Shown piece by piece: positions 1-64,000 of a stretch of DNA of 64,000 bases. The first letter of the stretch is position 1. Each line of letters opens with the position of its first letter. Origin of the DNA: Bacteroidales bacterium (lineage in GTDB: Bacteria; Bacteroidota; Bacteroidia; Bacteroidales; GCA-2748055). Under the pieces are notes generated by a model. The model worked only from the letters and a program-made list of their open reading frames with translations, did no database searches and was not told the origin of the DNA. The position numbers and the translations under genes were made by a program. The stretch lies in the NCBI GenBank assembly GCA_021738565.1, contig JAIPBT010000012.1, positions 41,260 to 105,259 of the forward strand. The letters are read 5' to 3'.

Positions 1-3000
1 ACTCCGCGGATACTTCGGGATCAGAAACACTGGCAGCTGAGATGACAGTTGTCCCCCGGTCAAGTGCAGTTACCAAACCTGCTTCATTTACAGACGCTAC
101 TGTGGGAACTGAGCTTTCCCAGGAAATTCCGGGCTCTGATGCATTTACAGGACTTACTGTTGCATCCAGTTGCAGGACATTGCCTTTTTCCAGTGTGACT
201 GGGGCAATTGTATCCAGGAAGGTACCTGTTACAGGTATATCTGTTCCTCTTTCCAGCCAAACGTTATCCAGGTATACCGTATATATATCCTGTGTTCCGA
301 CACCGAACATGAATTGTATTTTGGTAATTTCCCGGTTCACCATATCAAGATCCGCCAGGTCGAACACGAGCTGTGTCCACCTGTTTGCAGGAACAGTGAT
401 CTCTGCCTGGGTTTTTCCAAGCAGGCTGGTATCACGGAAGAATTCAAACTGAACACTTCCTGTTTCACCTGTGCTGTAGACCATCATTGACAACCTCGAC
501 CAGTCACGGGTGGATTTTGGGGGAAACGCGATTCCAAAACCTCCTACGAATGCGGCACCGCGTTCCCAGGAAAAAACATTTTCAGAATTGTTGATGTCTG
601 ATGACTCAGGATTGGCAATCTTTGACCAGGTATCTGTTGACCAGGCATACCCCCCGTACCCGGCAGACCAATCCAGTTCATAGGCTTCAAAATCAAGAAT
701 CATACTGGTTTCATAGGTTGTTGGTTCGATGTATGTTCCTCCATCAACATAAACTGTACACTCCCTTATATCACCATACAAAGGAACAGCTTTGAGAGCA
801 ACTGTTCCCTTTGAAACTGCAGTAACCTTTCCGTATTGATCAACCATGGCGATTGTGCTGTCCATGCTTATCCATGAAAACGGATGGCCATCCGATTCCG
901 CAACTATGACATATTCATCTCCGGAGGACATTTCGAGTGATTGATCACTGATGGTCAATCCTTCAAAATATTCAGCAGTCTTACCCGATAGTATAAAGTC
1001 ATCAAAAAAGCATGTCATGGCAGGCATGTTACCGGTAGGATTGACAAAAACATTGAATTGCTTCAGTGCATAATTCACATCCAGGTCATATGCAAAAAGT
1101 TTCCATGCATTTTCACCCGCTACGGGTGCTGTGAATTCATTGCCTGTTTCACCGGTTGTGTCTTTCAATTGTATATAGAATGCTTCGATCCCATCCCCAA
1201 AGTACTTGAACCTGAACTGGCTGAATTTATCCAGGTCCTGCGGGTGGTCGGTTGGAAGCACAATACCTATCAGTTTGTAATCACCTGCAGGTTTGTTGTA
1301 CTGCACCACTTTTTCACTGTTATTGGATGCAACCTTCAGGGGATTGGCCGCAGCAATGTCAGAACTGCCCCCGGGAGTATACAATTGCGCCACTTCCGGC
1401 ATGGGTGAAGAGAGGACCGGGACCACACTGTCAAAATCAGCTACAATATAATCGTATGCTGCAATGACTGTTACGCTGCATGTATCTCTCCTTGAACTGT
1501 TCAGTGAAGTGGCAATTACATGTACTTCTCCGGGTGCAATTGCATGAAGGATACCATTTTCGTCGACACTGACAATTCCTTCAACGCTGTATGACCAATC
1601 GATAAAATTATTCGTTGCACTGTCCGGGTAAAAAAAAACATCCAGGTATGCTGTCTGACCCTCGACCAGGCTGAGGGAGTCAGGTTCAACCGAGATCGAA
1701 TCCACAGCGATCTCCTCCCAATCGCAAATGACATTGCAACTTGCTTCAACAGAACCATCCAATGTTGAACAGGTTATGGTGCAGGTGCCGCTTGTTACAC
1801 CGGTTACTCTTCCCATCTCATCCACATGGGCAATCCGGCTGTCAGATGATGTCCATGCCAGCGCCGGAAAGGTGGCATCTTCCGGGTCAATGGTAACTTT
1901 AAGTGTATCAATGCTCCCGGGCTTAGAAAGTGTTGTTTCCGGCTTATTGATATTCAGCGCTGTTACCGGTTTGGCAGATGTTGCATTTTCATTGTGCCTG
2001 TTGTTAACAAAGCCATAGGTCAGCAAACCATAAACAGCGTTCTGATGCACAGTATTTTCAGAAGACAAGGGTGCATGGATATTGCTGTTCCATCTTTCGT
2101 GACCCGGCCATTCCTCCATGAACGGGTACTGGGAAAAGTTGGCCCAGTCCTTGTTCCATGGGCCATGTCCTCCTTCATATTCAACACCATCGATGGTCCA
2201 GGTATAGGGATCATAACCATAGGACATAGACCACGGACCATAAGGGATAAATCCGGGGTAAACCACCCAGTCGTTGTTGTACCTGCTGTCGAGATGAAAC
2301 CCAACCTCAGCGGGCCGGGGGCCCAGATGGGTGACCCAGGTGGTATGGAGGGGATTGCAACCAAGGAAATAATCTGCCGTGGTGTGCGCCACATCAAGGT
2401 ACTCCTTTTCACCTGTAATTCCATATGCCATCATAACCTCAAAGATCTTCGGAGTGGTTGCCTGTCCCACAAGCATGGGCATATCAAAGACGCCCCCATA
2501 GCGGCATGCACGTTGCTCTGCTGCGACCATCCCGTTGAACTCTGCATTTCCTGCAGCAACATCAACAAGATCTTTTTCGAGAATTCTATCCTTTGAATAA
2601 TTATCGGCCAACAGGTAGGTATAAACTCCATATCGCTCATCCTCTGCAAGGCGGGTTTTGTTTCTTATCTCTTCCAATTCCAGCAAGGCTGCATCATGAT
2701 ATATAGGTTCGTTGGTCAGCCTGTAAAGACTTGCCGCTGCATACATCCTGTAAATTCCAAGCGGTCCTCCGAAATTGTTGTTGCTCTCAGGCTGGTTTCC
2801 AGGTGCAGAGGCCCATGCATAGGCTTCAATTGCCTCTTTCTCCCAGTCTACCGTATCCCTGGTCATGGATTGTAGATCCACATGGTCCAGCATCTCTACC
2901 GGGAAAGCATGTGGATCTTTTCCTAATTTTTCCAATATCAGCGCAAACTGCGCAGCCTGACCTGCATAGAGATAAGTCATGAAAGGATCTGCCTGTGTGA

Positions 3001-4426
3001 CCACGTAATGCCTGTAATCCTGCCAGGAAGGTTTATTGCTCTGTGCATTGCCCTCCACTTCGTTGTAAACATCCGGACAAACCCTGGCACCCCCGACACC
3101 TCCGTCTGAATAGCCTTTGTCCATCAGTTCCTTCCTGAGACGGTAATTGAACTTGATGAGCCAGGATGCTTCATCCACGATATCAGGTATGCCGTTCCCG
3201 CATTCAGGCAGGTTCAGGTCACCATCTGCAAATCTTTCCGGGAAAAATTCATAGGTAAGCATCAAAAGTGGGGGGATCCGCTGGTGTGAAAAATAACCAT
3301 CCCAATCTCCTGCGTCATGGTACCATCCCACAACGTCGAGGACATTCCCTTCAGCAGCATCGCGGATCGCAGCCTGTGAACTGCCTCCTCCATCCCCGTT
3401 CTGCCAACTGGTATAGGGAAAATCAGAATAAAGCAACTGACCGGAGAAATCGGCGCCGTCATCACTGGTCACTTTTGTATTCTGATTCACCGGGCGGATG
3501 TAACCCTCTTCAGTGTATGGAGGTGCAAGTCGAATACCGCTGCGCTGGTGGTAAAGTGCGCGACCGACCGTGTAATATGCATTCCATAAAGCATCATTAC
3601 CGATCTTAAAAGGAAAGGAACAGCCCATTCCCTCAACCACAAGCTCATAGATTCCGTTATCCGTGATCGAAGTGAATTCGCATTCATAAACTTCCGCACC
3701 AAGGAAATTGCGGTCCGGCGTATCATTGGGCTGACCCGTTTCAGCATTCGTGGCAGACTTCCGCTTCTTCAGTACTCCTGAAAATACGGGATCAACAACC
3801 CCATCCTTATATACATAAAATGATTTCCCGTTGTATGCAGTAAGATCAAGTCCGCCCCTGTCTCCCATCCATTGGTAAACATACCCTAATTTCGGAGCAT
3901 TGGTCTCGTATCCGATGGTATTGACATGCACCGATTCACTTCTTAACTCCTTTTCATCAAAAGTGAAGCTCCATTCGCTTCCATTCGCTGCAAGGTTACC
4001 CGTTTGGAGGACATAGGTGTTCCCAGATTTAAGTTCATTTTCCAGGAACAGGTAGATAAAATGCTTAGATGCCCATGGTTTGGACCGCGGATCGAAGGAG
4101 TTACCGCCCCATGGCGCATCTTTTACAAACTCGGTGCCCTTGCTCTTGCGGCCTATATCAACCGGATGCAAAGCCGGGGAGTACTCTGCATCCGTATCGC
4201 TGGTTATTGTATAGCTTACAACGTCAGTGGCAGCGTCAATGGCAAGCCTGTCAACCTGAAGGTCGCTGGGATAAACAACCGTTCCGTCATCAAAGACCAC
4301 TAGCAGGATCTTGTTCGTAACGGGAGTTATGTCTACAATATCAGAGGACCTTGCCGGTAGAATAGAAACAAGTAAGCAAGTCAAAACAAATATAACCTTG
4401 TATAAAACTTTTTCAGAAGATCTCAT
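1..4426 (-). CDS. GH9 glycoside hydrolase with Ig-like and CBM-like modules, 3' end outside window
   Basis: Reading the minus strand from the ATG at 4426 gives one frame open to base 1 (at least 1475 codons, no stop); the C-terminus is missing. Residues 1-25 are a signal peptide. About 150-240 resemble the N-terminal Ig-like domain of GH9 cellulases. The GH9 catalytic module spans about 255-805. It has the DAGD motif (D371-D374) in GWYHDAGDWDG, the substrate-side segment DYFLGCNPL, and a late SENTVHQNAVYG segment whose E790 is the best candidate general acid. After it come Big_2-type Ig-like domains (about 815-985), a beta-rich CBM-like module (about 990-1150), another Ig-like domain (about 1155-1235), a second CBM-like module with FDLADLDMV (about 1240-1400) and a further Ig-like domain. 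GH9 enzymes hydrolyse beta-1,4-glucan or related glucans outside the cell. The exact substrate cannot be told. Confidence 0.9.
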   Translation of the reverse strand, partial: MRSSEKVLYKVIFVLTCLLVSILPARSSDIVDITPVTNKILLVVFDDGTVVYPSDLQVDRLAIDAATDVVSYTITSDTDAEYSPALHPVDIGRKSKGTEFVKDAPWGGNSFDPRSKPWASKHFIYLFLENELKSGNTYVLQTGNLAANGSEWSFTFDEKELRSESVHVNTIGYETNAPKLGYVYQWMGDRGGLDLTAYNGKSFYVYKDGVVDPVFSGVLKKRKSATNAETGQPNDTPDRNFLGAEVYECEFTSITDNGIYELVVEGMGCSFPFKIGNDALWNAYYTVGRALYHQRSGIRLAPPYTEEGYIRPVNQNTKVTSDDGADFSGQLLYSDFPYTSWQNGDGGGSSQAAIRDAAEGNVLDVVGWYHDAGDWDGYFSHQRIPPLLMLTYEFFPERFADGDLNLPECGNGIPDIVDEASWLIKFNYRLRKELMDKGYSDGGVGGARVCPDVYNEVEGNAQSNKPSWQDYRHYVVTQADPFMTYLYAGQAAQFALILEKLGKDPHAFPVEMLDHVDLQSMTRDTVDWEKEAIEAYAWASAPGNQPESNNNFGGPLGIYRMYAAASLYRLTNEPIYHDAALLELEEIRNKTRLAEDERYGVYTYLLADNYSKDRILEKDLVDVAAGNAEFNGMVAAEQRACRYGGVFDMPMLVGQATTPKIFEVMMAYGITGEKEYLDVAHTTADYFLGCNPLHTTWVTHLGPRPAEVGFHLDSRYNNDWVVYPGFIPYGPWSMSYGYDPYTWTIDGVEYEGGHGPWNKDWANFSQYPFMEEWPGHERWNSNIHAPLSSENTVHQNAVYGLLTYGFVNNRHNENATSAKPVTALNINKPETTLSKPGSIDTLKVTIDPEDATFPALAWTSSDSRIAHVDEMGRVTGVTSGTCTITCSTLDGSVEASCNVICDWEEIAVDSISVEPDSLSLVEGQTAYLDVFFYPDSATNNFIDWSYSVEGIVSVDENGILHAIAPGEVHVIATSLNSSRRDTCSVTVIAAYDYIVADFDSVVPVLSSPMPEVAQLYTPGGSSDIAAANPLKVASNNSEKVVQYNKPAGDYKLIGIVLPTDHPQDLDKFSQFRFKYFGDGIEAFYIQLKDTTGETGNEFTAPVAGENAWKLFAYDLDVNYALKQFNVFVNPTGNMPAMTCFFDDFILSGKTAEYFEGLTISDQSLEMSSGDEYVIVAESDGHPFSWISMDSTIAMVDQYGKVTAVSKGTVALKAVPLYGDIRECTVYVDGGTYIEPTTYETSMILDFEAYELDWSAGYGGYAWSTDTWSKIANPESSDINNSENVFSWERGAAFVGGFGIAFPPKSTRDWSRLSMMVYSTGETGSVQFEFFRDTSLLGKTQAEITVPANRWTQLVFDLADLDMVNREITKIQFMFGVGTQDIYTVYLDNVWLERGTDIPVTGTFLDTIAPVTLEKGNVLQLDATVSPVNASEPGISWESSVPTVASVNEAGLVTALDRGTTVISAASVSDPEVSAE

Positions 4427-5092
4427 ATAAATTGTTAATGATAGATGCATTAAAGTTAACATAATACGACAACAGTCAGTAATTCGTAATTATTCTCCCG
4501 ACTGATTGTCGGGATCATGAGCTCTTCGCCGCGGCGAATCGGTTCGTAATTCCTAAACGGTTATCACATTTATACATAGAGGAAAAGATCGGAATTATTG
4601 CCCCAGGTCCTTCGACGCGAGGTTCGGCGAAGCTCATAATTACGTATAGGAAAAGGGGGGAGACTATCCCGGGTCCTTCGACGCGAGGTTCGACGAAGCT
4701 CATAATTACGTATAGGAAAAGGGGGGAGACTATCCCGGGTCCTTCGACGCGAGGTTCGGCGAAGCTCACCTCTTCGCTCAGGAACCGGTCTTTATTGTCA
4801 GGTACCGATCTCGACAAGCTCGATCTTCCCACCTCACACCCCAACCAGCCGGTTCCTGAGCGAAGCGTTGCACTGAGCGTAGCGCTGTACTGAGCGAAGT
4901 CGAAGTGCCGAAGTGTCGAGGGATTGCTCGTTATTGAAATGTGTTAATAATAAAGTGAATACAAATCGCAAACTAAGAAATATATATTTATTTTACTATA
5001 TAAATATATATTTCTTTTTTTTGAAAAAATTTTGTTTGATGAATTGACCAATAGGGCGGGTTTTCTTTCAGACGCTTACTAAATCGAAATTT
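4427..5092. other. Intergenic region, repeats and AT-rich stretch
   Basis: This stretch lies between the GH9 start and the S9 peptidase stop. It holds a 66-bp tandem repeat, a further cluster of related GAGCGAAG/CTTCGAC words at about 4851-4921, and a very AT-rich block (about 4970-5045). The only long frame inside it is made of the repeats themselves, so I see no gene. Confidence 0.6.
4606..4768. repeat. 66-bp tandem repeat, about 2.5 copies
   Basis: The unit starts with GGTCCTTCGACGCGAGG at 4606, 4672 and 4738. Two full 66-bp units are followed by a partial third, with only single-base differences seen. Each unit contains an inverted CTTCG/CGAAG-rich core able to form a hairpin. Related words recur at 4851-4921 and at about 60190-60215, which suggests a dispersed intergenic repeat family. 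Confidence 0.85.
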
Positions 5093-7216
5093 TCATTGTC
5101 TTCGTATTGGCACCTGGCCCTGCAAATACTTATCCAGCCATCCCCTGAATTCCCGTTGCCATAGGATGGCGTTCTGTGGACTGGTGACAAAGTGGGTCTC
5201 ATCGGGAAATACCAGCAATTTACTGGGTACGCCCAGCAGCTGCGCAGCATTAAATGCTTGCATACTCTGTGTGTAGGGGATCCTGAAATCATATTCCCCT
5301 GTAATGATGAGTATCGGTGTATCCCAGTTCTTTACCTTCAGGTGCGGTGAAAATGAATAGTTCCTGGGTTTGGGGACATCCCAGTAGGCTCCGCCATTGT
5401 CGTGGTGGACGAAGAACATCTCCTCTGTCTCTGTGTACATGCTTTCCGTATTGAATATCCCGCAATGGGAAATGAAAGTTTTGAACCTTCCCTCATGGAT
5501 GCCGGCCAGGTAGAAAACAGAATACCCCCCGTAACTTGCACCTACCGCTCCCAGCCGATCCTCATCCACATAAGGCTCCCCTGCCAGGTTATCGATTGCT
5601 GAAAGGTAATCCCGCATATTCTGACCACCATAATCCGTCGAAATCTGATCGTTCCATTCCTGTCCGAAAGTAGGCAGCCCTCGCCTGTTGGGAGCTACAA
5701 CAACGTATCCACCCGATGCCATCATCTGGAAATTCCACCTGTAGGACCAGAACTGGCTGACGGCGCTCTGGGGTCCTCCCTGGCAATAAAGGAGCGCCGG
5801 GTATTCCCGGGTTTCATCAAACCCCGGGGGATGGATCACCCAGGTAAGCATCTCCTTCCCGTCCGTTGTGGGAACCCACCTCGACCGTACTTCTGCCATT
5901 TCGATATGATCATAGATATGTTTGTTAACAAAACTTATTTGCATCAAACCCCCGGTCTGCGGATCGATCTTAAAAAGCTCCGTTGCCATTTGCATCGACA
6001 TGACTGATGCCGTTATGACACCGTTGGCCATATCAAACGATGTAATATCATGAATGCCTTCGGTTACCATTTCAATATCCATAGAGTCCAAATCGATCCT
6101 GCCAACCTGGTAAGTCGCGTGATGCCCGGTGATGAACCAGATGGTACCGTTGTCTTCCGACCAAACCAGGTTGGAAACATTCTGATCGAAATTCCCGGTG
6201 AGATAACTGATCTCGCCGGTTTCGAGGTCCCTCAGCATCAACCGTTCCTTATCCGCTTCAAAACCCGGCGTCTCCATGCTCTGCCATGCCATCATCTTCC
6301 CATCGGGTGAAAATGTAGGATACCTGTCATACCCATCCATTCCTTCTGTAAGATTCTCTGTCGTCCGTGATTGAATGTCATACAAATAAATATCGGAATC
6401 GGTACTGATGGCATATTCATTCCTGCTCATTTTTTTGCAGGAATAGGCAACCTTTGTACCGTCTGCATTCCACGTGATCCCGGCCTGGTCAAACCAGGGA
6501 GAAAGCGGCGCTTCATAGGGTTCCCCCTCCATGATGTCAAAATGGCGCTTCAATCCTTTGGCTGTAAGGTCTGCCACGAAAATATGAGAGACGTATTCAT
6601 CTTCCCAATGGTCCCAGTGCCGGTACATCAATTCATCAATGATACGGACATTTGCTTGGGGAAGATCTGGATAGATCTCATCAAGGGACTTCCTGTACTT
6701 AACTTCGGTCAGGTACAGTATCTTTGACCCGTCAGGCGAGTACTCAAATCCGTTGATGCCGCCGTCAATTTCAGAGACCATCACTTTTTCCAGTCCATTG
6801 ATGTCCATCTCCCACAATTGTATCTCACCCGATGCATTCGAGAGGAATCCGATACTGTCCGACCCGGGCTTCCATCTTGGATTGTAAGCAGATCCGCCAC
6901 TTTCTGTCAGTTGCAGCAGGTCAGTACCAGCGGTTGTCGTTACAAATATATCGGAAGAGCGTGCTTCTGTGGCTGCGTCGTACCTGGTAACAGTATACAA
7001 TACATTTTTCCCGTCCGGTGAGAGCCGCTGCTCCCCCACCCTTCCGAATTTCCAGAGGATTTCGGGAGTCATTACACCGGCTTCAATTTCCTCCTGCGTC
7101 AGTTTTCCGGTGAAATCAGGTATGCTTTCTGAACGATCCGCACCGTCATTGCATGAAGCAAAAACCAGCAGAAATACAACCAATAATGAACCTGGCAATG
7201 CAAAATATTTTTTCAT
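5093..7216 (-). CDS. S9 family (prolyl oligopeptidase-like) serine peptidase
   Basis: Probably a secreted dipeptidyl/acylaminoacyl-type peptidase. The ATG at 7216 is preferred over a TTG three codons upstream because it begins a lipoprotein-type signal (MKKYFALPG..., lipobox FASC). Residues about 40-440 carry repeated WSPDG-like strands of a seven-bladed beta-propeller (SPDGKNVLY, SPDGSKILY, SPDGKMMAW). The C-terminal alpha/beta-hydrolase domain has the nucleophile motif GASYGGY (S561), the acid in GEYDFRIPY (D643) and the histidine in DETHF (H675). Propeller plus S-D-H triad in this order is the S9 layout. Length (707 aa) is normal. It stands alone between the GH9 gene and the divergent GH2 gene. 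It is likely anchored in an envelope membrane facing outward. Confidence 0.93.
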   Translation of the reverse strand: MKKYFALPGSLLVVFLLVFASCNDGADRSESIPDFTGKLTQEEIEAGVMTPEILWKFGRVGEQRLSPDGKNVLYTVTRYDAATEARSSDIFVTTTAGTDLLQLTESGGSAYNPRWKPGSDSIGFLSNASGEIQLWEMDINGLEKVMVSEIDGGINGFEYSPDGSKILYLTEVKYRKSLDEIYPDLPQANVRIIDELMYRHWDHWEDEYVSHIFVADLTAKGLKRHFDIMEGEPYEAPLSPWFDQAGITWNADGTKVAYSCKKMSRNEYAISTDSDIYLYDIQSRTTENLTEGMDGYDRYPTFSPDGKMMAWQSMETPGFEADKERLMLRDLETGEISYLTGNFDQNVSNLVWSEDNGTIWFITGHHATYQVGRIDLDSMDIEMVTEGIHDITSFDMANGVITASVMSMQMATELFKIDPQTGGLMQISFVNKHIYDHIEMAEVRSRWVPTTDGKEMLTWVIHPPGFDETREYPALLYCQGGPQSAVSQFWSYRWNFQMMASGGYVVVAPNRRGLPTFGQEWNDQISTDYGGQNMRDYLSAIDNLAGEPYVDEDRLGAVGASYGGYSVFYLAGIHEGRFKTFISHCGIFNTESMYTETEEMFFVHHDNGGAYWDVPKPRNYSFSPHLKVKNWDTPILIITGEYDFRIPYTQSMQAFNAAQLLGVPSKLLVFPDETHFVTSPQNAILWQREFRGWLDKYLQGQVPIRRQ

Positions 7217-7324
7217 GTTGATCAAAATTTATTGGATAATTAAAAATAATGATTTTAGATGATAATGTCTGCAGTTTTCCCGGATATTTATGCCAGATAA
7301 AAACATTTCGTTATTTTAGCAAGC

Positions 7325-9616
7325 ATGAAAACTACAGTACTATCAATCCTACTGTCAGCAATGACTTTAACAATTCATTCTCAACCGGGAAATAATCCAG
7401 AAAGAATGCAGCTCAACTGGAAACTTGAATATTCCCTGCCGGGATCAGAGGAGGTAAAAACCACCGGTGCCGAAGTACCGGGTGCCGTTCAACTTGATAT
7501 AGCCAGTGCTGAAAAATACGGTCCGTATGCTTATGCAGAAAACTGGAAGGATTATTTGTGGATGGAGGATGAATATTTTACCTACAGGACTGAATTTCCC
7601 GAACCAGATATTGAGAAAGGTGAAAAGCTCTATTTCATTTCAAAAGGGATCGATTATGAATTTGAAATTGCATTGAACGGAAAGGTTTTGCTGCACCAGG
7701 AAGGAATGTTCACCCCTGTGAAGATCGAACTAACCGGTCTTCTTGATAAAACAAACGAATTGAAGGTCAGTATCTTCCCGGTTCCAAAAATGCACAAGCA
7801 CCCGGAGAACAGGAGCCAGGCAGCTCAGAGTGTCAAGCCTGCAGTCAGTTATTCCTGGGACTGGCATCCCCGGTTGATTCCCTCCGGGATATGGGATGAC
7901 ACCTACCTGGAAATTCGCCCCGGCACCCATCTGGATGATCTGTTTATGAATTATGTACTCGATGAAACCTTGTCAACTGCTTCGATCGACCTGCACATCA
8001 CGGGAGAAGAGCTAAATGGGAAAATCCTGCAATGGCAGCTTATTGATGCCAAAGGAAATATTAAAATTGACAAAGAGATCCGCCCGGGAAACAACAATGC
8101 GGTAATTGATGCTGAACTTGAAAATCCGGAGCTCTGGTGGACCCATGACCACGGAGAACCTTACCTGTATCAATCCGTTGCAACCCTTCTTGATGATCAG
8201 GGCAACCCCATTGACAGGAAAGAGACCAGTGTTGGCTTCCGCCGTGTGAGGCTCGTGATGAGTGAAGGTGCATGGAGGGGTCCCGAAGGATTCCCGAAAT
8301 CCAGGAATGTTGCTCCCGCCCAGCTCGAGCTGAACGGAAAAAGGATATTTTCCAAGGGAACCAATTGGGTGAATCCCGAGATCTTTCCTGGTATAATCAC
8401 AAGGGAAAGGTATAATGAACTTACCAACCGCGCGCTTAATGCAAATTTCAATATGCTGCGCGTATGGGGAGGTGGCATTGTGAACAAACAATCATTCTAT
8501 GATCTTTGCGATGAAAAGGGAATCCTCGTATGGCAGGAATTTCCACTGGCTTGCAACAACTATAAAGGCACGCCTGAATACCTGGCAGTCCTTGAACAGG
8601 AATCAGGATCCATTATCAAAAGGCTGCGCAGGCATCCCTCCCTTGCAATTTGGTCGGGAGGCAATGAACTTTTCAATTCCTGGAGCCGGATGACGGATCA
8701 GTCCCTTGCCCTGAGGCTGCTGAACAGCCAGTGCCTTGAACTGGACCCGCACACTCCCTATATCAATACTTCACCGCTGGAGGGTATGGGCCACGGACAC
8801 TATGTTTTCAGGGACATGAACACCGGTGAAGAGGTATATTCAACAATGCAGAGGGCGCATTTTACGGCCTACACAGAATTTGGTATGCCCTCTCCCAGTT
8901 CTGTGGAGGTCCTGCGGTCCATCATCCCGGAAAATGAACTCTGGCCGCCAAAACCAGGAACCTCATGGGAAAGTCATCATGCATACAAAGCCTGGGTAGG
9001 CAACACCTGGCTGATGCAGGATATGATTGAAGATTACTTTGGCCCTTCAAAGGCCCTTGAAGAACTGGTTGAAAACGGCCAATTGATACAGGTAGAGGGC
9101 TACAAAGCTATCTATGAAGAAGCAAGAAGACAAAAACCCTACTGTGCAATGGCACTTAACTGGTGTTTCAACGAGCCATGGCCCACTGCTGCAAACAACA
9201 GCCTGATTAATTATCCGAACATCGCAAAACCTGCCCTGAAGGGGGTTGGTGATGCATGCAGACCCGTACTGGCAAGTGCAAGGATCAAAAAATTCAAATG
9301 GCGTGAAGGTGAAATCTTCGATACCGAAGTCTTCATGTTAAATGACCGGTTTTCAGCGCTTCCCGGAGGAAAAATTAAGATCAAACTTGTTGCAGGTGAA
9401 GAAGAAGCTGTATTGATGACCTGGAACTACGGTGAAGTGCCCGCCAATGATAATCTTGCAGGTCCGACTGCAAGGGGAAAACTTCCACACTGGAAAACGG
9501 ATCGTTTCAAACTGGTACTTGAAGTGAAAGACCATCCCGAATACAATTCAGAATACCTTTTGTTGTATGAACCAAAACACAGCACCAAACAGGCCGCTGC
9601 TTTAATGAATCAATAG
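7325..9616 (+). CDS. GH2 beta-mannosidase-like exoglycosidase
   Basis: A cleavable signal peptide (MKTTVLSILLSAMTLTIHSQ) is followed by the GH2 sugar-binding jelly roll (about 30-195, with SYSWDWHPRL), an Ig-like domain (about 200-310) and a TIM barrel. The barrel carries the acid/base motif SGGNELFNSW (E448) and the nucleophile motif AYTEFGMPS (E518). The GGNE and TEFGMPS signatures match beta-mannosidases rather than LacZ-type enzymes. These release terminal beta-linked mannose from oligosaccharides. At 763 aa it is somewhat shorter than typical Bacteroides beta-mannosidases, so the last C-terminal module is reduced or absent. It is divergent from the S9 gene with about 100 bp between starts. 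Substrate is inferred from motifs only. Confidence 0.9.
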   Translation: MKTTVLSILLSAMTLTIHSQPGNNPERMQLNWKLEYSLPGSEEVKTTGAEVPGAVQLDIASAEKYGPYAYAENWKDYLWMEDEYFTYRTEFPEPDIEKGEKLYFISKGIDYEFEIALNGKVLLHQEGMFTPVKIELTGLLDKTNELKVSIFPVPKMHKHPENRSQAAQSVKPAVSYSWDWHPRLIPSGIWDDTYLEIRPGTHLDDLFMNYVLDETLSTASIDLHITGEELNGKILQWQLIDAKGNIKIDKEIRPGNNNAVIDAELENPELWWTHDHGEPYLYQSVATLLDDQGNPIDRKETSVGFRRVRLVMSEGAWRGPEGFPKSRNVAPAQLELNGKRIFSKGTNWVNPEIFPGIITRERYNELTNRALNANFNMLRVWGGGIVNKQSFYDLCDEKGILVWQEFPLACNNYKGTPEYLAVLEQESGSIIKRLRRHPSLAIWSGGNELFNSWSRMTDQSLALRLLNSQCLELDPHTPYINTSPLEGMGHGHYVFRDMNTGEEVYSTMQRAHFTAYTEFGMPSPSSVEVLRSIIPENELWPPKPGTSWESHHAYKAWVGNTWLMQDMIEDYFGPSKALEELVENGQLIQVEGYKAIYEEARRQKPYCAMALNWCFNEPWPTAANNSLINYPNIAKPALKGVGDACRPVLASARIKKFKWREGEIFDTEVFMLNDRFSALPGGKIKIKLVAGEEEAVLMTWNYGEVPANDNLAGPTARGKLPHWKTDRFKLVLEVKDHPEYNSEYLLLYEPKHSTKQAAALMNQ

Positions 9617-9725
9617 GTTTCAAACACCGGTCCCGGTATTGAAGCAAAATCTGTACAGGTACCAGGCAGACAGGCAAAAAAAGCAAATAAAAGTCGCAAT
9701 TAGTAAAAAATAGTGGTTTAACCAG

Positions 9726-11219
9726 TTACCATCTTTTAAAGATGTTTCTCTTGCGACGGGTTTTATTTTCCATCCATGCACATTTACCCGATAGCATGGT
9801 ATTCCTGTTGCGATGAACCTTCCCGGGTTTTAATGGACAACCAAGCATGAAATTCATCCCAAACCTTATATTTACTGTTCTGACGTCCAGTGGTTTAAAT
9901 AGTCCATACACATTATCAGAGACCGCATATACCTGAAAATTATCACCCGTATATGCCAACCCCGCACCAAAATTCATAATGGTATTGTTCAGGTGTGAAA
10001 GGCTGACGCTCGCCCTGAAATGTTTGCGGATAACGGCATTCAGGGAAGCTGTCAATGAACTGCTGATTCTCCTGTTAACAAGCACGTTCCGGTTCACGAG
10101 TCCAAGCGTAATATCCCTGCTCCACCTGATCTCCGCTCCAAGAAAAACCTGAAGGGGCAGCGGGGCAAAATAGGATTCCTGTGTCACACCGTATTTGATA
10201 TCGTTCATGATCGAATCTGTCAGGTCCCTGAAATATGCTGCTGTCGAAAAGTCCGTACCCTCGGAGGCTCCTGCATAGAAAAAATCCACTTCACTCCCCA
10301 CATTGTATGTATCATGGGTGTACCTGACAACTCCAAGGTCGAGAATGCTGGCAGAAAGAGAGATCTCGTCGCTGAATTCGCTGATGATCCCAAAATCTGC
10401 TGCAACACCTACGTTGCGCGGATTCATCAGCAAAGAAAAATAGTTCAGCTCCTGGAAGCTAATGCTCCGAATCAGACTGTCACCTCCCTGTTCAATTACA
10501 ATAGGCAACGAACTGTTCAATTGTACATTTCCAGCTACAGTAAGATCAAACCTGACCGGGTCGGTTCCAAGCAATACACGGGAGGAACCGGTATTGATAT
10601 TTGCCTTCCCGAACAGCAGTTTGGCACGTACCCCTGCACGTGTATATTTATCAAGAAAAAATGCATATCCTGCACTGTATTCACGGTAATAGGAAGCATT
10701 GACCCTTGTATTGTCAAATCTTTGCGGATCACCCACATATTCAGGATAGTTTCCGTACAATAACAATCCTGCCAGTTTCTTAGAGAACGAATTATACGTG
10801 CTGAATTTATCGGCCACAGAAAACGTAAAATACCTGTCACCCATCCTGTATCCCAGTGAAACAGGGTAAGCTATTGCTTCTGCGAAAATGCCGTTCTTGC
10901 GATCAAGGAAATCATACACCTTGTCCAGCTCAAGCATGCTCTCATTGGCTATGTCATTGAAAGTAAATGAAGTATTTGAATAATTAAAGTGCAGTGTATT
11001 CAAAACGGGTATCCCGACGAAATATTTACAACGGAGCTGGACTGCCGGGTTCAGCTGGTTCGACTGCGGAACGGAATGCATCAGGAACAGGGTGTTGCTT
11101 TGCTGGGCCGGTGCAACCATGGCTGCAGTCAACAGCATAAGCATATACAGAAATCCTGAGACCTTTTTCGCGGGGATCCTGAATTTCAAGGGACAATATG
11201 TGTTAAAACAGGTTCGCAA
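9726..11219 (-). CDS. DUF5723-type outer-membrane protein
   Basis: About 497 aa with a long N-terminal hydrophobic segment ending in APAQQ, typical of exported Bacteroidota proteins. The rest alternates polar and aromatic residues in short strands (LGYRMGDRYFTFSVADKF; YSAGYAFFLDKYTRAGVRAK), as in outer-membrane beta-barrels. The opening motif around SVPQSNQLNPA is characteristic of the DUF5723 / PorP-SprF-like group. The start is uncertain: the frame opens with a TTG at 11219 and the first ATG is at 11144, which would leave almost no signal-peptide n-region. It lies just downstream of a small lipoprotein gene on the same strand, so the two may act together in the outer membrane. Function unknown. 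Confidence 0.75.
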   Translation of the reverse strand: MRTCFNTYCPLKFRIPAKKVSGFLYMLMLLTAAMVAPAQQSNTLFLMHSVPQSNQLNPAVQLRCKYFVGIPVLNTLHFNYSNTSFTFNDIANESMLELDKVYDFLDRKNGIFAEAIAYPVSLGYRMGDRYFTFSVADKFSTYNSFSKKLAGLLLYGNYPEYVGDPQRFDNTRVNASYYREYSAGYAFFLDKYTRAGVRAKLLFGKANINTGSSRVLLGTDPVRFDLTVAGNVQLNSSLPIVIEQGGDSLIRSISFQELNYFSLLMNPRNVGVAADFGIISEFSDEISLSASILDLGVVRYTHDTYNVGSEVDFFYAGASEGTDFSTAAYFRDLTDSIMNDIKYGVTQESYFAPLPLQVFLGAEIRWSRDITLGLVNRNVLVNRRISSSLTASLNAVIRKHFRASVSLSHLNNTIMNFGAGLAYTGDNFQVYAVSDNVYGLFKPLDVRTVNIRFGMNFMLGCPLKPGKVHRNRNTMLSGKCAWMENKTRRKRNIFKRW

Positions 11220-11257
11220 AAATGTATTTCCTTTTTTAAGTACCCGTCCTGTTGAAA

Positions 11258-11905
11258 CTAAAGATCGGATTTGATGCCAAGTACTGCACCAATTTGTACG
11301 ATAAAAATATATTCAGGAAAATAGGCTACACTGCTCATCCTTCCTTTGAACCTGAAATACTTTGCCTGCAGCAGGATGTCAAGTCTCTCCGCATCAAAAT
11401 ATACCTCTTTCATGGTATGTTCATAGCGAGCAGTTTCACCCCCCGACAGCAGCTCGCCTCTTTCCATGACCATAAGCGGATTGAAAAGGGAATCAATGAC
11501 TGTACCATATTCATCCTCTACGTATCCCTGTATCTCTGCCTCAATCGGAAAACCATTGTATGTATTGAAACGCAATATTGCCATATTGATCTCCTCCCGC
11601 TTGCCGAGCACCTCTTCAAAATCAAAATCTATTCCGCCTGACATAGGGATGCTGTCAAGCAAATCCCAGTAAGGCCTTCCACTGACCGGATCTATCTCAA
11701 GCAATAACGTATCAAATCCAGATGGAATTCTTAATCCGAATTCAACTTCCCCGATTGGAAATGCAAGGAACGGTTCCCAGTTGTACTGGGTTGGAAATAC
11801 CTCCGGAAAATCCCTTTTGCAACTTTGCAGGCCAAACAAAAGTATCACAGGAAGCAACACAACGCTTCTGGCCAATGGATATGTATGGAAAATGTTTCTG
11901 ATCAT
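11258..11905 (-). CDS. Hypothetical lipoprotein
   Basis: About 215 aa. The ATG at 11905 is preferred to the TTG just before it. The N-terminus has a hydrophobic stretch and the lipobox-like LFGLQSC, so it should be lipidated and exported. The mature part is acidic and strand-rich, with no motif I recognise. It is transcribed toward the DUF5723-type barrel gene with a 38-bp gap, consistent with a two-gene operon for an outer-membrane pair. Confidence 0.7.
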   Translation of the reverse strand: MIRNIFHTYPLARSVVLLPVILLFGLQSCKRDFPEVFPTQYNWEPFLAFPIGEVEFGLRIPSGFDTLLLEIDPVSGRPYWDLLDSIPMSGGIDFDFEEVLGKREEINMAILRFNTYNGFPIEAEIQGYVEDEYGTVIDSLFNPLMVMERGELLSGGETARYEHTMKEVYFDAERLDILLQAKYFRFKGRMSSVAYFPEYIFIVQIGAVLGIKSDL

Positions 11906-12030
11906 CAAGCACGGTTAAATAATATAAGTTTTCTTTCTGACACTATATAACACACAATTAATAAAAACGTTGTAATGAGTTCAAATAACATGCCAGATGA
12001 TCAGCATGCGCAGCAAATGATTAAATATAT

Positions 12031-12064
12031 TGACCTGGCCTTTGGCCTTTAGCACCTGGCCCTT
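12031..12064. repeat. Short GGCCAGG/AAAGGCC intergenic repeat
   Basis: On the minus strand, just after the stop of the MG2/plug-like gene, GGCCAGGT and AAAGGCC words recur. A similar CCTGGCTTTTGGCCCCTGG cluster occurs at about 60170-60190. It may form a weak hairpin but lacks a T-run, so I do not call it a terminator. Confidence 0.4.
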
Positions 12065-12065
12065 T

Positions 12066-14180
12066 TTATTTCACGGCAATCTTTTTGCTGAATGCCACCG
12101 GGTAGGTGCCAATCATACCCTGTACTGTAACCTTGTAAGTACCGGGCATATCAGATGTATAGAATTCAAATGAAGATCTGCCATTATCCTCCAATAGCAG
12201 ATCAGGATTCCAGTACAATAGCCTTCGATGGTCAGTAAGCACCGATGTAGCATCACTTTCAATACTGTAATCGGGATAACCCGGAAGGTATTTCCCGTAT
12301 GAATCGGTTACAACCTTGTCCCTCGGTGTTTCATCAGACAATCTCGATTCTGAGCCATATCCTATCATGGTAATCTCGATGATGCCAACAACATTCAGAC
12401 CTGTGTACTGGTGAATATCACCGGGGTCCGTTGATACAAAAATCGATTCAACCTGTGCGGGTGGTATGGTTCTCAGGATGGAAGCATCCTCCCCCATTTG
12501 CTGGTTGTCTATAACAATGAGTGCTCCCTGCTGGAAATTTATGGAATTGGTCGTTCCTGCAAATATGATCTTGTTCCCGTCCATCGTGAAAGGCTTGATG
12601 GTACGTACCACATCAAGTACAGAAATGCCGCTTTCAAGCTGTTTTTTGTAATTGAGTTCTTCAGCGTCAGGATGTCTTTTGTCTTTTATCCCAAGTGAAA
12701 AATCCTTCATTTTAGGAGCATTGAAGTAAGATGGGAAGAAATCACTGTGCATGAATTCTCCCGCAAGATCTTCTGATTCGCCTGAAATGGCAGCTTCCTT
12801 GCTGCCCAGGATAAAATCCCACGTATAACCGTTCCTGTCGCATGCATTGATCATCCTGTTGAGCCTCTCACTGCTTCCGGAAGAACCACGAATCTCTGCA
12901 AGTTTATATTTGACTTCCTGCTGAAGGTCTGCGCCAATCAGAAGGTAATCATCCACGGGAATTGCCGGTCCTGCAGACAGTTCCTCCGGGACCACCGAAA
13001 CAGAAAGCCTTGAACCAGATGGAATATTTTTGAAGTAATTGGTATCCAGCATGACATCAACCCGGACCGGTTGCCTTTTCCTGTACGATTCCGCTTCAGT
13101 ATGAACCGATACTGAAGGTTTGTCCTCCCGCTCTAAAAAGATCATTTTCTCTCCAAGAAGTTGTCCTTCAATATCAAACAATGCAACCTGCAGGATCCCT
13201 GATGGAATGTTCCCAACGGGGAGTGTCAGTTCACGGGTCTGCGATAATTTTCCCGGTGCAGACCAATACAACAGTCCCTTTCTGAACAAGGCGACAACAA
13301 CCTGTTTGTTCTCATCAATGCCTGAACCGGAAAAACGGGTTTTCATTGCGATCCGCCTGTCGGATATCCTGTCAAGCTCAATCTGAACTGCATTGTTTTC
13401 CTGCTTTTCACTGGCTATATCCGGTACTTTTTCCGTAGGAATGAGTATGCGAAAAGACTGCCCTTCCCGGCGCTTCTGCGCAGAAATTTCCACTACAAGA
13501 TTGCCTTCCGGTGCTCCGGGAACAGATGAGTTCATGATATATGTTCCATCTTTGCCTGTTTTGCCTTTCCCTGAATCAATCGTCTGCTCTCCATTTATAA
13601 TTTTATAACCGATCTTTACATTGGATACAGGACGTGACCTGTACCCGAAAAATTGCAGCTTTAGTTCAAAATCATCCCCGGCATCATACAACTCCCTTTC
13701 TAGTTGATAATCTGCCATTAACTGGTTCTCAGGATCAGTGATGATCAATTCCTTATTGAACACCTTGTTCGCCGTAATGACATCACCATTCATCACGTAA
13801 CAGACCAGCTGGTATTTTCCCTGGTCCATATCTTCAGGCAACCTGAAACTTCCATCCGAAAAACCATGGATGACCTCAAAGGAGGCACTGAGTACCTCTG
13901 CTCCCTGACCGTTGATCAACATCAATGTCAATGTTCCTGACCGGTCGGAAGGACGAAGGTTGGCAGCATCGGTTACAGAAGCGCTGAACAATATGTAATC
14001 TCCGGAAAAATAGACAGATCGATCGGTATGAACAAAAACATTGTCATGTGCCCTGCTCATAAAATAGACATTGATCCTGTCCACCATATCGTTCACAAAA
14101 TCATCGCTTGTCTGACTGTGAGCATGCCTGGTCAAAAACAAGCCTGCTGATATCATCGTAATGAAAATCAATTTATTCAT
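12066..14180 (-). CDS. Exported MG2-like / TonB-plug-like domain protein
   Basis: The ATG at 14180 begins a clean signal peptide (MNKLIFITMISAGLFLT) and is preferred to the GTG at 14204. Residues about 30-130 (VFVHTDRSVYFSGDYILFSA) match the macroglobulin MG2-type domain seen at the start of many large Bacteroidota envelope proteins. A segment near residue 520-600 (LDVVRTIKP...; PPAQVESIFVSTDPGD) resembles the TonB-receptor plug fold, and the tail is another beta domain. No transmembrane barrel follows, so it is not a transporter itself. It probably resides in the periplasm or on the outer membrane. The molecular role of such MG2/plug proteins is unknown. Confidence 0.75.
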   Translation of the reverse strand: MNKLIFITMISAGLFLTRHAHSQTSDDFVNDMVDRINVYFMSRAHDNVFVHTDRSVYFSGDYILFSASVTDAANLRPSDRSGTLTLMLINGQGAEVLSASFEVIHGFSDGSFRLPEDMDQGKYQLVCYVMNGDVITANKVFNKELIITDPENQLMADYQLERELYDAGDDFELKLQFFGYRSRPVSNVKIGYKIINGEQTIDSGKGKTGKDGTYIMNSSVPGAPEGNLVVEISAQKRREGQSFRILIPTEKVPDIASEKQENNAVQIELDRISDRRIAMKTRFSGSGIDENKQVVVALFRKGLLYWSAPGKLSQTRELTLPVGNIPSGILQVALFDIEGQLLGEKMIFLEREDKPSVSVHTEAESYRKRQPVRVDVMLDTNYFKNIPSGSRLSVSVVPEELSAGPAIPVDDYLLIGADLQQEVKYKLAEIRGSSGSSERLNRMINACDRNGYTWDFILGSKEAAISGESEDLAGEFMHSDFFPSYFNAPKMKDFSLGIKDKRHPDAEELNYKKQLESGISVLDVVRTIKPFTMDGNKIIFAGTTNSINFQQGALIVIDNQQMGEDASILRTIPPAQVESIFVSTDPGDIHQYTGLNVVGIIEITMIGYGSESRLSDETPRDKVVTDSYGKYLPGYPDYSIESDATSVLTDHRRLLYWNPDLLLEDNGRSSFEFYTSDMPGTYKVTVQGMIGTYPVAFSKKIAVK

Positions 14181-14463
14181 CAGGTTCCTGGTTAATTTCA
14201 ACACGCAATTTACGGTTAATTATAAGATTTCTGAAATATCAACAACGAATACAGGGAATTGGTTGACAGATTGAAAATTATTAAAATGACCATGAAATTC
14301 AAAACATACCGAATGCAATGCAAAAATAAAACTAGCTTAGAATAATTCTAAATATATAGAATTATGATTAATCGATTATTTATAATCTATTTTTATTATA
14401 TATTTACTTTCTATTTTTTTATAATATTTTATCTAATAATAATTTTTCGTTAATCATCATATT

Positions 14464-15147
14464 ATGCCAGATAAAATTTATGCCGTAATAGCGGGTGAAC
14501 TGGCTGAAACCAGGAAGTTGCCTCAGGATCATCTTGGCAGGATCCCGGATATCATCAGGGCCTCTTTCCGCGATGTTACAATGCGGCAAAGAAATCTGCA
14601 AAAAATAGATTATGAGATCATCAGGCTGGATGAATTTCTATCCATTACGAACAATCCGGCGACATCTCTGCAAGCGATGATCATGCTTGCCAGTGACTTC
14701 AGGTTGCGCGCTTACAGGGAACTCAACATTAGAGCAGACCTCCGGTTGTCATTCGGAATCGCACCTGCAGAATTATTGCAGGAGGCATTGCGGGAGTCAG
14801 ATGGGACTGCTTTCAGGATTGCTGCTGATGAATTGAGGAAAATGAAAAGAAACCAGAGGCTCAGCATCAAGACTTTGAATGATGATTTGAATGCTGAATT
14901 TCAGGTTGCATGCGGTTTTATGGATTCCGTTATTCATGACTGGTCGGATGAGCAGGCTGAAGCTTTGTTCCTGAGTTTATCGGGGGAAAATCAGAACCAG
15001 ATCAGCGAAGAATTAGGGATCTCACAGCCGGCAGTGAACCGGAGATTGAAGGCAGCACATGCTGAGTCGATAGAAAAGTTTATTGCACGTTTTGAATCAT
15101 TGTTATCTAAAAACGGAGATCTATGGTCAAACCAATACACTGGATAA
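14464..15147 (+). CDS. SatD-family protein with C-terminal helix-turn-helix
   Basis: A 227-aa soluble protein. The N-terminal part (YAVIAGELAETRKL through RLDEFLSITNNP, then LRLSFGIAP) resembles the SatD family, which has a cyclase/GGDEF-like core. Residues about 165-210 (SGENQNQISEELGISQPAVN) form a sigma-70 region 4-like HTH. It may therefore bind DNA or nucleotides, but no function is established. The sequence upstream is very AT-rich. Its 3' end overlaps the GH2 gene start by 25 bases, so the two are probably translationally coupled. SatD relatives usually sit next to a small DUF3307 membrane protein, and none is present here. Confidence 0.75.
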   Translation: MPDKIYAVIAGELAETRKLPQDHLGRIPDIIRASFRDVTMRQRNLQKIDYEIIRLDEFLSITNNPATSLQAMIMLASDFRLRAYRELNIRADLRLSFGIAPAELLQEALRESDGTAFRIAADELRKMKRNQRLSIKTLNDDLNAEFQVACGFMDSVIHDWSDEQAEALFLSLSGENQNQISEELGISQPAVNRRLKAAHAESIEKFIARFESLLSKNGDLWSNQYTG

Positions 15148-17558
15148 CCTTGGTAACCGTTTTCAGCTTATCCACCTGGATCATACTCAAAACGGGGAAA
15201 AGCGAATCAAGGATCGATCAATACATTGACCTTAACTGGCGATTTACAATGCAGGATGACTCTGCGTTCAGCAAAGTCGGCTTTGATGATGCAGATTGGG
15301 AAATTGTGGCCCTCCCGCATGACTGGATGATCCGTATGCCGGTAAATAAAGACAATCCCTCGGGTACTGCAGGCGGATTTTATCCCGGGGGTATCGGCTG
15401 GTACCGTAAGCACCTTGATGTTTCAGATTATGCCGGCAAGGACCAGTTCTATCTTGCCTTTGAAGGTGTTTACATGAATGCTGACATCTGGGTAAATGGT
15501 CATTATGCAGGACGCCAGGGGTATGGATACATTGGTTTTGATCTTGACGTAACCGATTACCTTGTAAAAGATACGATTAACATCATTGCTGTAAGGACAG
15601 ACTGTTCAAAACTGCCCTCAGACAGGTGGTATTCCGGTGCAGGAATTTACAGGCATGTGCGGATCATTGCTACTGAAAAACTACATTTTCCCGTTCTTAA
15701 TACAAAAATAGCCAGCTACAAAAATGAAAGCCGGCAATTCATAACTGTAACTCAGAACGTAGTTAACAACGACCGCAAATTTAAAAGGTTCAAGGTCAGG
15801 ACCGACCTGTTGGACCCGGAGGGCAACCTGATCGAAAGTAAAATTACAGCAAGGTCGATTGATGGAAAATCAACCAGGAGTTATACCGAGGATTACCATA
15901 TAGAATCTCCAGAGCCCTGGTCTCCCGATTCACCGAACCTTTATGAGGTTCGCAATTTCATAATACACAAAAAACAGGTTACAGACAATATTAGAACAAT
16001 GTTCGGGATCAGGGATGCCCAGTTTACTCCCGATTCAGGATTCGTTCTCAATGGTAAAAAGGTAATTTTAAAAGGTGTATGCATTCACCATGACGGGGGT
16101 GCACTTGGAGCAGCTGTTCCGGCAGCAACCTGGAAATACAGGCTGGAGACCCTCAGGGAGATCGGGGTAAATGCGTTGCGGCTTGCACACAACCCGCATT
16201 CACCGGAATTGCTGGATCTCTGCGACAGGATGGGCTTCCTTGTTATCAATGAAATGTACGACAAATGGGAACTGCAATGGAGTGAAGACCTGCCCGCATT
16301 CGATTTTCCGGGATCCTATGAAAAGGACCTGACATATTTTATAAACAGGGACATCAACCATCCCAGTGTTATTGCATGGAGTCTTGGAAATGAAACGGTT
16401 GAGCAACTGGAGAATCCTGAGCTCGGGGTTCAATGGTACCGCCGGCTTATCCGGATCGCAGAAAGCCAGGACAGCTCAAGAATGTTTACTTGCGGACTGC
16501 ATCCGGATTATTCTGGAGACATTGGCGAAGTACCATCCAGCTATATACATGTTTCACCGCTTGTTAGTTATAATTACCGCACAGATTCTTTTCCTTCGTG
16601 GCACAGGAAATACCCGGACAAGATCTGGCTTGCATCAGAAACCAGGCGATACAACAAGGACAGGCGATCGGAATTTCAGAAGATCAGCTATCGTGACAAT
16701 GCATGGTTTGATCTGAAACCTTTTGTTGCAGGACAATTTATCTGGGCCGGGATCGACTACCTTGGTGAAACCATGGGATGGCCGGACCACACATTCAGGA
16801 ACGGATTGTTAACAACAAGTGGCGAGATTAAACCTGGTACTTATTTTACGCAAAGCATATATTCAGAAGAACCCATGGTAAAAATCGCAGTGCTGGATAA
16901 GGCACTTGCAGATTCACTGAACAACCTCAATTCATGGCAGGCTCCCTGGTTTGATGCTCCTGTTGTAAGGCACTGGAATTTCGGAAATGATGAAAAGGAG
17001 CTTCAAATTGTCGTGTACACCAACTGCAGTGACGTTGATCTGACCGTCAATGGAGTACTTGCAGATAAAAAACAAAAAGAAGATTTCCTGGATGGAGTGA
17101 TAAAAACAACTGTACGGTACAAACCCGGGATCATAATGGCAAGAGCGGCATGCAGGGATGAAGAAGGCAGTCTCTTTTTCGTAACAGACTCTCTGATAAC
17201 ATCCATGAAACCCCTGAGAATTCATATGGATCCTGATCGCCCGGACATCCTGGCCGATGGAAAGGATGTTGTTCACATAAGAACGAGCGTGACGGATTCT
17301 GCAGGTATTACATACCCAACTTCCAATCACCTGATCAGCTATAAGGTTCAGGGGCCCGGAAACATCCTCGCGATCGATAATGGTGATCCTGCTGATCACA
17401 ACCCGAACTATTCCCATAAAAAACGAGCCCACAGGGGAACACAGCTGCTGATTGTTCAGTCAACCATGGAACCGGGAGATTTGATAATCAAGGCAAGCAG
17501 TGACGGACTTGAACCTGCAAAGATAAGTATCAGGTCGCTTGAACCCGGAAAAAAGTAA
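15123..17558 (+). CDS. GH2 family glycoside hydrolase (beta-galactosidase-like)
   Basis: 811 aa with an N-terminal hydrophobic signal/anchor (WITLVTVFSLSTWIIL). The GH2 order is complete: sugar-binding domain (about 35-200, DDADWEIVALPHDW), Ig-like domain (about 205-305) and TIM barrel with the acid/base SLGNETVEQ (E424) and nucleophile ASETRRY (E506). Two further C-terminal beta domains include the RPDILADGKDVVHI segment typical of DUF4982/Ig-containing GH2 enzymes. The layout matches exported beta-galactosidase/glucuronidase-type GH2 proteins of Bacteroidota. The exact sugar cannot be read from the sequence. It overlaps the upstream SatD-like gene and runs tail to tail with the sensor kinase gene, with only a 4-base gap. 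Confidence 0.9.
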   Translation: MVKPIHWITLVTVFSLSTWIILKTGKSESRIDQYIDLNWRFTMQDDSAFSKVGFDDADWEIVALPHDWMIRMPVNKDNPSGTAGGFYPGGIGWYRKHLDVSDYAGKDQFYLAFEGVYMNADIWVNGHYAGRQGYGYIGFDLDVTDYLVKDTINIIAVRTDCSKLPSDRWYSGAGIYRHVRIIATEKLHFPVLNTKIASYKNESRQFITVTQNVVNNDRKFKRFKVRTDLLDPEGNLIESKITARSIDGKSTRSYTEDYHIESPEPWSPDSPNLYEVRNFIIHKKQVTDNIRTMFGIRDAQFTPDSGFVLNGKKVILKGVCIHHDGGALGAAVPAATWKYRLETLREIGVNALRLAHNPHSPELLDLCDRMGFLVINEMYDKWELQWSEDLPAFDFPGSYEKDLTYFINRDINHPSVIAWSLGNETVEQLENPELGVQWYRRLIRIAESQDSSRMFTCGLHPDYSGDIGEVPSSYIHVSPLVSYNYRTDSFPSWHRKYPDKIWLASETRRYNKDRRSEFQKISYRDNAWFDLKPFVAGQFIWAGIDYLGETMGWPDHTFRNGLLTTSGEIKPGTYFTQSIYSEEPMVKIAVLDKALADSLNNLNSWQAPWFDAPVVRHWNFGNDEKELQIVVYTNCSDVDLTVNGVLADKKQKEDFLDGVIKTTVRYKPGIIMARAACRDEEGSLFFVTDSLITSMKPLRIHMDPDRPDILADGKDVVHIRTSVTDSAGITYPTSNHLISYKVQGPGNILAIDNGDPADHNPNYSHKKRAHRGTQLLIVQSTMEPGDLIIKASSDGLEPAKISIRSLEPGKK

Positions 17559-17562
17559 TGCA

Positions 17563-19617
17563 CTAAAGATCTTCTTCGGAAGCGGGCAGACCGACGCTGA
17601 ATTTACTGCCGGCGCCCTTGCGACTCACAGCCTTGATCCAACCGTGATTCATTTCCGCCAATTCCCTGGATAATTTCAGTCCGAGGCCGGTTCCTTTTTC
17701 GTTGCGGGTACCTGGGATTGATTTCGTTTCTCCGTTAGAAAAGATCGCCTCAAGTTGCGATGAACTCATGCCAATCCCGTTGTCTTCAACTTCGATCAGA
17801 ACTTTTCGGTTCGCCTGGCTGAAATAGGAATTTACTGACACCTTTCCCCCCGGGTTGGTAAATTTCACGGCATTGCTGACCAGGTTCCTGATGATCAGTT
17901 TAACATGCTCCCTGTCGGCAAAGACACTCAGACTTTCTGAAATATTTATTTCCAGGTTGATGTTTTTTTCCTTTAACGGTAGCCTGAACAAGGACATTGT
18001 ATCATTTATTACAGGTTTCAGTTCAAACTTTACAACGATGTGGGTAAGCTCCCCTGTCTTTGTTCTTCCCCAGGCAAGCAGATTCTCAAGCAGATTCAAA
18101 ACCGCCCCAGAGCTTTCGGCAGCAAGCATGATCATCTCCTGTGCCTCCTTCTGCTTTAACTGACCGATGGCAAGCATCTCAAGAACCTGCCTGATGTAGC
18201 CAACGGGCCCCCTGATGTCATGCCCCAGGATAGCAAAAAAACTGTTACGAATATTGATCTCTTTTTGCAAATCAGAATTAAATTTGCTGAGCTTCTTCTG
18301 CTGTTCGGTGAGCGCAAGCGATTTTTCATTTAACTCTTTGGTTCTCTTCTCAACCAGCATTTCCAGTTGCTCCCTGATCGTGGTATTTTCCTTGGAAAGC
18401 TTTTCTGCCATTTTAAAATCATGGTTCCCTTTGCCTGAAAAAATCATTGCATAAATAACCAGGTAAACAAACATCATCACATGTGATATATATCCAGTAT
18501 TGATGCAATCAGCGACATAAAGCATGTCATTAATGGCCCCAATTGCCACAATGGCCAGGCCAATGGCAAATGCCGGCGCATATTTCCTTCCTCTGACCCA
18601 CGCAATGATCATTGTATATAGGATAACAGCCAGCGCCAAAAAGACAAAATACATGTAATAATTATACGCCTCTGAAAACAGGCTCACAGGACTGAAAATG
18701 ACAAGAAGGATCATCAGTGAGCAGATCCAAAGTATGATCTTAAAAAGTAGTTTTGGGAAATCACCCGGGAAGATGAACCTGATCATCATTACAAACAGGG
18801 GAACAAGGATGTCAAAACTTAGGTACTCCAATCTCAACCTGGTTATACCATTTGAAATAAAACTGTCTGAAATTGCTGTATCGCTGAGCAGGAATATCCT
18901 GAATGCCATCATCAGACATATGAGCGAAAAGAACAACTTGTACAATTCTGCGCGGATCAGGTACAATCCCATAAAGTATATACCGATGATCAGAAATGCA
19001 CCCATCAGGAAGAAATCCATGAACTGCCTGTTTGCCCTGTCATGCATAATGTCAACTGTGGTCCCGATTTCAACACTTCCCCGGATACCTCCTGACCGGT
19101 GTTCAAAGTTTGAAACATGAACAACAAGATCCATCTCATTGGATTTCGGGGTAAACACGAACATCACCGGTGCATAACTGAAAGTGCTCTGATACCTGTT
19201 GGCACTTGGAAATCCGTTGAAGCCGATATTAACCCCGTTGATATAGTATCCGGAAGCAGAAAACACCTCTGTAAATCTCAGTGCCAGTCGTTCTACATCA
19301 CCGGGCAAAAGTATTTTTAATTGATAGGTGGCAAAACCCTTTGGTCTGATGCCAGTTACTATATCCCCAAGTTGTCCCCATGCAGAGGGTACCGGAACAA
19401 AATGGCCGCCTTCATTCTCTTCGCTTATCGGATTTGTAATCTGCTCCCAGAAGAATTTCCATTCCCCCTCAATGGTCAGTATCCCACTTTTACTGAAATC
19501 ATACCCCTGAAGATCAAGCACTCCTTTTTCTGCCTTTGGTTGTGCAACAACCCAGGCAGTAATTGCGCTGATGAACAGAAACGTTATGATCCGTTTTGCA
19601 TGGTGAGGCATAGACAT
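17563..19617 (-). CDS. 7TM-DISM hybrid-less sensor histidine kinase
   Basis: 684 aa. A signal peptide ends near VVAQP. A periplasmic jelly-roll sensor (about 30-190, 7TMR-DISMED2-like, with EGEWKFFW) comes first, then seven transmembrane helices (about 200-400), a coiled coil (about 405-450) and a HisKA domain with GHDIRGP (H466). The HATPase domain has the N box LVSNAVKFTNPGG, G1 box VEDNGIGM and G2 box GTGLGLKLS. All catalytic boxes are intact. Such receptors are thought to sense small carbohydrates or related ligands. No response regulator is adjacent, so its partner is unknown. The neighbouring glycan-degradation genes make a sugar signal plausible, by inference only. Confidence 0.92.
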   Translation of the reverse strand: MSMPHHAKRIITFLFISAITAWVVAQPKAEKGVLDLQGYDFSKSGILTIEGEWKFFWEQITNPISEENEGGHFVPVPSAWGQLGDIVTGIRPKGFATYQLKILLPGDVERLALRFTEVFSASGYYINGVNIGFNGFPSANRYQSTFSYAPVMFVFTPKSNEMDLVVHVSNFEHRSGGIRGSVEIGTTVDIMHDRANRQFMDFFLMGAFLIIGIYFMGLYLIRAELYKLFFSLICLMMAFRIFLLSDTAISDSFISNGITRLRLEYLSFDILVPLFVMMIRFIFPGDFPKLLFKIILWICSLMILLVIFSPVSLFSEAYNYYMYFVFLALAVILYTMIIAWVRGRKYAPAFAIGLAIVAIGAINDMLYVADCINTGYISHVMMFVYLVIYAMIFSGKGNHDFKMAEKLSKENTTIREQLEMLVEKRTKELNEKSLALTEQQKKLSKFNSDLQKEINIRNSFFAILGHDIRGPVGYIRQVLEMLAIGQLKQKEAQEMIMLAAESSGAVLNLLENLLAWGRTKTGELTHIVVKFELKPVINDTMSLFRLPLKEKNINLEINISESLSVFADREHVKLIIRNLVSNAVKFTNPGGKVSVNSYFSQANRKVLIEVEDNGIGMSSSQLEAIFSNGETKSIPGTRNEKGTGLGLKLSRELAEMNHGWIKAVSRKGAGSKFSVGLPASEEDL

Positions 19618-19637
19618 CGCTTAAACAACCTACTAAT

Positions 19638-20573
19638 CTAAGAATTATTTTTATTGTTATGTGCCGTTTTGAGCTTAACAATCCTGCTGAGTCTGTTAAA
19701 AATTATCAGTGCCCCTGCCGTAATCAACATACCTGTCAGGGTGATCCAGTTTGGTGATTCTTCAGGCAAAATGAACCATGCAAGCGCCGCACCGGAAACC
19801 GGGATCAAAAATTTCCAGAGATTCAAATCAGAAACAACAATTCCTGGTTTTTTCAGCAAAACGACCCAGATTGAAATTGCAACAGCCGAGAGGATACTGA
19901 GCCACCCCAGTGAAAAGTAATATACCGGAGGTTTTGGAGAAAAATCCAACCCCTCAACGGGAAGTGAAAATAAAAAAAGAAGCAGCCCTCCAAACACCAT
20001 TGATACTGAGCTCAATACAAGCGGCGGTATGCTTCTTTTTTCTAGGGCAATGATAACATTGGAAAAACCCGAAATGATGTTGTTGCCAATCAGTATCAGT
20101 ATGCCCAAAAGGTTGATTGCTCCCGACATCCCTTTGTTTCTGCCAAAAATTACAAGCACAATCCCGGAAAAACCAAACAGAATTACAAGCGCCTTCTTCA
20201 TTGTAATTTTATCATCGGGCATGACAATATGTGCAACAATGGCAATAAACAGGGGCCCTGAACCAATAACAATCGCACCTACTGATCCGGGAACAAGGTT
20301 GATTCCGGTGTAGAACAATGCATATTGCAGGAACGTCTGCAGGAGTCCGATAAGCAGAATAAACCTGATATTATCCTTCAATATCCTGAAAAACGCGGGA
20401 TTGAAATAGAGCGCAACAGGAAATACAAGAACTCCGGATATAAAAAACCTGATTCCTGCAAATTGCAGCGGAGTTGTATAGGGCAATCCCAACTTAATAC
20501 CCACAAAAGCCGAGGACCAGAGCAAGCACGCCAGGATTGCCTGCAGGGTGATTTTTAGCTGCCCCTGAATCAT
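19638..20573 (-). CDS. EamA/DMT-family inner-membrane transporter
   Basis: About 311 aa with ten predicted transmembrane helices arranged as two EamA repeats. The first repeat has ACLLWSSAFVGIKLGL and the second GNNIISGFSNVIIALEKR. The ATG at 20573 is preferred to a TTG three codons upstream. The family exports or exchanges small metabolites, and the substrate cannot be predicted. It follows the GH109 gene on the same strand after a 45-bp gap and may be the last gene of that operon. Confidence 0.88.
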   Translation of the reverse strand: MIQGQLKITLQAILACLLWSSAFVGIKLGLPYTTPLQFAGIRFFISGVLVFPVALYFNPAFFRILKDNIRFILLIGLLQTFLQYALFYTGINLVPGSVGAIVIGSGPLFIAIVAHIVMPDDKITMKKALVILFGFSGIVLVIFGRNKGMSGAINLLGILILIGNNIISGFSNVIIALEKRSIPPLVLSSVSMVFGGLLLFLFSLPVEGLDFSPKPPVYYFSLGWLSILSAVAISIWVVLLKKPGIVVSDLNLWKFLIPVSGAALAWFILPEESPNWITLTGMLITAGALIIFNRLSRIVKLKTAHNNKNNS

Positions 20574-20618
20574 AGGGCGCAAATATAGAAATATTTAAAA
20601 TCGCCGGTATTGTTGTGT

Positions 20619-21971
20619 TCAGTAATCATCCCCCGGTGCGAAATCATTTTTCCTGCTCATCCATCTGCCACGGGTAAAATCAGGGAAGTCCTGGGGTTCC
20701 CCGTTATTGGCAATGGAGGTTTCAGACAGCGGGGTTATGGCGCTCCAGGCTGCAGCATCATAAGCGTCAAGGGGTGCGGGTAATTTTCGTTTGACCACTT
20801 CAACAAAAGCATGGTCAACAAAGAAATCCATTCCCCCATGACCTGAACCTTCTGCATAGTCTCCGTATTTTTTCCACAACGGGTGGTCATATCTTTCAAG
20901 GAAACTGTCCATTTTTTCCCAGCCATGCCCTTCACTCACTCCCTCTATGAAGATCCTTTTTGTATGTTGATCAAATTCTGTGATCCCTCCTGTACCCTGC
21001 ACCCTGAAACCAAGGGAATAGGGCCTTGGTAAATTCGTATCGTGTGTAACGATGACAGATTCACCACGGGCTGTGGTAATGGTCGTTGTAACTATATCTC
21101 CCAGTTTCCAACGAAGCTTTGCGTTCTCATGACCTGGTCCTCCTTCCGGGTGACTCACAATATAATCGTGCAGCCCCCGTGACTTGGTTGCAACGGATAC
21201 CAGTGATTCAAACCTGTTGCCCCGGTTGATATCGAATATCGTGGCGATCGGTCCTACCCCATGCGTCGGATAGAGGTCTGCGTTTCTTTTCAAAGAATGC
21301 TCAGTTCTCCAGGAAGCTTCATTGATCGCCTTACTGCCAAACTCCACGCCGCCTCCGTGGGCCTGTTTACCATTGTTGAATTTCACTTCCCTTAAGTCAT
21401 GCTGGTAACCGCAGCGGGCGTGGATCAGCTCACCAAACAGGTTGTCTCTGACCATCTGCAGTACAGCCATCACGTCCCTTCGGTAACATACATTCTCCAG
21501 GATCATTACCGGAACCCCCGTTTCCTCGTAAGTATTCACCAGGTCCCAGCACTCCTCCAGGGTGTTCGCGGCTGACACTTCAACTCCTGCATATACGCCT
21601 GCTTTCATTGCAGCAACCGACATCCTGGTGTGCCACAACCACGGCGTGGAAATGATCACTCCATCCAGTTCCTCTTTTTCGAGCATGTCCAGGTAGGCAT
21701 ATTCATGATCCCCGTAACTGGCAGCTGGTTTGAATCCATTCTCTTCAATCATTGCTTCAGCTTTCCCCAGCGCCTGCGGATTTATATCGCAAATTGCGGG
21801 AACAACTATATCTTCCCTCTGCAGAAGATTTCTCAAATGACTTCTTCCGCGCAATCCTACACCTATGAACCCAATTTTTGCTTTGGTCTGCAAAGAAGCT
21901 GCTAACAGTTCAGGCATGATCAGTGTAACTGCACCTGCAGTTCCGGTTTTTATAAATGTCCTTCTCTTCAT
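20619..21971 (-). CDS. GH109-type alpha-N-acetylgalactosaminidase (Gfo/Idh/MocA fold)
   Basis: 450 aa with a twin-arginine signal (MKRRTFIKTGTAG). A Rossmann NAD-binding start (IGFIGVGLRGRSHLRNLL) and a Gfo/Idh/MocA C-terminal domain follow. The segments NVCYRRDV and DLYPTHGVGPIATIFDINRG are hallmarks of the GH109 subgroup, whose known members use bound NAD to hydrolyse alpha-GalNAc, rather than of sugar dehydrogenases in general. Tat export of a folded, cofactor-loaded enzyme fits. It lies 41 bp downstream of the LacZ gene in a row that also encodes a HexNAc-1-kinase-like protein and a nucleotidyltransferase, which supports a role in amino-sugar release. An ordinary dehydrogenase remains possible. 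Confidence 0.85.
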   Translation of the reverse strand: MKRRTFIKTGTAGAVTLIMPELLAASLQTKAKIGFIGVGLRGRSHLRNLLQREDIVVPAICDINPQALGKAEAMIEENGFKPAASYGDHEYAYLDMLEKEELDGVIISTPWLWHTRMSVAAMKAGVYAGVEVSAANTLEECWDLVNTYEETGVPVMILENVCYRRDVMAVLQMVRDNLFGELIHARCGYQHDLREVKFNNGKQAHGGGVEFGSKAINEASWRTEHSLKRNADLYPTHGVGPIATIFDINRGNRFESLVSVATKSRGLHDYIVSHPEGGPGHENAKLRWKLGDIVTTTITTARGESVIVTHDTNLPRPYSLGFRVQGTGGITEFDQHTKRIFIEGVSEGHGWEKMDSFLERYDHPLWKKYGDYAEGSGHGGMDFFVDHAFVEVVKRKLPAPLDAYDAAAWSAITPLSETSIANNGEPQDFPDFTRGRWMSRKNDFAPGDDY

Positions 21972-22012
21972 GGCATTTGTTTTTATGGTAAAAGGTTGTT
22001 TTTCTTCAATAT

Positions 22013-25189
<3,177 letters not shown>

Positions 25190-25283
25190 TTAGTTCTTAT
25201 TCATTTGGTTAAACACACAACAGCACATGATCACCAACTCCTCCTGAGAAAGACCGTGATCCGTTTGCGGTTCATATTTTTGC

Positions 25284-26366
25284 TCAATCTACAATATCTG
25301 CCATCTCATTTTCCCTCTTTATCATTTTCTCCATCAATGTATACTGGGCCCTCGCCCGCTGGTAATTATGTGTTTCAAATTCTGTTTTATAGTAGGTGTC
25401 ACCATTCAGGTAATCGGTAAGGAAACGGAGTCCCTGCGTATATGCAAACACAGCCGGGGCCCGGTGCAGCAATTTTCTTTCGTCCGCAGTGAGAAAACCT
25501 GAAGACCCCGCAAGGTATCCTTTGGTGAATCCTTCGAAGATCTCAATACGGAAATCAATTTTACTGGTATCGGGCTCATCTTCAGGGGCAACACTGGCAC
25601 ATGTTCTCAGGGCATCTCCAATGTCAAACCAGGAATACCCTTTCATTACCGTATCCAGATCGATCATACAATTTGATTTTCCGGATGATTTGTGGAACAG
25701 TATGTTATTGAATTTGGTGTCGTTGTGCGTAAGCCTCACGGGAACATTCCCCTGGTCTGAAAATTCATATACTTCCATGGCTCTATGCATGTATTTTTCA
25801 GAAAGGCCAATCATATCAGCAGCCACACCCTTTCGCTTTTTCACCCCTGTTGAGAGGGCATCCATGAATTGATCTATGCGCATGCGTAAATCATGAAACC
25901 TCGGTATCGAATCTCCGATTCTATCGGGATCCAGGTCGGACAACATTCCCTGGAACCTTGCAATGGCAAGTCCGCCCTGGTAAGCAACATCCGGGTTTGG
26001 GGCCACTTCATAGGAGATCTGATCTTCAATGTACCAGAACATTCTCCAATATCCCTCTTCACTATTTCCGATCCAGCTTTTGCCTTCATCTGTTTCAAGC
26101 AATACAATACCGGAACAGGCAGGATCAATCCCTGCTATCCTGTTCTTGTCGGCAATGTGGGATGTTATGACCTCCATATTGCGCATAAGAAGTTCAATGT
26201 CCTTGAAAACATGATGATTCATGCACTGCAGGATCAGCGGAGGATGTTCCTGACAACGGTCCACAAGGTATGTGTCGTGAATATGTCCCTTTCCCAATGG
26301 TCCGGTATTACAGGCTGAAGGGTCTATCCCGAAGGACCTGATAATATCATTCAATCGATTGCTCAT
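25284..26366 (-). CDS. Phosphotransferase resembling N-acetylhexosamine 1-kinase
   Basis: 360 aa, the length of NahK-type kinases, with the aminoglycoside-phosphotransferase fold. The catalytic loop is LTHNDTKFNNILFH, and the metal-binding segment CMIDLDTVMKGYSWFDIGDALR replaces the usual DFE-type motif. In Bacteroidota such proteins are often mislabelled mucin desulfatase or aminoglycoside phosphotransferase. The link to a sugar nucleotidyltransferase 5 bp upstream argues for phosphorylating HexNAc at C1. It acts in the cytoplasm. The sugar (GlcNAc or GalNAc) cannot be decided from sequence. Confidence 0.8.
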   Translation of the reverse strand: MSNRLNDIIRSFGIDPSACNTGPLGKGHIHDTYLVDRCQEHPPLILQCMNHHVFKDIELLMRNMEVITSHIADKNRIAGIDPACSGIVLLETDEGKSWIGNSEEGYWRMFWYIEDQISYEVAPNPDVAYQGGLAIARFQGMLSDLDPDRIGDSIPRFHDLRMRIDQFMDALSTGVKKRKGVAADMIGLSEKYMHRAMEVYEFSDQGNVPVRLTHNDTKFNNILFHKSSGKSNCMIDLDTVMKGYSWFDIGDALRTCASVAPEDEPDTSKIDFRIEIFEGFTKGYLAGSSGFLTADERKLLHRAPAVFAYTQGLRFLTDYLNGDTYYKTEFETHNYQRARAQYTLMEKMIKRENEMADIVD

Positions 26367-26371
26367 AGCGT

Positions 26372-27268
26372 TTACTTCCAGAGAGGTGACGGATATACTT
26401 TTTCGTCTACCAGGTTATTGATCATATTAACAACATGCGGCCGGTCATCCTGGTAGGTAACCCCAAACCAGGATTCAGAGGTTCCCAGCACTTTAAATGA
26501 CGCTTCACCACTTTTAATAAGGTTATCGGCAACATACGGAATAAAAAATTCGGCCCTGGCACTGTTGATGTTTTCAGCAATATATTCCCTGAATTGTTTT
26601 TCAAGATGTTCAAATACATCGGGCATAAAGCCAAACAGGTTCATGGATACCTTTACATTGGGATCAAGATCAATATTTTTACCATCTTCTTCATAGTATA
26701 TTCTTCCATTTTTACTATATATCCTGGTCCGCTCAACGATCGCCGTCAGGGTTCCATCACGATCGGTCTCACATACCCCCCGCGCAACAGAACCATGTTC
26801 TGACACTGTTTTCAACAGGGTAAAACCGATCAATGCATATTCTGCGGGCCGGGCTTTGACCAGGAAATCGTGCATAATTTTGTAGGAAAGTCTTCCGTAG
26901 AAATCATCGGCATTGATCACAGCAAAAGGTTCCCTGATCACATCCTTTGCCATCAATACAGCATGGGCCGTCCCCCAAGGTTTAACCCTGCCTGAGGGTA
27001 CTTCAAACCCGTTCGGAACATGTTTAACGTCCTGTATAACGTATTCTATATTGAGTGAAGAAGGAAACCTATCCATGTAAGTCTCAGTGAATTCAAGCTC
27101 CATGGCAGGGGATATTACAAAAACGATCTTGCCAAATCCTGCTTCCAATGCATCATAGATTGAATAGTCAGTGATCGTTTCCCCTGCCGGGCCAAATTCA
27201 TCGGTTTGTTTTTGTCCGCCATAACGACTGCCCATTCCGGCAGCCAGGATAAGAAGCGTTGGTTTCAT
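26372..27268 (-). CDS. Sugar-1-phosphate nucleotidyltransferase
   Basis: 298 aa. The N-terminal signature LILAAGMGSRYGGQKQ is the nucleotide-binding loop of NTP-transferases. VINADDFYG is the metal-binding acidic motif, and a glycine-rich VPSGRVKPWGTAHAVL segment completes the active site. The family makes NDP-sugars from a sugar-1-phosphate and NTP. It is the first gene of a minus-strand row, followed after 5 bp by the HexNAc-1-kinase-like gene, so the pair should convert free HexNAc to NDP-HexNAc. A perfect -7-like element lies about 40 bp upstream. Confidence 0.85.
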   Translation of the reverse strand: MKPTLLILAAGMGSRYGGQKQTDEFGPAGETITDYSIYDALEAGFGKIVFVISPAMELEFTETYMDRFPSSLNIEYVIQDVKHVPNGFEVPSGRVKPWGTAHAVLMAKDVIREPFAVINADDFYGRLSYKIMHDFLVKARPAEYALIGFTLLKTVSEHGSVARGVCETDRDGTLTAIVERTRIYSKNGRIYYEEDGKNIDLDPNVKVSMNLFGFMPDVFEHLEKQFREYIAENINSARAEFFIPYVADNLIKSGEASFKVLGTSESWFGVTYQDDRPHVVNMINNLVDEKVYPSPLWK

Positions 27269-27306
27269 ATTTTATCAGTTTGATTCCCTAAATTGAATAT
27301 TTTCTT

Positions 27307-27314
27307 CAAAAGTA
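27307..27314 (-). promoter_or_regulatory. Candidate -7 element upstream of nucleotidyltransferase
   Basis: On the minus strand this reads TACTTTTG, a full match to the Bacteroidota TAnnTTTG -7 consensus. It is about 40 bp upstream of the ATG at 27268. No convincing -33 TTTG was found at the usual spacing. Confidence 0.5.
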
Positions 27315-27559
27315 AAATTTAAAAGTAAGCAACATTTTATATTTCTTAACGATCAAACAACAAATGAACAAACAATATTTCAACAGGAGGCAGTTTCTTT
27401 CCCCTGCTGGACAATCAATTGTTTTCCCACGCTGAAGGAAAGTTTACCTGCACAGTTATCTTTGCAGACAATGATATTATTCGTTGCCGCCGGAAAAAAA
27501 TGAATGCATCAATTGATGGCTGAAACAACCTGTAATGACAAAACAAAACCAGTGTTCCT

Positions 27560-28219
27560 GTGAAAAGACAAATAAAAAAGACAGGTGATGGTTCCCATAC
27601 ACTGTATGTTCCGGAACTGAATGAGCATTACCATTCCATTCATGGTGCCGTCATGGAATCAAAACATATTTTCATTGAAGCAGGTTTCAATTCTTCTTCA
27701 CCGGATACAGTGAAGGTACTTGAGTTTGGAATGGGAACCGGTTTGAATGTACTGCTTACATTTCTTGAATGTGCAAAATCCGGTCGGAAGGTATACTACC
27801 ATGCCATCGAGAAGTATCCTGTTTCTGAAAAAGAGGCAGAGAAATTAAATCTTGAAGGATTCACAGGATCAGGATCAGAAGGGATTCTTGATCAAATCCA
27901 CAGATCTCCATGGAACCACACAGCAAATATTTCCGAAAGCTTCACTTTGTACAAGGAGTTGAATGATTTTCGGAAAGCTGATCCGGGCCAGGGTTACCAT
28001 GTGATCTACTTTGATGCATTTGCACCGGAAGTGCAACCTGAATTGTGGACTGCAGATATCTTCAGGAGGATCTGGAAAATGGCCGAAACGGGGGCCGTTT
28101 TAACTACATATTCTTCAAAAGGACAGGTTAAGCGCAACCTGGTTGAAGCAGGATTCTCCGTTGAAAAAATTCCCGGTCCTCCCGGAAAAAGAGAATTCAT
28201 TCGTGCAACAAAGCCATAG
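27560..28219 (+). CDS. mnmD: MnmD-like tRNA (mnm5s2U34) methyltransferase
   Basis: 219 aa with a GTG start (MKRQIKKTGDG). The SAM-binding loop is VLEFGMGTGLNVL. The family motif VIYFDAFAPEVQPELWTAD and the C-terminal TTYSSKGQVKRNL match the methyltransferase domain of MnmC. The FAD oxidase domain of fused MnmC is absent, as in stand-alone MnmD. The reaction is the last methylation in making 5-methylaminomethyl-2-thiouridine at the wobble position of certain tRNAs. It lies 65 bp upstream of the FKBP gene but probably has its own promoter. Confidence 0.9.
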   Translation: MKRQIKKTGDGSHTLYVPELNEHYHSIHGAVMESKHIFIEAGFNSSSPDTVKVLEFGMGTGLNVLLTFLECAKSGRKVYYHAIEKYPVSEKEAEKLNLEGFTGSGSEGILDQIHRSPWNHTANISESFTLYKELNDFRKADPGQGYHVIYFDAFAPEVQPELWTADIFRRIWKMAETGAVLTTYSSKGQVKRNLVEAGFSVEKIPGPPGKREFIRATKP

Positions 28220-28245
28220 AATTATACTGTTCGTTCTTTTTTTCG

Positions 28246-28253
28246 TAAATTCG
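28246..28253 (+). promoter_or_regulatory. Candidate -7 element upstream of FKBP gene
   Basis: TAAATTCG resembles TAnnTTTG with one mismatch and lies about 30 bp before the FKBP ATG. No good -33 element is visible, so confidence is limited. Confidence 0.4.
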
Positions 28254-28284
28254 CAACTTCATTAAACACTATTAAAACAATATT

Positions 28285-28980
28285 ATGAACAACAAATCAT
28301 TGACAACACTAATCATAGCTGTTGTAGCTTTTGCCGGGGGTTATTTCCTGAATAGCTTTATCGGTGGCGACGAGATTCAATCAGAAACACAGGTAAACCT
28401 TGAGAACAACTGGGATTCCCTGAGTTATTTCCTGGGACTTTCAATAGGTTACCAGACGGGTGACATGTTTGCAGGAATACAGCCGGCCCTGGTAGGTTCG
28501 GGAATAAATACTGTAATCAATGACTCCTCAGAATTTGATCCACAAACTACCCAGATGATCCAGATGCGTCTGATACAGACCATTATGGATGAAAAAGCTC
28601 AGGCTGGACAAGTATTTCTTGAGGAGAATAAACTTAGGGATAATGTTTTCGTTACTGAATCAGGGCTCCAGTATGAACCTATTGTTGAAGGGGATGGAGA
28701 AATGCCTGCAGATACATCAACTGTCACCGTACACTATCACGGAACGCTGATTGACGGAACCATATTTGACAGCAGCATTGACAGGGGCGAACCGGCGACC
28801 TTCAAATTAAACCGTGTGATCCCCGGCTGGGCAGAAGGACTTCAACTTATGAGTGTAGGCTCCAAATACAAGTTTTATATTCCGTCTGATCTTGCATATG
28901 GAGAGAGGCCTCCTTCACAGGCAATTCCCCCCAATGCTGTTCTTATTTTTGAAGTGGAACTGCTATCTATCGGCGAATAA
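28285..28980 (+). CDS. FKBP-type peptidyl-prolyl cis-trans isomerase, membrane-anchored
   Basis: 231 aa. An N-terminal hydrophobic segment (LTTLIIAVVAFAGGYFLNSF) acts as signal or anchor. Residues about 40-125 form the helical FKBP_N dimerisation region (LSYFLGLSIGYQTGDMF). Residues about 140-230 are the FKBP catalytic domain with VTVHYHGTLIDGTIFDSS, VIPGWAEGLQLM and the terminal PPNAVLIFEVELL. The layout matches periplasmic FkpA/Mip-like folding helpers. No processivity or metal domain is attached. Confidence 0.93.
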   Translation: MNNKSLTTLIIAVVAFAGGYFLNSFIGGDEIQSETQVNLENNWDSLSYFLGLSIGYQTGDMFAGIQPALVGSGINTVINDSSEFDPQTTQMIQMRLIQTIMDEKAQAGQVFLEENKLRDNVFVTESGLQYEPIVEGDGEMPADTSTVTVHYHGTLIDGTIFDSSIDRGEPATFKLNRVIPGWAEGLQLMSVGSKYKFYIPSDLAYGERPPSQAIPPNAVLIFEVELLSIGE

Positions 28981-28986
28981 AGTATT

Positions 28987-29135
28987 TAGTGTCTGTCCAT
29001 AATGTCCGTTTGCTGCGTTACGCTCGTCGGGAAATTGCTCATCCCGATAATATATCGGGACTCCGCATTTCTCAACTTCGCAGGCCTTGCAAACGAACAT
29101 TATGATCCAGCCACCGGACTGTATTGACAGACTCT
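28987..29135. repeat. Palindromic element, copy 1 (about 149 bp)
   Basis: It starts TTAGTGTCTGTCCATAATG and ends near GTATTGACAGACTCTA, so the outer ends are inverted repeats. Inner arms also pair (GTTTGC at 29009 with GCAAAC near 29090, and CATAATG with CATTATG). Two related copies lie at 37424 and 63861. There is no coding capacity. It begins just after the stop of the FKBP gene. Confidence 0.8.
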
Positions 29136-29149
29136 ATTTAAATGCAAAA

Positions 29150-29184
29150 AAGCCAGGTTACTGTAAAATGACCTGGCTTTTTTT
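29150..29184 (+). terminator. Rho-independent terminator after FKBP gene
   Basis: AAGCCAGGTTA and TGACCTGGCTT form a stem around a short loop (CTGTAAAA) and are followed by a T-run. It lies about 170 bp after the FKBP stop, beyond the palindromic element, and before the DUF3127 gene. Confidence 0.85.
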
Positions 29185-29248
29185 ATAAAAAAAATTGGCT
29201 TTCTTTCTAAGTTATTTTAAACTGCATCAAAGTTGCAGTCGTTTTTAT

Positions 29249-29256
29249 TAGTTTTG
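29249..29256 (+). promoter_or_regulatory. Candidate -7 element for DUF3127 gene
   Basis: TAGTTTTG matches TAnnTTTG exactly and lies 25 bp before the ATG at 29281. No matching -33 TTTG was found at the usual distance. Confidence 0.5.
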
Positions 29257-29280
29257 TCCAAACATTATAAATAATCAAAC

Positions 29281-29700
29281 ATGAGCTTTGAAACATCCGG
29301 AAGGATCACTGAGATTTTTCAAACACAACAGGTAACCGATAAATTCAAGAAACGAGAGTTTGTTATCGAAATCAAAGAGACCGGCAATGCCGGTTTTGAG
29401 TTTGTCGAGTATGTTAAATTCCAGACTGTCCAGGACAAGTGCAGCATGCTTGACGCGTTCAATATAGACGACAATGTTCGCGTTAGCTTCAACCTTCGCG
29501 GTCGCAAATGGGAAAAAGATGGACAGACCTCCTATTTTATAAATCTTGATGCGTGGAAGATTGAAAATGAACAATCAACAAATAATTCCCCCTCAGCAAC
29601 CGGATCGCAAGATCAGGATAGGTCTGACAATTTCTCCAGCGACATTACCCCTGGCGAACCGCCTGCCGACAGTTCGGGATTTGATGATCTCCCCTTTTAA
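29281..29700 (+). CDS. DUF3127 protein
   Basis: 139 aa. Residues 1-95 (GRITEIFQTQQVTDKFKKR; VEYVKFQTVQDKC; VSFNLRGRKWEKDG) form the DUF3127 domain, an OB-like fold common in Bacteroidota. The C-terminal 40 residues are polar and low in complexity (Ser, Asn, Asp), ending in an acidic GFDDLPF. That tail resembles the C-terminal tip of single-stranded DNA-binding proteins, which end in DDxPF. It suggests, by inference, ssDNA binding with recruitment of partners through the tip. Monocistronic. Confidence 0.88.
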   Translation: MSFETSGRITEIFQTQQVTDKFKKREFVIEIKETGNAGFEFVEYVKFQTVQDKCSMLDAFNIDDNVRVSFNLRGRKWEKDGQTSYFINLDAWKIENEQSTNNSPSATGSQDQDRSDNFSSDITPGEPPADSSGFDDLPF

Positions 29701-29703
29701 TTT

Positions 29704-29726
29704 TTGAACGATCAACCCTAATTACA
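29704..29726 (+). repeat. Left arm of inverted repeat around the kinase/TPR/peptide block
   Basis: TTGAACGATCAAC followed directly by CCTAATTACA. The same two words occur on the other strand at 31747-31782, separated there by a 12-base spacer. The segment between contains the small kinase, TPR protein and peptide genes. Confidence 0.6.
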
Positions 29727-29748
29727 TTGGGTTCGTCATCAATCCCGT

Positions 29749-30609
29749 TCAGTTCAGCAGTCCGGTATAATTTTCCTCCTGTCGCATTTCCAGATCCTTA
29801 CGCATACCGATCATTTTAACCGGCAGGCAGATCGTTATTCCCATTCGTTTAAGATCGGGGTTATTCAGGCTGACTGTTCCACCCATTTGACGGACCATGT
29901 CCCTTGTCAGTTTAAAAGCTATGCCGGTATTATCTAAATAATTATACCAATCATTCCCGTTAACCGTATTTTCAAAGATCATTTTTGCCCTCTCCTCGAG
30001 CAATTCATTTTTGTCGCTCACAATGGTTATATGTGCCTCCTTTTCTTCAGCGATTCTCAACCTCAATTCCACTACTCCCTTCTGCTGGTTTGTCATTGCA
30101 TTGATAACCAGGCTTTCCAGTATTCGCTGAAGGCGGAATCCATCGGTTTCAACGACGATCCGCTTGTACATCCATGGCAGCGTGAGCAACAGCACTGCAG
30201 AATATCGCAATTCTCTGATTGAATGTATATGGTTCTTCTGATAGATCACCTTCAGGAGATCATCAACAAACACCGTTTCCTTGCTGAAAGTCAGGTTATT
30301 TGTTTCCAGCAATGCAAAATCAATGATGTTGTCGACCACTTTCAGAAGCATATTGCTGTTCAGGGAGATATACTCAATGTACTCATCCCTTTCATTCTCA
30401 GAGATATTCTCACTCTTCAGCAGGTCCGAGAATCCCAGGATTGCATTCATTGGTGTCCTGATCTCATGCGAAACATTGGAAAGAAACCTGGTTTTGACCT
30501 GGGAGCCTGCATCCTTGTTTGCATGGTAGATCCCTTCCAGCCACCTTACCTTTTCCATCAGCATTTGATTCACCGATTTCAATTCCTCGTATGTGGGTTT
30601 TTCATTCAT
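29749..30609 (-). CDS. Small soluble histidine kinase with degenerate ATPase domain
   Basis: 286 aa with no signal or membrane segment. A short coiled coil (about 5-35) leads into an intact HisKA helix pair with SNVSHEIRTPMNA (H48). In the HATPase part an N-box-like LVINAMTNQQKG is present. The G1 DxGxG box is replaced by SDKNELLEE, and the G2 region reads NTGIAFKLTRDMVRQMGG. ATP binding may therefore be weak or lost, and the protein may act as a phosphotransfer or decoy partner. It lies 30 bp downstream of the TPR gene on the same strand, suggesting an operon with it and with the peptide gene further up. No response regulator is nearby. Confidence 0.75.
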   Translation of the reverse strand: MNEKPTYEELKSVNQMLMEKVRWLEGIYHANKDAGSQVKTRFLSNVSHEIRTPMNAILGFSDLLKSENISENERDEYIEYISLNSNMLLKVVDNIIDFALLETNNLTFSKETVFVDDLLKVIYQKNHIHSIRELRYSAVLLLTLPWMYKRIVVETDGFRLQRILESLVINAMTNQQKGVVELRLRIAEEKEAHITIVSDKNELLEERAKMIFENTVNGNDWYNYLDNTGIAFKLTRDMVRQMGGTVSLNNPDLKRMGITICLPVKMIGMRKDLEMRQEENYTGLLN

Positions 30610-30639
30610 TCTGAAGCTGTTGAAATACCTCTTTACTGT

Positions 30640-31392
30640 TTAATTTTTGAGTTTTCTCAGCAATTTTCTTGCCGCTCTCTTTTTATCACTGTTACTGGAT
30701 GCAATCCTGGCAAATTGTCTCCGCGCCCTTTCAGTATCATTCGTTGCCAGGTAGCACAATCCAAGGTACCATTCAGCCTGCTCAACATACAGGTTATCAT
30801 TGTGTTCGATAACCTTGTTGAAAGAAATTCCTGCATCGGTATACCTGTTCATCTCAAAATATGAGATACCAGTATACAGGTTGGTTGCCACCTGGTCGGG
30901 ATGCTGCTCGAGCACCTTTTCAAAATAAACAACGGCTTCAGCAAATTCGCCATCCAGGTACAATCGCTCAGCATGCTGAAGCATCAGCTCCAGTTCCGTG
31001 TCGTTCGACCTGTTAATGAGCGCAACCTCATATGGCTTGTAATATTTTTTAAGCAGATCCTTGTTCGAAATGGGCCTGTCTAAAAAAGATGCCATCCCAA
31101 TGGCAAGGATCAGGGCAATAGCTGCAGTGGCAGCATAGTGCCAGGGTTTTGTAAAGCGTATGGGCAATCTTGAATTGCCACTGCTCTGTTTGGTCTCTTT
31201 TCGCAGATCCCTGAGTTGATCTCTGAAATTCAATACTTCAGTATCAGCAAGTGCCTCATCGACTTCCCTGTAAAGTACCAGTTCTGCCTGTAATTCGGGA
31301 CTTGTCTCCAGGTCTGCTTCGAACCTCTTCATTTCCTTTTCTGAAAGGTCATGATCGAGGTACATCTGGATCATGTACTTGTCTCGTTTCAT
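30640..31392 (-). CDS. Single-pass TPR protein with anti-sigma-like topology
   Basis: 250 aa. A charged N-terminal domain of about 80 residues opens with YLDHDLSEKEMKRFEADL, which resembles the start of Bacteroidota anti-sigma factors and related TPR proteins. Then come one transmembrane helix (about 85-104, HYAATAAIALILAIGMASFL) and a C-terminal region (about 120-240) with TPR-like repeats (AERLYLDGEFAEAVVYFEKV; TNLYTGISYFEMNRYTDAGI). This puts the N-terminus in the cytoplasm and the TPRs in the periplasm. With the ECF sigma gene and the TPR-CHAT protease close by, it could hold the sigma factor or dock the protease. The anti-sigma role is inference. Confidence 0.7.
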   Translation of the reverse strand: MKRDKYMIQMYLDHDLSEKEMKRFEADLETSPELQAELVLYREVDEALADTEVLNFRDQLRDLRKETKQSSGNSRLPIRFTKPWHYAATAAIALILAIGMASFLDRPISNKDLLKKYYKPYEVALINRSNDTELELMLQHAERLYLDGEFAEAVVYFEKVLEQHPDQVATNLYTGISYFEMNRYTDAGISFNKVIEHNDNLYVEQAEWYLGLCYLATNDTERARRQFARIASSNSDKKRAARKLLRKLKN

Positions 31393-31596
31393 ATGATTAT
31401 GTAAATAAATTTTCCATGTAAATTCATCTAGAACTACACATCCATCAGATCACACTGATCCACAGATGTATTTATGTATTGCCATGCTGAAATAATTCAG
31501 CTCAGCGTACCATTTTCATTACTTAGTTCAGTTCGGGCGTTCCCAAATAAGGTATTTACAAGGTATTTAAATCTCTTTTCGGATTGTCCCGCAAGA

Positions 31597-31740
31597 TTAG
31601 TTGCCATCATCGGTAGCTCCGCCGGGAGGTACTAATAAGTCCGTTGGTTGATCAGAACCTCCTCCTTTTAAAAAATTCATCTCTACCATGGTCATTGCAT
31701 CCGTTGCAAAATTGTCGATTGTGAATTGTAAAGTTTTCAT
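31597..31740 (-). CDS. 47-aa peptide with double-glycine-like leader
   Basis: Frame: ATG at 31740, TAA at 31597. The N-terminal part ends in MTMVEMNFLKGGG (G26-G28), which fits the EMxxxxGG pattern of leader peptides of Bacteroidota secreted peptides. The C-terminal 19-20 residues (SDQPTDLLVPPGG...) are acidic, proline- and glycine-rich and have no cysteine. It is too short for a standard ORF cut-off. It is divergent from the TPR-CHAT protease gene and 204 bp upstream of the TPR gene. No transporter with a C39 peptidase and no radical SAM enzyme is in the window. Coding status is inferred from the leader-like motif, a clean start and stop, and position. Confidence 0.65.
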   Translation of the reverse strand: MKTLQFTIDNFATDAMTMVEMNFLKGGGSDQPTDLLVPPGGATDDGN

Positions 31741-31746
31741 GTCGTT

Positions 31747-31783
31747 TGTAATTAGGGTTTAACATATTTGTTGATCGTTCAAC
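31747..31783 (-). promoter_or_regulatory. Palindrome and right inverted-repeat arm between peptide and CHAT genes
   Basis: GTTGA-tcgt-TCAAC (31770-31783) is a short palindrome in the divergent intergenic region, 30 bp upstream of the peptide start. Together with TGTAATTAGGG (31747-31757) it forms the right arm of the inverted repeat whose left arm is at 29704. It could be an operator for either gene, by inference. Confidence 0.4.
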
Positions 31784-31955
31784 CCTTTATTCCCAAAAAC
31801 ATGGAAACGTTACCCAAAAAAAATAAAAAATTTTCATTTTATTTTTAATAGCTTAATAATCAAATATTTAATTATATATTTTTTAATGAAAAAAATGATA
31901 TATTTTGGAATCTATACTTGTTTTTATTTCATTTACATTGTATATATAGAATATA

Positions 31956-34748
31956 ATGAAAATAGTTTCAATATTCCTGTCATTTTTTCTTATCCATTAT
32001 TTTTTCTCTGCTCACGGGCAAATTGAGAAATCAACACCTGAGCAAAAAATTAATTCCCTGAGTCAAAAGGCATGGGATTATTTTTATCAAGGCAAGTATG
32101 ATAGTGCTGAATATTTTTATCAAAACACTATCAACTTACAAGAAGCTTATTTTGGGCATTATGATAATCATACAGCTGGAACATATTTAAATTTAGGAGC
32201 AGTATATAGAAGACTTTATCATTTGAAAGATGCACTGAAGTATTTAAATATTGCTGAGGCTATTTTTAAGCAGACTAGTCCAGATACCTACTTATTGGGA
32301 TATATTTATAATAATAAAGGAAACATCTATTATACTTATTCTGATTATGGCGAAAGCGAAAGGTATTACAAACAAAGTCTTAATCAGCTAATTAGAACAC
32401 AACAATATAATAATGACATATTTGAAATAGTATATTTAAACCTATTTAATCTTCTAATAACCCAAAATCGTTTAGAGGAAGCTGAGACTTTAATTGAGGA
32501 AATTAAAGAGATTGAAGTAATTGGAAAAAATTCATATTCCAAAAACAAATATTTAGCTCAAGCATATGATATATTAGGCCATAATGAATTAGCTCTAATC
32601 GAAATTAGTAAAGGTAAAGCGAAATTAGCATCGGATAAAAATTCAAGCCCTCATGACTTAATAGAATTTAATTTTAGAGAAGCATCTGTACATTTAAAAT
32701 TAAATAATCTTTCCAAAGCATTAGAGCTTTCTCTTGATAATATTGGTTTGTTCCAAAATATTAAGACAATTGATTATCAGAAATTGGCAGACACATATTG
32801 GTTAGTAGGTAATATTTATTTTATTAAAGAAGAGTATCGGAATTGTTACGATTGGTTATCAAATGTTATTAATGAGTTAAATGAGGCACTAAAGAATTCA
32901 GATATTACTCAAATAGACCCTACCTCCCGCATTTTGAAAAGTTTTTTTGTGGATCTAAATCACTTACAAGCTCAAACTTGTGTTGCTCTCCATGAAGAAA
33001 CTGGAAATAATAAATATTTAGAACAGTCACTCAAATTATATACTGAGATTATAGAAGTATTAAAGATCTTTAAAATTCATATGAGGAATGACAAAAGCAA
33101 ATTTAGTAACACAGAAAATAGATTATCATTAATTCATGAAGCAACCAATGTTGCATTGCAACTATATGAAACTAGTAAACAGGAAAAATATTTTAATAAG
33201 GCATTTAATTATGCAGAGAATTCCAAGTCATTTATTTTATTATCTCAAATAAAAGAAGTTGAAGCTATTCAATTTGCTGAATTACCAAAGAAAATACTCG
33301 ATAGAGAAACAAATTTATCTGGTGAAATATCAGGTTATGAAGAATTAATTTTTGAAGAAAATATTAGTCTTGAACCAGATAGTCTTAAACTAGCTACTTT
33401 GACCAATAAGTTATTTGAGCTTAAAGATGATTATAATGCATTACTAGACTCAATTGAGTTATTATATCCCAACTATTTTGAACTGAAATACAATCCCCAT
33501 TTTATAACGCCATCGGAGGCACAGTTCAGACTTCACAGGCATGAGGCACTTGTGGAATACTTACTTTCAGATTCCATACTCACCACGTTTGTTATAGACA
33601 AGGAGCAGATTGAAGCGTTCCAGCAGCGGCTGCCCGAAGGTTTTTCAAAGAAGTGCATCGACTATTTCACATTGATCCGTGACCAGAATTTCAGTCAGGA
33701 TGTACACCAGACATACAGGGATTTTGTTCGGCTCAGCAGGATGTTCCACGAGATCCTGGTTGCACCTGTACTGGAATTAACGGAAAGCAGGGAGATCACT
33801 TTTGTCCCCGACGGCGCCATCATGTACCTGCCGTTTGAAGCTTTTCTCACCGCGGATGTCGATGAGGAGTACATTGATTACCATTCCCTTCCTTACCTGA
33901 TCCACGATGTATCGGTAGGTTATTCATATTCTTCAACCCTGCTCTTCAATAAGAGGTTCAAAACAGGATCCCCGGAGCGGAAGGTACTGGCTTTTGCCCC
34001 ATCCTATAACAACCTTCTTGGTGAAGATCCGCTCGAATGGGACAGGCAAAGCAACCCGGATTTTCTGGTACCATTGCAGGGTGCTGTAGAAGAGGTGGAG
34101 TACATTTCAAAAAGGGTCCCCTCGGTAGCATTTATGGATTCAATGGCCTCCGAAGCGAATTTCAAAAAGCATGCATCCGATTATTACGTGTTGCACCTGG
34201 CCATGCATACCATATTGAATGACCAGGAACCGATGTATTCCAGGCTTGCATTTACCAGGAACTTTAATGACACAACGGAAGATCACGATCTGTTTACATA
34301 CGAGATCTACAATATGCAGCTCAATGCCGATATGGTGGTCCTGAGCTCCTGCAACAGCGGGTATGGCAAGATGCAGAAAGGGGAAGGAATGATGAGCATG
34401 GCAAGGGGTTTTATTTATGCCGGCTGTCCAAGCATTATCATGACCCTCTGGCAGGTTTCCGACAGGTCAAGCTCGGAACTCATGAGCAATTTCTACAAGC
34501 ACCTGAAAAAAGGCAAGAGCAAAAAAAGTGCATTAAGGCAGGCAAAAATTGATTACATCAGGGCATCGGACAATTTGAAATCCAATCCCTATTTCTGGTC
34601 CTCCTTCCTTGTAGTTGGCGATAACTCTCCCCTGTACATGACATCGGCGGGTTGGTACCTTGCAATGATCATTCTGGCGTTCCTGATCGTGGTATTGCTT
34701 GCAACCTATAAAAAACAGATCCGCAAAAAACTTAAAAAATTCAGATAG
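31956..34748 (+). CDS. TPR-CHAT protease, exported and membrane-anchored
   Basis: 930 aa. A signal peptide (MKIVSIFLSFFLIHYFFSAHG) is followed by TPR repeats over about 30-450 (TYLNLGAVYRRLYHLKDALKYL; YIYNNKGNIYYTYSDYGESE) and a helical linker. The CHAT caspase-like domain spans about 520-890. The His/Cys dyad is visible as LHLAMHT (H751) and LSSCNSGYG (C799), followed by MMSMARGFIYAGCPSIIMTLWQVSD. A C-terminal helix (about 900-919) and basic tail KKQIRKKLKKFR anchor it, so the protease should face the periplasm. The first 510 codons are strikingly AT-rich, while the CHAT half matches the genome. It ends 3 bp from the convergent ECF sigma gene. Confidence 0.93.
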   Translation: MKIVSIFLSFFLIHYFFSAHGQIEKSTPEQKINSLSQKAWDYFYQGKYDSAEYFYQNTINLQEAYFGHYDNHTAGTYLNLGAVYRRLYHLKDALKYLNIAEAIFKQTSPDTYLLGYIYNNKGNIYYTYSDYGESERYYKQSLNQLIRTQQYNNDIFEIVYLNLFNLLITQNRLEEAETLIEEIKEIEVIGKNSYSKNKYLAQAYDILGHNELALIEISKGKAKLASDKNSSPHDLIEFNFREASVHLKLNNLSKALELSLDNIGLFQNIKTIDYQKLADTYWLVGNIYFIKEEYRNCYDWLSNVINELNEALKNSDITQIDPTSRILKSFFVDLNHLQAQTCVALHEETGNNKYLEQSLKLYTEIIEVLKIFKIHMRNDKSKFSNTENRLSLIHEATNVALQLYETSKQEKYFNKAFNYAENSKSFILLSQIKEVEAIQFAELPKKILDRETNLSGEISGYEELIFEENISLEPDSLKLATLTNKLFELKDDYNALLDSIELLYPNYFELKYNPHFITPSEAQFRLHRHEALVEYLLSDSILTTFVIDKEQIEAFQQRLPEGFSKKCIDYFTLIRDQNFSQDVHQTYRDFVRLSRMFHEILVAPVLELTESREITFVPDGAIMYLPFEAFLTADVDEEYIDYHSLPYLIHDVSVGYSYSSTLLFNKRFKTGSPERKVLAFAPSYNNLLGEDPLEWDRQSNPDFLVPLQGAVEEVEYISKRVPSVAFMDSMASEANFKKHASDYYVLHLAMHTILNDQEPMYSRLAFTRNFNDTTEDHDLFTYEIYNMQLNADMVVLSSCNSGYGKMQKGEGMMSMARGFIYAGCPSIIMTLWQVSDRSSSELMSNFYKHLKKGKSKKSALRQAKIDYIRASDNLKSNPYFWSSFLVVGDNSPLYMTSAGWYLAMIILAFLIVVLLATYKKQIRKKLKKFR

Positions 34749-34751
34749 TAT

Positions 34752-35330
34752 TTATTCTTCCATCATATCACGGTAATCCTGGTCCTCCCTGATCCTGTTG
34801 ATAAGGTACTCTTTGCAGAAATGCCTTCTCTTCCTGACATACGTATCGCTCCGGAAACCCAATTGCTCTGCTATCTCCCTGGCAGACAAATCCTGGACAG
34901 TAAGTTTTAGTATTTCCTGGCAATCCCCGGGAATCAGTTTTAAATTTCGCTGGTACACTGCAAGACGCAGGTCCTTGTCCTGCACAGGCGGGGGTTCCTC
35001 AAATTCAATGAAATCCTCCATCTCCCTGTCAAGCCTGCCAACCTCCATTTTGCGGGAATCCCTTAATTTCTTTAACAACAACAACCGGTTTATGGAATAC
35101 AAATAGGTGGAAAAAGTGCTGGTAAGCTGAAATTCCTTCTCCTCACGAATCCGTTTGAAAATTATGATGAGGGATTCCTGGAAAATATCTTCTGCATCGT
35201 CTTCACTGCAACTGTTTGAAAGCACCATCCTGCTTACCCTGTCGAAATTGGTCGAATAGATGAAGTGGATTACATGGTTGTCTCTCCTGCGGAGACCATG
35301 GATTATCTCTTCATCGGAAAACCTCTTCAT
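34752..35330 (-). CDS. ECF-type RNA polymerase sigma factor
   Basis: 192 aa. Region 2 (about 15-95) contains NSCSEDDAEDIFQESLIIIFKRI and YLYSINRLLLLKKLR, the core-binding and -10-recognition helices. Region 4 (about 130-180) has the HTH LTVQDLSAREIAEQLGF. Its length is normal for ECF sigma factors. It is convergent with the TPR-CHAT gene, 3 bp apart, and no anti-sigma gene is directly downstream. The TPR protein at 30640 is the nearest candidate partner. The target promoters are unknown. Confidence 0.9.
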   Translation of the reverse strand: MKRFSDEEIIHGLRRRDNHVIHFIYSTNFDRVSRMVLSNSCSEDDAEDIFQESLIIIFKRIREEKEFQLTSTFSTYLYSINRLLLLKKLRDSRKMEVGRLDREMEDFIEFEEPPPVQDKDLRLAVYQRNLKLIPGDCQEILKLTVQDLSAREIAEQLGFRSDTYVRKRRHFCKEYLINRIREDQDYRDMMEE

Positions 35331-35454
35331 GAAATAGTCTTATTGCGTCAGTTGATAGTGCACACTTGGAATGACAAATATAATTATTCTGATGAACCCC
35401 GGACTTTGAAAACCAAAACTAATGAAATTCTTATGAATAGATGTCAATATATCC

Positions 35455-35462
35455 TAAATTTG
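35455..35462 (+). promoter_or_regulatory. Candidate -7 element for mscS-like gene
   Basis: TAAATTTG matches TAnnTTTG exactly, 57 bp before the ATG at 35520. The -33 region is poor (TTAT). Confidence 0.45.
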
Positions 35463-35519
35463 AAGAGAACTGAAAACTGCAATCTTTCAGGTTGCCAGTT
35501 GTAAAAAAACCATTGAACA

Positions 35520-36779
35520 ATGATCGAAAATTTACTGAATAAATACCAGGAACTGCTGATTGGTGCCGGCTTGTCGGAAAACCTTGCCATTGTGCTTGAA
35601 AATCTTTCGGTCTTCCTGGTTATCGCATTGCTTGCCTTCCTGGCCGACCGCATTACAAAAAGGATCCTGGTTGTTTCTATAAAGAATCTTGTCAGTAAAA
35701 CCAGGACAAAGTATGATGACATACTTTTTAAAAAGAAAGTATTTATCAGGATCGCCCATATAGCGCCAGCCCTGGTTATCAATGCCACCATCGTGTTTTT
35801 TATTGATGCCGAAGGACTTGCAATTTTCATAAGACTGCTGACCAATCTGTATATCATCCTGGTAACATCACTTGTTGTTGATTCATTGCTCAGTGCCCTG
35901 CATGAAATATACCTGCAACTTCCTGTTTCCCGCGGCAGAAATATAAAAGGCTATGTGCAACTGCTTAAGATCCTGATTTATGTCATTGCCTTGCTGGTTG
36001 CCATTTCAATAATAACGGAAAAACCGGTTTCAGGTCTGCTTGCAGGTATTGGCGCTTTCGCTGCTGTGCTCATCCTGGTTTTCAAGGATACGATCCTTGG
36101 GCTTGTAGCAAGCATCCAGATTGCAGCCAATAACATGGTGCATGTGGGTGACTGGATCTCCATGCCCAGTCATAATGCCGACGGTGATGTGATCGATATC
36201 GGCATAAACACGGTAAAGGTTCAGAACTGGGACAAAACCATATCCACCATACCGACCTATGCACTGATATCTGAGTCATTCAATAATTGGAGGGGAATGT
36301 CAGAATCGGGCGGAAGAAGGATCAAACGGTCCATAAACATAGACATGCAAAGCATCCGGTTCGTGGATGAAAAGATGCTTGATAAATTCAAAAAGATACA
36401 TGTGCTGGGTGATTATATTGAGAAAAAAGAGAAGGAAATTGAAGAACACAATAAAAAAATTGGTGCCGATGAAAGCAACCTTATCAATGGCCGGAGGATG
36501 ACAAACCTGGGGACATTCCGGAAATACCTTGAAATATACCTTCAGAACCATCCCAAAATCAACAGGGACATGACTTTTCTTATAAGGCACCTGCAACCCA
36601 CTGAAAGGGGGATCCCCATCGAGATATATGTTTTTAGTAATGATGTGAAATGGGCGAACTATGAAGCCATCCAGGCAGACATATTCGATCATATACTTTC
36701 AGTTATTCCGGAATTCGGACTTCGTGTGTTCCAGGATCCCAGTGGAGATGATTTTAAAAGTTTCATTTCAAATCGCTGA
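35520..36779 (+). CDS. MscS-family mechanosensitive channel
   Basis: 419 aa. Five hydrophobic helices fill residues about 20-200. The pore-lining helix and following beta domain read GIGAFAAVLILVFKDTILGLVASIQIAANN, then HVGDWISMPSHNADGDVIDIG, the MscS signature with the glycine/alanine-rich TM3. The long C-terminal cytoplasmic domain resembles the larger YbdG-type members. It should open on membrane tension and protect against osmotic downshock. It stands alone, upstream of an Lrp-family gene. Confidence 0.92.
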   Translation: MIENLLNKYQELLIGAGLSENLAIVLENLSVFLVIALLAFLADRITKRILVVSIKNLVSKTRTKYDDILFKKKVFIRIAHIAPALVINATIVFFIDAEGLAIFIRLLTNLYIILVTSLVVDSLLSALHEIYLQLPVSRGRNIKGYVQLLKILIYVIALLVAISIITEKPVSGLLAGIGAFAAVLILVFKDTILGLVASIQIAANNMVHVGDWISMPSHNADGDVIDIGINTVKVQNWDKTISTIPTYALISESFNNWRGMSESGGRRIKRSINIDMQSIRFVDEKMLDKFKKIHVLGDYIEKKEKEIEEHNKKIGADESNLINGRRMTNLGTFRKYLEIYLQNHPKINRDMTFLIRHLQPTERGIPIEIYVFSNDVKWANYEAIQADIFDHILSVIPEFGLRVFQDPSGDDFKSFISNR

Positions 36780-36965
36780 GTCTATTGTATAACATGCCTT
36801 TTGCCATTGGAAAAACGAGCCGCTTCATTAAATTTAAACATTCGAACTTTTTTAGGGTAAAAGCTTTTAATTTTTTAGTGAACAAATCAATTGCCGTTAG
36901 AAACATTAAAATATATTAAAAGCTGCCTAACAGTTCATTGTATCTGAATCTAACTTATTTTTACT

Positions 36966-37430
36966 ATGGAAAACGCACTGCACCTGGATAAACTCGACCG
37001 CCAGATCCTCTCACTTGTAACAAAAAATGCCAGGATACCCTATCTTGAGGTAGCAAGGGAATGTAATGTATCTGGCGCAGCAATTCACCAGCGTATTCAA
37101 AGACTTACCAAACTGGGTATTATATCAGGATCTGAATTTACGCTTGATCCAAAAAAGATAGGATTCCACACCTGTGCCTATGTTGGGATATTTCTTGACA
37201 ATGCCGGGTTGTATCCCGAAGTTGTAAAACAGCTTGAAAAGATCCCTGAGATCACCCAGTGCCATTATATTACAGGGGGATATTCCATCTTTATTAAGGT
37301 TTATACAAGGAACAATGAGGACCTGAAACATATGCTCGTGGATAAGGTACAGGCCATTGCCGGCGTATCAAGGACGGAGACTTTTATATCGCTTGAAGAG
37401 ACCTTCAACAGGCAGATACCGCTTATATAG
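36966..37430 (+). CDS. Lrp/AsnC-family transcriptional regulator
   Basis: 154 aa. The N-terminal HTH (LDRQILSLVTKNARIPYLEV, VSGAAIHQRIQRL) is followed by the RAM ligand-binding domain (about 70-150), with the glycine-rich CHYITGGYSIFIKVY turn typical of the octamer interface. It likely senses an amino acid and controls metabolic genes. Its last codon and TAG stop are part of a palindromic element that also supplies the stop of the convergent rlmB gene. Confidence 0.93.
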   Translation: MENALHLDKLDRQILSLVTKNARIPYLEVARECNVSGAAIHQRIQRLTKLGIISGSEFTLDPKKIGFHTCAYVGIFLDNAGLYPEVVKQLEKIPEITQCHYITGGYSIFIKVYTRNNEDLKHMLVDKVQAIAGVSRTETFISLEETFNRQIPLI

Positions 37431-37475
37431 TGTCTGTCCATAAAGTCCGATAGCTGCATTGACAAGCACTATATA
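37424..37475. repeat. Palindromic element, copy 2 (52 bp, deletion form)
   Basis: TATATAGTGTCTGTC at the left and GACAAGCACTATATA at the right are near-perfect inverted ends. The interior matches the first bases of copies 1 and 3 (CCATAAAGTCC, GCTGC), so this looks like a deletion derivative. It provides TAG stops for lrp (37428-37430) and, on the other strand, for rlmB (37471-37469). Confidence 0.75.
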
Positions 37476-38227
37476 ACATGATGTTGCCGTTGCCGGAACA
37501 CCTCATATAGAATTACCCCGGCAGCAACCGATACATTAAGAGACGCTATCTTCCCTTTCAGTGGTATTGAGATCAAATGATCCGATCTGTAAAGGATAAC
37601 AGGTGTTATACCTTTCTCTTCGGATCCAAGCAAAATTGCTGCCGGAACGGTAAAGTCGGTATCATACAAGGTTTTTTCTGCCTTTTCAGATGCAGCAAAT
37701 ATCTGGAGTCCGCTGCTTTTCAAATATTCAACCAATACTTTAAGATCGTCATGCCTGCAAACAGGGATGGTATGCAGGGCGCCGGCTGAAGTCTTGACAG
37801 CTTCTGCCGTTATCATGGCGCTTCCCTTGAAGGGCAGCACGATGGCATCCACCCCGGCACATTCCGCAGTACGTGCAATCGCTCCGAAATTCCTTACATC
37901 GGAAACCTGGTCAAGTATAAGTATCAACGGTGTTTTTCCGTGTTCAAAGATCCGGGGCAATATAAAATCAATATCGCTGTAGTTGATCTCCGAAACATAG
38001 GCGACCACCCCCTGGTGGTTCTTTCGTGTGATAGAATCAAGTTTTTCAATCGGAACATATTGAAATGGGATTTGCTCGGATTGCAGTCGACTGACCAGGT
38101 CCCGCATGATCTCACTGTTCACGGAGGAGGATTTCCTGACCAGAACCTTTTCAATCTCTCTACCTGCATCCAGGGCCTCGAGCACAGGTCTTATCCCGAA
38201 TATTACCTGTGGCTTTTGCTTTTTCAT
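37469..38227 (-). CDS. rlmB: 23S rRNA (guanosine-2'-O-)-methyltransferase RlmB
   Basis: 252 aa SpoU-family enzyme. Residues 1-80 form the small L30e-like rRNA-binding domain (VIFGIRPVLEALDAGREIEKVL). The knotted SPOUT domain carries motif 1 DVRNFGAIARTAECAG, motif 2 ILLGSEEKGI and motif 3 SLNVSVAAGVILYE. RlmB methylates G2251 of 23S rRNA using SAM. The start is at 38227, exactly at the edge of a 135-bp tandem duplication of its own upstream sequence. Confidence 0.92.
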   Translation of the reverse strand: MKKQKPQVIFGIRPVLEALDAGREIEKVLVRKSSSVNSEIMRDLVSRLQSEQIPFQYVPIEKLDSITRKNHQGVVAYVSEINYSDIDFILPRIFEHGKTPLILILDQVSDVRNFGAIARTAECAGVDAIVLPFKGSAMITAEAVKTSAGALHTIPVCRHDDLKVLVEYLKSSGLQIFAASEKAEKTLYDTDFTVPAAILLGSEEKGITPVILYRSDHLISIPLKGKIASLNVSVAAGVILYEVFRQRQHHVI

Positions 38228-38497
38228 TAGAAAATAATTAAGTTATACTATTAATATTCAATCTATTATATCTTTAAAAAACAGATGTCATAATCCTAAT
38301 GCCATGGAACCCTCATGTTATTTTCATTATCTTTTGCGAACGATAGTGCATGAGGGCTTCATTAGAAAATAATTAAGTTATACTATTAATATTCAGTCTA
38401 TTATATCTTCAAAAAAACAGATGTCTTAATCCTAATGCCATGGAACCCTCATGTTATTTTCATTCCCTGTTGCGAACGTTGGTGCATGAGGGTTTCA
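38225..38497. repeat. 135-bp tandem duplication of the rlmB upstream region
   Basis: Two copies, each beginning CATTAGAAAATAATTAAG (38225 and 38360), differ by only a few bases. Each includes an AT-rich part and a hairpin CCCTCATG...CATGAGGG. The first C-A-T of copy 1 is the complement of the rlmB start codon. Confidence 0.85.
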
Positions 38498-38741
38498 CCA
38501 GTATAGAATTCAGTTAAACATTTGTATTTCTTACAATTAAAAAATAAATGGTATTAAACCCCAGAGTAGAACTCTGGACACAAAAACGGAGTAGAACTCC
38601 GAGGAATTAAACCTAATCCTTCTCGTCCGCCGTAGCGAACGTGAAGGAGGATTCAAAAATATAACAATTTCGATATTGATATCGTGGAACCCTCATGTTA
38701 TATTCATTCCCTGTTGTGAACGTTGGTGCATGAGGGTTTCA
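38228..38741. other. Non-coding hairpin cluster between rlmB and the GWxTD gene
   Basis: Three CCCTCATG/CATGAGGG hairpins (38310-38356, 38446-38492, 38690-38736) each contain a GTGAACG- or GCGAACG-like word in the loop side. Also present are CCAGAGTAGAACTCTGG (38561-38577), CGGAGTAGAACTCCG (38587-38601) and a longer CCTTCTCGT...ACGTGAAGG hairpin (38618-38647). The last CCCTCATG hairpin starts 5 bp after the GWxTD stop. No ORF of interest lies inside. Confidence 0.7.
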
Positions 38742-40025
38742 TCATCTGTTAAATGAATATACTTTGCCTGTCCGCCAAGCACTTATGGCCGACGACCAGT
38801 ATTGTAATGTTTCATAAGTCTTTTTCCAAACCATATCATGGTTGGTAAAAAGGCTTTGCTTTCGCTCAAAAACAAATTCAATGACCCTGCCCTGGCGCTG
38901 GGATATGTAATACCACCGTTGCTCCTTTCCTGTATCCCGCATTCGGTCGGGAGGACCAAAAAGTATAAATATCATTCCCCTGTCTGTTTTCCATCCCTCA
39001 TTATCAGCTGTAAAATACAAATTTGAGTAGAGCACCCTGTTGTAGTAGATCCGGATCAATTCCCTTGCCCTGTCCGGATAAGGATTCAATTGCAGCCAAA
39101 AATCATCCACTGCCAGTTTCAGGTTCTCGCTCCTCTTCATATTTCTGTACTCCGCCAGCGTGGCAATATAGAAAAGAGGTTCCATCAAACCCTTATCGGA
39201 TTTAACCTGTGGGAAATCAGGACCAAAATTGTGAAGGGTGATCCCCTCCTTTATCAGGGAATCAACCCTTAAATGATACATGCCCCTGTCGGGAAGCGTA
39301 AAAACCAAACTATCACTAAAGGGAAGCACAATTGTTGTATCTAATCTATGACCAAAGGTATAACTTGAATCAGATTCCAGAACGACAGGTCTTGGCAAAT
39401 CATCTTCATCAGCAAATATATCAAGGTACATCGTATCAATCCCGAGGTTGCGGTAAACCAGTCGAAATCTTTCGCCCGGAACAAAATAGTTCAAAAATTT
39501 GGGATATGCTGTCCTTGCACCTATAACACTGAAGTTCTGTGCAGAATAGATGTTCCTCTTATCAATATACACATGTTTCAGTCCGAGCGCACCCCGGTTC
39601 TTATCTTTTGCCTCCAACCTGATCAGGTATTGTTTGCCGGATACTATTTCAAGCACCTTGGAAGCAAAATAGGCCGATCGTTCCTGGTCCCTTGCATTCA
39701 ACTTCAGCGTAATCCTGGCTGAATCTATACGGTTTACAATCTCAGCCCTGTCGTCCAGTTCATAAAGCACATAATCGATGGTTACCAACGCCCTGTACTC
39801 ATTTTCAGGATTTGCCTGGTTAAACAGCAATTCTCCCGGATACAATCTTATGTAGAGGGATGTCATATCATCATTGAGATGGTAAAACTTGTAATCCGTA
39901 TTCAAGGAAAACTCACTGGGATTGTACAACGAAGCAAATGATTCAGCAGGAACATCCAGGTTTTTTGTTGAAGAACAACCTGCAACCAGTGTCAATAAGA
40001 ATACCAGGTAATAAAATCCTTTCAT
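38742..40025 (-). CDS. GWxTD-domain lipoprotein
   Basis: 427 aa with a lipoprotein signal (MKGFYYLVFLLTLVAGCSS, lipobox VAGC). The middle is strand-rich and resembles an Ig-like region. The C-terminal domain has the name-giving GWKTDRG (G344-D348) followed by MIFILFGPPDRMRDTG and WYY, typical of GWxTD proteins found mostly in Bacteroidota and relatives. They are thought to be exported; function unknown. It is the gene downstream of ABC-F on the same strand, 30 bp away. Confidence 0.88.
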   Translation of the reverse strand: MKGFYYLVFLLTLVAGCSSTKNLDVPAESFASLYNPSEFSLNTDYKFYHLNDDMTSLYIRLYPGELLFNQANPENEYRALVTIDYVLYELDDRAEIVNRIDSARITLKLNARDQERSAYFASKVLEIVSGKQYLIRLEAKDKNRGALGLKHVYIDKRNIYSAQNFSVIGARTAYPKFLNYFVPGERFRLVYRNLGIDTMYLDIFADEDDLPRPVVLESDSSYTFGHRLDTTIVLPFSDSLVFTLPDRGMYHLRVDSLIKEGITLHNFGPDFPQVKSDKGLMEPLFYIATLAEYRNMKRSENLKLAVDDFWLQLNPYPDRARELIRIYYNRVLYSNLYFTADNEGWKTDRGMIFILFGPPDRMRDTGKEQRWYYISQRQGRVIEFVFERKQSLFTNHDMVWKKTYETLQYWSSAISAWRTGKVYSFNR

Positions 40026-40055
40026 ACCATCATTGGATCAATCACTACAAAATAC

Positions 40056-41993
40056 TTAATTCCCATGACCTTTCAAACTATGGAGTTCATTTGATGCTTT
40101 TTCCCATTCCTTCATCAGCTGTTCATGCTTTTGCTGTTTTTCTCTGTAGGTATCAAAAACATTCTGATCACTTATCCGGTCGGGATCCTCCATCATCCTG
40201 TCCATATGCTCTATTTCACGCTCCAGACCATCAATTTTCTGCTCAAAAGCTTCCACCTTTTTCTCAACTTTTCGCAATTTCCTGTCACGCTTTTTCCGCT
40301 CCTCATATTCAATAACAGACCTCTTCTTACCGTTTTTTTGCTGCAGGGAAGTAGCGGTTTCCCTGCGTTCGATTTCACTAATGGTCCTGATGTTGCGTTT
40401 TTCAAGGAACTCAAAAATACCACCTGTATATTCTTTAACGGTTTTGTCCCTGAATTCATATACCTTATCAATCAATCCATCAAGGAATTCACGGTCATGT
40501 GACACAACAATCAATGTTCCATCGTATTGAAGCAATGCCTCTTTAAGTATATCCTTGGACCGCATATCCAGGTGGTTGGTCGGTTCATCCAGCACAAGAA
40601 AATTATAAGGCTGCATGATCATCACAGCAAGTGCAAGCCGCGACCTTTCCCCGCCCGACAGCACTTTAACTTTTTTGTCAATGTCTTCACCCCTGAAAAG
40701 AAAAGCGCCAAGGACATCCCTGATCTTCGTTCGCATATCCCCTGTAGCTATATTATCAACGGTTTCATAGACAGTTTTACCTTCATCCATCAGCTCATCC
40801 TGGTTCTGGGCAAAATAACCAAGTTCGGTATTATGACCTATCCTGAACTTCCCTTCGAAGCCCAGTTCTCCGACAATGATACGCGACAGGGTGGTCTTCC
40901 CCTCTCCATTGCGGCCTACGAAGGCTACCTTGTCGCCACGCTCGAGCACCAGATCCACATTGTGAAGCACCTCATTTGCTCCATAGGCCTTGGACAGCCC
41001 TTCTGTTTCAACCACAATCCTTCCTGACCGCCTTGAGGGAGGAAACCTCAAATTCATCTCAAGGGTATCCTCCTGCTCAACTTCTATTTTATCGAGTTTC
41101 TGAAGTTGCTTGATCCGGGATTGAACCTGCACTGCCTTGGTCGCTTTGTAACGAAACCTGTCAATAAACTGTTCGGTATCCCGGATCATTTTCTGCTGGT
41201 TCACATATGCTGCCATTTGATGTTCGATGCGCTCCTGCTTTAGAGAAACATATTTTGAATAACCTACCCTGTAATCAAAGATCTTACCCAGTGAAAGATC
41301 CAGTGTCCGGTTTGTCAGGTTATCCAGGAACACCCGGTCGTGAGAAATAACAAGCACTCCCCCACCATAGGAAGCAAGGTAATTCTCAAGCCATTGGATC
41401 GAATCGATGTCGAGGTGATTTGTTGGCTCGTCCAGCAAAATATAATCGGGTCTGCGCAGCAATATCTTTGCAAGTTCAATCCGCATCCTCCACCCACCTG
41501 AGAATTCTGACACCGGTCTGTCCATGTCGGAAGTGCGAAATCCCAGTCCGATGAGTGTCTGCTCAATAGCCGCATGTATGGTATTTCCACCCAGGATCTC
41601 AAACCTGTCGTTAAGCGTGGTCTGCTTCTCGATCAATTTCATATAGGAATCAGAAGTGAAATCCCCCCTCTCTTCCATCTCCCTGGCCAGTTCGGCAATT
41701 CTCGCCTCCAATTGAAGGATATGATCAAATGCCTGCATCGTCTCTTCATACAAAGGTTTTGATCCCTGGTGTTTCATCTGCTGTGGAAGGTATCCGATTT
41801 CCGCTGCATCTGACCGCACAATCTGACCTTCATCCGGCTTATTATGGCCTGCAATGAGGTTCAGTATCGTGGTTTTTCCTGCTCCGTTGCGGCCCACCAG
41901 CCCCACCCTTTCTCCTTTGTTAAGCTGAAAAGAAACACCATCGAACAACACAAAGGCTCCGAACCGTATGGAAATATTATCAACTGATATCAT
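40056..41993 (-). CDS. ABC-F family ATPase
   Basis: 645 aa with two ATPase domains and no transmembrane helices. Domain 1 has Walker A GLVGRNGAGKTTI, ABC signature FSGGWRMR and Walker B YILLDEPTNHLD. Domain 2 has Walker A FVGRNGEGKTTL, signature LSGGERSR and Walker B NFLVLDEPTNHLD. A linker between them is rich in charged residues, and the C-terminal 70 residues are a coiled coil (EERKKRDRKLRKVEKKVEAF). ABC-F proteins act on ribosomes as translation factors. This is an Uup/Ettb-like housekeeping member rather than an antibiotic protection factor, judged by the C-terminal coiled coil. Confidence 0.93.
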   Translation of the reverse strand: MISVDNISIRFGAFVLFDGVSFQLNKGERVGLVGRNGAGKTTILNLIAGHNKPDEGQIVRSDAAEIGYLPQQMKHQGSKPLYEETMQAFDHILQLEARIAELAREMEERGDFTSDSYMKLIEKQTTLNDRFEILGGNTIHAAIEQTLIGLGFRTSDMDRPVSEFSGGWRMRIELAKILLRRPDYILLDEPTNHLDIDSIQWLENYLASYGGGVLVISHDRVFLDNLTNRTLDLSLGKIFDYRVGYSKYVSLKQERIEHQMAAYVNQQKMIRDTEQFIDRFRYKATKAVQVQSRIKQLQKLDKIEVEQEDTLEMNLRFPPSRRSGRIVVETEGLSKAYGANEVLHNVDLVLERGDKVAFVGRNGEGKTTLSRIIVGELGFEGKFRIGHNTELGYFAQNQDELMDEGKTVYETVDNIATGDMRTKIRDVLGAFLFRGEDIDKKVKVLSGGERSRLALAVMIMQPYNFLVLDEPTNHLDMRSKDILKEALLQYDGTLIVVSHDREFLDGLIDKVYEFRDKTVKEYTGGIFEFLEKRNIRTISEIERRETATSLQQKNGKKRSVIEYEERKKRDRKLRKVEKKVEAFEQKIDGLEREIEHMDRMMEDPDRISDQNVFDTYREKQQKHEQLMKEWEKASNELHSLKGHGN

Positions 41994-42171
41994 AAATTAA
42001 ATATTCATTACCGGGTACGATCCTGTATCCATACCCCCACATTATACCATGCAAGGGTTGTTTTGTTTTCAACTTTCCTTTCACACAAAATATTTACGTG
42101 TAATATTGTCTTCAATGTCAGTGAACAAATGAACAATAAAACTGTATTTTTATTAACAAAACAATCTAACG

Positions 42172-42387
42172 ATGAAAAATATGGTAACATTCTTAGTAAT
42201 TGGATTGATCATCGGTATTATTCTTACTTCGGTGATTATATTTTTAAGTGCCACGTCAATGATGTTCAAGGAAAACAAAAGTAATTATGATTTTGAAACT
42301 ACACTCGGCGAGCTGGAAAAATCTGTTGAAAATGCCGGCTGGAAAATACCGCATGTTAAAACTGTATCAGGACCGATTCTTTATTGA
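42172..42387 (+). pseudogene. Truncated DUF302 gene remnant
   Basis: 71 codons. A transmembrane segment (VTFLVIGLIIGIILTSVIIFL) is followed by the first strand and helix of DUF302 (YDFETTLGELEKSVENAGWKIPHV), where it stops. Intact DUF302 domains continue for about 60 more residues, and these are missing. The TGA stop falls 3 bases before the rlmD ATG, so the rest was probably deleted. It may still be translated as a small membrane protein. Confidence 0.55.
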
Positions 42388-42389
42388 AC

Positions 42390-43793
42390 ATGGGAAGAAA
42401 AAAATTACCCGTTTATACTGATGTGACCATTGAAGACATTGCCTCTGAAGGGAAATCACTGGCAAGGATCGATGACTTGGTCATTTTTGTTAAGGGCCCT
42501 GTTCCCGGAGATGTCGTTGACCTTCAGGTGAAGCGAAAAAGAAAAAATTACCAGGAGGCTGTTGTAATGCGATATGTTCGTTATTCTGAAAAACGAATTG
42601 ATCCGTTCTGTGAGCATTTTGGCCTCTGCGGCGGATGCAAGTGGCAGCACCTTCCTTATGATAAACAATTGATTTATAAAGAGAAACAGGTCCTTAACGC
42701 AATACAAAGGATCGGAAAGACAGCTGTTGAAAGAATTGAACCCATTTTGGGATGCGATCAAACCACTTTTTACAGGAACAAACTTGAATATACATTCTCC
42801 AATCACAGGTGGCTCACGAAGGATGAAACCCAAATCCAAAAAGATATAGCAAACAGAAATGGACTCGGATTCCATGTTCCGGGAAGATACGACAGGATCG
42901 TGGACATTCAGAAATGCCACCTCCAGGAAGATCCCAGCAATGAGATCAGAAACACAATAAAGGAGTATGCATTTTCTGAGAACCTGAGCTTTTACGACCA
43001 CAATACAAACGGGGGATTGCTGCGCAACCTGATCATAAGGACTTCAACCACAGGGGAAACAATGGTCATTCTCTCCGTACAATATGATCAGCCTGAAGTA
43101 TATGAATTGCTCAGACACATTTACGAGAGGTTTCCAGCTCTCACAAGCCTCTTATATGTGATCAACCCGAAAAGAAATGAAACCCTGTATGATCAGGATA
43201 TCAAGGTATTCGAAGGCAGGGATCACATCATTGAAAAACTGGATGGACTGAAATTCAAGATCGGGCCAAAGTCTTTTTTCCAAACAAATACCAGGCAGGC
43301 AGAACGATTGTATCAAAAAGCCAGGGTACTGGCAGGGCTAAAGGGGAAAGAGATCGTTTATGACCTGTATACCGGGACCGGTACCATAGCAAATTTCCTG
43401 GCACCTTCCGCTGCAATGGTCGTTGGCATAGAATCTGTGCCCGAAGCTATCGAAGATGCCCGGGAGAACGCATCACTGAACAACATCAGCAACACTGCTT
43501 TCTATACTGGTGATATGAAAGATATTTTCACTCCGGAACTGGTTTCAAAACATGGAAGACCTGATGTTATTGTTACCGATCCTCCCCGGGCGGGAATGCA
43601 CCAGAAAGTGATAGAAAATATTCTTGATATCGCTCCTCCGAGGATCGTATATATAAGTTGCAATCCTTCAACACAGGCCAGGGATGTAGCATTGATGACC
43701 GAAAAATACAAAATCACCGTCTCACAAGCCGTGGATATGTTCCCCCATACCCATCACATTGAGAATATTTTGCTGCTTGATAAAAAGGACTAA
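42390..43793 (+). CDS. rlmD: 23S rRNA (uracil-C5)-methyltransferase RlmD/RumA family
   Basis: 467 aa. The ATG at 42390 is preferred to an in-frame TTG two codons upstream. It has an N-terminal TRAM domain ([16 protein letters not shown]...[13 protein letters not shown]) and an iron-sulfur motif [10 protein letters not shown] with a further cysteine near 170 (QKCHL). A SAM-binding loop [15 protein letters not shown] follows, then the family signature [10 protein letters not shown] and catalytic [10 protein letters not shown]. These enzymes methylate a uridine in 23S rRNA. It follows the truncated DUF302 gene with no gap and is convergent with the symporter gene, overlapping by 4 bases. Confidence 0.93.
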
Positions 43794-45526
43794 ACACCTT
43801 TTGGCAGTTTTTCATCCGGCCAGTCTTTTCTGAAATCAACCCAGTATTGTCCTATGGTGGACTTGATATCGCGCTGCAGGACAAGGATACCGAAAAGGTT
43901 CGGGATGGTCATTAATGCAATGGTAATGTATGACAGGTTCCAGACAATGGTCGTATCAGTGAACGATGCAAGGAAGAAGCCTGCCACATAAACCAATCTG
44001 TATACAAGCACATACCTGGGGCCAAACAGGTAGGTGACGGCCCTTCCCCCGTAATACGACCATGATATGGCCGTAGAAAAAGCAAACAAGAGCAGGCCTA
44101 TGGCCACAATATACTGACCTGAATCCCCAAGGATGCTCCTTTTAAATGCTTCGGTAGTCAGTGCAGCACTGTGGATAAGCGATCTTCCCCTGAAATATAC
44201 ATTGCTCTCCTCCAGGTCATTGGATGTAATATCCAGTCGACCTCTTCTAATGGGCAATGTACCGGTATAACGTTCATCTCCCGAATAAACGAATACATCC
44301 TCTGCAAAAGATTCAGCATGCAAAATGGTGATATTGCCTGATTCAATCGCCCCTTCCTTTACCGCCAGGGTTCCTTCAAATTGACGGAGTAAAGTATCCT
44401 TACTGAAATACCTGCTCAACAATTCTACATTAGAAAAATCGGATTCATCATAATATCCCTCAAGTATTTCAAGATCCGCCTGTTCAAACTTATTGTCGAT
44501 CTTTTCATTCCACACACCTGACGACAACAGTACAAGTCCTGTAATGGTGCATATTAAGATTGTGTCAATGAAAGGTTCAAGGATGGCAACCATCCCTTCG
44601 GAGACAGGTTCCTGGGCCTTTGCAGCAGAGTGAGCAATGGGTGCCGAACCCTGGCCCGCCTCGTTGGAAAAAAGTCCGCGATTCACGCCCTTGTTGAATG
44701 TAAATGCAAACGATGCCCCCAAAAAGCCACCTATGGCAGCGGTTCCTGTAAAAGCATCAGTAAATATCGAAACAAATGACGATCCGATATTCTGGTAATT
44801 GGTAGCAATAACAAGAATTGCTCCAACCAGGTAGATCAGGGCCATGGCCGGGACCAGCGTTGATGTAACCTTTGCAATGCGCTTGATACCTCCGATAATA
44901 ACAAGTCCAAGCAGTACTGAAAGGACTGCCCCGGTTATTATATGCTCAATTCCAAAGGATTTGAACATGGCATCTGAAATGCTGTTGATCTGGGGCAAAC
45001 TCCCTGTTCCAAACGAGGACAAAATAGTGGCAAATGCAAAAAATGCTCCGAGAACAGCGCCGGTTCGGATTATTTTTCCTGACCTGGTTTTGATATTCAA
45101 CCTTTTTTTCATGTAGTACATCGGACCTCCTGAAACGGTGCCGTCCGGAAGAATATCCCGGTATTTGTGTGAGATGGTCACCTCAACGAATTTGGTGCAC
45201 ATCCCAAGTACTGCAGTGATCAGCATCCAGAACAAAGCCGCCGGACCACCCAGGTGAATGGCAAGTGCAACCCCTGCAATATTACCCGTACCAACGGTAC
45301 CTGAAAGTGCCGTGGAGAGGGCCTGGAAGTGGGATGTGTCGCCAATGTCCTCTTTCCTGTCGAATTTTCCCCTGACAATCTTCAAGGCATGTCTGAAATA
45401 CCTGACCTGAGGAAATCTCAGGAATACGGTGAAGAAGACCCCCGTAAAAAGCAAAAAGTATACAAACCACCAGTGTCCGCCAAGGAAATCATTCAACCCA
45501 ATAAGAATTTCGTTGATCTTTTGCAT
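43790..45526 (-). CDS. Alanine/glycine:cation symporter (AGCS) with extracytoplasmic insert
   Basis: 578 aa, about 100 more than usual for AGCS. The family segments are present: [33 protein letters not shown] and the [17 protein letters not shown] helix. At residues about 340-450, where relatives have a short loop before ALTTEAF, it carries a hydrophilic insert ([33 protein letters not shown]). The insert is likely outside the membrane. It should take up small amino acids with Na+ or H+. Confidence 0.92.
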
Positions 45527-45920
45527 GGAGCATTGTTTTAGCCTGAATTATTCACGAATTGATCTGTCACGAAAAACTCATGAATAATTCAGGTTAGGTT
45601 GTAGCATGCAAAAATAGCATTATTTACATATGAGCAACACAAGGAATTTCATTACAGATTCACAAATAAGACCTGGCAGCATCCCGGTACCCTTTTCAAA
45701 TTGAATCTATACAATTACAAACATACCATTTACAGCGTAGACCAAAAAAACCATATGCCAGGATACCTGTATTGCACGCAAGGTTGTATTGAAATTTTTT
45801 TGCCGGAAAAATGAACAATTTAGGGATATGTGACTTTAGTTACATACAGGCATCGCGGAACACCTTACTTTTGCACCAGTTAATTATGATTGAAAACAGG
45901 TAACACTAAATTTAATAACC
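45527..45920. other. Intergenic region with inverted repeat and promoter
   Basis: Between the divergent symporter and thioredoxin genes. It has a 13-bp inverted repeat CCTGAATTATTCA (45542-45554) and TGAATAATTCAGG (45581-45593), which could be an operator or hairpin in the symporter leader. A TACTTTTG -7-like element (45866-45873) lies before the thioredoxin gene. No ORF was found. Confidence 0.55.
45866..45873 (+). promoter_or_regulatory. Candidate -7 element for thioredoxin operon
   Basis: TACTTTTG matches TAnnTTTG exactly, about 48 bp before the ATG at 45921. A weak -33-like TTAC lies at about 45840. Confidence 0.55.
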
Positions 45921-46280
45921 ATGAAACTAGAACATTTGACAGTTGATACTTTCAAACAAAAGATATTCAACTACGAAAACAGCAAAGACTGGAAATATGA
46001 GGGTGAGAAGCCTGCCATTATAGATTTCTATGCCGACTGGTGCGGGCCATGCAAGATTATTGCTCCCATCCTTGAAGAATTGAAAGAAGAATATGGTGAT
46101 AAGCTCGATATCTACAAAGTAGATACTGAAGATCAGCGTGAATTAAGTACCATATTCGGAATTCAAAGCATCCCTTCACTGCTATTTATTCCAAAAGAAG
46201 GTCAGCCTCAAATGGCCATGGGCGCATTGCCGAAGGAGACTTTCAAGCAGGCAATCTCTGAAGTTTTAAATGTAAATTAA
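45921..46280 (+). CDS. Thioredoxin
   Basis: 119 aa cytoplasmic thioredoxin fold. The active site is DFYADWCGPCK (C41, C44), and the conserved cis-proline segment is SIPSL. It has no signal peptide. It reduces disulfides in cytoplasmic proteins. The next gene, 7 bp downstream, is an exported version with almost the same active-site segment. Confidence 0.93.
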   Translation: MKLEHLTVDTFKQKIFNYENSKDWKYEGEKPAIIDFYADWCGPCKIIAPILEELKEEYGDKLDIYKVDTEDQRELSTIFGIQSIPSLLFIPKEGQPQMAMGALPKETFKQAISEVLNVN

Positions 46281-46287
46281 TACGATT

Positions 46288-46824
46288 ATGATGATACAGA
46301 AATATATAATGATCCTTGCTTTTGCCTCATTTTCAATAGCTGGGTGCAGCAACAGCACCGACAGCGGGAAAAGTGGATCCTCAAACTACGAACCTGCAAT
46401 AGCAGCGAGCGATAAAGAACAGGAAGCAGGCAAAACCATCCACCTTACAAAAGCCGATTTCATTGAAAAGATCATGGATTACGAATCCAATCCTCAAGAA
46501 TGGATTTACAAGGGTGACAAACCTGCAATTATTGATTTTTATGCAGATTGGTGCGGTCCATGTAAAACAGCAGCTCCGATACTTGAAGAACTGGCAGAGG
46601 AATACAAGGGTGATATCTATATTTACAAAATTGATACTGAGGTTGAGCAAGAGCTTGCCTCTGTATTTGGCATACGGAGCATTCCTGCCTTCCTTTTCAT
46701 CCCTGAAGAGGGACGGCCTACCATGAGCAATGGAATAGCAAGAACAGCTGAAGAAACAAAGCAGATGTTCGTCAAACTGATCGATGAACTGCTCCTTGGT
46801 GAGAACACACAGGAAAACCTCTGA
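46288..46824 (+). CDS. Thioredoxin-fold lipoprotein
   Basis: 178 aa. A lipoprotein signal ends in the lipobox IAGC (C20) and is followed by a Ser/Gly-rich spacer. The thioredoxin domain (about 50-170) has DFYADWCGPCK (C89, C92) and a SIPAFLF cis-proline loop. It should be lipidated and act in the periplasm. It probably shares the promoter of the cytoplasmic thioredoxin directly upstream, from which it may have arisen by duplication. Confidence 0.9.
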   Translation: MMIQKYIMILAFASFSIAGCSNSTDSGKSGSSNYEPAIAASDKEQEAGKTIHLTKADFIEKIMDYESNPQEWIYKGDKPAIIDFYADWCGPCKTAAPILEELAEEYKGDIYIYKIDTEVEQELASVFGIRSIPAFLFIPEEGRPTMSNGIARTAEETKQMFVKLIDELLLGENTQENL

Positions 46825-46904
46825 TCATGTTGTGATGAAACATTCCAATTGATGCAGGATTGATACACACTTTCGATCCCTGATCCAGGTAAATTTATTT
46901 AATA

Positions 46905-46930
46905 AGAGCCGGTATTCACCGGTTTTTTTT
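46905..46930 (+). terminator. Rho-independent terminator after thioredoxin pair
   Basis: CCGGT-attc-ACCGG forms a five-pair stem, followed by eight T. It lies about 85 bp after the lipoprotein stop and before nfo. Confidence 0.75.
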
Positions 46931-46951
46931 ATTTAATACCCAAGAACTAAG

Positions 46952-46959
46952 TATCTTTA
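46952..46959 (+). promoter_or_regulatory. Candidate -7 element for nfo
   Basis: TATCTTTA matches TAnnTTTG at seven of eight positions, 18 bp before the nfo ATG. Confidence 0.35.
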
Positions 46960-46977
46960 TACAAACAATTATCATTC

Positions 46978-47820
46978 ATGAAGTATATTGGTGCACATGT
47001 CAGCGCAGCAGGAGGTGTCGAAAATGCGCCCTTGAATGCAAATAAAATCGGAGCCACGGCATTCGGACTTTTTACAAGGAATCAGCGTCAGTGGAATCCC
47101 AAACCGCTGACAAAAGAAAACATCATCAATTTTAAGAAAAATTGCGAAAGGTTCGGATATGGTCCCGGTCAAATTCTACCGCATGACAGCTACCTCATCA
47201 ATCTCGGGCACCCTGTGAAAGAAAACCTTCAAAAGTCAAGGGATGCCTTTCTGGATGAAATGAAACGGTGTGAGCTGCTGGGAATAGACCGGCTTAACTT
47301 TCACCCGGGGAGCCATCTCAACCAGGTGTCTGAAGAAGAATGCCTTGGAACCATAGCCGAAAGTATCAACATCACCCTGGATCATACCAAAGGAGTGACA
47401 GCGGTAATAGAGAACACAGCAGGTCAGGGAACCAACCTTGGGTATCAGTTTGAGCAAATTAAATACATTATTGAGCAGGTGGAAGACAAGGACCGCGTAG
47501 GAGTGTGCATCGATACATGCCATGCATATACAGCAGGGTATGACCTGAAGGATTTACAAGGATTCAATGATGTATTCACGGAGTTTGAACGGATCATTGG
47601 ATTCGGGTATGTGAAAGGAATGCATCTGAACGATTCGAAAAAGGTTCTGGGGAGCAGAGTAGACAGGCATCACAGTATCGGCAAGGGTGAACTCGGGCTT
47701 GACCTCTTCAGTAACATTATGAATGACAGTAGGTTTGATAACATCCCGCTGATCCTTGAAACGCCTGATGATGCCCTTTGGAAGGATGAGATCCGCCAGT
47801 TAAAAGAGATGGCAAAATGA
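46978..47820 (+). CDS. nfo: Deoxyribonuclease IV (AP endonuclease)
   Basis: 280 aa, normal for EndoIV. The TIM-barrel begins [15 protein letters not shown]. The metal-binding residues are seen in [29 protein letters not shown] and [23 protein letters not shown], which includes the DRHxxIGxG family motif. It cleaves DNA at abasic sites in base excision repair using three zinc ions. It precedes pyk by 50 bp. Confidence 0.96.
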
Positions 47821-47870
47821 ATCCCCCTGCATTGGAGCCTTAACATTACATATCATAAAATCAATTTATT

Positions 47871-49301
47871 ATGAGACATGAACGGTCACATGCAAAAATA
47901 ATAACGACACTTGGTCCTGCTACTGACAAAAAACAAATACTGGAACAGATGTTCCATGAAGGCATTGATGTGGTCAGATTGAATTTTTCACATGGCGATC
48001 ATGATGAACACTTCAAACGCATTCAAATGGTCCTGCAGTTGAATGAGGATCTGAATTCCAATGTTGCCCTGCTCGCGGATCTGCAGGGTCCAAAACTTCG
48101 CATCGGTAAAATTGAAAACAACAAAGTCAAACTCTCCGACGGCCAGAAATTTATCCTGACAACCAAAAACTGTGTGGGCAATGCTGAAAAAGCTTACATA
48201 AGCTACGAACCGTTGCCCGGGGATGTCAGCAAAGGAGACCTTATCCTGGTTGATGACGGAAAATTGCAATTGATCGTTAAAGAGACGAACGGAACAGATA
48301 CGGTTGTTACCGAGGTAAAAGTGGGCGGACAGCTTTCATCTCACAAGGGAGTGAACCTGCCAAACACTAAAATCTCCAGGCCAAGTCTCACTGAAAAAGA
48401 TGTTGAAGATGCGAAATTTGCACTCGAGAACAATATCGACTGGATCGCCCTCTCATTTGTAAGAAAAGCACAGGACATAAAAGACCTGCGGAACCTTATT
48501 CAGGAATCAGGAAAAATGGCAGGAATTGTAGCAAAAATTGAAAAACCCGAGGCCCTTGATGAGCTTGATGAGATCATCGAAGTATCTGATGCAATAATGG
48601 TAGCCCGCGGAGACCTGGGGGTGGAAGTAGATTTTGACAAGGTTCCGCTGATCCAAAAGAGCATTGTAAATAAATGCATTTCTATGTCGAAACCCGTTAT
48701 CATCGCCACGCAGATGATGGAAAGTATGATCACAAATCCCACACCAACACGTGCAGAGGCCAATGATGTAGCAAACGCGGTTCTGGATGGGGCCGATACT
48801 GTGATGCTTAGCGGGGAAACCTCGATAGGTAAGTACCCGGTGGAAACGATCAGGAATATGCAAAAAGTAATTGACTCCACTGAATTCAGGGGAATCCATT
48901 TCTTTAGAAAACATCCTCCAAAGATCCACAACCAGACTTTCGTTCAAGACTCTGTTTGTTACAATGCAGTGGTAACAGCTGAACAGGCTGGGGCCTCGGC
49001 AATTATTTGCCTGACCAATTCCGGGTACACTGCCTTCAGGATCAGTTCGCACAGGCCAAGGGCAAACATCTTCACATTCACCATGAACAACAACTTACTG
49101 CGCAGGATGTCACTCGTTTGGGGAGTCAGGGCATACCATTTCGATGATTGCACAACCATCAATGAATACATCGACTATACCCTTCAATTTCTTCTCAGCC
49201 AAAACCTGATCAAAAAAAATGACCTGGTTGTTCATGTAGGAAGCATACCGATCATAGAACAGGGAAAGACCAATATGATCAAACTAAGTAAAGTAAAATA
49301 A
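47871..49301 (+). CDS. pyk: Pyruvate kinase
   Basis: 476 aa. The start SHAKIITTLGPATDKK, the B-domain and the active-site signature GIVAKIEKPEALDELDEI are present. MVARGDLGVEV and PVIIATQMMESMITNPTPTRAEANDVANAVLDG complete the barrel, followed by an intact C-terminal allosteric domain. It converts phosphoenolpyruvate to pyruvate with ATP formation, the last step of glycolysis. It is 6 bp upstream of the HD gene. Confidence 0.97.
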   Translation: MRHERSHAKIITTLGPATDKKQILEQMFHEGIDVVRLNFSHGDHDEHFKRIQMVLQLNEDLNSNVALLADLQGPKLRIGKIENNKVKLSDGQKFILTTKNCVGNAEKAYISYEPLPGDVSKGDLILVDDGKLQLIVKETNGTDTVVTEVKVGGQLSSHKGVNLPNTKISRPSLTEKDVEDAKFALENNIDWIALSFVRKAQDIKDLRNLIQESGKMAGIVAKIEKPEALDELDEIIEVSDAIMVARGDLGVEVDFDKVPLIQKSIVNKCISMSKPVIIATQMMESMITNPTPTRAEANDVANAVLDGADTVMLSGETSIGKYPVETIRNMQKVIDSTEFRGIHFFRKHPPKIHNQTFVQDSVCYNAVVTAEQAGASAIICLTNSGYTAFRISSHRPRANIFTFTMNNNLLRRMSLVWGVRAYHFDDCTTINEYIDYTLQFLLSQNLIKKNDLVVHVGSIPIIEQGKTNMIKLSKVK

Positions 49302-49340
49302 GGCGCCTTGCACAAACATCCTATTGATATAATTTCAATC

Positions 49341-50165
49341 ATGGAATCCAGGTGGCTGGAACCCGTGTCTCAATTTGTCGACAGGATCTTCAGAGATGTG
49401 TACCTGCCCTCACACGATATGACACATCACATCAGAACATGGGAAAATGCAAAAAAACTTCTTTTAGAAACATACAGCAACCCGGGGTCGGTTGGTGAAG
49501 ACATTGTGGAAGCCTTGCTTTTCACGACACTGTTTCATGACACCGGTATGACTGAGACGAAAGGGAAGTCACATGGAACCGCAAGCAGGATCATCTATGA
49601 AAGTTATATAAATAATTTCGGATATTTACCTTCAAAGCACAATGAAATATGCCACACCATTGAATTGCATGACAACAAAAAGGATGACATCTTTCATAAG
49701 ATAGAAAAGGAGGGAACCCCGGATATCCTGACATTAACCGGAATTGCAGACGATCTGGATGCGCTCGGCACAGTTGGGATCTACCGGTATGCAGAAATAT
49801 ACCTGCACAGGAACTCCAATTTCCGGATACTCGGAAGTTCCGTTATCAGTAATGTCGCAATTAGGTACAGCAGACTTTTGAATGCAATTTCAGCACTTCC
49901 GGGAATGGCATCATCGGTCACGAAAGATTATAAGATCATCCTTGACTTCTACACGCATTACAACCAGGATATTGATAACACTCCCAACCTGGTTGATGCC
50001 GGTGACGGTCAGATCGGGGTGATCAAACTGATCCGTGAATACATTATGAACCAAAAAATCCATCCTTCTGCATTTGCATCCCACCCTGTCCTTCAAAATG
50101 CTGATCCATTTGTCAGAAACTTTTTCAATACATTAAAAAATGAATATGAACCAGCTCTTACTTAA
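49341..50165 (+). CDS. HD-domain phosphohydrolase
   Basis: About 274 aa from the ATG at 49341. A TTG at 49308 would add 11 residues. The metal-binding HD domain shows HDMTHHIRTWENA, then LFTTLFHDTGM (HD pair), and later histidines in HGTAS and ELHDN. It could hydrolyse a phosphoester such as a nucleotide; substrate unknown. Its 3' end overlaps the M14 peptidase gene by 26 bases. Confidence 0.85.
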   Translation: MESRWLEPVSQFVDRIFRDVYLPSHDMTHHIRTWENAKKLLLETYSNPGSVGEDIVEALLFTTLFHDTGMTETKGKSHGTASRIIYESYINNFGYLPSKHNEICHTIELHDNKKDDIFHKIEKEGTPDILTLTGIADDLDALGTVGIYRYAEIYLHRNSNFRILGSSVISNVAIRYSRLLNAISALPGMASSVTKDYKIILDFYTHYNQDIDNTPNLVDAGDGQIGVIKLIREYIMNQKIHPSAFASHPVLQNADPFVRNFFNTLKNEYEPALT

Positions 50166-51888
50166 GTTGTCATCAGGCATGCTGGCGTGCTTTATCTCTG
50201 CTTCCGCCGGTGCCCAGGCAAATCTTTCGTATATGCAAAATAAAACGCCTGAATACGAAGATGTTATCAGCATGTATGCCCTTATGGATGATGTTTATGA
50301 AAATGCCAAGCTGGTTACAGCCGGCACCACTGATGCCGGAAAACCTTTACATGCGTTCATTATTTCAGACGATAAGCTGTTTGCTCCCGCTGAAGTTCAC
50401 CAGCACGGAAAAACTATAATCATGATCAACAACGGCATCCATCCCGGAGAATGCAATGGCATTGATGCAAGTATTGAATTTGCCCGGGAACTTTTATCAG
50501 GGCAGAGCATATATTCTGAATATCTGAAAAATACCGTAGTTCTTATTATACCCGTTTTCAACATCGGGGGAGCACGCAACAGAAGTGCCTATCACCGTGC
50601 CAACCAGAATGGCCCTGAATTGCATGGGTTCAGGGGCAATGCGTGCAACCTGGACCTCAACAGGGACTTTGTAAAAATGGACGCAAACAATACCCGGTCA
50701 ATGATTCAGCTTTTCCATGCCTGGGACCCGGATATCTTTATTGATACGCACAGTACAAATGGAGCCGATTATCCCTATACGGTAACTTTAATTCCGAGTC
50801 ATCACCAGCAACTTGAAGAGCCACAGGCCAAATTCATCCGCACAGAAATGGTCCCGGAACTGTTCAATGCAATGGACCGGTCACCCTATAAAATCTCGCA
50901 CTATGTGAATGTTTTCAGGAGAAGTCCGGAACAGGGATTTGAAGGGTTTTACCAGTATCCAAGGTATCTCTCCGGGTATACTTCAACATTCCATGCCCTC
51001 TCTTTCACGGTGGAAAGCCACATGCTGAAGCCTTACCCTGAAAGGGTGCTGTCAACCAAAAGATTGCTGGGTGAAATGCTGAAATTCTCATCAGTAAATG
51101 CAACTAAAATTAAAGAGGTCAAGCAGGAATCAATCGCAATTTCAGAAAACCGGAAACACCATGTCTTACAATGGTACAACGATACCTCGCAATACGACCT
51201 GATCACTTTCACGGGTTACAAGGCCAAAACAAGTAAAAGTGAAGTTACCGGTCAGGATATCCTTTATTACGACAGGGATGATGCCTGGACCGACCTTGTT
51301 CCATTCTACAACTATTTCAGACCCAATATAGAAACCGAAGCGCCGGAATACTACATTGTACCTTCTGCCTGGGATGATGTGATCGAACGCCTCCGATTAA
51401 GTAACATTAAAATGAAAGTACTTCAACAGGACACTTCATTGCATGTGGAAATATATTTCATAGAAGATTACCAGACAACCCGGCAACCCTATAACGGTCA
51501 TTATTTACACTTTGCAACCCGGGTGAGGAAAGAGACCGGTTCAATTAAGTTCCACAGCGGAGATGTAATGGTACCAGTAAAACAAAGAGGCTCGTCCTTT
51601 ATTGTGAATACCCTTGAACCACATGCATATGACTCATTTTTCAACTGGAATTTCTTTGATGCCATACTGGCAAGAAAAGAATATTTTTCACCCTACCTGT
51701 TTGAAAAAACTGCAGAACGTTACCTGGAGGAAAACAGTGATCTGAAAAATGAATTCCTTGTTAAAAAAGCATCAGATCCGGAATTTGACCAGAACTCATC
51801 TGCCCAGTTAAGATGGATCTATGAACGGTCTCCCTGGTCCGAACCCACATATCGCCGGTATCCTGTTTACAGGTACAATACCAAATAG
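50140..51888 (+). CDS. M14-family zinc carboxypeptidase-like protein
   Basis: 582 aa with a signal peptide (LLKLSSGMLACFISASAGAQ). The zinc ligands are in GIHPGECNG (H101, E104) and IDTHSTNG (H204). The substrate-binding NLDLNRDF segment and the catalytic FTVESHMLKPY (E292) also fit the M14 fold. A C-terminal beta domain follows (about 400-560). It likely removes residues from peptides outside the cytoplasm. It overlaps the upstream HD gene, which suggests coupled translation, although the two activities are unrelated. Confidence 0.9.
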   Translation: MNMNQLLLKLSSGMLACFISASAGAQANLSYMQNKTPEYEDVISMYALMDDVYENAKLVTAGTTDAGKPLHAFIISDDKLFAPAEVHQHGKTIIMINNGIHPGECNGIDASIEFARELLSGQSIYSEYLKNTVVLIIPVFNIGGARNRSAYHRANQNGPELHGFRGNACNLDLNRDFVKMDANNTRSMIQLFHAWDPDIFIDTHSTNGADYPYTVTLIPSHHQQLEEPQAKFIRTEMVPELFNAMDRSPYKISHYVNVFRRSPEQGFEGFYQYPRYLSGYTSTFHALSFTVESHMLKPYPERVLSTKRLLGEMLKFSSVNATKIKEVKQESIAISENRKHHVLQWYNDTSQYDLITFTGYKAKTSKSEVTGQDILYYDRDDAWTDLVPFYNYFRPNIETEAPEYYIVPSAWDDVIERLRLSNIKMKVLQQDTSLHVEIYFIEDYQTTRQPYNGHYLHFATRVRKETGSIKFHSGDVMVPVKQRGSSFIVNTLEPHAYDSFFNWNFFDAILARKEYFSPYLFEKTAERYLEENSDLKNEFLVKKASDPEFDQNSSAQLRWIYERSPWSEPTYRRYPVYRYNTK

Positions 51889-51933
51889 GACCTGTCTGTT
51901 CCGGTCAAAAAAATTTGCAATTACCTGGCAGGT

Positions 51934-51966
51934 TTTGATCAAAAAGCTTCATTTTGATTAAATTTG
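51934..51966 (+). promoter_or_regulatory. Bacteroidota-type promoter for the S37 peptidase
   Basis: TTTG at 51934-51937 and TAAATTTG at 51959-51966 are separated by 21 bases, matching the Bacteroidota -33/-7 consensus well. The downstream ATG is at 51998. Confidence 0.7.
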
Positions 51967-51997
51967 TCCTTTCATAAAAAATTTGTCTCAAGTGGCG

Positions 51998-53284
51998 ATG
52001 ACCAATAACTTCAAAAAATATATCCCGCTGTATCTGTTCCTGCTGCTGGTTGGTTTGCCCTCCTATGCAGGGGAAAGCATAGACGACTTTCTAAAGAAAC
52101 TTCCCCTGAAGAACATCAGGGTAATGGAGAAAGAATCGTTTTACAACAACATCTATGAAGTTCTTTTTGAACAGCCGATTGATCACCGGGACACAACCAA
52201 AGGATACTTTTCTCAAAGACTCTACATCTCACATGTTGATGCATCCAAGCCGGTTGTACTCGTCACAGAAGGATATAATGCAGGACATTACTACACGAGT
52301 GAACCTGCTTCATTGATGCAATGCAACCAGATCATAGCGGAACACAGGTATTTTGGAGAAAGCGTACCAGACAGCATTCAGTGGGAATTCCTAACCACCT
52401 GGCAGTCGGCCAGCGATCATCATCAAATCATCAATGCATTCAAAAAATTCTACACGGGGAAATGGATCACAACAGGTATCAGCAAAGGAGGACAGACCGT
52501 TATGTTCCACAGCTACTATTATCCCGAGGATGTGAGTCTGAGGATCCCTTATGTGGCCCCCTTGAATAACTGTGTGGAAGACGAGCGAATCTACCATTTT
52601 CTTGACCATGTAGGCAGCAGGAAATGCAGAAAAAAGATCAGGGAGTTCCAGGAAATGGCCCTTAGGGAACAGGACACACTTCTGCCTGTTTTTAAAAGTT
52701 TTTCTAAGAGAAAAAACTACACCTATGACATTGTGGGCGGGTTTGAAAAAGCATATGAGTATTCTGTACTCGAATATTCATTTGCATTCTGGCAATGGGG
52801 ATACTGCGACTGTATTGACATACCCGACGAAAACAGTTCCCCTTCGGGGATCATTTCACACATGAACATGGTCGCGGGTTTTGATTATTTTGCTGATCAG
52901 TTTATACAGCAATACCAGCCGTTTTTCTACCAGGCCTATACCGAAATGGGTTATTACGGTTACGACCTGGAAGAATTCGCACCGCTGCTCAGACATGTAA
53001 CAGACGGAAGGTTTAACTTCACGTTGCCCAGTGATATTCCCGTTACTTTCAATGATTCAATTTTAATTAAGGTTGAAGGGTATATACGTAAAGAAGCAAA
53101 CAACTTCATATTCATTTATGGGGAATATGACACCTGGTCCGCAACTGCAGTCAGACTGAGCAACAAAACAAATTCAAAGATCTTTTATAAAAACAAAGGT
53201 TCACACAGGACCCGCATCAGCAACATGCCTGAAAATCAACAAAAAAAGGTGATTGAAACGATCAATGATTTTCTGGAAAGCTGA
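51998..53284 (+). CDS. S37-family (PS-10-like) secreted peptidase
   Basis: About 428 aa from the ATG at 51998. The frame also has a TTG at 51983. A signal peptide (YIPLYLFLLLVGLPSYAG) precedes the segment EQPIDHRDTTKGYFSQRLYI, typical of S37/S28-type peptidases. The nucleophile motif is GISKGGQT (S162). A later GEYDTWSATAV contributes the acid, and KGSHRTRI the histidine. S37 enzymes are prolyl-aminopeptidase-like. It likely takes part in peptide use outside the cytoplasm. Confidence 0.85.
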   Translation: MTNNFKKYIPLYLFLLLVGLPSYAGESIDDFLKKLPLKNIRVMEKESFYNNIYEVLFEQPIDHRDTTKGYFSQRLYISHVDASKPVVLVTEGYNAGHYYTSEPASLMQCNQIIAEHRYFGESVPDSIQWEFLTTWQSASDHHQIINAFKKFYTGKWITTGISKGGQTVMFHSYYYPEDVSLRIPYVAPLNNCVEDERIYHFLDHVGSRKCRKKIREFQEMALREQDTLLPVFKSFSKRKNYTYDIVGGFEKAYEYSVLEYSFAFWQWGYCDCIDIPDENSSPSGIISHMNMVAGFDYFADQFIQQYQPFFYQAYTEMGYYGYDLEEFAPLLRHVTDGRFNFTLPSDIPVTFNDSILIKVEGYIRKEANNFIFIYGEYDTWSATAVRLSNKTNSKIFYKNKGSHRTRISNMPENQQKKVIETINDFLES

Positions 53285-53322
53285 CCGGCAGGCATTGCAA
53301 ATGCCGCTTCGTTCTGTTGGTG

Positions 53323-54024
53323 TCAAACATACCTTTTCCTGGCATTGTCAATCTCTGACCTAATAGATGCAATTTCCACAGCCTTGCCATGCGCAGGATG
53401 CAATACCTCAACACCGCTGTTGATGTAATATTCCCAGCTTTTTATCACCTCTCCACAATCGTTTGCAAATGGAGGGAAATGTTGCTTGTCAGAAATGCCA
53501 AGGACATTGTCGCCCACCATGGCATTCCCATTTTCCAGTAAAACAGAGAGGGATCCCTCCGTATGCCCCGGAGTGTGGACAATCTTGCCGGGAATTCCAA
53601 AACTTTGCAGATCCATCTCATCTTCGATCACTACTCCTGCTTTTACAGGAGCATAGCGGGCAAGTCTGCGGGCAAATATCCTGCCGATAAACACGATTGA
53701 TTTTCCTTTCCACCTTGTACCCCGTGGAAAAGAAGCATATCCATTTTCCAGGTATTTCACTTCGCTGTAATGCACAGCAACAGGGGCCCCGGTAAGCCGG
53801 CTGATCTCGCCTGCTCCGCCGGCATGGTCAAAATGGGTATGTGTAAGTATGATCAAACGGATCCTGCTTTGCGGGATCCCCAGCCGTTCCATTGCTGCCG
53901 TAAATGCACCAACCGTATGAGGATGACCGCAATCTATAAGAACAGCCGTTTCTTTGTTGTATACCAAAAAACCTGCAACATTAGAATAGCGTATTCTATT
54001 CAAAAACAGACCCTTGTCTTCCAT
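53323..54024 (-). CDS. MBL-fold metallo-hydrolase
   Basis: 233 aa. The metal-binding motif is LTHTHFDHAGG, and further ligands lie in VHTPGHTEGSL and MVGDNVLG. HPAHG near the end completes the set. Cytoplasmic. The family includes glyoxalase II-like thioesterases; substrate unknown. Its ATG overlaps the stop of the upstream FAH gene (TAATG), so the two are coupled. Confidence 0.9.
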   Translation of the reverse strand: MEDKGLFLNRIRYSNVAGFLVYNKETAVLIDCGHPHTVGAFTAAMERLGIPQSRIRLIILTHTHFDHAGGAGEISRLTGAPVAVHYSEVKYLENGYASFPRGTRWKGKSIVFIGRIFARRLARYAPVKAGVVIEDEMDLQSFGIPGKIVHTPGHTEGSLSVLLENGNAMVGDNVLGISDKQHFPPFANDCGEVIKSWEYYINSGVEVLHPAHGKAVEIASIRSEIDNARKRYV

Positions 54025-54635
54025 TATTTAACAAAGAAATCCATCATTTTCTTCTCTTCAAGGAAGCATTCTATATGATCATTGATCTGTACGGGACCAA
54101 CTCCGGAGGGAGTTCCGCTAAAGATCATGTCTCCCGTTTTGAGCGTTATGAACTGTGATACATAAGAGATGATCCTGTCAAAATTGAATATCATGTCCCT
54201 GCTGTTACCTTGCTGAACGGTTTTTCCGTTGATGTCCATTCGAAAATCAATACCCTGCGGTTCTTCAAGGGATGATAATTTCACGAAATCACTCACCGGT
54301 GCAGAATAATCGAATGCCTTTGCAATTTCCCATGGCAGGCCTTTGCTTTTCATCTCACCTTGCAGGTCTCTCGCTGTAAAATCAACACCAAGTGCTATCT
54401 CACTGTAATACTGATCAGCAAATTTTTCAGATATCCTCCTTCCAAGCTTGCTGATCTTTATCACAAGTTCAACCTCATGATGTACATCCTTGGAAAAATC
54501 GGGATAGAAGAACGGCCGGTTCTTAATTACCAGGGCCGAATCAGGCTTCATAAAAAACACCGGTTTTTCGGGAACCGCGTTTTTCAACTCTTTGGCATGA
54601 TCAGCATAATTTCTTCCAATACAAATTATCTTCAT
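54024..54635 (-). CDS. Fumarylacetoacetate hydrolase-family protein
   Basis: 203 aa single-domain FAH fold. Start MKIICIGRNYADHAKELKN and MKPDSALV, then metal-binding HHEVELVIKI, ALGVDFTARDLQ and FSGTPSGVGPV are the family landmarks. Members act as acylpyruvate hydrolases or oxaloacetate tautomerases. It is in a tight row: exonuclease, FAH, MBL. Confidence 0.92.
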   Translation of the reverse strand: MKIICIGRNYADHAKELKNAVPEKPVFFMKPDSALVIKNRPFFYPDFSKDVHHEVELVIKISKLGRRISEKFADQYYSEIALGVDFTARDLQGEMKSKGLPWEIAKAFDYSAPVSDFVKLSSLEEPQGIDFRMDINGKTVQQGNSRDMIFNFDRIISYVSQFITLKTGDMIFSGTPSGVGPVQINDHIECFLEEKKMMDFFVK

Positions 54636-54642
54636 ATGCTTT

Positions 54643-55416
54643 TTACTTGTTTTCCTGCAACCCTCTCAATTTTATAGAGGTCAATACTTTCTTGGTATAC
54701 ATTGGGAAATCTCCATGCATCATCCATCCGTAATATCCGGGATCGGATGCAAGTACTTCAGCCACCGGTTTTCCTTTGTATTTACCAAAATTAAATATCT
54801 CCACATCATTTTCATCATAAATGATCCGACCCACAAAATCAGCATTCCTGTTGTGAGAAGAAAATTCCGCAAGCTTGCCAATGTCATTTTCCAGGTTACT
54901 GTATGTGTCTAGCTGGGATTGAAGAACCTCGTATGTGGCAAGAGTATCTGCAGCTGCACTGTGTGCATTTTGAAGCTCTTTGTTACAATAGAACTTATAA
55001 GCTGCTTCAAGCGTTCTTGGTTCCATCTTCATAAAGATAACCTGCACATCAATAAATTTTCTTTTTTTCATGTCAAAATCCAAACCTGCCCGCAGAAACT
55101 CTTCTGCAAGCAAAGGGATATCAAATCGAACTGAATTGTATCCGGCCAGGTCACACCCCTCAAAATCCTGCACCAGTGACTTGGCTATCTCTTCAAATTT
55201 GGGCGCATCTTTTACATCCTCATCCCTGATCCCGTGGATCTGTGCAACTTTTTCAGGAATGGGTATGCCGGGATTTACCCTGATGGTCCGGGAAGTCTCA
55301 TTTCCGTTAACATCAACTTTCAGGTAAGATATTTCAACAATCCTGTCATTGGCAATATTGATGCCTGTTGTTTCCAGGTCGAAAAAAATTATTGGATTTT
55401 TCAGATGTAGCTTCAT
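54643..55416 (-). CDS. DnaQ-like 3'-5' exonuclease
   Basis: 257 aa. The DEDDh core shows FFDLETTGI (Exo I), GYNSVRFDIPLL (Exo II) and NAHSAAADTLATYEVL (Exo III). The C-terminal 70 residues have the DUF3820-like IFNFGKYKGKPVAEVL segment. It probably proofreads or trims DNA. The dnaN gene is 58 bp upstream on the same strand. Confidence 0.92.
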   Translation of the reverse strand: MKLHLKNPIIFFDLETTGINIANDRIVEISYLKVDVNGNETSRTIRVNPGIPIPEKVAQIHGIRDEDVKDAPKFEEIAKSLVQDFEGCDLAGYNSVRFDIPLLAEEFLRAGLDFDMKKRKFIDVQVIFMKMEPRTLEAAYKFYCNKELQNAHSAAADTLATYEVLQSQLDTYSNLENDIGKLAEFSSHNRNADFVGRIIYDENDVEIFNFGKYKGKPVAEVLASDPGYYGWMMHGDFPMYTKKVLTSIKLRGLQENK

Positions 55417-55473
55417 AATTCAAATAGTTGAGCGAACCCACACAAGAACAAATGCCCTGGTGGAGCATTGTTA

Positions 55474-56604
55474 TCAGGCATTGATCATCATAGGCATCAA
55501 CAGCATAAGAATATCCTCGCTCTCATTTTCAGTGGTTGCGGGGAGAATTATTCCGGCTCTTGTAGGATCTGACATTTCAAGAACTACATCCGAAGATGGA
55601 AGGTTGGCAAGGATCTCTATCAAAAATGTCGATTTGAATCCTATTTCCATATCATCTCCCTCATACTGGCAATTGAGACGCTCTGTCCCTGAAATTGAAA
55701 AATCAATGTCCTGCGCCGAAACGGTTAACTGGTTCCCAGTCAACGACAATTTAACCAGGTTACTCGCCTGGTTCGAAAATACAGAGACCCGGCGAAGTGC
55801 ATTGTAGAATTCCACCCTGTCGATGGTCATCCTGAATGGATTATCGGTAGGAATAACAGAATTATAACTTGGGTAGTTACCCTCAACCAATCGGCACACC
55901 ATCTTGTAATTGGTAAGTGTGAATGATGCATTCCTGTCATCAAACTCAAGTTTTACCATGTTCTCTTCTTTTGGAAGAATATTCTTCAGCAGTCCGGCCG
56001 GTTTTTTGGGAAGAATAAAAGATGAAGCGCTGCCGGCAGCAATGTCGGTTCGCTTGTATCTGACAAGTTTATGGGCATCTGAAGCCACAAATGTGGTATC
56101 ATCTTCTGAAAGCTCCATGAAAACACCATTCATCACCGGTCGCAATTCATCATCTGCTGTAGCAAACAAAGTCTTTGTTATTCCGGAAAGCAATATTTCT
56201 CCATCAATCTCAAGTTCCTGCTTCTGATCGTCTTTGATCTCCGGCAATTGTGGAAATTCTGCACCATTCTGTCCCATAATGGTAAACTTCCCGCTTTCAG
56301 ATTGTATCACAACCACGAGGGAATTCGTATCGATCTCAAAAGTAAGCGGTATTTCAGCAAATTCCTTAAGGGTATCGTTCAGAATACGGGCAGGGACAGC
56401 AATTTCTCCGGATCCGTCAGCATTTTCAAGATTGATTGACGTAATCAGCGTGGATTCAAGGTCTGATGCTGTTATTTCCAGGACTCCATCATTCAGTGAA
56501 AAAAGGAAATTATCGAGTATCGGGAGCGTATTTTTATTGCTGATGACCCGGCTTATTGCCTGCAAGTGGCTAAGCAACTCCATACTTGAAACAACAAATT
56601 TCAT
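55474..56604 (-). CDS. dnaN: DNA polymerase III beta subunit (sliding clamp)
   Basis: 376 aa, normal for the clamp. The three-domain pattern is intact: SHLQAISRVISNKNTLPILDNF at the start, ASDLESTL, then TDGHKLV-like ASDAHKLVRYKR, and the end LLMPMMINA in place of the usual LPMRL. The clamp tethers the replicative polymerase to DNA. It is followed by the exonuclease gene, which would fit joint use in replication. Confidence 0.96.
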   Translation of the reverse strand: MKFVVSSMELLSHLQAISRVISNKNTLPILDNFLFSLNDGVLEITASDLESTLITSINLENADGSGEIAVPARILNDTLKEFAEIPLTFEIDTNSLVVVIQSESGKFTIMGQNGAEFPQLPEIKDDQKQELEIDGEILLSGITKTLFATADDELRPVMNGVFMELSEDDTTFVASDAHKLVRYKRTDIAAGSASSFILPKKPAGLLKNILPKEENMVKLEFDDRNASFTLTNYKMVCRLVEGNYPSYNSVIPTDNPFRMTIDRVEFYNALRRVSVFSNQASNLVKLSLTGNQLTVSAQDIDFSISGTERLNCQYEGDDMEIGFKSTFLIEILANLPSSDVVLEMSDPTRAGIILPATTENESEDILMLLMPMMINA

Positions 56605-56733
56605 AGATGTATGTTTTTATGAAATGGTTAATTAATCGGTTTTCTCATTCGATTTTGAACTACCAATAATACGAAAAAAAAGTGAAAAATACTTTGCTCT
56701 CAGTCAATATTTAAGCAAGCAGTAAATGATACA

Positions 56734-57672
56734 TCATTGATAACTTTTCAACCCCCGCATCAAAAGATCCAGATAATAGTAATTGATCGAATAATATTCC
56801 TTGCTGTCATTAAATATCACCAGTGATTCAAACATATCCGGGGCTTCATTTTCATCCCTGGTCCATAGGAAGACCTCAAATTTCCATGCATTTCCCTCAA
56901 AATCCTTTACACTTATGACAGATATGGGTGTTTCAGGTATTGCTGAAGGAGAAAGCTCACCCTGTTCAATCTTATCGCCGAACCTGATTATATTGAAATA
57001 GGACAACAACATCCGGATCTTAATTGAATCCAGGGCATCGGTAATATTTTCCCCGGATACTCCATCGAAAACATCAATGGAATGGTCTGTATGTTGCCGG
57101 ACCAAAAAAGACCTCCCCACTATCGGGGAAACAACCACCTCGCTTACCTCCGATGGCATTAAGCTTATCAGCTGGTGTTTGCGGTAATGGTCTGCATTGG
57201 AAGAAAATATCTTTTCCAATGGATAATCTTCATAACCTGAAAGTTCAACTCCATATGCATATTCAGACTGATCACCAAAAATATAATATCCTGCTTCTGA
57301 AGCTGCAAATCTGAAACAGGACAGCTCCTTCTTTTTTCCGTAGAACCGGAATTGAACACTGTAACCGTATGGCGCAATATCCTGGCGGGGAACAATGGAA
57401 CTCTTTTGCAGGTGGGATGCTGCCAGCAGCAGGTTATTAACTGACCTGGTGTACATCAACTCTCCACCGGAATACCATAAAGTATCCTTTTTTACAAAAA
57501 TAAGCGTATCGTATATTCCATTCACCCGGATGCGTTCAATGGATCCGGTATCATCCGGCAAAAGACTGGAAATATCATATTTCTTTCCTTTCCAGGGTTG
57601 TGCAAGGAGTATCAGCGCGGCGGCCACAATAACGGTACCAATCAGCAACCACTTATATTTTCTATAATCCAT
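56734..57672 (-). CDS. DUF4340 membrane-anchored protein
   Basis: 312 aa. One N-terminal transmembrane helix (WLLIGTVIVAAALILLA) is followed by a repeated beta domain, the DUF4340 pattern commonly found after gldG-like genes. Its ATG overlaps the gldG stop (TAATG), so it is coupled to that gene. It is probably an accessory component of the ABC system; function unknown. Confidence 0.85.
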   Translation of the reverse strand: MDYRKYKWLLIGTVIVAAALILLAQPWKGKKYDISSLLPDDTGSIERIRVNGIYDTLIFVKKDTLWYSGGELMYTRSVNNLLLAASHLQKSSIVPRQDIAPYGYSVQFRFYGKKKELSCFRFAASEAGYYIFGDQSEYAYGVELSGYEDYPLEKIFSSNADHYRKHQLISLMPSEVSEVVVSPIVGRSFLVRQHTDHSIDVFDGVSGENITDALDSIKIRMLLSYFNIIRFGDKIEQGELSPSAIPETPISVISVKDFEGNAWKFEVFLWTRDENEAPDMFESLVIFNDSKEYYSINYYYLDLLMRGLKSYQ

Positions 57673-59381
57673 TATCTGCCGTATCTTTTGTTTCTGAATA
57701 CATTGTAAACGGTTCCGAATACAACAATCAAGATAAACGGGAAGAATATGTTAATCACCATCCATTTCCCCCTGGCTGCCTTATCCGATGTAATGGCTTT
57801 GTTGAGCAATCGTAACCTGAACTCCCTTGACCTGAGTTCCATCAGGCCCGTATCGTCGGTCATGTAGTTCACTGTATTCATGATAAATTCCAGGTTGCCG
57901 AAGGTCTGATAGGTATATTTGTCGTATCCAAGGTCGTTCGCGACATAGCGCCCGCGCTGCAACGACACATCATTTCTGATCAGGTCACCATCGGCAGCTA
58001 CAAGCATGCTGGTTTTCTTACTTTTATCCAGAATTTTTACCCCGGGAGGATAGACCCCATCAGGAACACTGTAATTTATATAGAATGATGTAAATGTCCC
58101 CTCGGAGAGTACTGCCACGGGCAAATGTTTTTCGACAAACAACCCTGGGTCCGGATCACGTGAAACCTCATCCATGGTAATCCTTAAAGGCACCTTCCTG
58201 GATCTGCTCCGTTCTGATGTAGACAATAAAACGGTGTGCTTCAACGGGTCTGATTTGTGCTCGAGTGTATCCAGACTTGAAGCGAATTTTGCCTGTATAT
58301 AATTCAGTCCCCTGGTTATCGGGTGACCGGATGGTGCAGTAAGAAGCGGATTGTAGACCCAGGGCCTCATTTCCGTATCCTCCTGTTCTCCCTCCACGGA
58401 GATATTTACAGGAATAAAATTGCATTGCAGGTCATTAATGATGTTGTAATTGATCCTGATCCCGTATTTAAAAAGCAGGTCCTCAATATTCAGCTGGTTG
58501 ACCAGGGAAATGGTCATTCCGCTTTCAAGACTGTCCGGGATTGTAAGTACCGGGTCAATAAACCAGAGCACCTTACCTCCATTCATAATATACTGGTCGA
58601 TAGCAAATTTATCTGCCTCATTGAAGGGGCGCATTGGCTGGGCGATGATGATCGCCTCGTAATCCAGCAAGGCCTCCAGGTTGCCATTAATGAATCCCCT
58701 GTCGACCTGGAAATGATTTTTCAGCTCATTCATTAAACTGTGTGTCTGAATGGAATCGAGTTCTCCATGCCCCTCAATAAAAGCTATTTTTGGCACATCA
58801 TCCGCAGTAAGACTGTGTATCGCCTTTGAAAACTCATACTCAAGCGTCTGTATAGAGTTGCTTAGGTTCACCTCATGCGGAAGGGCAGGATTGTTTTTTA
58901 AAAGGTTGACCGGAAATTCCAGTCCGCGGTAATTTACCATAGCCCCGGGGAATATGGTTTTGTCAACGGACCCCCCTTCTTTATCCTTCATCTTGATGGT
59001 GGTAACTTTCAGTCCCTTCTGGTAAAGATTGTATATGGTCCTGTTCCTGGTCTCAGTGTTCTTTTCATCGTAAAGATTGATGAAATCGTACTGAACATTC
59101 TCTCCGGCATAGGCCCTGAATTCCTCAAGCATCTCCCCGATGGATTCCTGGAATTTTAAAAAATCAGGGGGGAGGTCACCCGCAAGATATACCCTGAAAT
59201 ATACCGGTGCATCCAATTGCTGTAAAATCTCTTTTGTAGATTCAGCAAGTGTGTAGCGCTTTTCCGAAGTAAGGTCCAGCCTGAAGAAATGGCCGGATGA
59301 AAATGCTGAGACTATGCCCAGTGTGATCAATAGCATCAGAAACTGCAATACACCTTGTTGTATGATCTTTATACGCTTCAT
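57672..59381 (-). CDS. gldG: Gliding-type ABC transporter auxiliary component GldG
   Basis: About 570 aa. The ATG at 59381 is preferred to a TTG three bases upstream. An N-terminal transmembrane helix (QFLMLLITLGIVSAFSSGHFF) is followed by the ABC-transporter auxiliary domain with RYTLAESTKEILQQLDAPV and KIAFIEGHGELDS. One more transmembrane helix lies at the C-terminus (WMVINIFFPFILIVVFGTVY). This is the family pattern. The gene follows gldF directly. In gliding Flavobacteriia, GldA-F-G form an ABC transporter; here gldA is not in the window and motility is not implied. Confidence 0.93.
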   Translation of the reverse strand: MKRIKIIQQGVLQFLMLLITLGIVSAFSSGHFFRLDLTSEKRYTLAESTKEILQQLDAPVYFRVYLAGDLPPDFLKFQESIGEMLEEFRAYAGENVQYDFINLYDEKNTETRNRTIYNLYQKGLKVTTIKMKDKEGGSVDKTIFPGAMVNYRGLEFPVNLLKNNPALPHEVNLSNSIQTLEYEFSKAIHSLTADDVPKIAFIEGHGELDSIQTHSLMNELKNHFQVDRGFINGNLEALLDYEAIIIAQPMRPFNEADKFAIDQYIMNGGKVLWFIDPVLTIPDSLESGMTISLVNQLNIEDLLFKYGIRINYNIINDLQCNFIPVNISVEGEQEDTEMRPWVYNPLLTAPSGHPITRGLNYIQAKFASSLDTLEHKSDPLKHTVLLSTSERSRSRKVPLRITMDEVSRDPDPGLFVEKHLPVAVLSEGTFTSFYINYSVPDGVYPPGVKILDKSKKTSMLVAADGDLIRNDVSLQRGRYVANDLGYDKYTYQTFGNLEFIMNTVNYMTDDTGLMELRSREFRLRLLNKAITSDKAARGKWMVINIFFPFILIVVFGTVYNVFRNKRYGR

Positions 59382-59384
59382 CAA

Positions 59385-60116
59385 CTACCAATTATTTCTC
59401 TTTAATACCAACCTGGTTGTCATAGTAAAAAGTACGATCACTCCAAGAAAATAGAGGAGATCCCTGGAATCAAGCACACCCCGGCTTATGGAGTTATAAT
59501 GATGGTCGATTCCTATTCTTGAAATTAAAAAACTCATCTTTCCGGAGCCTGCCAGGCTGCCAAGCAGATCAAACCCCAGGTACATTATCAGCGATAAAAA
59601 AACTGCCAGGATAAATGCAGCGATCTGGTTATCGGTGAGTGAGGAGGCGAAAATACCTATCGCAGCATAGATCCCTCCCAGGAAAAAAAGCCCAATATAA
59701 GATCCCCAGGTCCCCCCGGTATCTATATTTCCCGGAGGGGATCCCATGCGGTAGACAGACCAGAAAAATACGAGGGTCGGCAACAGCGACATCAGGACCA
59801 GTGTCCATGAAGCCAGGAATTTGGCAAGGATGATCTGAAGGTCAGTAACAGGTCTGGTATTCAATAATTCCAATGTACCCAGCCGCTTTTCCTCCGCGAT
59901 CATCCTCATGGTGATTGCAGGCACCAGGAAAAGGAATGCCCAGGGTGCGATGGCAAACAAACTCTCCAGTGTTGCATAACCGGTTTCAAGGACATTCATC
60001 TGACCGGGAAAAACCCACATGAAAAGGCTGGTCATCAACAGGAATACAACCATAACAATGTATCCCGTAAGAGAACTGAAAAAACCGTTTATCTCCCTAA
60101 TAAAAATATACCACAT
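59385..60116 (-). CDS. gldF: Gliding-type ABC transporter permease GldF
   Basis: 243 aa with about six transmembrane helices. The segment RMIAEEKRLGTLELLNTRPVT, between helices 2 and 3, is the hallmark of ABC-2 type permeases of the GldF group. It is the first gene of the gldF-gldG-DUF4340 row. An 8-bp minisatellite lies 126-205 bp upstream of its start. The partner ATPase is not encoded here. Confidence 0.94.
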   Translation of the reverse strand: MWYIFIREINGFFSSLTGYIVMVVFLLMTSLFMWVFPGQMNVLETGYATLESLFAIAPWAFLFLVPAITMRMIAEEKRLGTLELLNTRPVTDLQIILAKFLASWTLVLMSLLPTLVFFWSVYRMGSPPGNIDTGGTWGSYIGLFFLGGIYAAIGIFASSLTDNQIAAFILAVFLSLIMYLGFDLLGSLAGSGKMSFLISRIGIDHHYNSISRGVLDSRDLLYFLGVIVLFTMTTRLVLKRNNW

Positions 60117-60327
60117 AAAAATTCAGGATACCCTGCTTTTTATCATTAATACATACCCAATACGTTTTTCCTGGCTTTTGGCCCCTGGCTCCCCCTCGAC
60201 ACTTCGGCTTCGCTCAGGGACCCTGAATCTCACCGAACTGTCTCACAGTCTCACCGTCCCACCGTCTCACCGTCTCACTGTCTCACCGTCTCACTGTCTC
60301 ACCGTCCCACCGTCTCACCGTCTGTCC
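60117..60327. other. Intergenic region upstream of gldF
   Basis: It holds a GGCC-rich block (about 60169-60195), a CTTCG-family repeat (about 60192-60215) similar to that at 4851-4921, and the octamer minisatellite. No clear promoter consensus was found. Confidence 0.5.
60242..60321. repeat. 8-bp minisatellite, ten units
   Basis: Units run CTCACAGT, then CTCACCGT, CCCACCGT and CTCACTGT variants in tandem, ten in all. It is non-coding. It lies between the spoIID-like stop (60328) and the gldF start. Confidence 0.9.
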
Positions 60328-61521
60328 CTACTCATATCTCATTTCCGGCAAACTTGAAGCCGGAAGGTCCCCAAAATTCATTATCCGGACATTATAAAAG
60401 TAAAATTTAATGATGTCCTTGTAACTGAAACCATCCCGGGCCATTTTTATTGCCCCTTCCTGGCTCAATCCCACGCCGTGTCCGTATCCCTTTCCCCAAA
60501 TGACGATCCTGTTGCCGTCTTCCTCCGGGAACATGTTGAAAAAAGTGGATTTAAGATTCCAGTCTTCCCTGATCCTCGTCATCATCAATGTGTCCTTATC
60601 CAGCACAAAATACTTCTTTCTGTGCCTTTGCTGAATGTACAACAATTCATCGGGGATCTTTTCTACAGACTTCATACCCTTTTCGAGCAGATAATTTTTC
60701 CAGTCTGTAAAGCTGATGGTGTCATACCATTTGGCGTGCGGCTGATGCAGCGAATAGGGGTCGATCACTGCCTGAAGGTAATCCACATCACCGATCCATA
60801 CATCTGAAGCACGCTGGGTCTCTCCCCCACTGTTGGCATGGAATACTGCTGTAATTAGTTTGTAATGGTAATCAGCAACAATCTCACCTGTTGTTTCAAA
60901 AACAGCTTTGGCTATTTCAGGATTTAACCTTGCTTTCCCCTTGTATGCCTGGCAATGAGTCCCGTCGCATAAGGAAAAACCTTCTTCCCTGTGCTTGTCA
61001 AAATTATTCAGCATATAGGTCCTGGTAAGCAAAGCATGCGCCTTGTACAATTCCTTGTTGGCATTGGGTCCCACTTCAGTCTCCAGCACTCCTGCAATGT
61101 ATTTGTCAAAATCCACGCTGTTGATGATATTCATGTAATCAACCTTCGACTCAAGTATCAGGTCGTCATCAAATGAGCGCGATCCAAGTGAAGGAGTGAC
61201 CGGGCGCATCCTGAAACTGCCTGAGAGACTGAGGCTCTTTATTTCAACAGATTCAAAAGTACCGTATTGCTTTTCCCTGGAATGTAACATGATCCGGCCA
61301 CCATCCAGGGTGGCAAACAAAATATCTCCCTTGTTAAAACCATCGATCCGGTTGTCGCCTTGCTTTATGACGTACTCACCTGCAGTGCATGAAACTGTTA
61401 CTGAATGCACCACTTCATCGTTGAACAGGCCGATCCTGATCATCTGGGCGTTGAGTGAAAGTCCGCCGGCCAGCAGAATAAGTATAAAAAAAACACGAAA
61501 TCTCAATCGCAAGACATTCAT
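60328..61521 (-). CDS. SpoIID/LytB-domain protein
   Basis: About 397 aa from the ATG at 61521, whose signal peptide (MNVLRLRFRVFFILILLAGG) is better than from the ATG at 61545. The SpoIID domain carries YIAGVLETEVGPNANKELYKAHA, then HANSGGETQRASDVW and the end GYGHGVGLSQEGAIKMA. SpoIID proteins cut stripped peptidoglycan glycans in spore formers. Non-spore-forming Bacteroidota have relatives of unknown detail, probably periplasmic wall hydrolases. Confidence 0.92.
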   Translation of the reverse strand: MNVLRLRFRVFFILILLAGGLSLNAQMIRIGLFNDEVVHSVTVSCTAGEYVIKQGDNRIDGFNKGDILFATLDGGRIMLHSREKQYGTFESVEIKSLSLSGSFRMRPVTPSLGSRSFDDDLILESKVDYMNIINSVDFDKYIAGVLETEVGPNANKELYKAHALLTRTYMLNNFDKHREEGFSLCDGTHCQAYKGKARLNPEIAKAVFETTGEIVADYHYKLITAVFHANSGGETQRASDVWIGDVDYLQAVIDPYSLHQPHAKWYDTISFTDWKNYLLEKGMKSVEKIPDELLYIQQRHRKKYFVLDKDTLMMTRIREDWNLKSTFFNMFPEEDGNRIVIWGKGYGHGVGLSQEGAIKMARDGFSYKDIIKFYFYNVRIMNFGDLPASSLPEMRYE

Positions 61522-61600
61522 ATTTATATGACCCGAAGCCAACATCTCCAGGTTCCTGTTTGCTTTACAGTATGCAAAAATATAATTTCCAGCCGAGGTA

Positions 61601-62719
61601 TTACTGTAAAAGTTTTAACATTCTGTCGGCAATGCGCCCGGAAGATCCTGGAGGTCCGATCCGTTCAATGATCTCTTCATATCCCCCGGTGATCCTATCC
61701 CGGTACCCAGGGATGTTTAGGATCCTGTCCAGTTCTTCGATCATCTCCTCTTTTAAATTGAACTGGAGAACTTCCCTGACCAAAGATTGATCCAGGATCA
61801 GGTTAACCAGACTGAAAAATTTTGTTCTTACAAACAGCTTTCCCAGCCTGTAGGTTATTTTGCCGGTCTTGTACACGACCACCTGCGGCACTTTCAGCAA
61901 TGCTGTCTCCAGGGTGGCAGTGCCGGAAGTAACAATTGCTGCTTCAGCATTTGAAAGCAGGTTATAGGTGTCATTTGGTATGACCGGTATTCCGGATCCG
62001 GCCAACAGTGTTTCATATAGTCCGGGATCGACCGATGGGGCGCCGGCTACCACGAATTGGTTGCGGGGAAAACTTTTAGCAGCAGCAATCATTTCGGGCA
62101 GGCAGCTCTTTATCTCCTGTCTCCGGCTGCCTGCAAGCAATGCAATTACAGGTCGTTCATCAAGTCCATATTTTTTTTGAAAATCACCCTTATTTAATTT
62201 TACATGCCTGAATGCTTCAATGGCATCCGTGACAGGATTTCCATGGTATTCTACCTCAATACCCCTTTGTAAAAAATATTCCACTTCAAATGGAAATATC
62301 ACAAACAGACTGTCGACATATCTTTTCAGCTTCTCAACCCTCGATTCACGCCACGCCCATACTTTTGGAGATATGTAGTAAAAGACCTTCAATCCATGAT
62401 TGGACGCGAATTTCGCAAGTTTCAGGTTAAATCCTGCATAATCCACAAGTATAACAGCATCAGGGCGTTCTGTGATAAGGATTGTCTTCACCCTTTTCAA
62501 TATGCGCCGTATCCTGAATATGTTCTTTAATACATCAAAAAAGCCCATGTAATTCATTTCCGCGTAATGCACCAAAGGACCTCCCCCCGCGGCATTTTCC
62601 ATCAGGTCACCACCGATATAACTGAAAGCTGCACGGCTTTCCCTGCTTCGGATCTCCCTGATCAGGTTTGAAGCATGTAGGTCGCCAGAGGCTTCGCCTG
62701 CTATCATAAAGAGTTTCAT
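61601..62719 (-). CDS. lpxB: Lipid-A-disaccharide synthase
   Basis: 372 aa. The start MKLFMIAGEASGDLHASNLI and the segments VDYAGFNLKLAKFA, ALLAGSRRQEIKSCLPEM and AAIVTSGTATLETALLKVPQVVVYK are LpxB landmarks. It transfers 2,3-diacylglucosamine-1-phosphate to UDP-diacylglucosamine in lipid A synthesis. A small membrane protein gene and surE lie directly upstream on the same strand. Confidence 0.96.
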   Translation of the reverse strand: MKLFMIAGEASGDLHASNLIREIRSRESRAAFSYIGGDLMENAAGGGPLVHYAEMNYMGFFDVLKNIFRIRRILKRVKTILITERPDAVILVDYAGFNLKLAKFASNHGLKVFYYISPKVWAWRESRVEKLKRYVDSLFVIFPFEVEYFLQRGIEVEYHGNPVTDAIEAFRHVKLNKGDFQKKYGLDERPVIALLAGSRRQEIKSCLPEMIAAAKSFPRNQFVVAGAPSVDPGLYETLLAGSGIPVIPNDTYNLLSNAEAAIVTSGTATLETALLKVPQVVVYKTGKITYRLGKLFVRTKFFSLVNLILDQSLVREVLQFNLKEEMIEELDRILNIPGYRDRITGGYEEIIERIGPPGSSGRIADRMLKLLQ

Positions 62720-62723
62720 CCTG

Positions 62724-63017
62724 TCAGAAGAATTTTACAATAATCATAATTACTGCAACCACGATCGTTGCATAAATAACCCCCTTTGCAGCCCGGTACA
62801 TCGTGGACCATATAAATATAAAAAAAAGCAGCAGGTTCGGAATTGCACTCAGACTGATCAGGCTGGACAATTTGTTGATCCGGTAAAACTGTTCGATGTA
62901 TTCGGAAAGGGTAAGTCCGGAAACGACCTTCCAGTAAACAAGAAAAGTTACCACCGGCAGAAGCACTCCGGGCAGCAAACCTGCATAAAAGGTATTATAT
63001 TTTTCTCTCCTTTTCAC
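62724..63017 (-). CDS. Small membrane protein
   Basis: 97 aa with a GTG start. It has three hydrophobic segments (about 12-32, 50-72, 78-96) and no motif I recognise. It overlaps the end of surE by 23 bases and ends 4 bp before lpxB, so it is part of that operon. Function unknown. Confidence 0.75.
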   Translation of the reverse strand: MKRREKYNTFYAGLLPGVLLPVVTFLVYWKVVSGLTLSEYIEQFYRINKLSSLISLSAIPNLLLFFIFIWSTMYRAAKGVIYATIVVAVIMIIVKFF

Positions 63018-63807
63018 TGGTCTGTCTCTTTTCTTCCCAGTCCCTTATCCTGGGTATTACTTCATGTGCGGTAAGGTCGGTCTTTACAGGGACAATAGAA
63101 ATGTAATTGTTTTTCAGGGCCCATTCATCTGTATCAACCGCTTCAGGTTCCCTGTTTGTAAAACTGCCGGTAAGCCAAGCATATTTCGAACCGCGAGGAT
63201 CTTCCCTTTCCTGAAATTGCTCCTCCCAGTATCCATTGGTCTGCCGACACACTTTAATTCCTTTCAGTTCCTTCTCAGGAACGGCGGGAATGTTAACATT
63301 CAGGCAAACTCCCTTTGGCAGACCGGCGTTGATTGCCTTGTAGATAATGTGCCTGATATGAGCTTCAGCAGCATCAAAATCAGCATTAGGCCGATAATCC
63401 AGCAAAGAGAAGCCGATGGATGGTATGTGGTGAATTGCTCCTTCAATTGCTGCAGCCATGGTCCCAGAATAAACAACACTTGTTGAAGAATTTGTTCCAT
63501 GGTTGATTCCTGACAGTATCAGATCAGGGTGCCTGTCCAGCAGGCTGCAAAGTAAAAGTTTTACTCCGTCCACCGGCGTTCCCTTCACGAGGTACCTTGT
63601 GTAGCCTTCCCGCTCTTCCACCATTTTGTATTTAATGGGGTCCTTGATTGTTATGGCATGGGATCTTCCCGATTGAGATTCAGATGCCGATATTACAACC
63701 AGATCCCCGAATTCAGCGGCCAATCCGATCAGCTTTTCAAGACCACCGGCCTTGTGTCCATCATCATTCGTAACCAATATCAAGGGCCTGTTATTTGAAT
63801 TTACCAT
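62995..63807 (-). CDS. surE: 5'/3'-nucleotidase SurE
   Basis: 270 aa. The metal site LVTNDDGHKAGGL and the loops SGRSHAIT and LSGINHGTN are diagnostic. Residues about 90-240 complete the SurE fold. SurE removes phosphate from nucleoside monophosphates. It is the first gene of the surE / small membrane protein / lpxB row. Confidence 0.95.
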   Translation of the reverse strand: MVNSNNRPLILVTNDDGHKAGGLEKLIGLAAEFGDLVVISASESQSGRSHAITIKDPIKYKMVEEREGYTRYLVKGTPVDGVKLLLCSLLDRHPDLILSGINHGTNSSTSVVYSGTMAAAIEGAIHHIPSIGFSLLDYRPNADFDAAEAHIRHIIYKAINAGLPKGVCLNVNIPAVPEKELKGIKVCRQTNGYWEEQFQEREDPRGSKYAWLTGSFTNREPEAVDTDEWALKNNYISIVPVKTDLTAHEVIPRIRDWEEKRQTSEKERKI

Positions 63808-63830
63808 GATCTATACTATGTTTTAAACTA

Positions 63831-63838
63831 CAAAAGTA
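63831..63838 (-). promoter_or_regulatory. Candidate -7 element for surE
   Basis: On the minus strand this reads TACTTTTG, an exact TAnnTTTG match, 23 bp before the surE ATG. Confidence 0.55.
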
Positions 63839-63860
63839 TTCAAAATGAACAAGTAAACTA

Positions 63861-64000
63861 ATTAGTGTTTGTCTATAAAGTCCAATAACTGCGTTATGCT
63901 TGTTCTCAAAATGGTCATTTACACCAGTAAACTCACATTTTTCGAACTGCGCAAGCCTTGTTATTGAACTTTCTAGTTCAAACACTCGACATTATTGACA
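63861..64000. repeat. Palindromic element, copy 3, running off the window
   Basis: It begins ATTAGTGTTTGTCTATAAAG and ends at the window edge near ATTATTGACA, matching the ends of copy 1. The interior is diverged. It lies upstream of surE. No coding frame is supported. Confidence 0.7.

What the first reader, a model, noticed from the sequence alone, without database searches (positions are those of the whole stretch)
29704..35330. Candidate TPR-CHAT / peptide / TPR anti-sigma-like / ECF sigma signalling module
Seen: a secreted, C-terminally anchored TPR-CHAT protein with intact H751/C799, an ECF sigma factor 3 bp away, and a divergent row of a 47-aa double-glycine-like peptide, a single-pass TPR protein and a small degenerate histidine kinase. 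Known: in type III-E CRISPR systems a TPR-CHAT protease cleaves a protein that restrains an ECF sigma factor. Inference: this CRISPR-free locus may use similar logic in the periplasm, with the CHAT protease acting on the peptide or the TPR protein to release the sigma factor.
Basis: partly seen in the sequence, partly recalled or inferred. Interest (0 to 1): 0.8.

Follow-up and report, generated by a model that had tools for sequence, protein, structure and literature searches.

The report
Membrane TPR-CHAT protease gating sigma factor
A gene set that recurs across the Bacteroidota phylum encodes a caspase-like protease predicted to face the periplasm, beside a sigma factor and its predicted membrane-bound inhibitor; the protease likely cuts the inhibitor to switch genes on, and in this order of bacteria a small peptide encoded next to the protease would be the trigger.

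Summary
The window carries a TPR-CHAT protein with intact His751/Cys799, an ECF sigma factor 3 bp away, and a divergent row of a 47-aa double-glycine peptide, a single-pass TPR protein and a kinase with degenerate ATP-binding boxes. All five genes recur together in 10 relatives of the family. The core (sigma, TPR anti-sigma, TPR-CHAT) recurs through the phylum: CHAT lay within about 9 kb of 14 of 20 sampled anti-sigma genes, and sigma plus anti-sigma lay near CHAT in 20 of 30 loci. One genome has sigma and anti-sigma as one gene. The anti-sigma's periplasmic linker carries an Arg-small residue pair in 68 of 72 diverse members (shuffled mean 37.7). Most CHAT proteins examined have a C-terminal membrane anchor predicted to place the protease at the same membrane face. 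Best reading: CHAT is a site-1 protease that cuts the anti-sigma after that Arg. A double-glycine peptide gene diverges from CHAT in six families of the order but was not found beyond it, so it is more likely a lineage-specific ligand than the general substrate. A conserved promoter-like element suggests autoregulation. Cleavage, its site and the peptide's role are inferred. No paper describing this module turned up in ten searches.

The parts
31956..34748 (+). TPR-CHAT protein, 930 aa: signal-like N-terminus, TPR superhelix about 22-430, CHAT domain 593-889, C-terminal TM 898-916, basic tail
34206..34208 (+). codon of predicted catalytic His751
   Evidence: H in 81 of 81 aligned CHAT proteins that cover the column (82 rows, one fragment gapped)
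34350..34352 (+). codon of predicted catalytic Cys799
   Evidence: C in 81 of 81 covering rows
34647..34703 (+). C-terminal TM helix of the CHAT protein, residues 898-916, followed by the basic tail KKQIRKKLKKFR
   Evidence: hydropathy 2.64; C-terminal TM in 68 of 81 other CHAT proteins, net tail charge positive in 66 and zero in 2 of those 68
34752..35330 (-). ECF sigma factor, 192 aa
   Evidence: NCBIfam sigma70-ECF over cut-off; strong homologue in 26 of 27 same-genus or same-family genomes
30640..31392 (-). membrane TPR anti-sigma-like protein, 250 aa: helical anti-sigma-like N-terminus, TM 86-104, linker, predicted periplasmic TPRs
   Evidence: Pfam TPRs; NCBIfam antisigma E 3.3e-7, 30.5 bits, below its cut-off of 100; AlphaFold2 model mean pLDDT 78.0, pTM 0.56; directly beside sigma in distant loci; fused to sigma in L060/P0185
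31081..31137 (-). TM helix of the TPR anti-sigma, residues 86-104
   Evidence: hydropathy
31006..31011 (-). Arg128-Ser129, candidate site-1 cleavage point in the periplasmic linker
   Evidence: R128 in 120 of 120 homologues aligned; R followed by S/G/A/T/N/D in 68 of 72 diverse linkers; coil in the model, ten-residue block pLDDT 61; cleavage untested
31597..31740 (-). 47-aa double-glycine leader peptide, first gene of the anti-sigma row, divergent to CHAT
   Evidence: 12 of 12 family loci; other double-glycine peptides divergent to CHAT in L054, L055, L061, L062, L068 of five other families
31787..31813 (-). promoter-like element GTAACG-N14-GGAATAA reading toward the peptide/anti-sigma/kinase row
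   Evidence: one per locus at fixed spacing in 11 of 12 family loci; one perfect match in the genome
29749..30609 (-). soluble histidine-kinase-like protein, HisKA histidine kept, ATP-binding boxes degenerate
   Evidence: Pfam; alignment of 12 rows; beside the TPR gene in 10 family loci

Best explanation
This is a conserved gene module in which an ECF sigma factor is likely held by a predicted membrane-spanning TPR anti-sigma, and a TPR-CHAT protease predicted to be anchored in the inner membrane and to face the periplasm would cut that anti-sigma after a conserved linker arginine to free the sigma. Shown: conserved neighbourhood, intact His/Cys dyad, hydrophobic C-terminal anchor, a sigma/anti-sigma gene fusion, the linker Arg, the divergent double-glycine peptide gene, and a conserved promoter-like element. 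Inferred: (1) the N-terminal helices of the TPR protein bind sigma; (2) the TPR superhelix of the CHAT protein senses a ligand, in this order probably the exported double-glycine peptide; (3) the activated CHAT domain, tied to the membrane next to its substrate, cuts at Arg128-Ser129; (4) the stub is cleared by the M50 site-2 protease and the cytoplasmic fragment is degraded, as in RseA processing; (5) free sigma transcribes the peptide/anti-sigma/kinase row from the GTAACG-N14-GGAATWA element, a positive loop with built-in anti-sigma feedback. The kinase is probably an accessory that has lost catalysis.
Confidence: 0.5

Rival explanations
1. The CHAT protein is a receptor that acts on the anti-sigma by binding rather than by cutting, or it cuts another envelope protein; sigma and anti-sigma are its output or share its regulation.
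For: The linker Arg persists where no CHAT gene is near, and L113 lacks it beside an adjacent CHAT gene; the separase-type Arg pocket was not confirmed; proteins with a type IX secretion sorting tail lie beside CHAT in L056, L064 and L066.
Against: His and Cys are conserved in 81 of 81 covering rows, unexpected for a pure binding protein; the Arg-small pair is conserved in otherwise dissimilar linkers.
Confidence: 0.25
2. One reading: CHAT cleaves the double-glycine peptide, perhaps at its Lys/Arg-Gly pair, and the processed peptide relieves the sigma factor.
For: Peptide in 12 of 12 family loci and divergent to CHAT in five of nine loci of other families of the order; 14 of 18 peptides have Lys or Arg before Gly-Gly, the same basic-small pair as the anti-sigma linker.
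Against: None found beside 58 CHAT genes outside the order. L035, L049, L050 and L062 have no basic residue before Gly-Gly. The genome has two C39-domain proteins (743 and 730 aa frames), one scanned and found to be an ABC exporter, the usual processing route for such leaders (recalled).
Confidence: 0.12
3. It is a phage-defence or regulated-cell-death cassette like Craspase, with sigma as the reporter arm.
For: Closest fold is Csx29; the TPR half of the CHAT protein diverges fast and has unusual composition in this genome.
Against: No PADLOC-DB model hits any of the five proteins; among ten flanking proteins only partial or weak matches of generic types appear. Sigma is kept in 26 of 27 relatives and the inspected family loci share their flanking genes, unlike mobile defence islands.
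Confidence: 0.08
4. Ordinary neighbourhood: unrelated genes kept together by slow rearrangement.
For: Flanking housekeeping genes (DUF3127, FKBP, MscS, AsnC, TrmH) are syntenic in the family too.
Against: Outside the family those flanks are gone while sigma, TPR and CHAT stay together in several orientations.
Confidence: 0.02

Closest known systems
Type III-E CRISPR Csx29 (TPR-CHAT) / Csx30 / CASP-sigma
   Same: TPR-CHAT protease; its substrate restrains an ECF sigma factor (PMC10028731, passages); best structural match to the window CHAT protein
   Different: Csx29 acts with RNA-guided Cas7-11; no Cas7-11 or Csx30 model was hit by the 15 window proteins scanned; here the CHAT protein has a signal-like start and a TM, and the inhibitor is a membrane TPR anti-sigma
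RseA/DegS/RseP regulated intramembrane proteolysis
   Same: Single-pass anti-sigma with a cytoplasmic sigma-binding end and periplasmic domain; a site-1 cut in the periplasm would precede site-2 clearance (described in PMC10028731 passages, and recalled)
   Different: Site-1 enzyme would be a membrane-tied clan CD cysteine protease with a TPR sensor instead of the serine protease DegS
DdvA, CHAT-bearing transmembrane anti-sigma (PDB 8rot, 8rw5; Myxococcus xanthus by name)
   Same: CHAT and a transmembrane anti-sigma in one system, acting on an ECF sigma (DdvS); best match to the CHAT-domain profile in the PDB, E 0.004; Foldseek rank 9
   Different: In DdvA the two are one polypeptide; here they are two membrane proteins. 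Known from PDB titles and two passages of PMC4374960; the structure paper was not seen
Separase
   Same: Helical repeats plus a caspase-fold domain like CHAT; cuts after Arg in an unstructured stretch (PMC10317155, passages)
   Different: Eukaryotic, acts on cohesin; its Arg-binding Asp was not matched here
RRNPP peptide receptors (NprR, Rap)
   Different: Other TPR superhelices score alike; RRNPP receptors are cytoplasmic and not proteases (recalled); peptide binding untested

Membership tests
CHAT peptidases (Pfam PF12770, clan CD) | CHAT domain match over the curated cut-off | tested here: met
   190.8 bits against a cut-off of 24
CHAT peptidases (Pfam PF12770, clan CD) | catalytic His and Cys present | tested here: met
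   H751/C799 in 81 of 81 covering rows
CHAT peptidases (Pfam PF12770, clan CD) | protease activity | not testable with these tools
   needs a bench assay
Csx29 / Craspase | genes for Cas7-11 and Csx30 beside it | tested here: not met
   window only: no such model among 15 proteins scanned with PADLOC-DB; CRISPR arrays were not searched for specifically, and the other loci were not scanned
Csx29 / Craspase | TPR-CHAT fold | tested here: met
ECF sigma factor | sigma region 2 plus region 4, no region 3 | tested here: met
   TIGR02937 over cut-off; Pfam region 2 at 23.7 bits against 24 and region 4 at 14.6 against 25.7, both below cut-off, no region 3 listed at E up to 1
Class I anti-sigma factor | N-terminal helical anti-sigma domain before a single TM | tested here: inconclusive
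   four N-terminal helices in the model and TM 86-104; NCBIfam antisigma E 3.3e-7 but below cut-off
Class I anti-sigma factor | gene paired with an ECF sigma gene | tested here: met
   47 of 102 stretches co-directional within 300 bp; one fused gene
Class I anti-sigma factor | binds the sigma factor | not tested
Site-1 protease / regulated intramembrane proteolysis | protease and cleavage point on the same outer face of the inner membrane | tested here: inconclusive
   by sequence only: CHAT followed by TM and basic tail, linker Arg 19-27 residues after the TM in 57 of 68 matches
Site-1 protease / regulated intramembrane proteolysis | cleavage occurs and is needed for sigma activity | not testable with these tools
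   bench work
Double-glycine leader peptides | short peptide, conserved leader ending in Gly-Gly, variable core | tested here: met
   12 family loci, five loci of other families
Double-glycine leader peptides | C39 exporter in the genome | tested here: met
   two C39-domain proteins in the genome, one an ABC exporter by Pfam; neither beside the peptide
RRNPP receptors | TPR domain binds the cognate exported peptide | not testable with these tools
   fold resemblance only

The most novel reading that the evidence does not exclude
A phylum-wide periplasmic cousin of Craspase: a membrane-tied TPR-CHAT receptor-protease senses a secreted double-glycine peptide encoded divergently beside it, cuts a TPR anti-sigma after one conserved Arg, and so runs a peptide-autoinduced ECF sigma switch, a Gram-negative quorum or self-recognition circuit that joins pheromone sensing, caspase-like proteolysis and sigma release, and that accounts for part of the missing anti-sigma control in Bacteroidota.
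Probability: 0.24. Interest if true: 0.92.

Novelty: new variant of a known kind. Interest (0 to 1): 0.75.

Why it matters
In one survey only 6% of Bacteroidetes ECF sigma factors had a class I anti-sigma nearby, against 32% on average, so the phylum's mode of ECF control was left open (PMC7406223, two passages). This module offers a concrete and testable mode, with a named protease, substrate, candidate cut site, candidate peptide signal and promoter-like element. It also suggests that the CRISPR-linked CHAT/sigma logic may belong to a wider theme of CHAT proteases and ECF sigma factors, with DdvA as a one-chain form.

Tried and rejected
Peptide confined to one family: an earlier belief, now dropped. 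A first, narrow pattern hit only the 12 family loci in 1.8 Mb. Reading the L062 gap by eye and a wider pattern run as a check showed double-glycine peptides divergent to CHAT in five more families of the order. This raised the odds of the peptide rival and of the novel case. It is still rejected as the general substrate: 0 of 58 CHAT genes outside the order have one by that pattern within 1 kb upstream.

Regulon search: with up to 3 mismatches the promoter-like element has 11 places in the genome against 13 for the reversed control, so nothing beyond the perfect site is above chance. A 3-mismatch place near one C39 gene (C49) was judged chance.

Arg-binding pocket: tried to carry over the separase Asp; not established. 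A phmmer search of the CHAT domain alone against the PDB found nothing; the profile of 16 found DdvA at E 0.004 and Csx29 chains at 0.4-0.7.

Paralogues: no second match to the CHAT protein (E up to 0.001) or to the peptide (E up to 10) in the genome. One more sigma (31%) sits with a TPR protein and a C39 exporter.

Genome-collection scan with the sigma protein gave two loci.

Literature: ten searches. The only paper holding both 'ECF sigma' and 'CHAT domain' was the Csx29 paper; none of the titles and abstract starts listed described this module. Passages were seen of PMC4626109, PMC10028731, PMC10317155, PMC4374960, PMC7406223 and PMC7159879; no paper was read whole. The ECF reclassification paper is not held.

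Rows dropped: in the linker count three of 75 proteins were left out (L033 duplicates L037; L054 was misread by the TM finder; L108_14988 is a plain TPR protein). Of the 23 anti-sigma places, 20 neighbourhoods were fetched; own was left out, G257:C41 came later as L177, G163:C22 was not fetched. The 40 CHAT-first loci were hand-picked's list: 30 mostly ending at the TM end of the model, 10 short of it. L168's sigma is 4 kb from CHAT and 8 kb from the TPR gene, so its place among the 20 is loose.

Full report
Observation. Searches confirm the five genes. CHAT (930 aa) and sigma (192 aa) converge with 3 bp between their stops; peptide, TPR protein and kinase form a divergent row. The peptide matches no Pfam or NCBIfam model at E up to 1.

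Conservation in the family. A strong sigma homologue (E at most 2.5e-40) is present in 26 of 27 same-genus or same-family genomes; the miss, G001, is 68% complete. Of 19 family neighbourhoods fetched, 14 show CHAT on the stretch (12 kb from sigma in L044). Of the other five, L038, L042, L047 and L053 run into a contig end near the place where it would lie, and L048 has none on its stretch although the contig continues. All five genes are together in 10 (L035, L036, L037, L040, L041, L045, L046, L049, L050, L051). In L040, L041 and L046 other genes lie between CHAT and sigma; in L040 one is a CotH protein, and an M64 peptidase stands on the far side of sigma.

Conservation beyond. Of 21 further loci around weaker sigma homologues, 10 hold CHAT; an eleventh, L060, is cut by the contig end. 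One flavobacterial locus (L034, Aquimarina) holds all three core genes. Phylum sample: the anti-sigma profile hit 15 of 198 genomes, own included, at E at most 1e-25; 14 of 20 fetched neighbourhoods hold CHAT, in L107 as two opposed pieces. The same search with the CHAT profile gave 70 of 198 genomes with a hit at E at most 1e-60, including all 15; Fisher p 5.8e-8, or 1.6e-7 without own. Related genomes are not independent and at most 13 or four candidates per genome were scored, so these figures are rough. From the CHAT side, 20 of 30 loci have sigma and TPR anti-sigma on the stretch. L167 is a sigma-TPR-CHAT row whose sigma only Pfam finds, 36 bits for region 4. L174 looks the same by eye, its sigma-like ORF untested. 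L148 has the TPR gene and a contig end. Seven have neither by profile: L169-L173, L175, and L165, which has no TM. Of 10 loci picked for CHAT without a TM, six have sigma and TPR near (L181, weak, and L183-L187).

Anti-sigma. The TPR protein is predicted to have four N-terminal helices, one TM (86-104), a linker and TPRs. In 47 of 102 stretches it is co-directional with sigma within 300 bp, often overlapping. In one genome the two are one 448-aa reading frame, also in the protein database as P0185. Sigma binding was not modelled.

The linker Arg. Ten columns are invariant among the 120 homologues aligned, and R128 is the only one between TM and TPRs. Across 72 diverse anti-sigmas, R followed by S/G/A/T/N/D occurs in 68 (shuffled mean 37.7, max 50), and R[SGA] in 60 (19.2, max 29). 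The first match lies 19-27 residues after the predicted TM in 57 of 68. Two of the 68 (L113, L181) match only through an Arg right after the TM; L113 has CHAT beside it. L156 and L162 carry Lys-Ser or Lys-Gly at the like place; L159 and L160 break the pattern. In the model residue 128 is coil and its ten-residue block has mean pLDDT 61.

Peptide. In the family the leader (F...A[MI]...E[ML]N[FY]L[KR]GG in most) is conserved while the core varies. Outside it, double-glycine peptides of 39-70 aa lie divergent to CHAT in L054, L055, L061 (two in tandem), L062 and L068, five further families of the order, and not in L056, L057, L064 or L066. In all, 16 of 78 CHAT genes have one within 1 kb upstream, all divergent, against 16 of 667 other genes (some of these the same peptides), p 7e-9; 16 of 20 in the order, 0 of 58 outside. 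L156 has one 1.5 kb away on the far side of CHAT. Lys or Arg precedes Gly-Gly in 14 of 18 peptides, the window's included, the same basic-small pair as the anti-sigma linker. That is suggestive of a second substrate, but such residues are common before Gly-Gly in leaders of this phylum (recalled).

Promoter and kinase. The element GGGTAACGTTT-N11-GGAATWAA stands once in 11 of 12 family loci upstream of the peptide, at fixed spacing; L051 lacks it. It has one perfect place in the genome and no excess of near matches, so it looks like a dedicated autoregulatory site; that sigma uses it is inferred. The kinase keeps its HisKA histidine; its N and G boxes (motifs recalled) are degraded in the window and intact in L049-L051. 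L062, of another family, has kinase, TPR, peptide, CHAT and sigma in the window's layout.

Divergence. Against L035 the TPR half of CHAT is 38% identical, its catalytic half 68%, sigma 71%, anti-sigma 66%. In the window the TPR half has GC3 0.20 against 0.57 for the catalytic half; L035, L036, L040 and L045 show a like gap, L046 does not. A fast-changing sensor half fits a changing ligand but is not proof.

Comparison. DdvA, whose entries are titled transmembrane anti-sigma factor and whose molecule is named CHAT domain-containing protein, is the nearest PDB sequence to the CHAT-domain profile. Its sigma DdvS becomes active when DdvA is inactivated (PMC4374960, passages). Csx29 cuts Csx30, which restrains CASP-sigma (PMC10028731, passages). 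The present module shares logic with both and is filed under neither.

Verdict. A real, widespread module for which no description was found in the ten searches made. That it is a sigma/anti-sigma/CHAT unit is well supported; that CHAT cuts the anti-sigma at the linker Arg is the best reading, at about even odds; the peptide as ligand is a strong lead within the order.

Noticed in passing
window 31956-34748: CHAT gene is a compositional mosaic: GC about 0.28 over the TPR half against 0.46 over the catalytic half, GC3 0.20 against 0.57; the low-GC part begins in the upstream intergenic region.
   Followed up: partly
L072 9627-19686 (own genome C72): A paralogous ECF sigma is followed by a TPR protein and a C39-type ABC exporter; a C25 gingipain-like gene lies a few genes on. 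L063, L069 and L073 have a sigma with a like-sized 728-730-aa ORF, not scanned.
   Followed up: partly
L073 3688-3858 and 4038-4184: Two double-glycine leader peptides about 5 kb from the paralogous sigma, which may belong with the exporter-type locus.
   Followed up: no
L060 3146-4492 (= P0185): Natural in-frame fusion of the ECF sigma with the TPR anti-sigma, 448 aa.
   Followed up: partly
P0189: 513-aa relative with what look like several tandem anti-sigma-like N-terminal repeats before one TM and TPRs; might bind more than one sigma.
   Followed up: no
L061 4286-4483 and 4492-4704: Two near-identical tandem double-glycine peptides divergent to CHAT, with the same leader and different middle parts.
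   Followed up: no
window 29568-29584 and 31765-31781; also 29704-29728: 17-bp inverted repeat (94% paired) flanking the peptide/TPR/kinase row, and a stretch after DUF3127 that resembles the peptide's leader region (TTGAACGATCAAC, CCCTAATTACA). Function unknown.
   Followed up: no
L169-L173, L175: CHAT proteins of about 900 aa with a C-terminal TM but no sigma or TPR anti-sigma by the profiles used; possibly a different partner.
   Followed up: no
L056, L064, L066: CHAT gene neighbours a protein with a type IX secretion sorting tail in three distant loci; a possible envelope client or target.
   Followed up: no
L113 8688-9428: Anti-sigma beside an adjacent CHAT gene but without the linker Arg at the usual place; a natural test case for the cleavage-site idea.
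   Followed up: no
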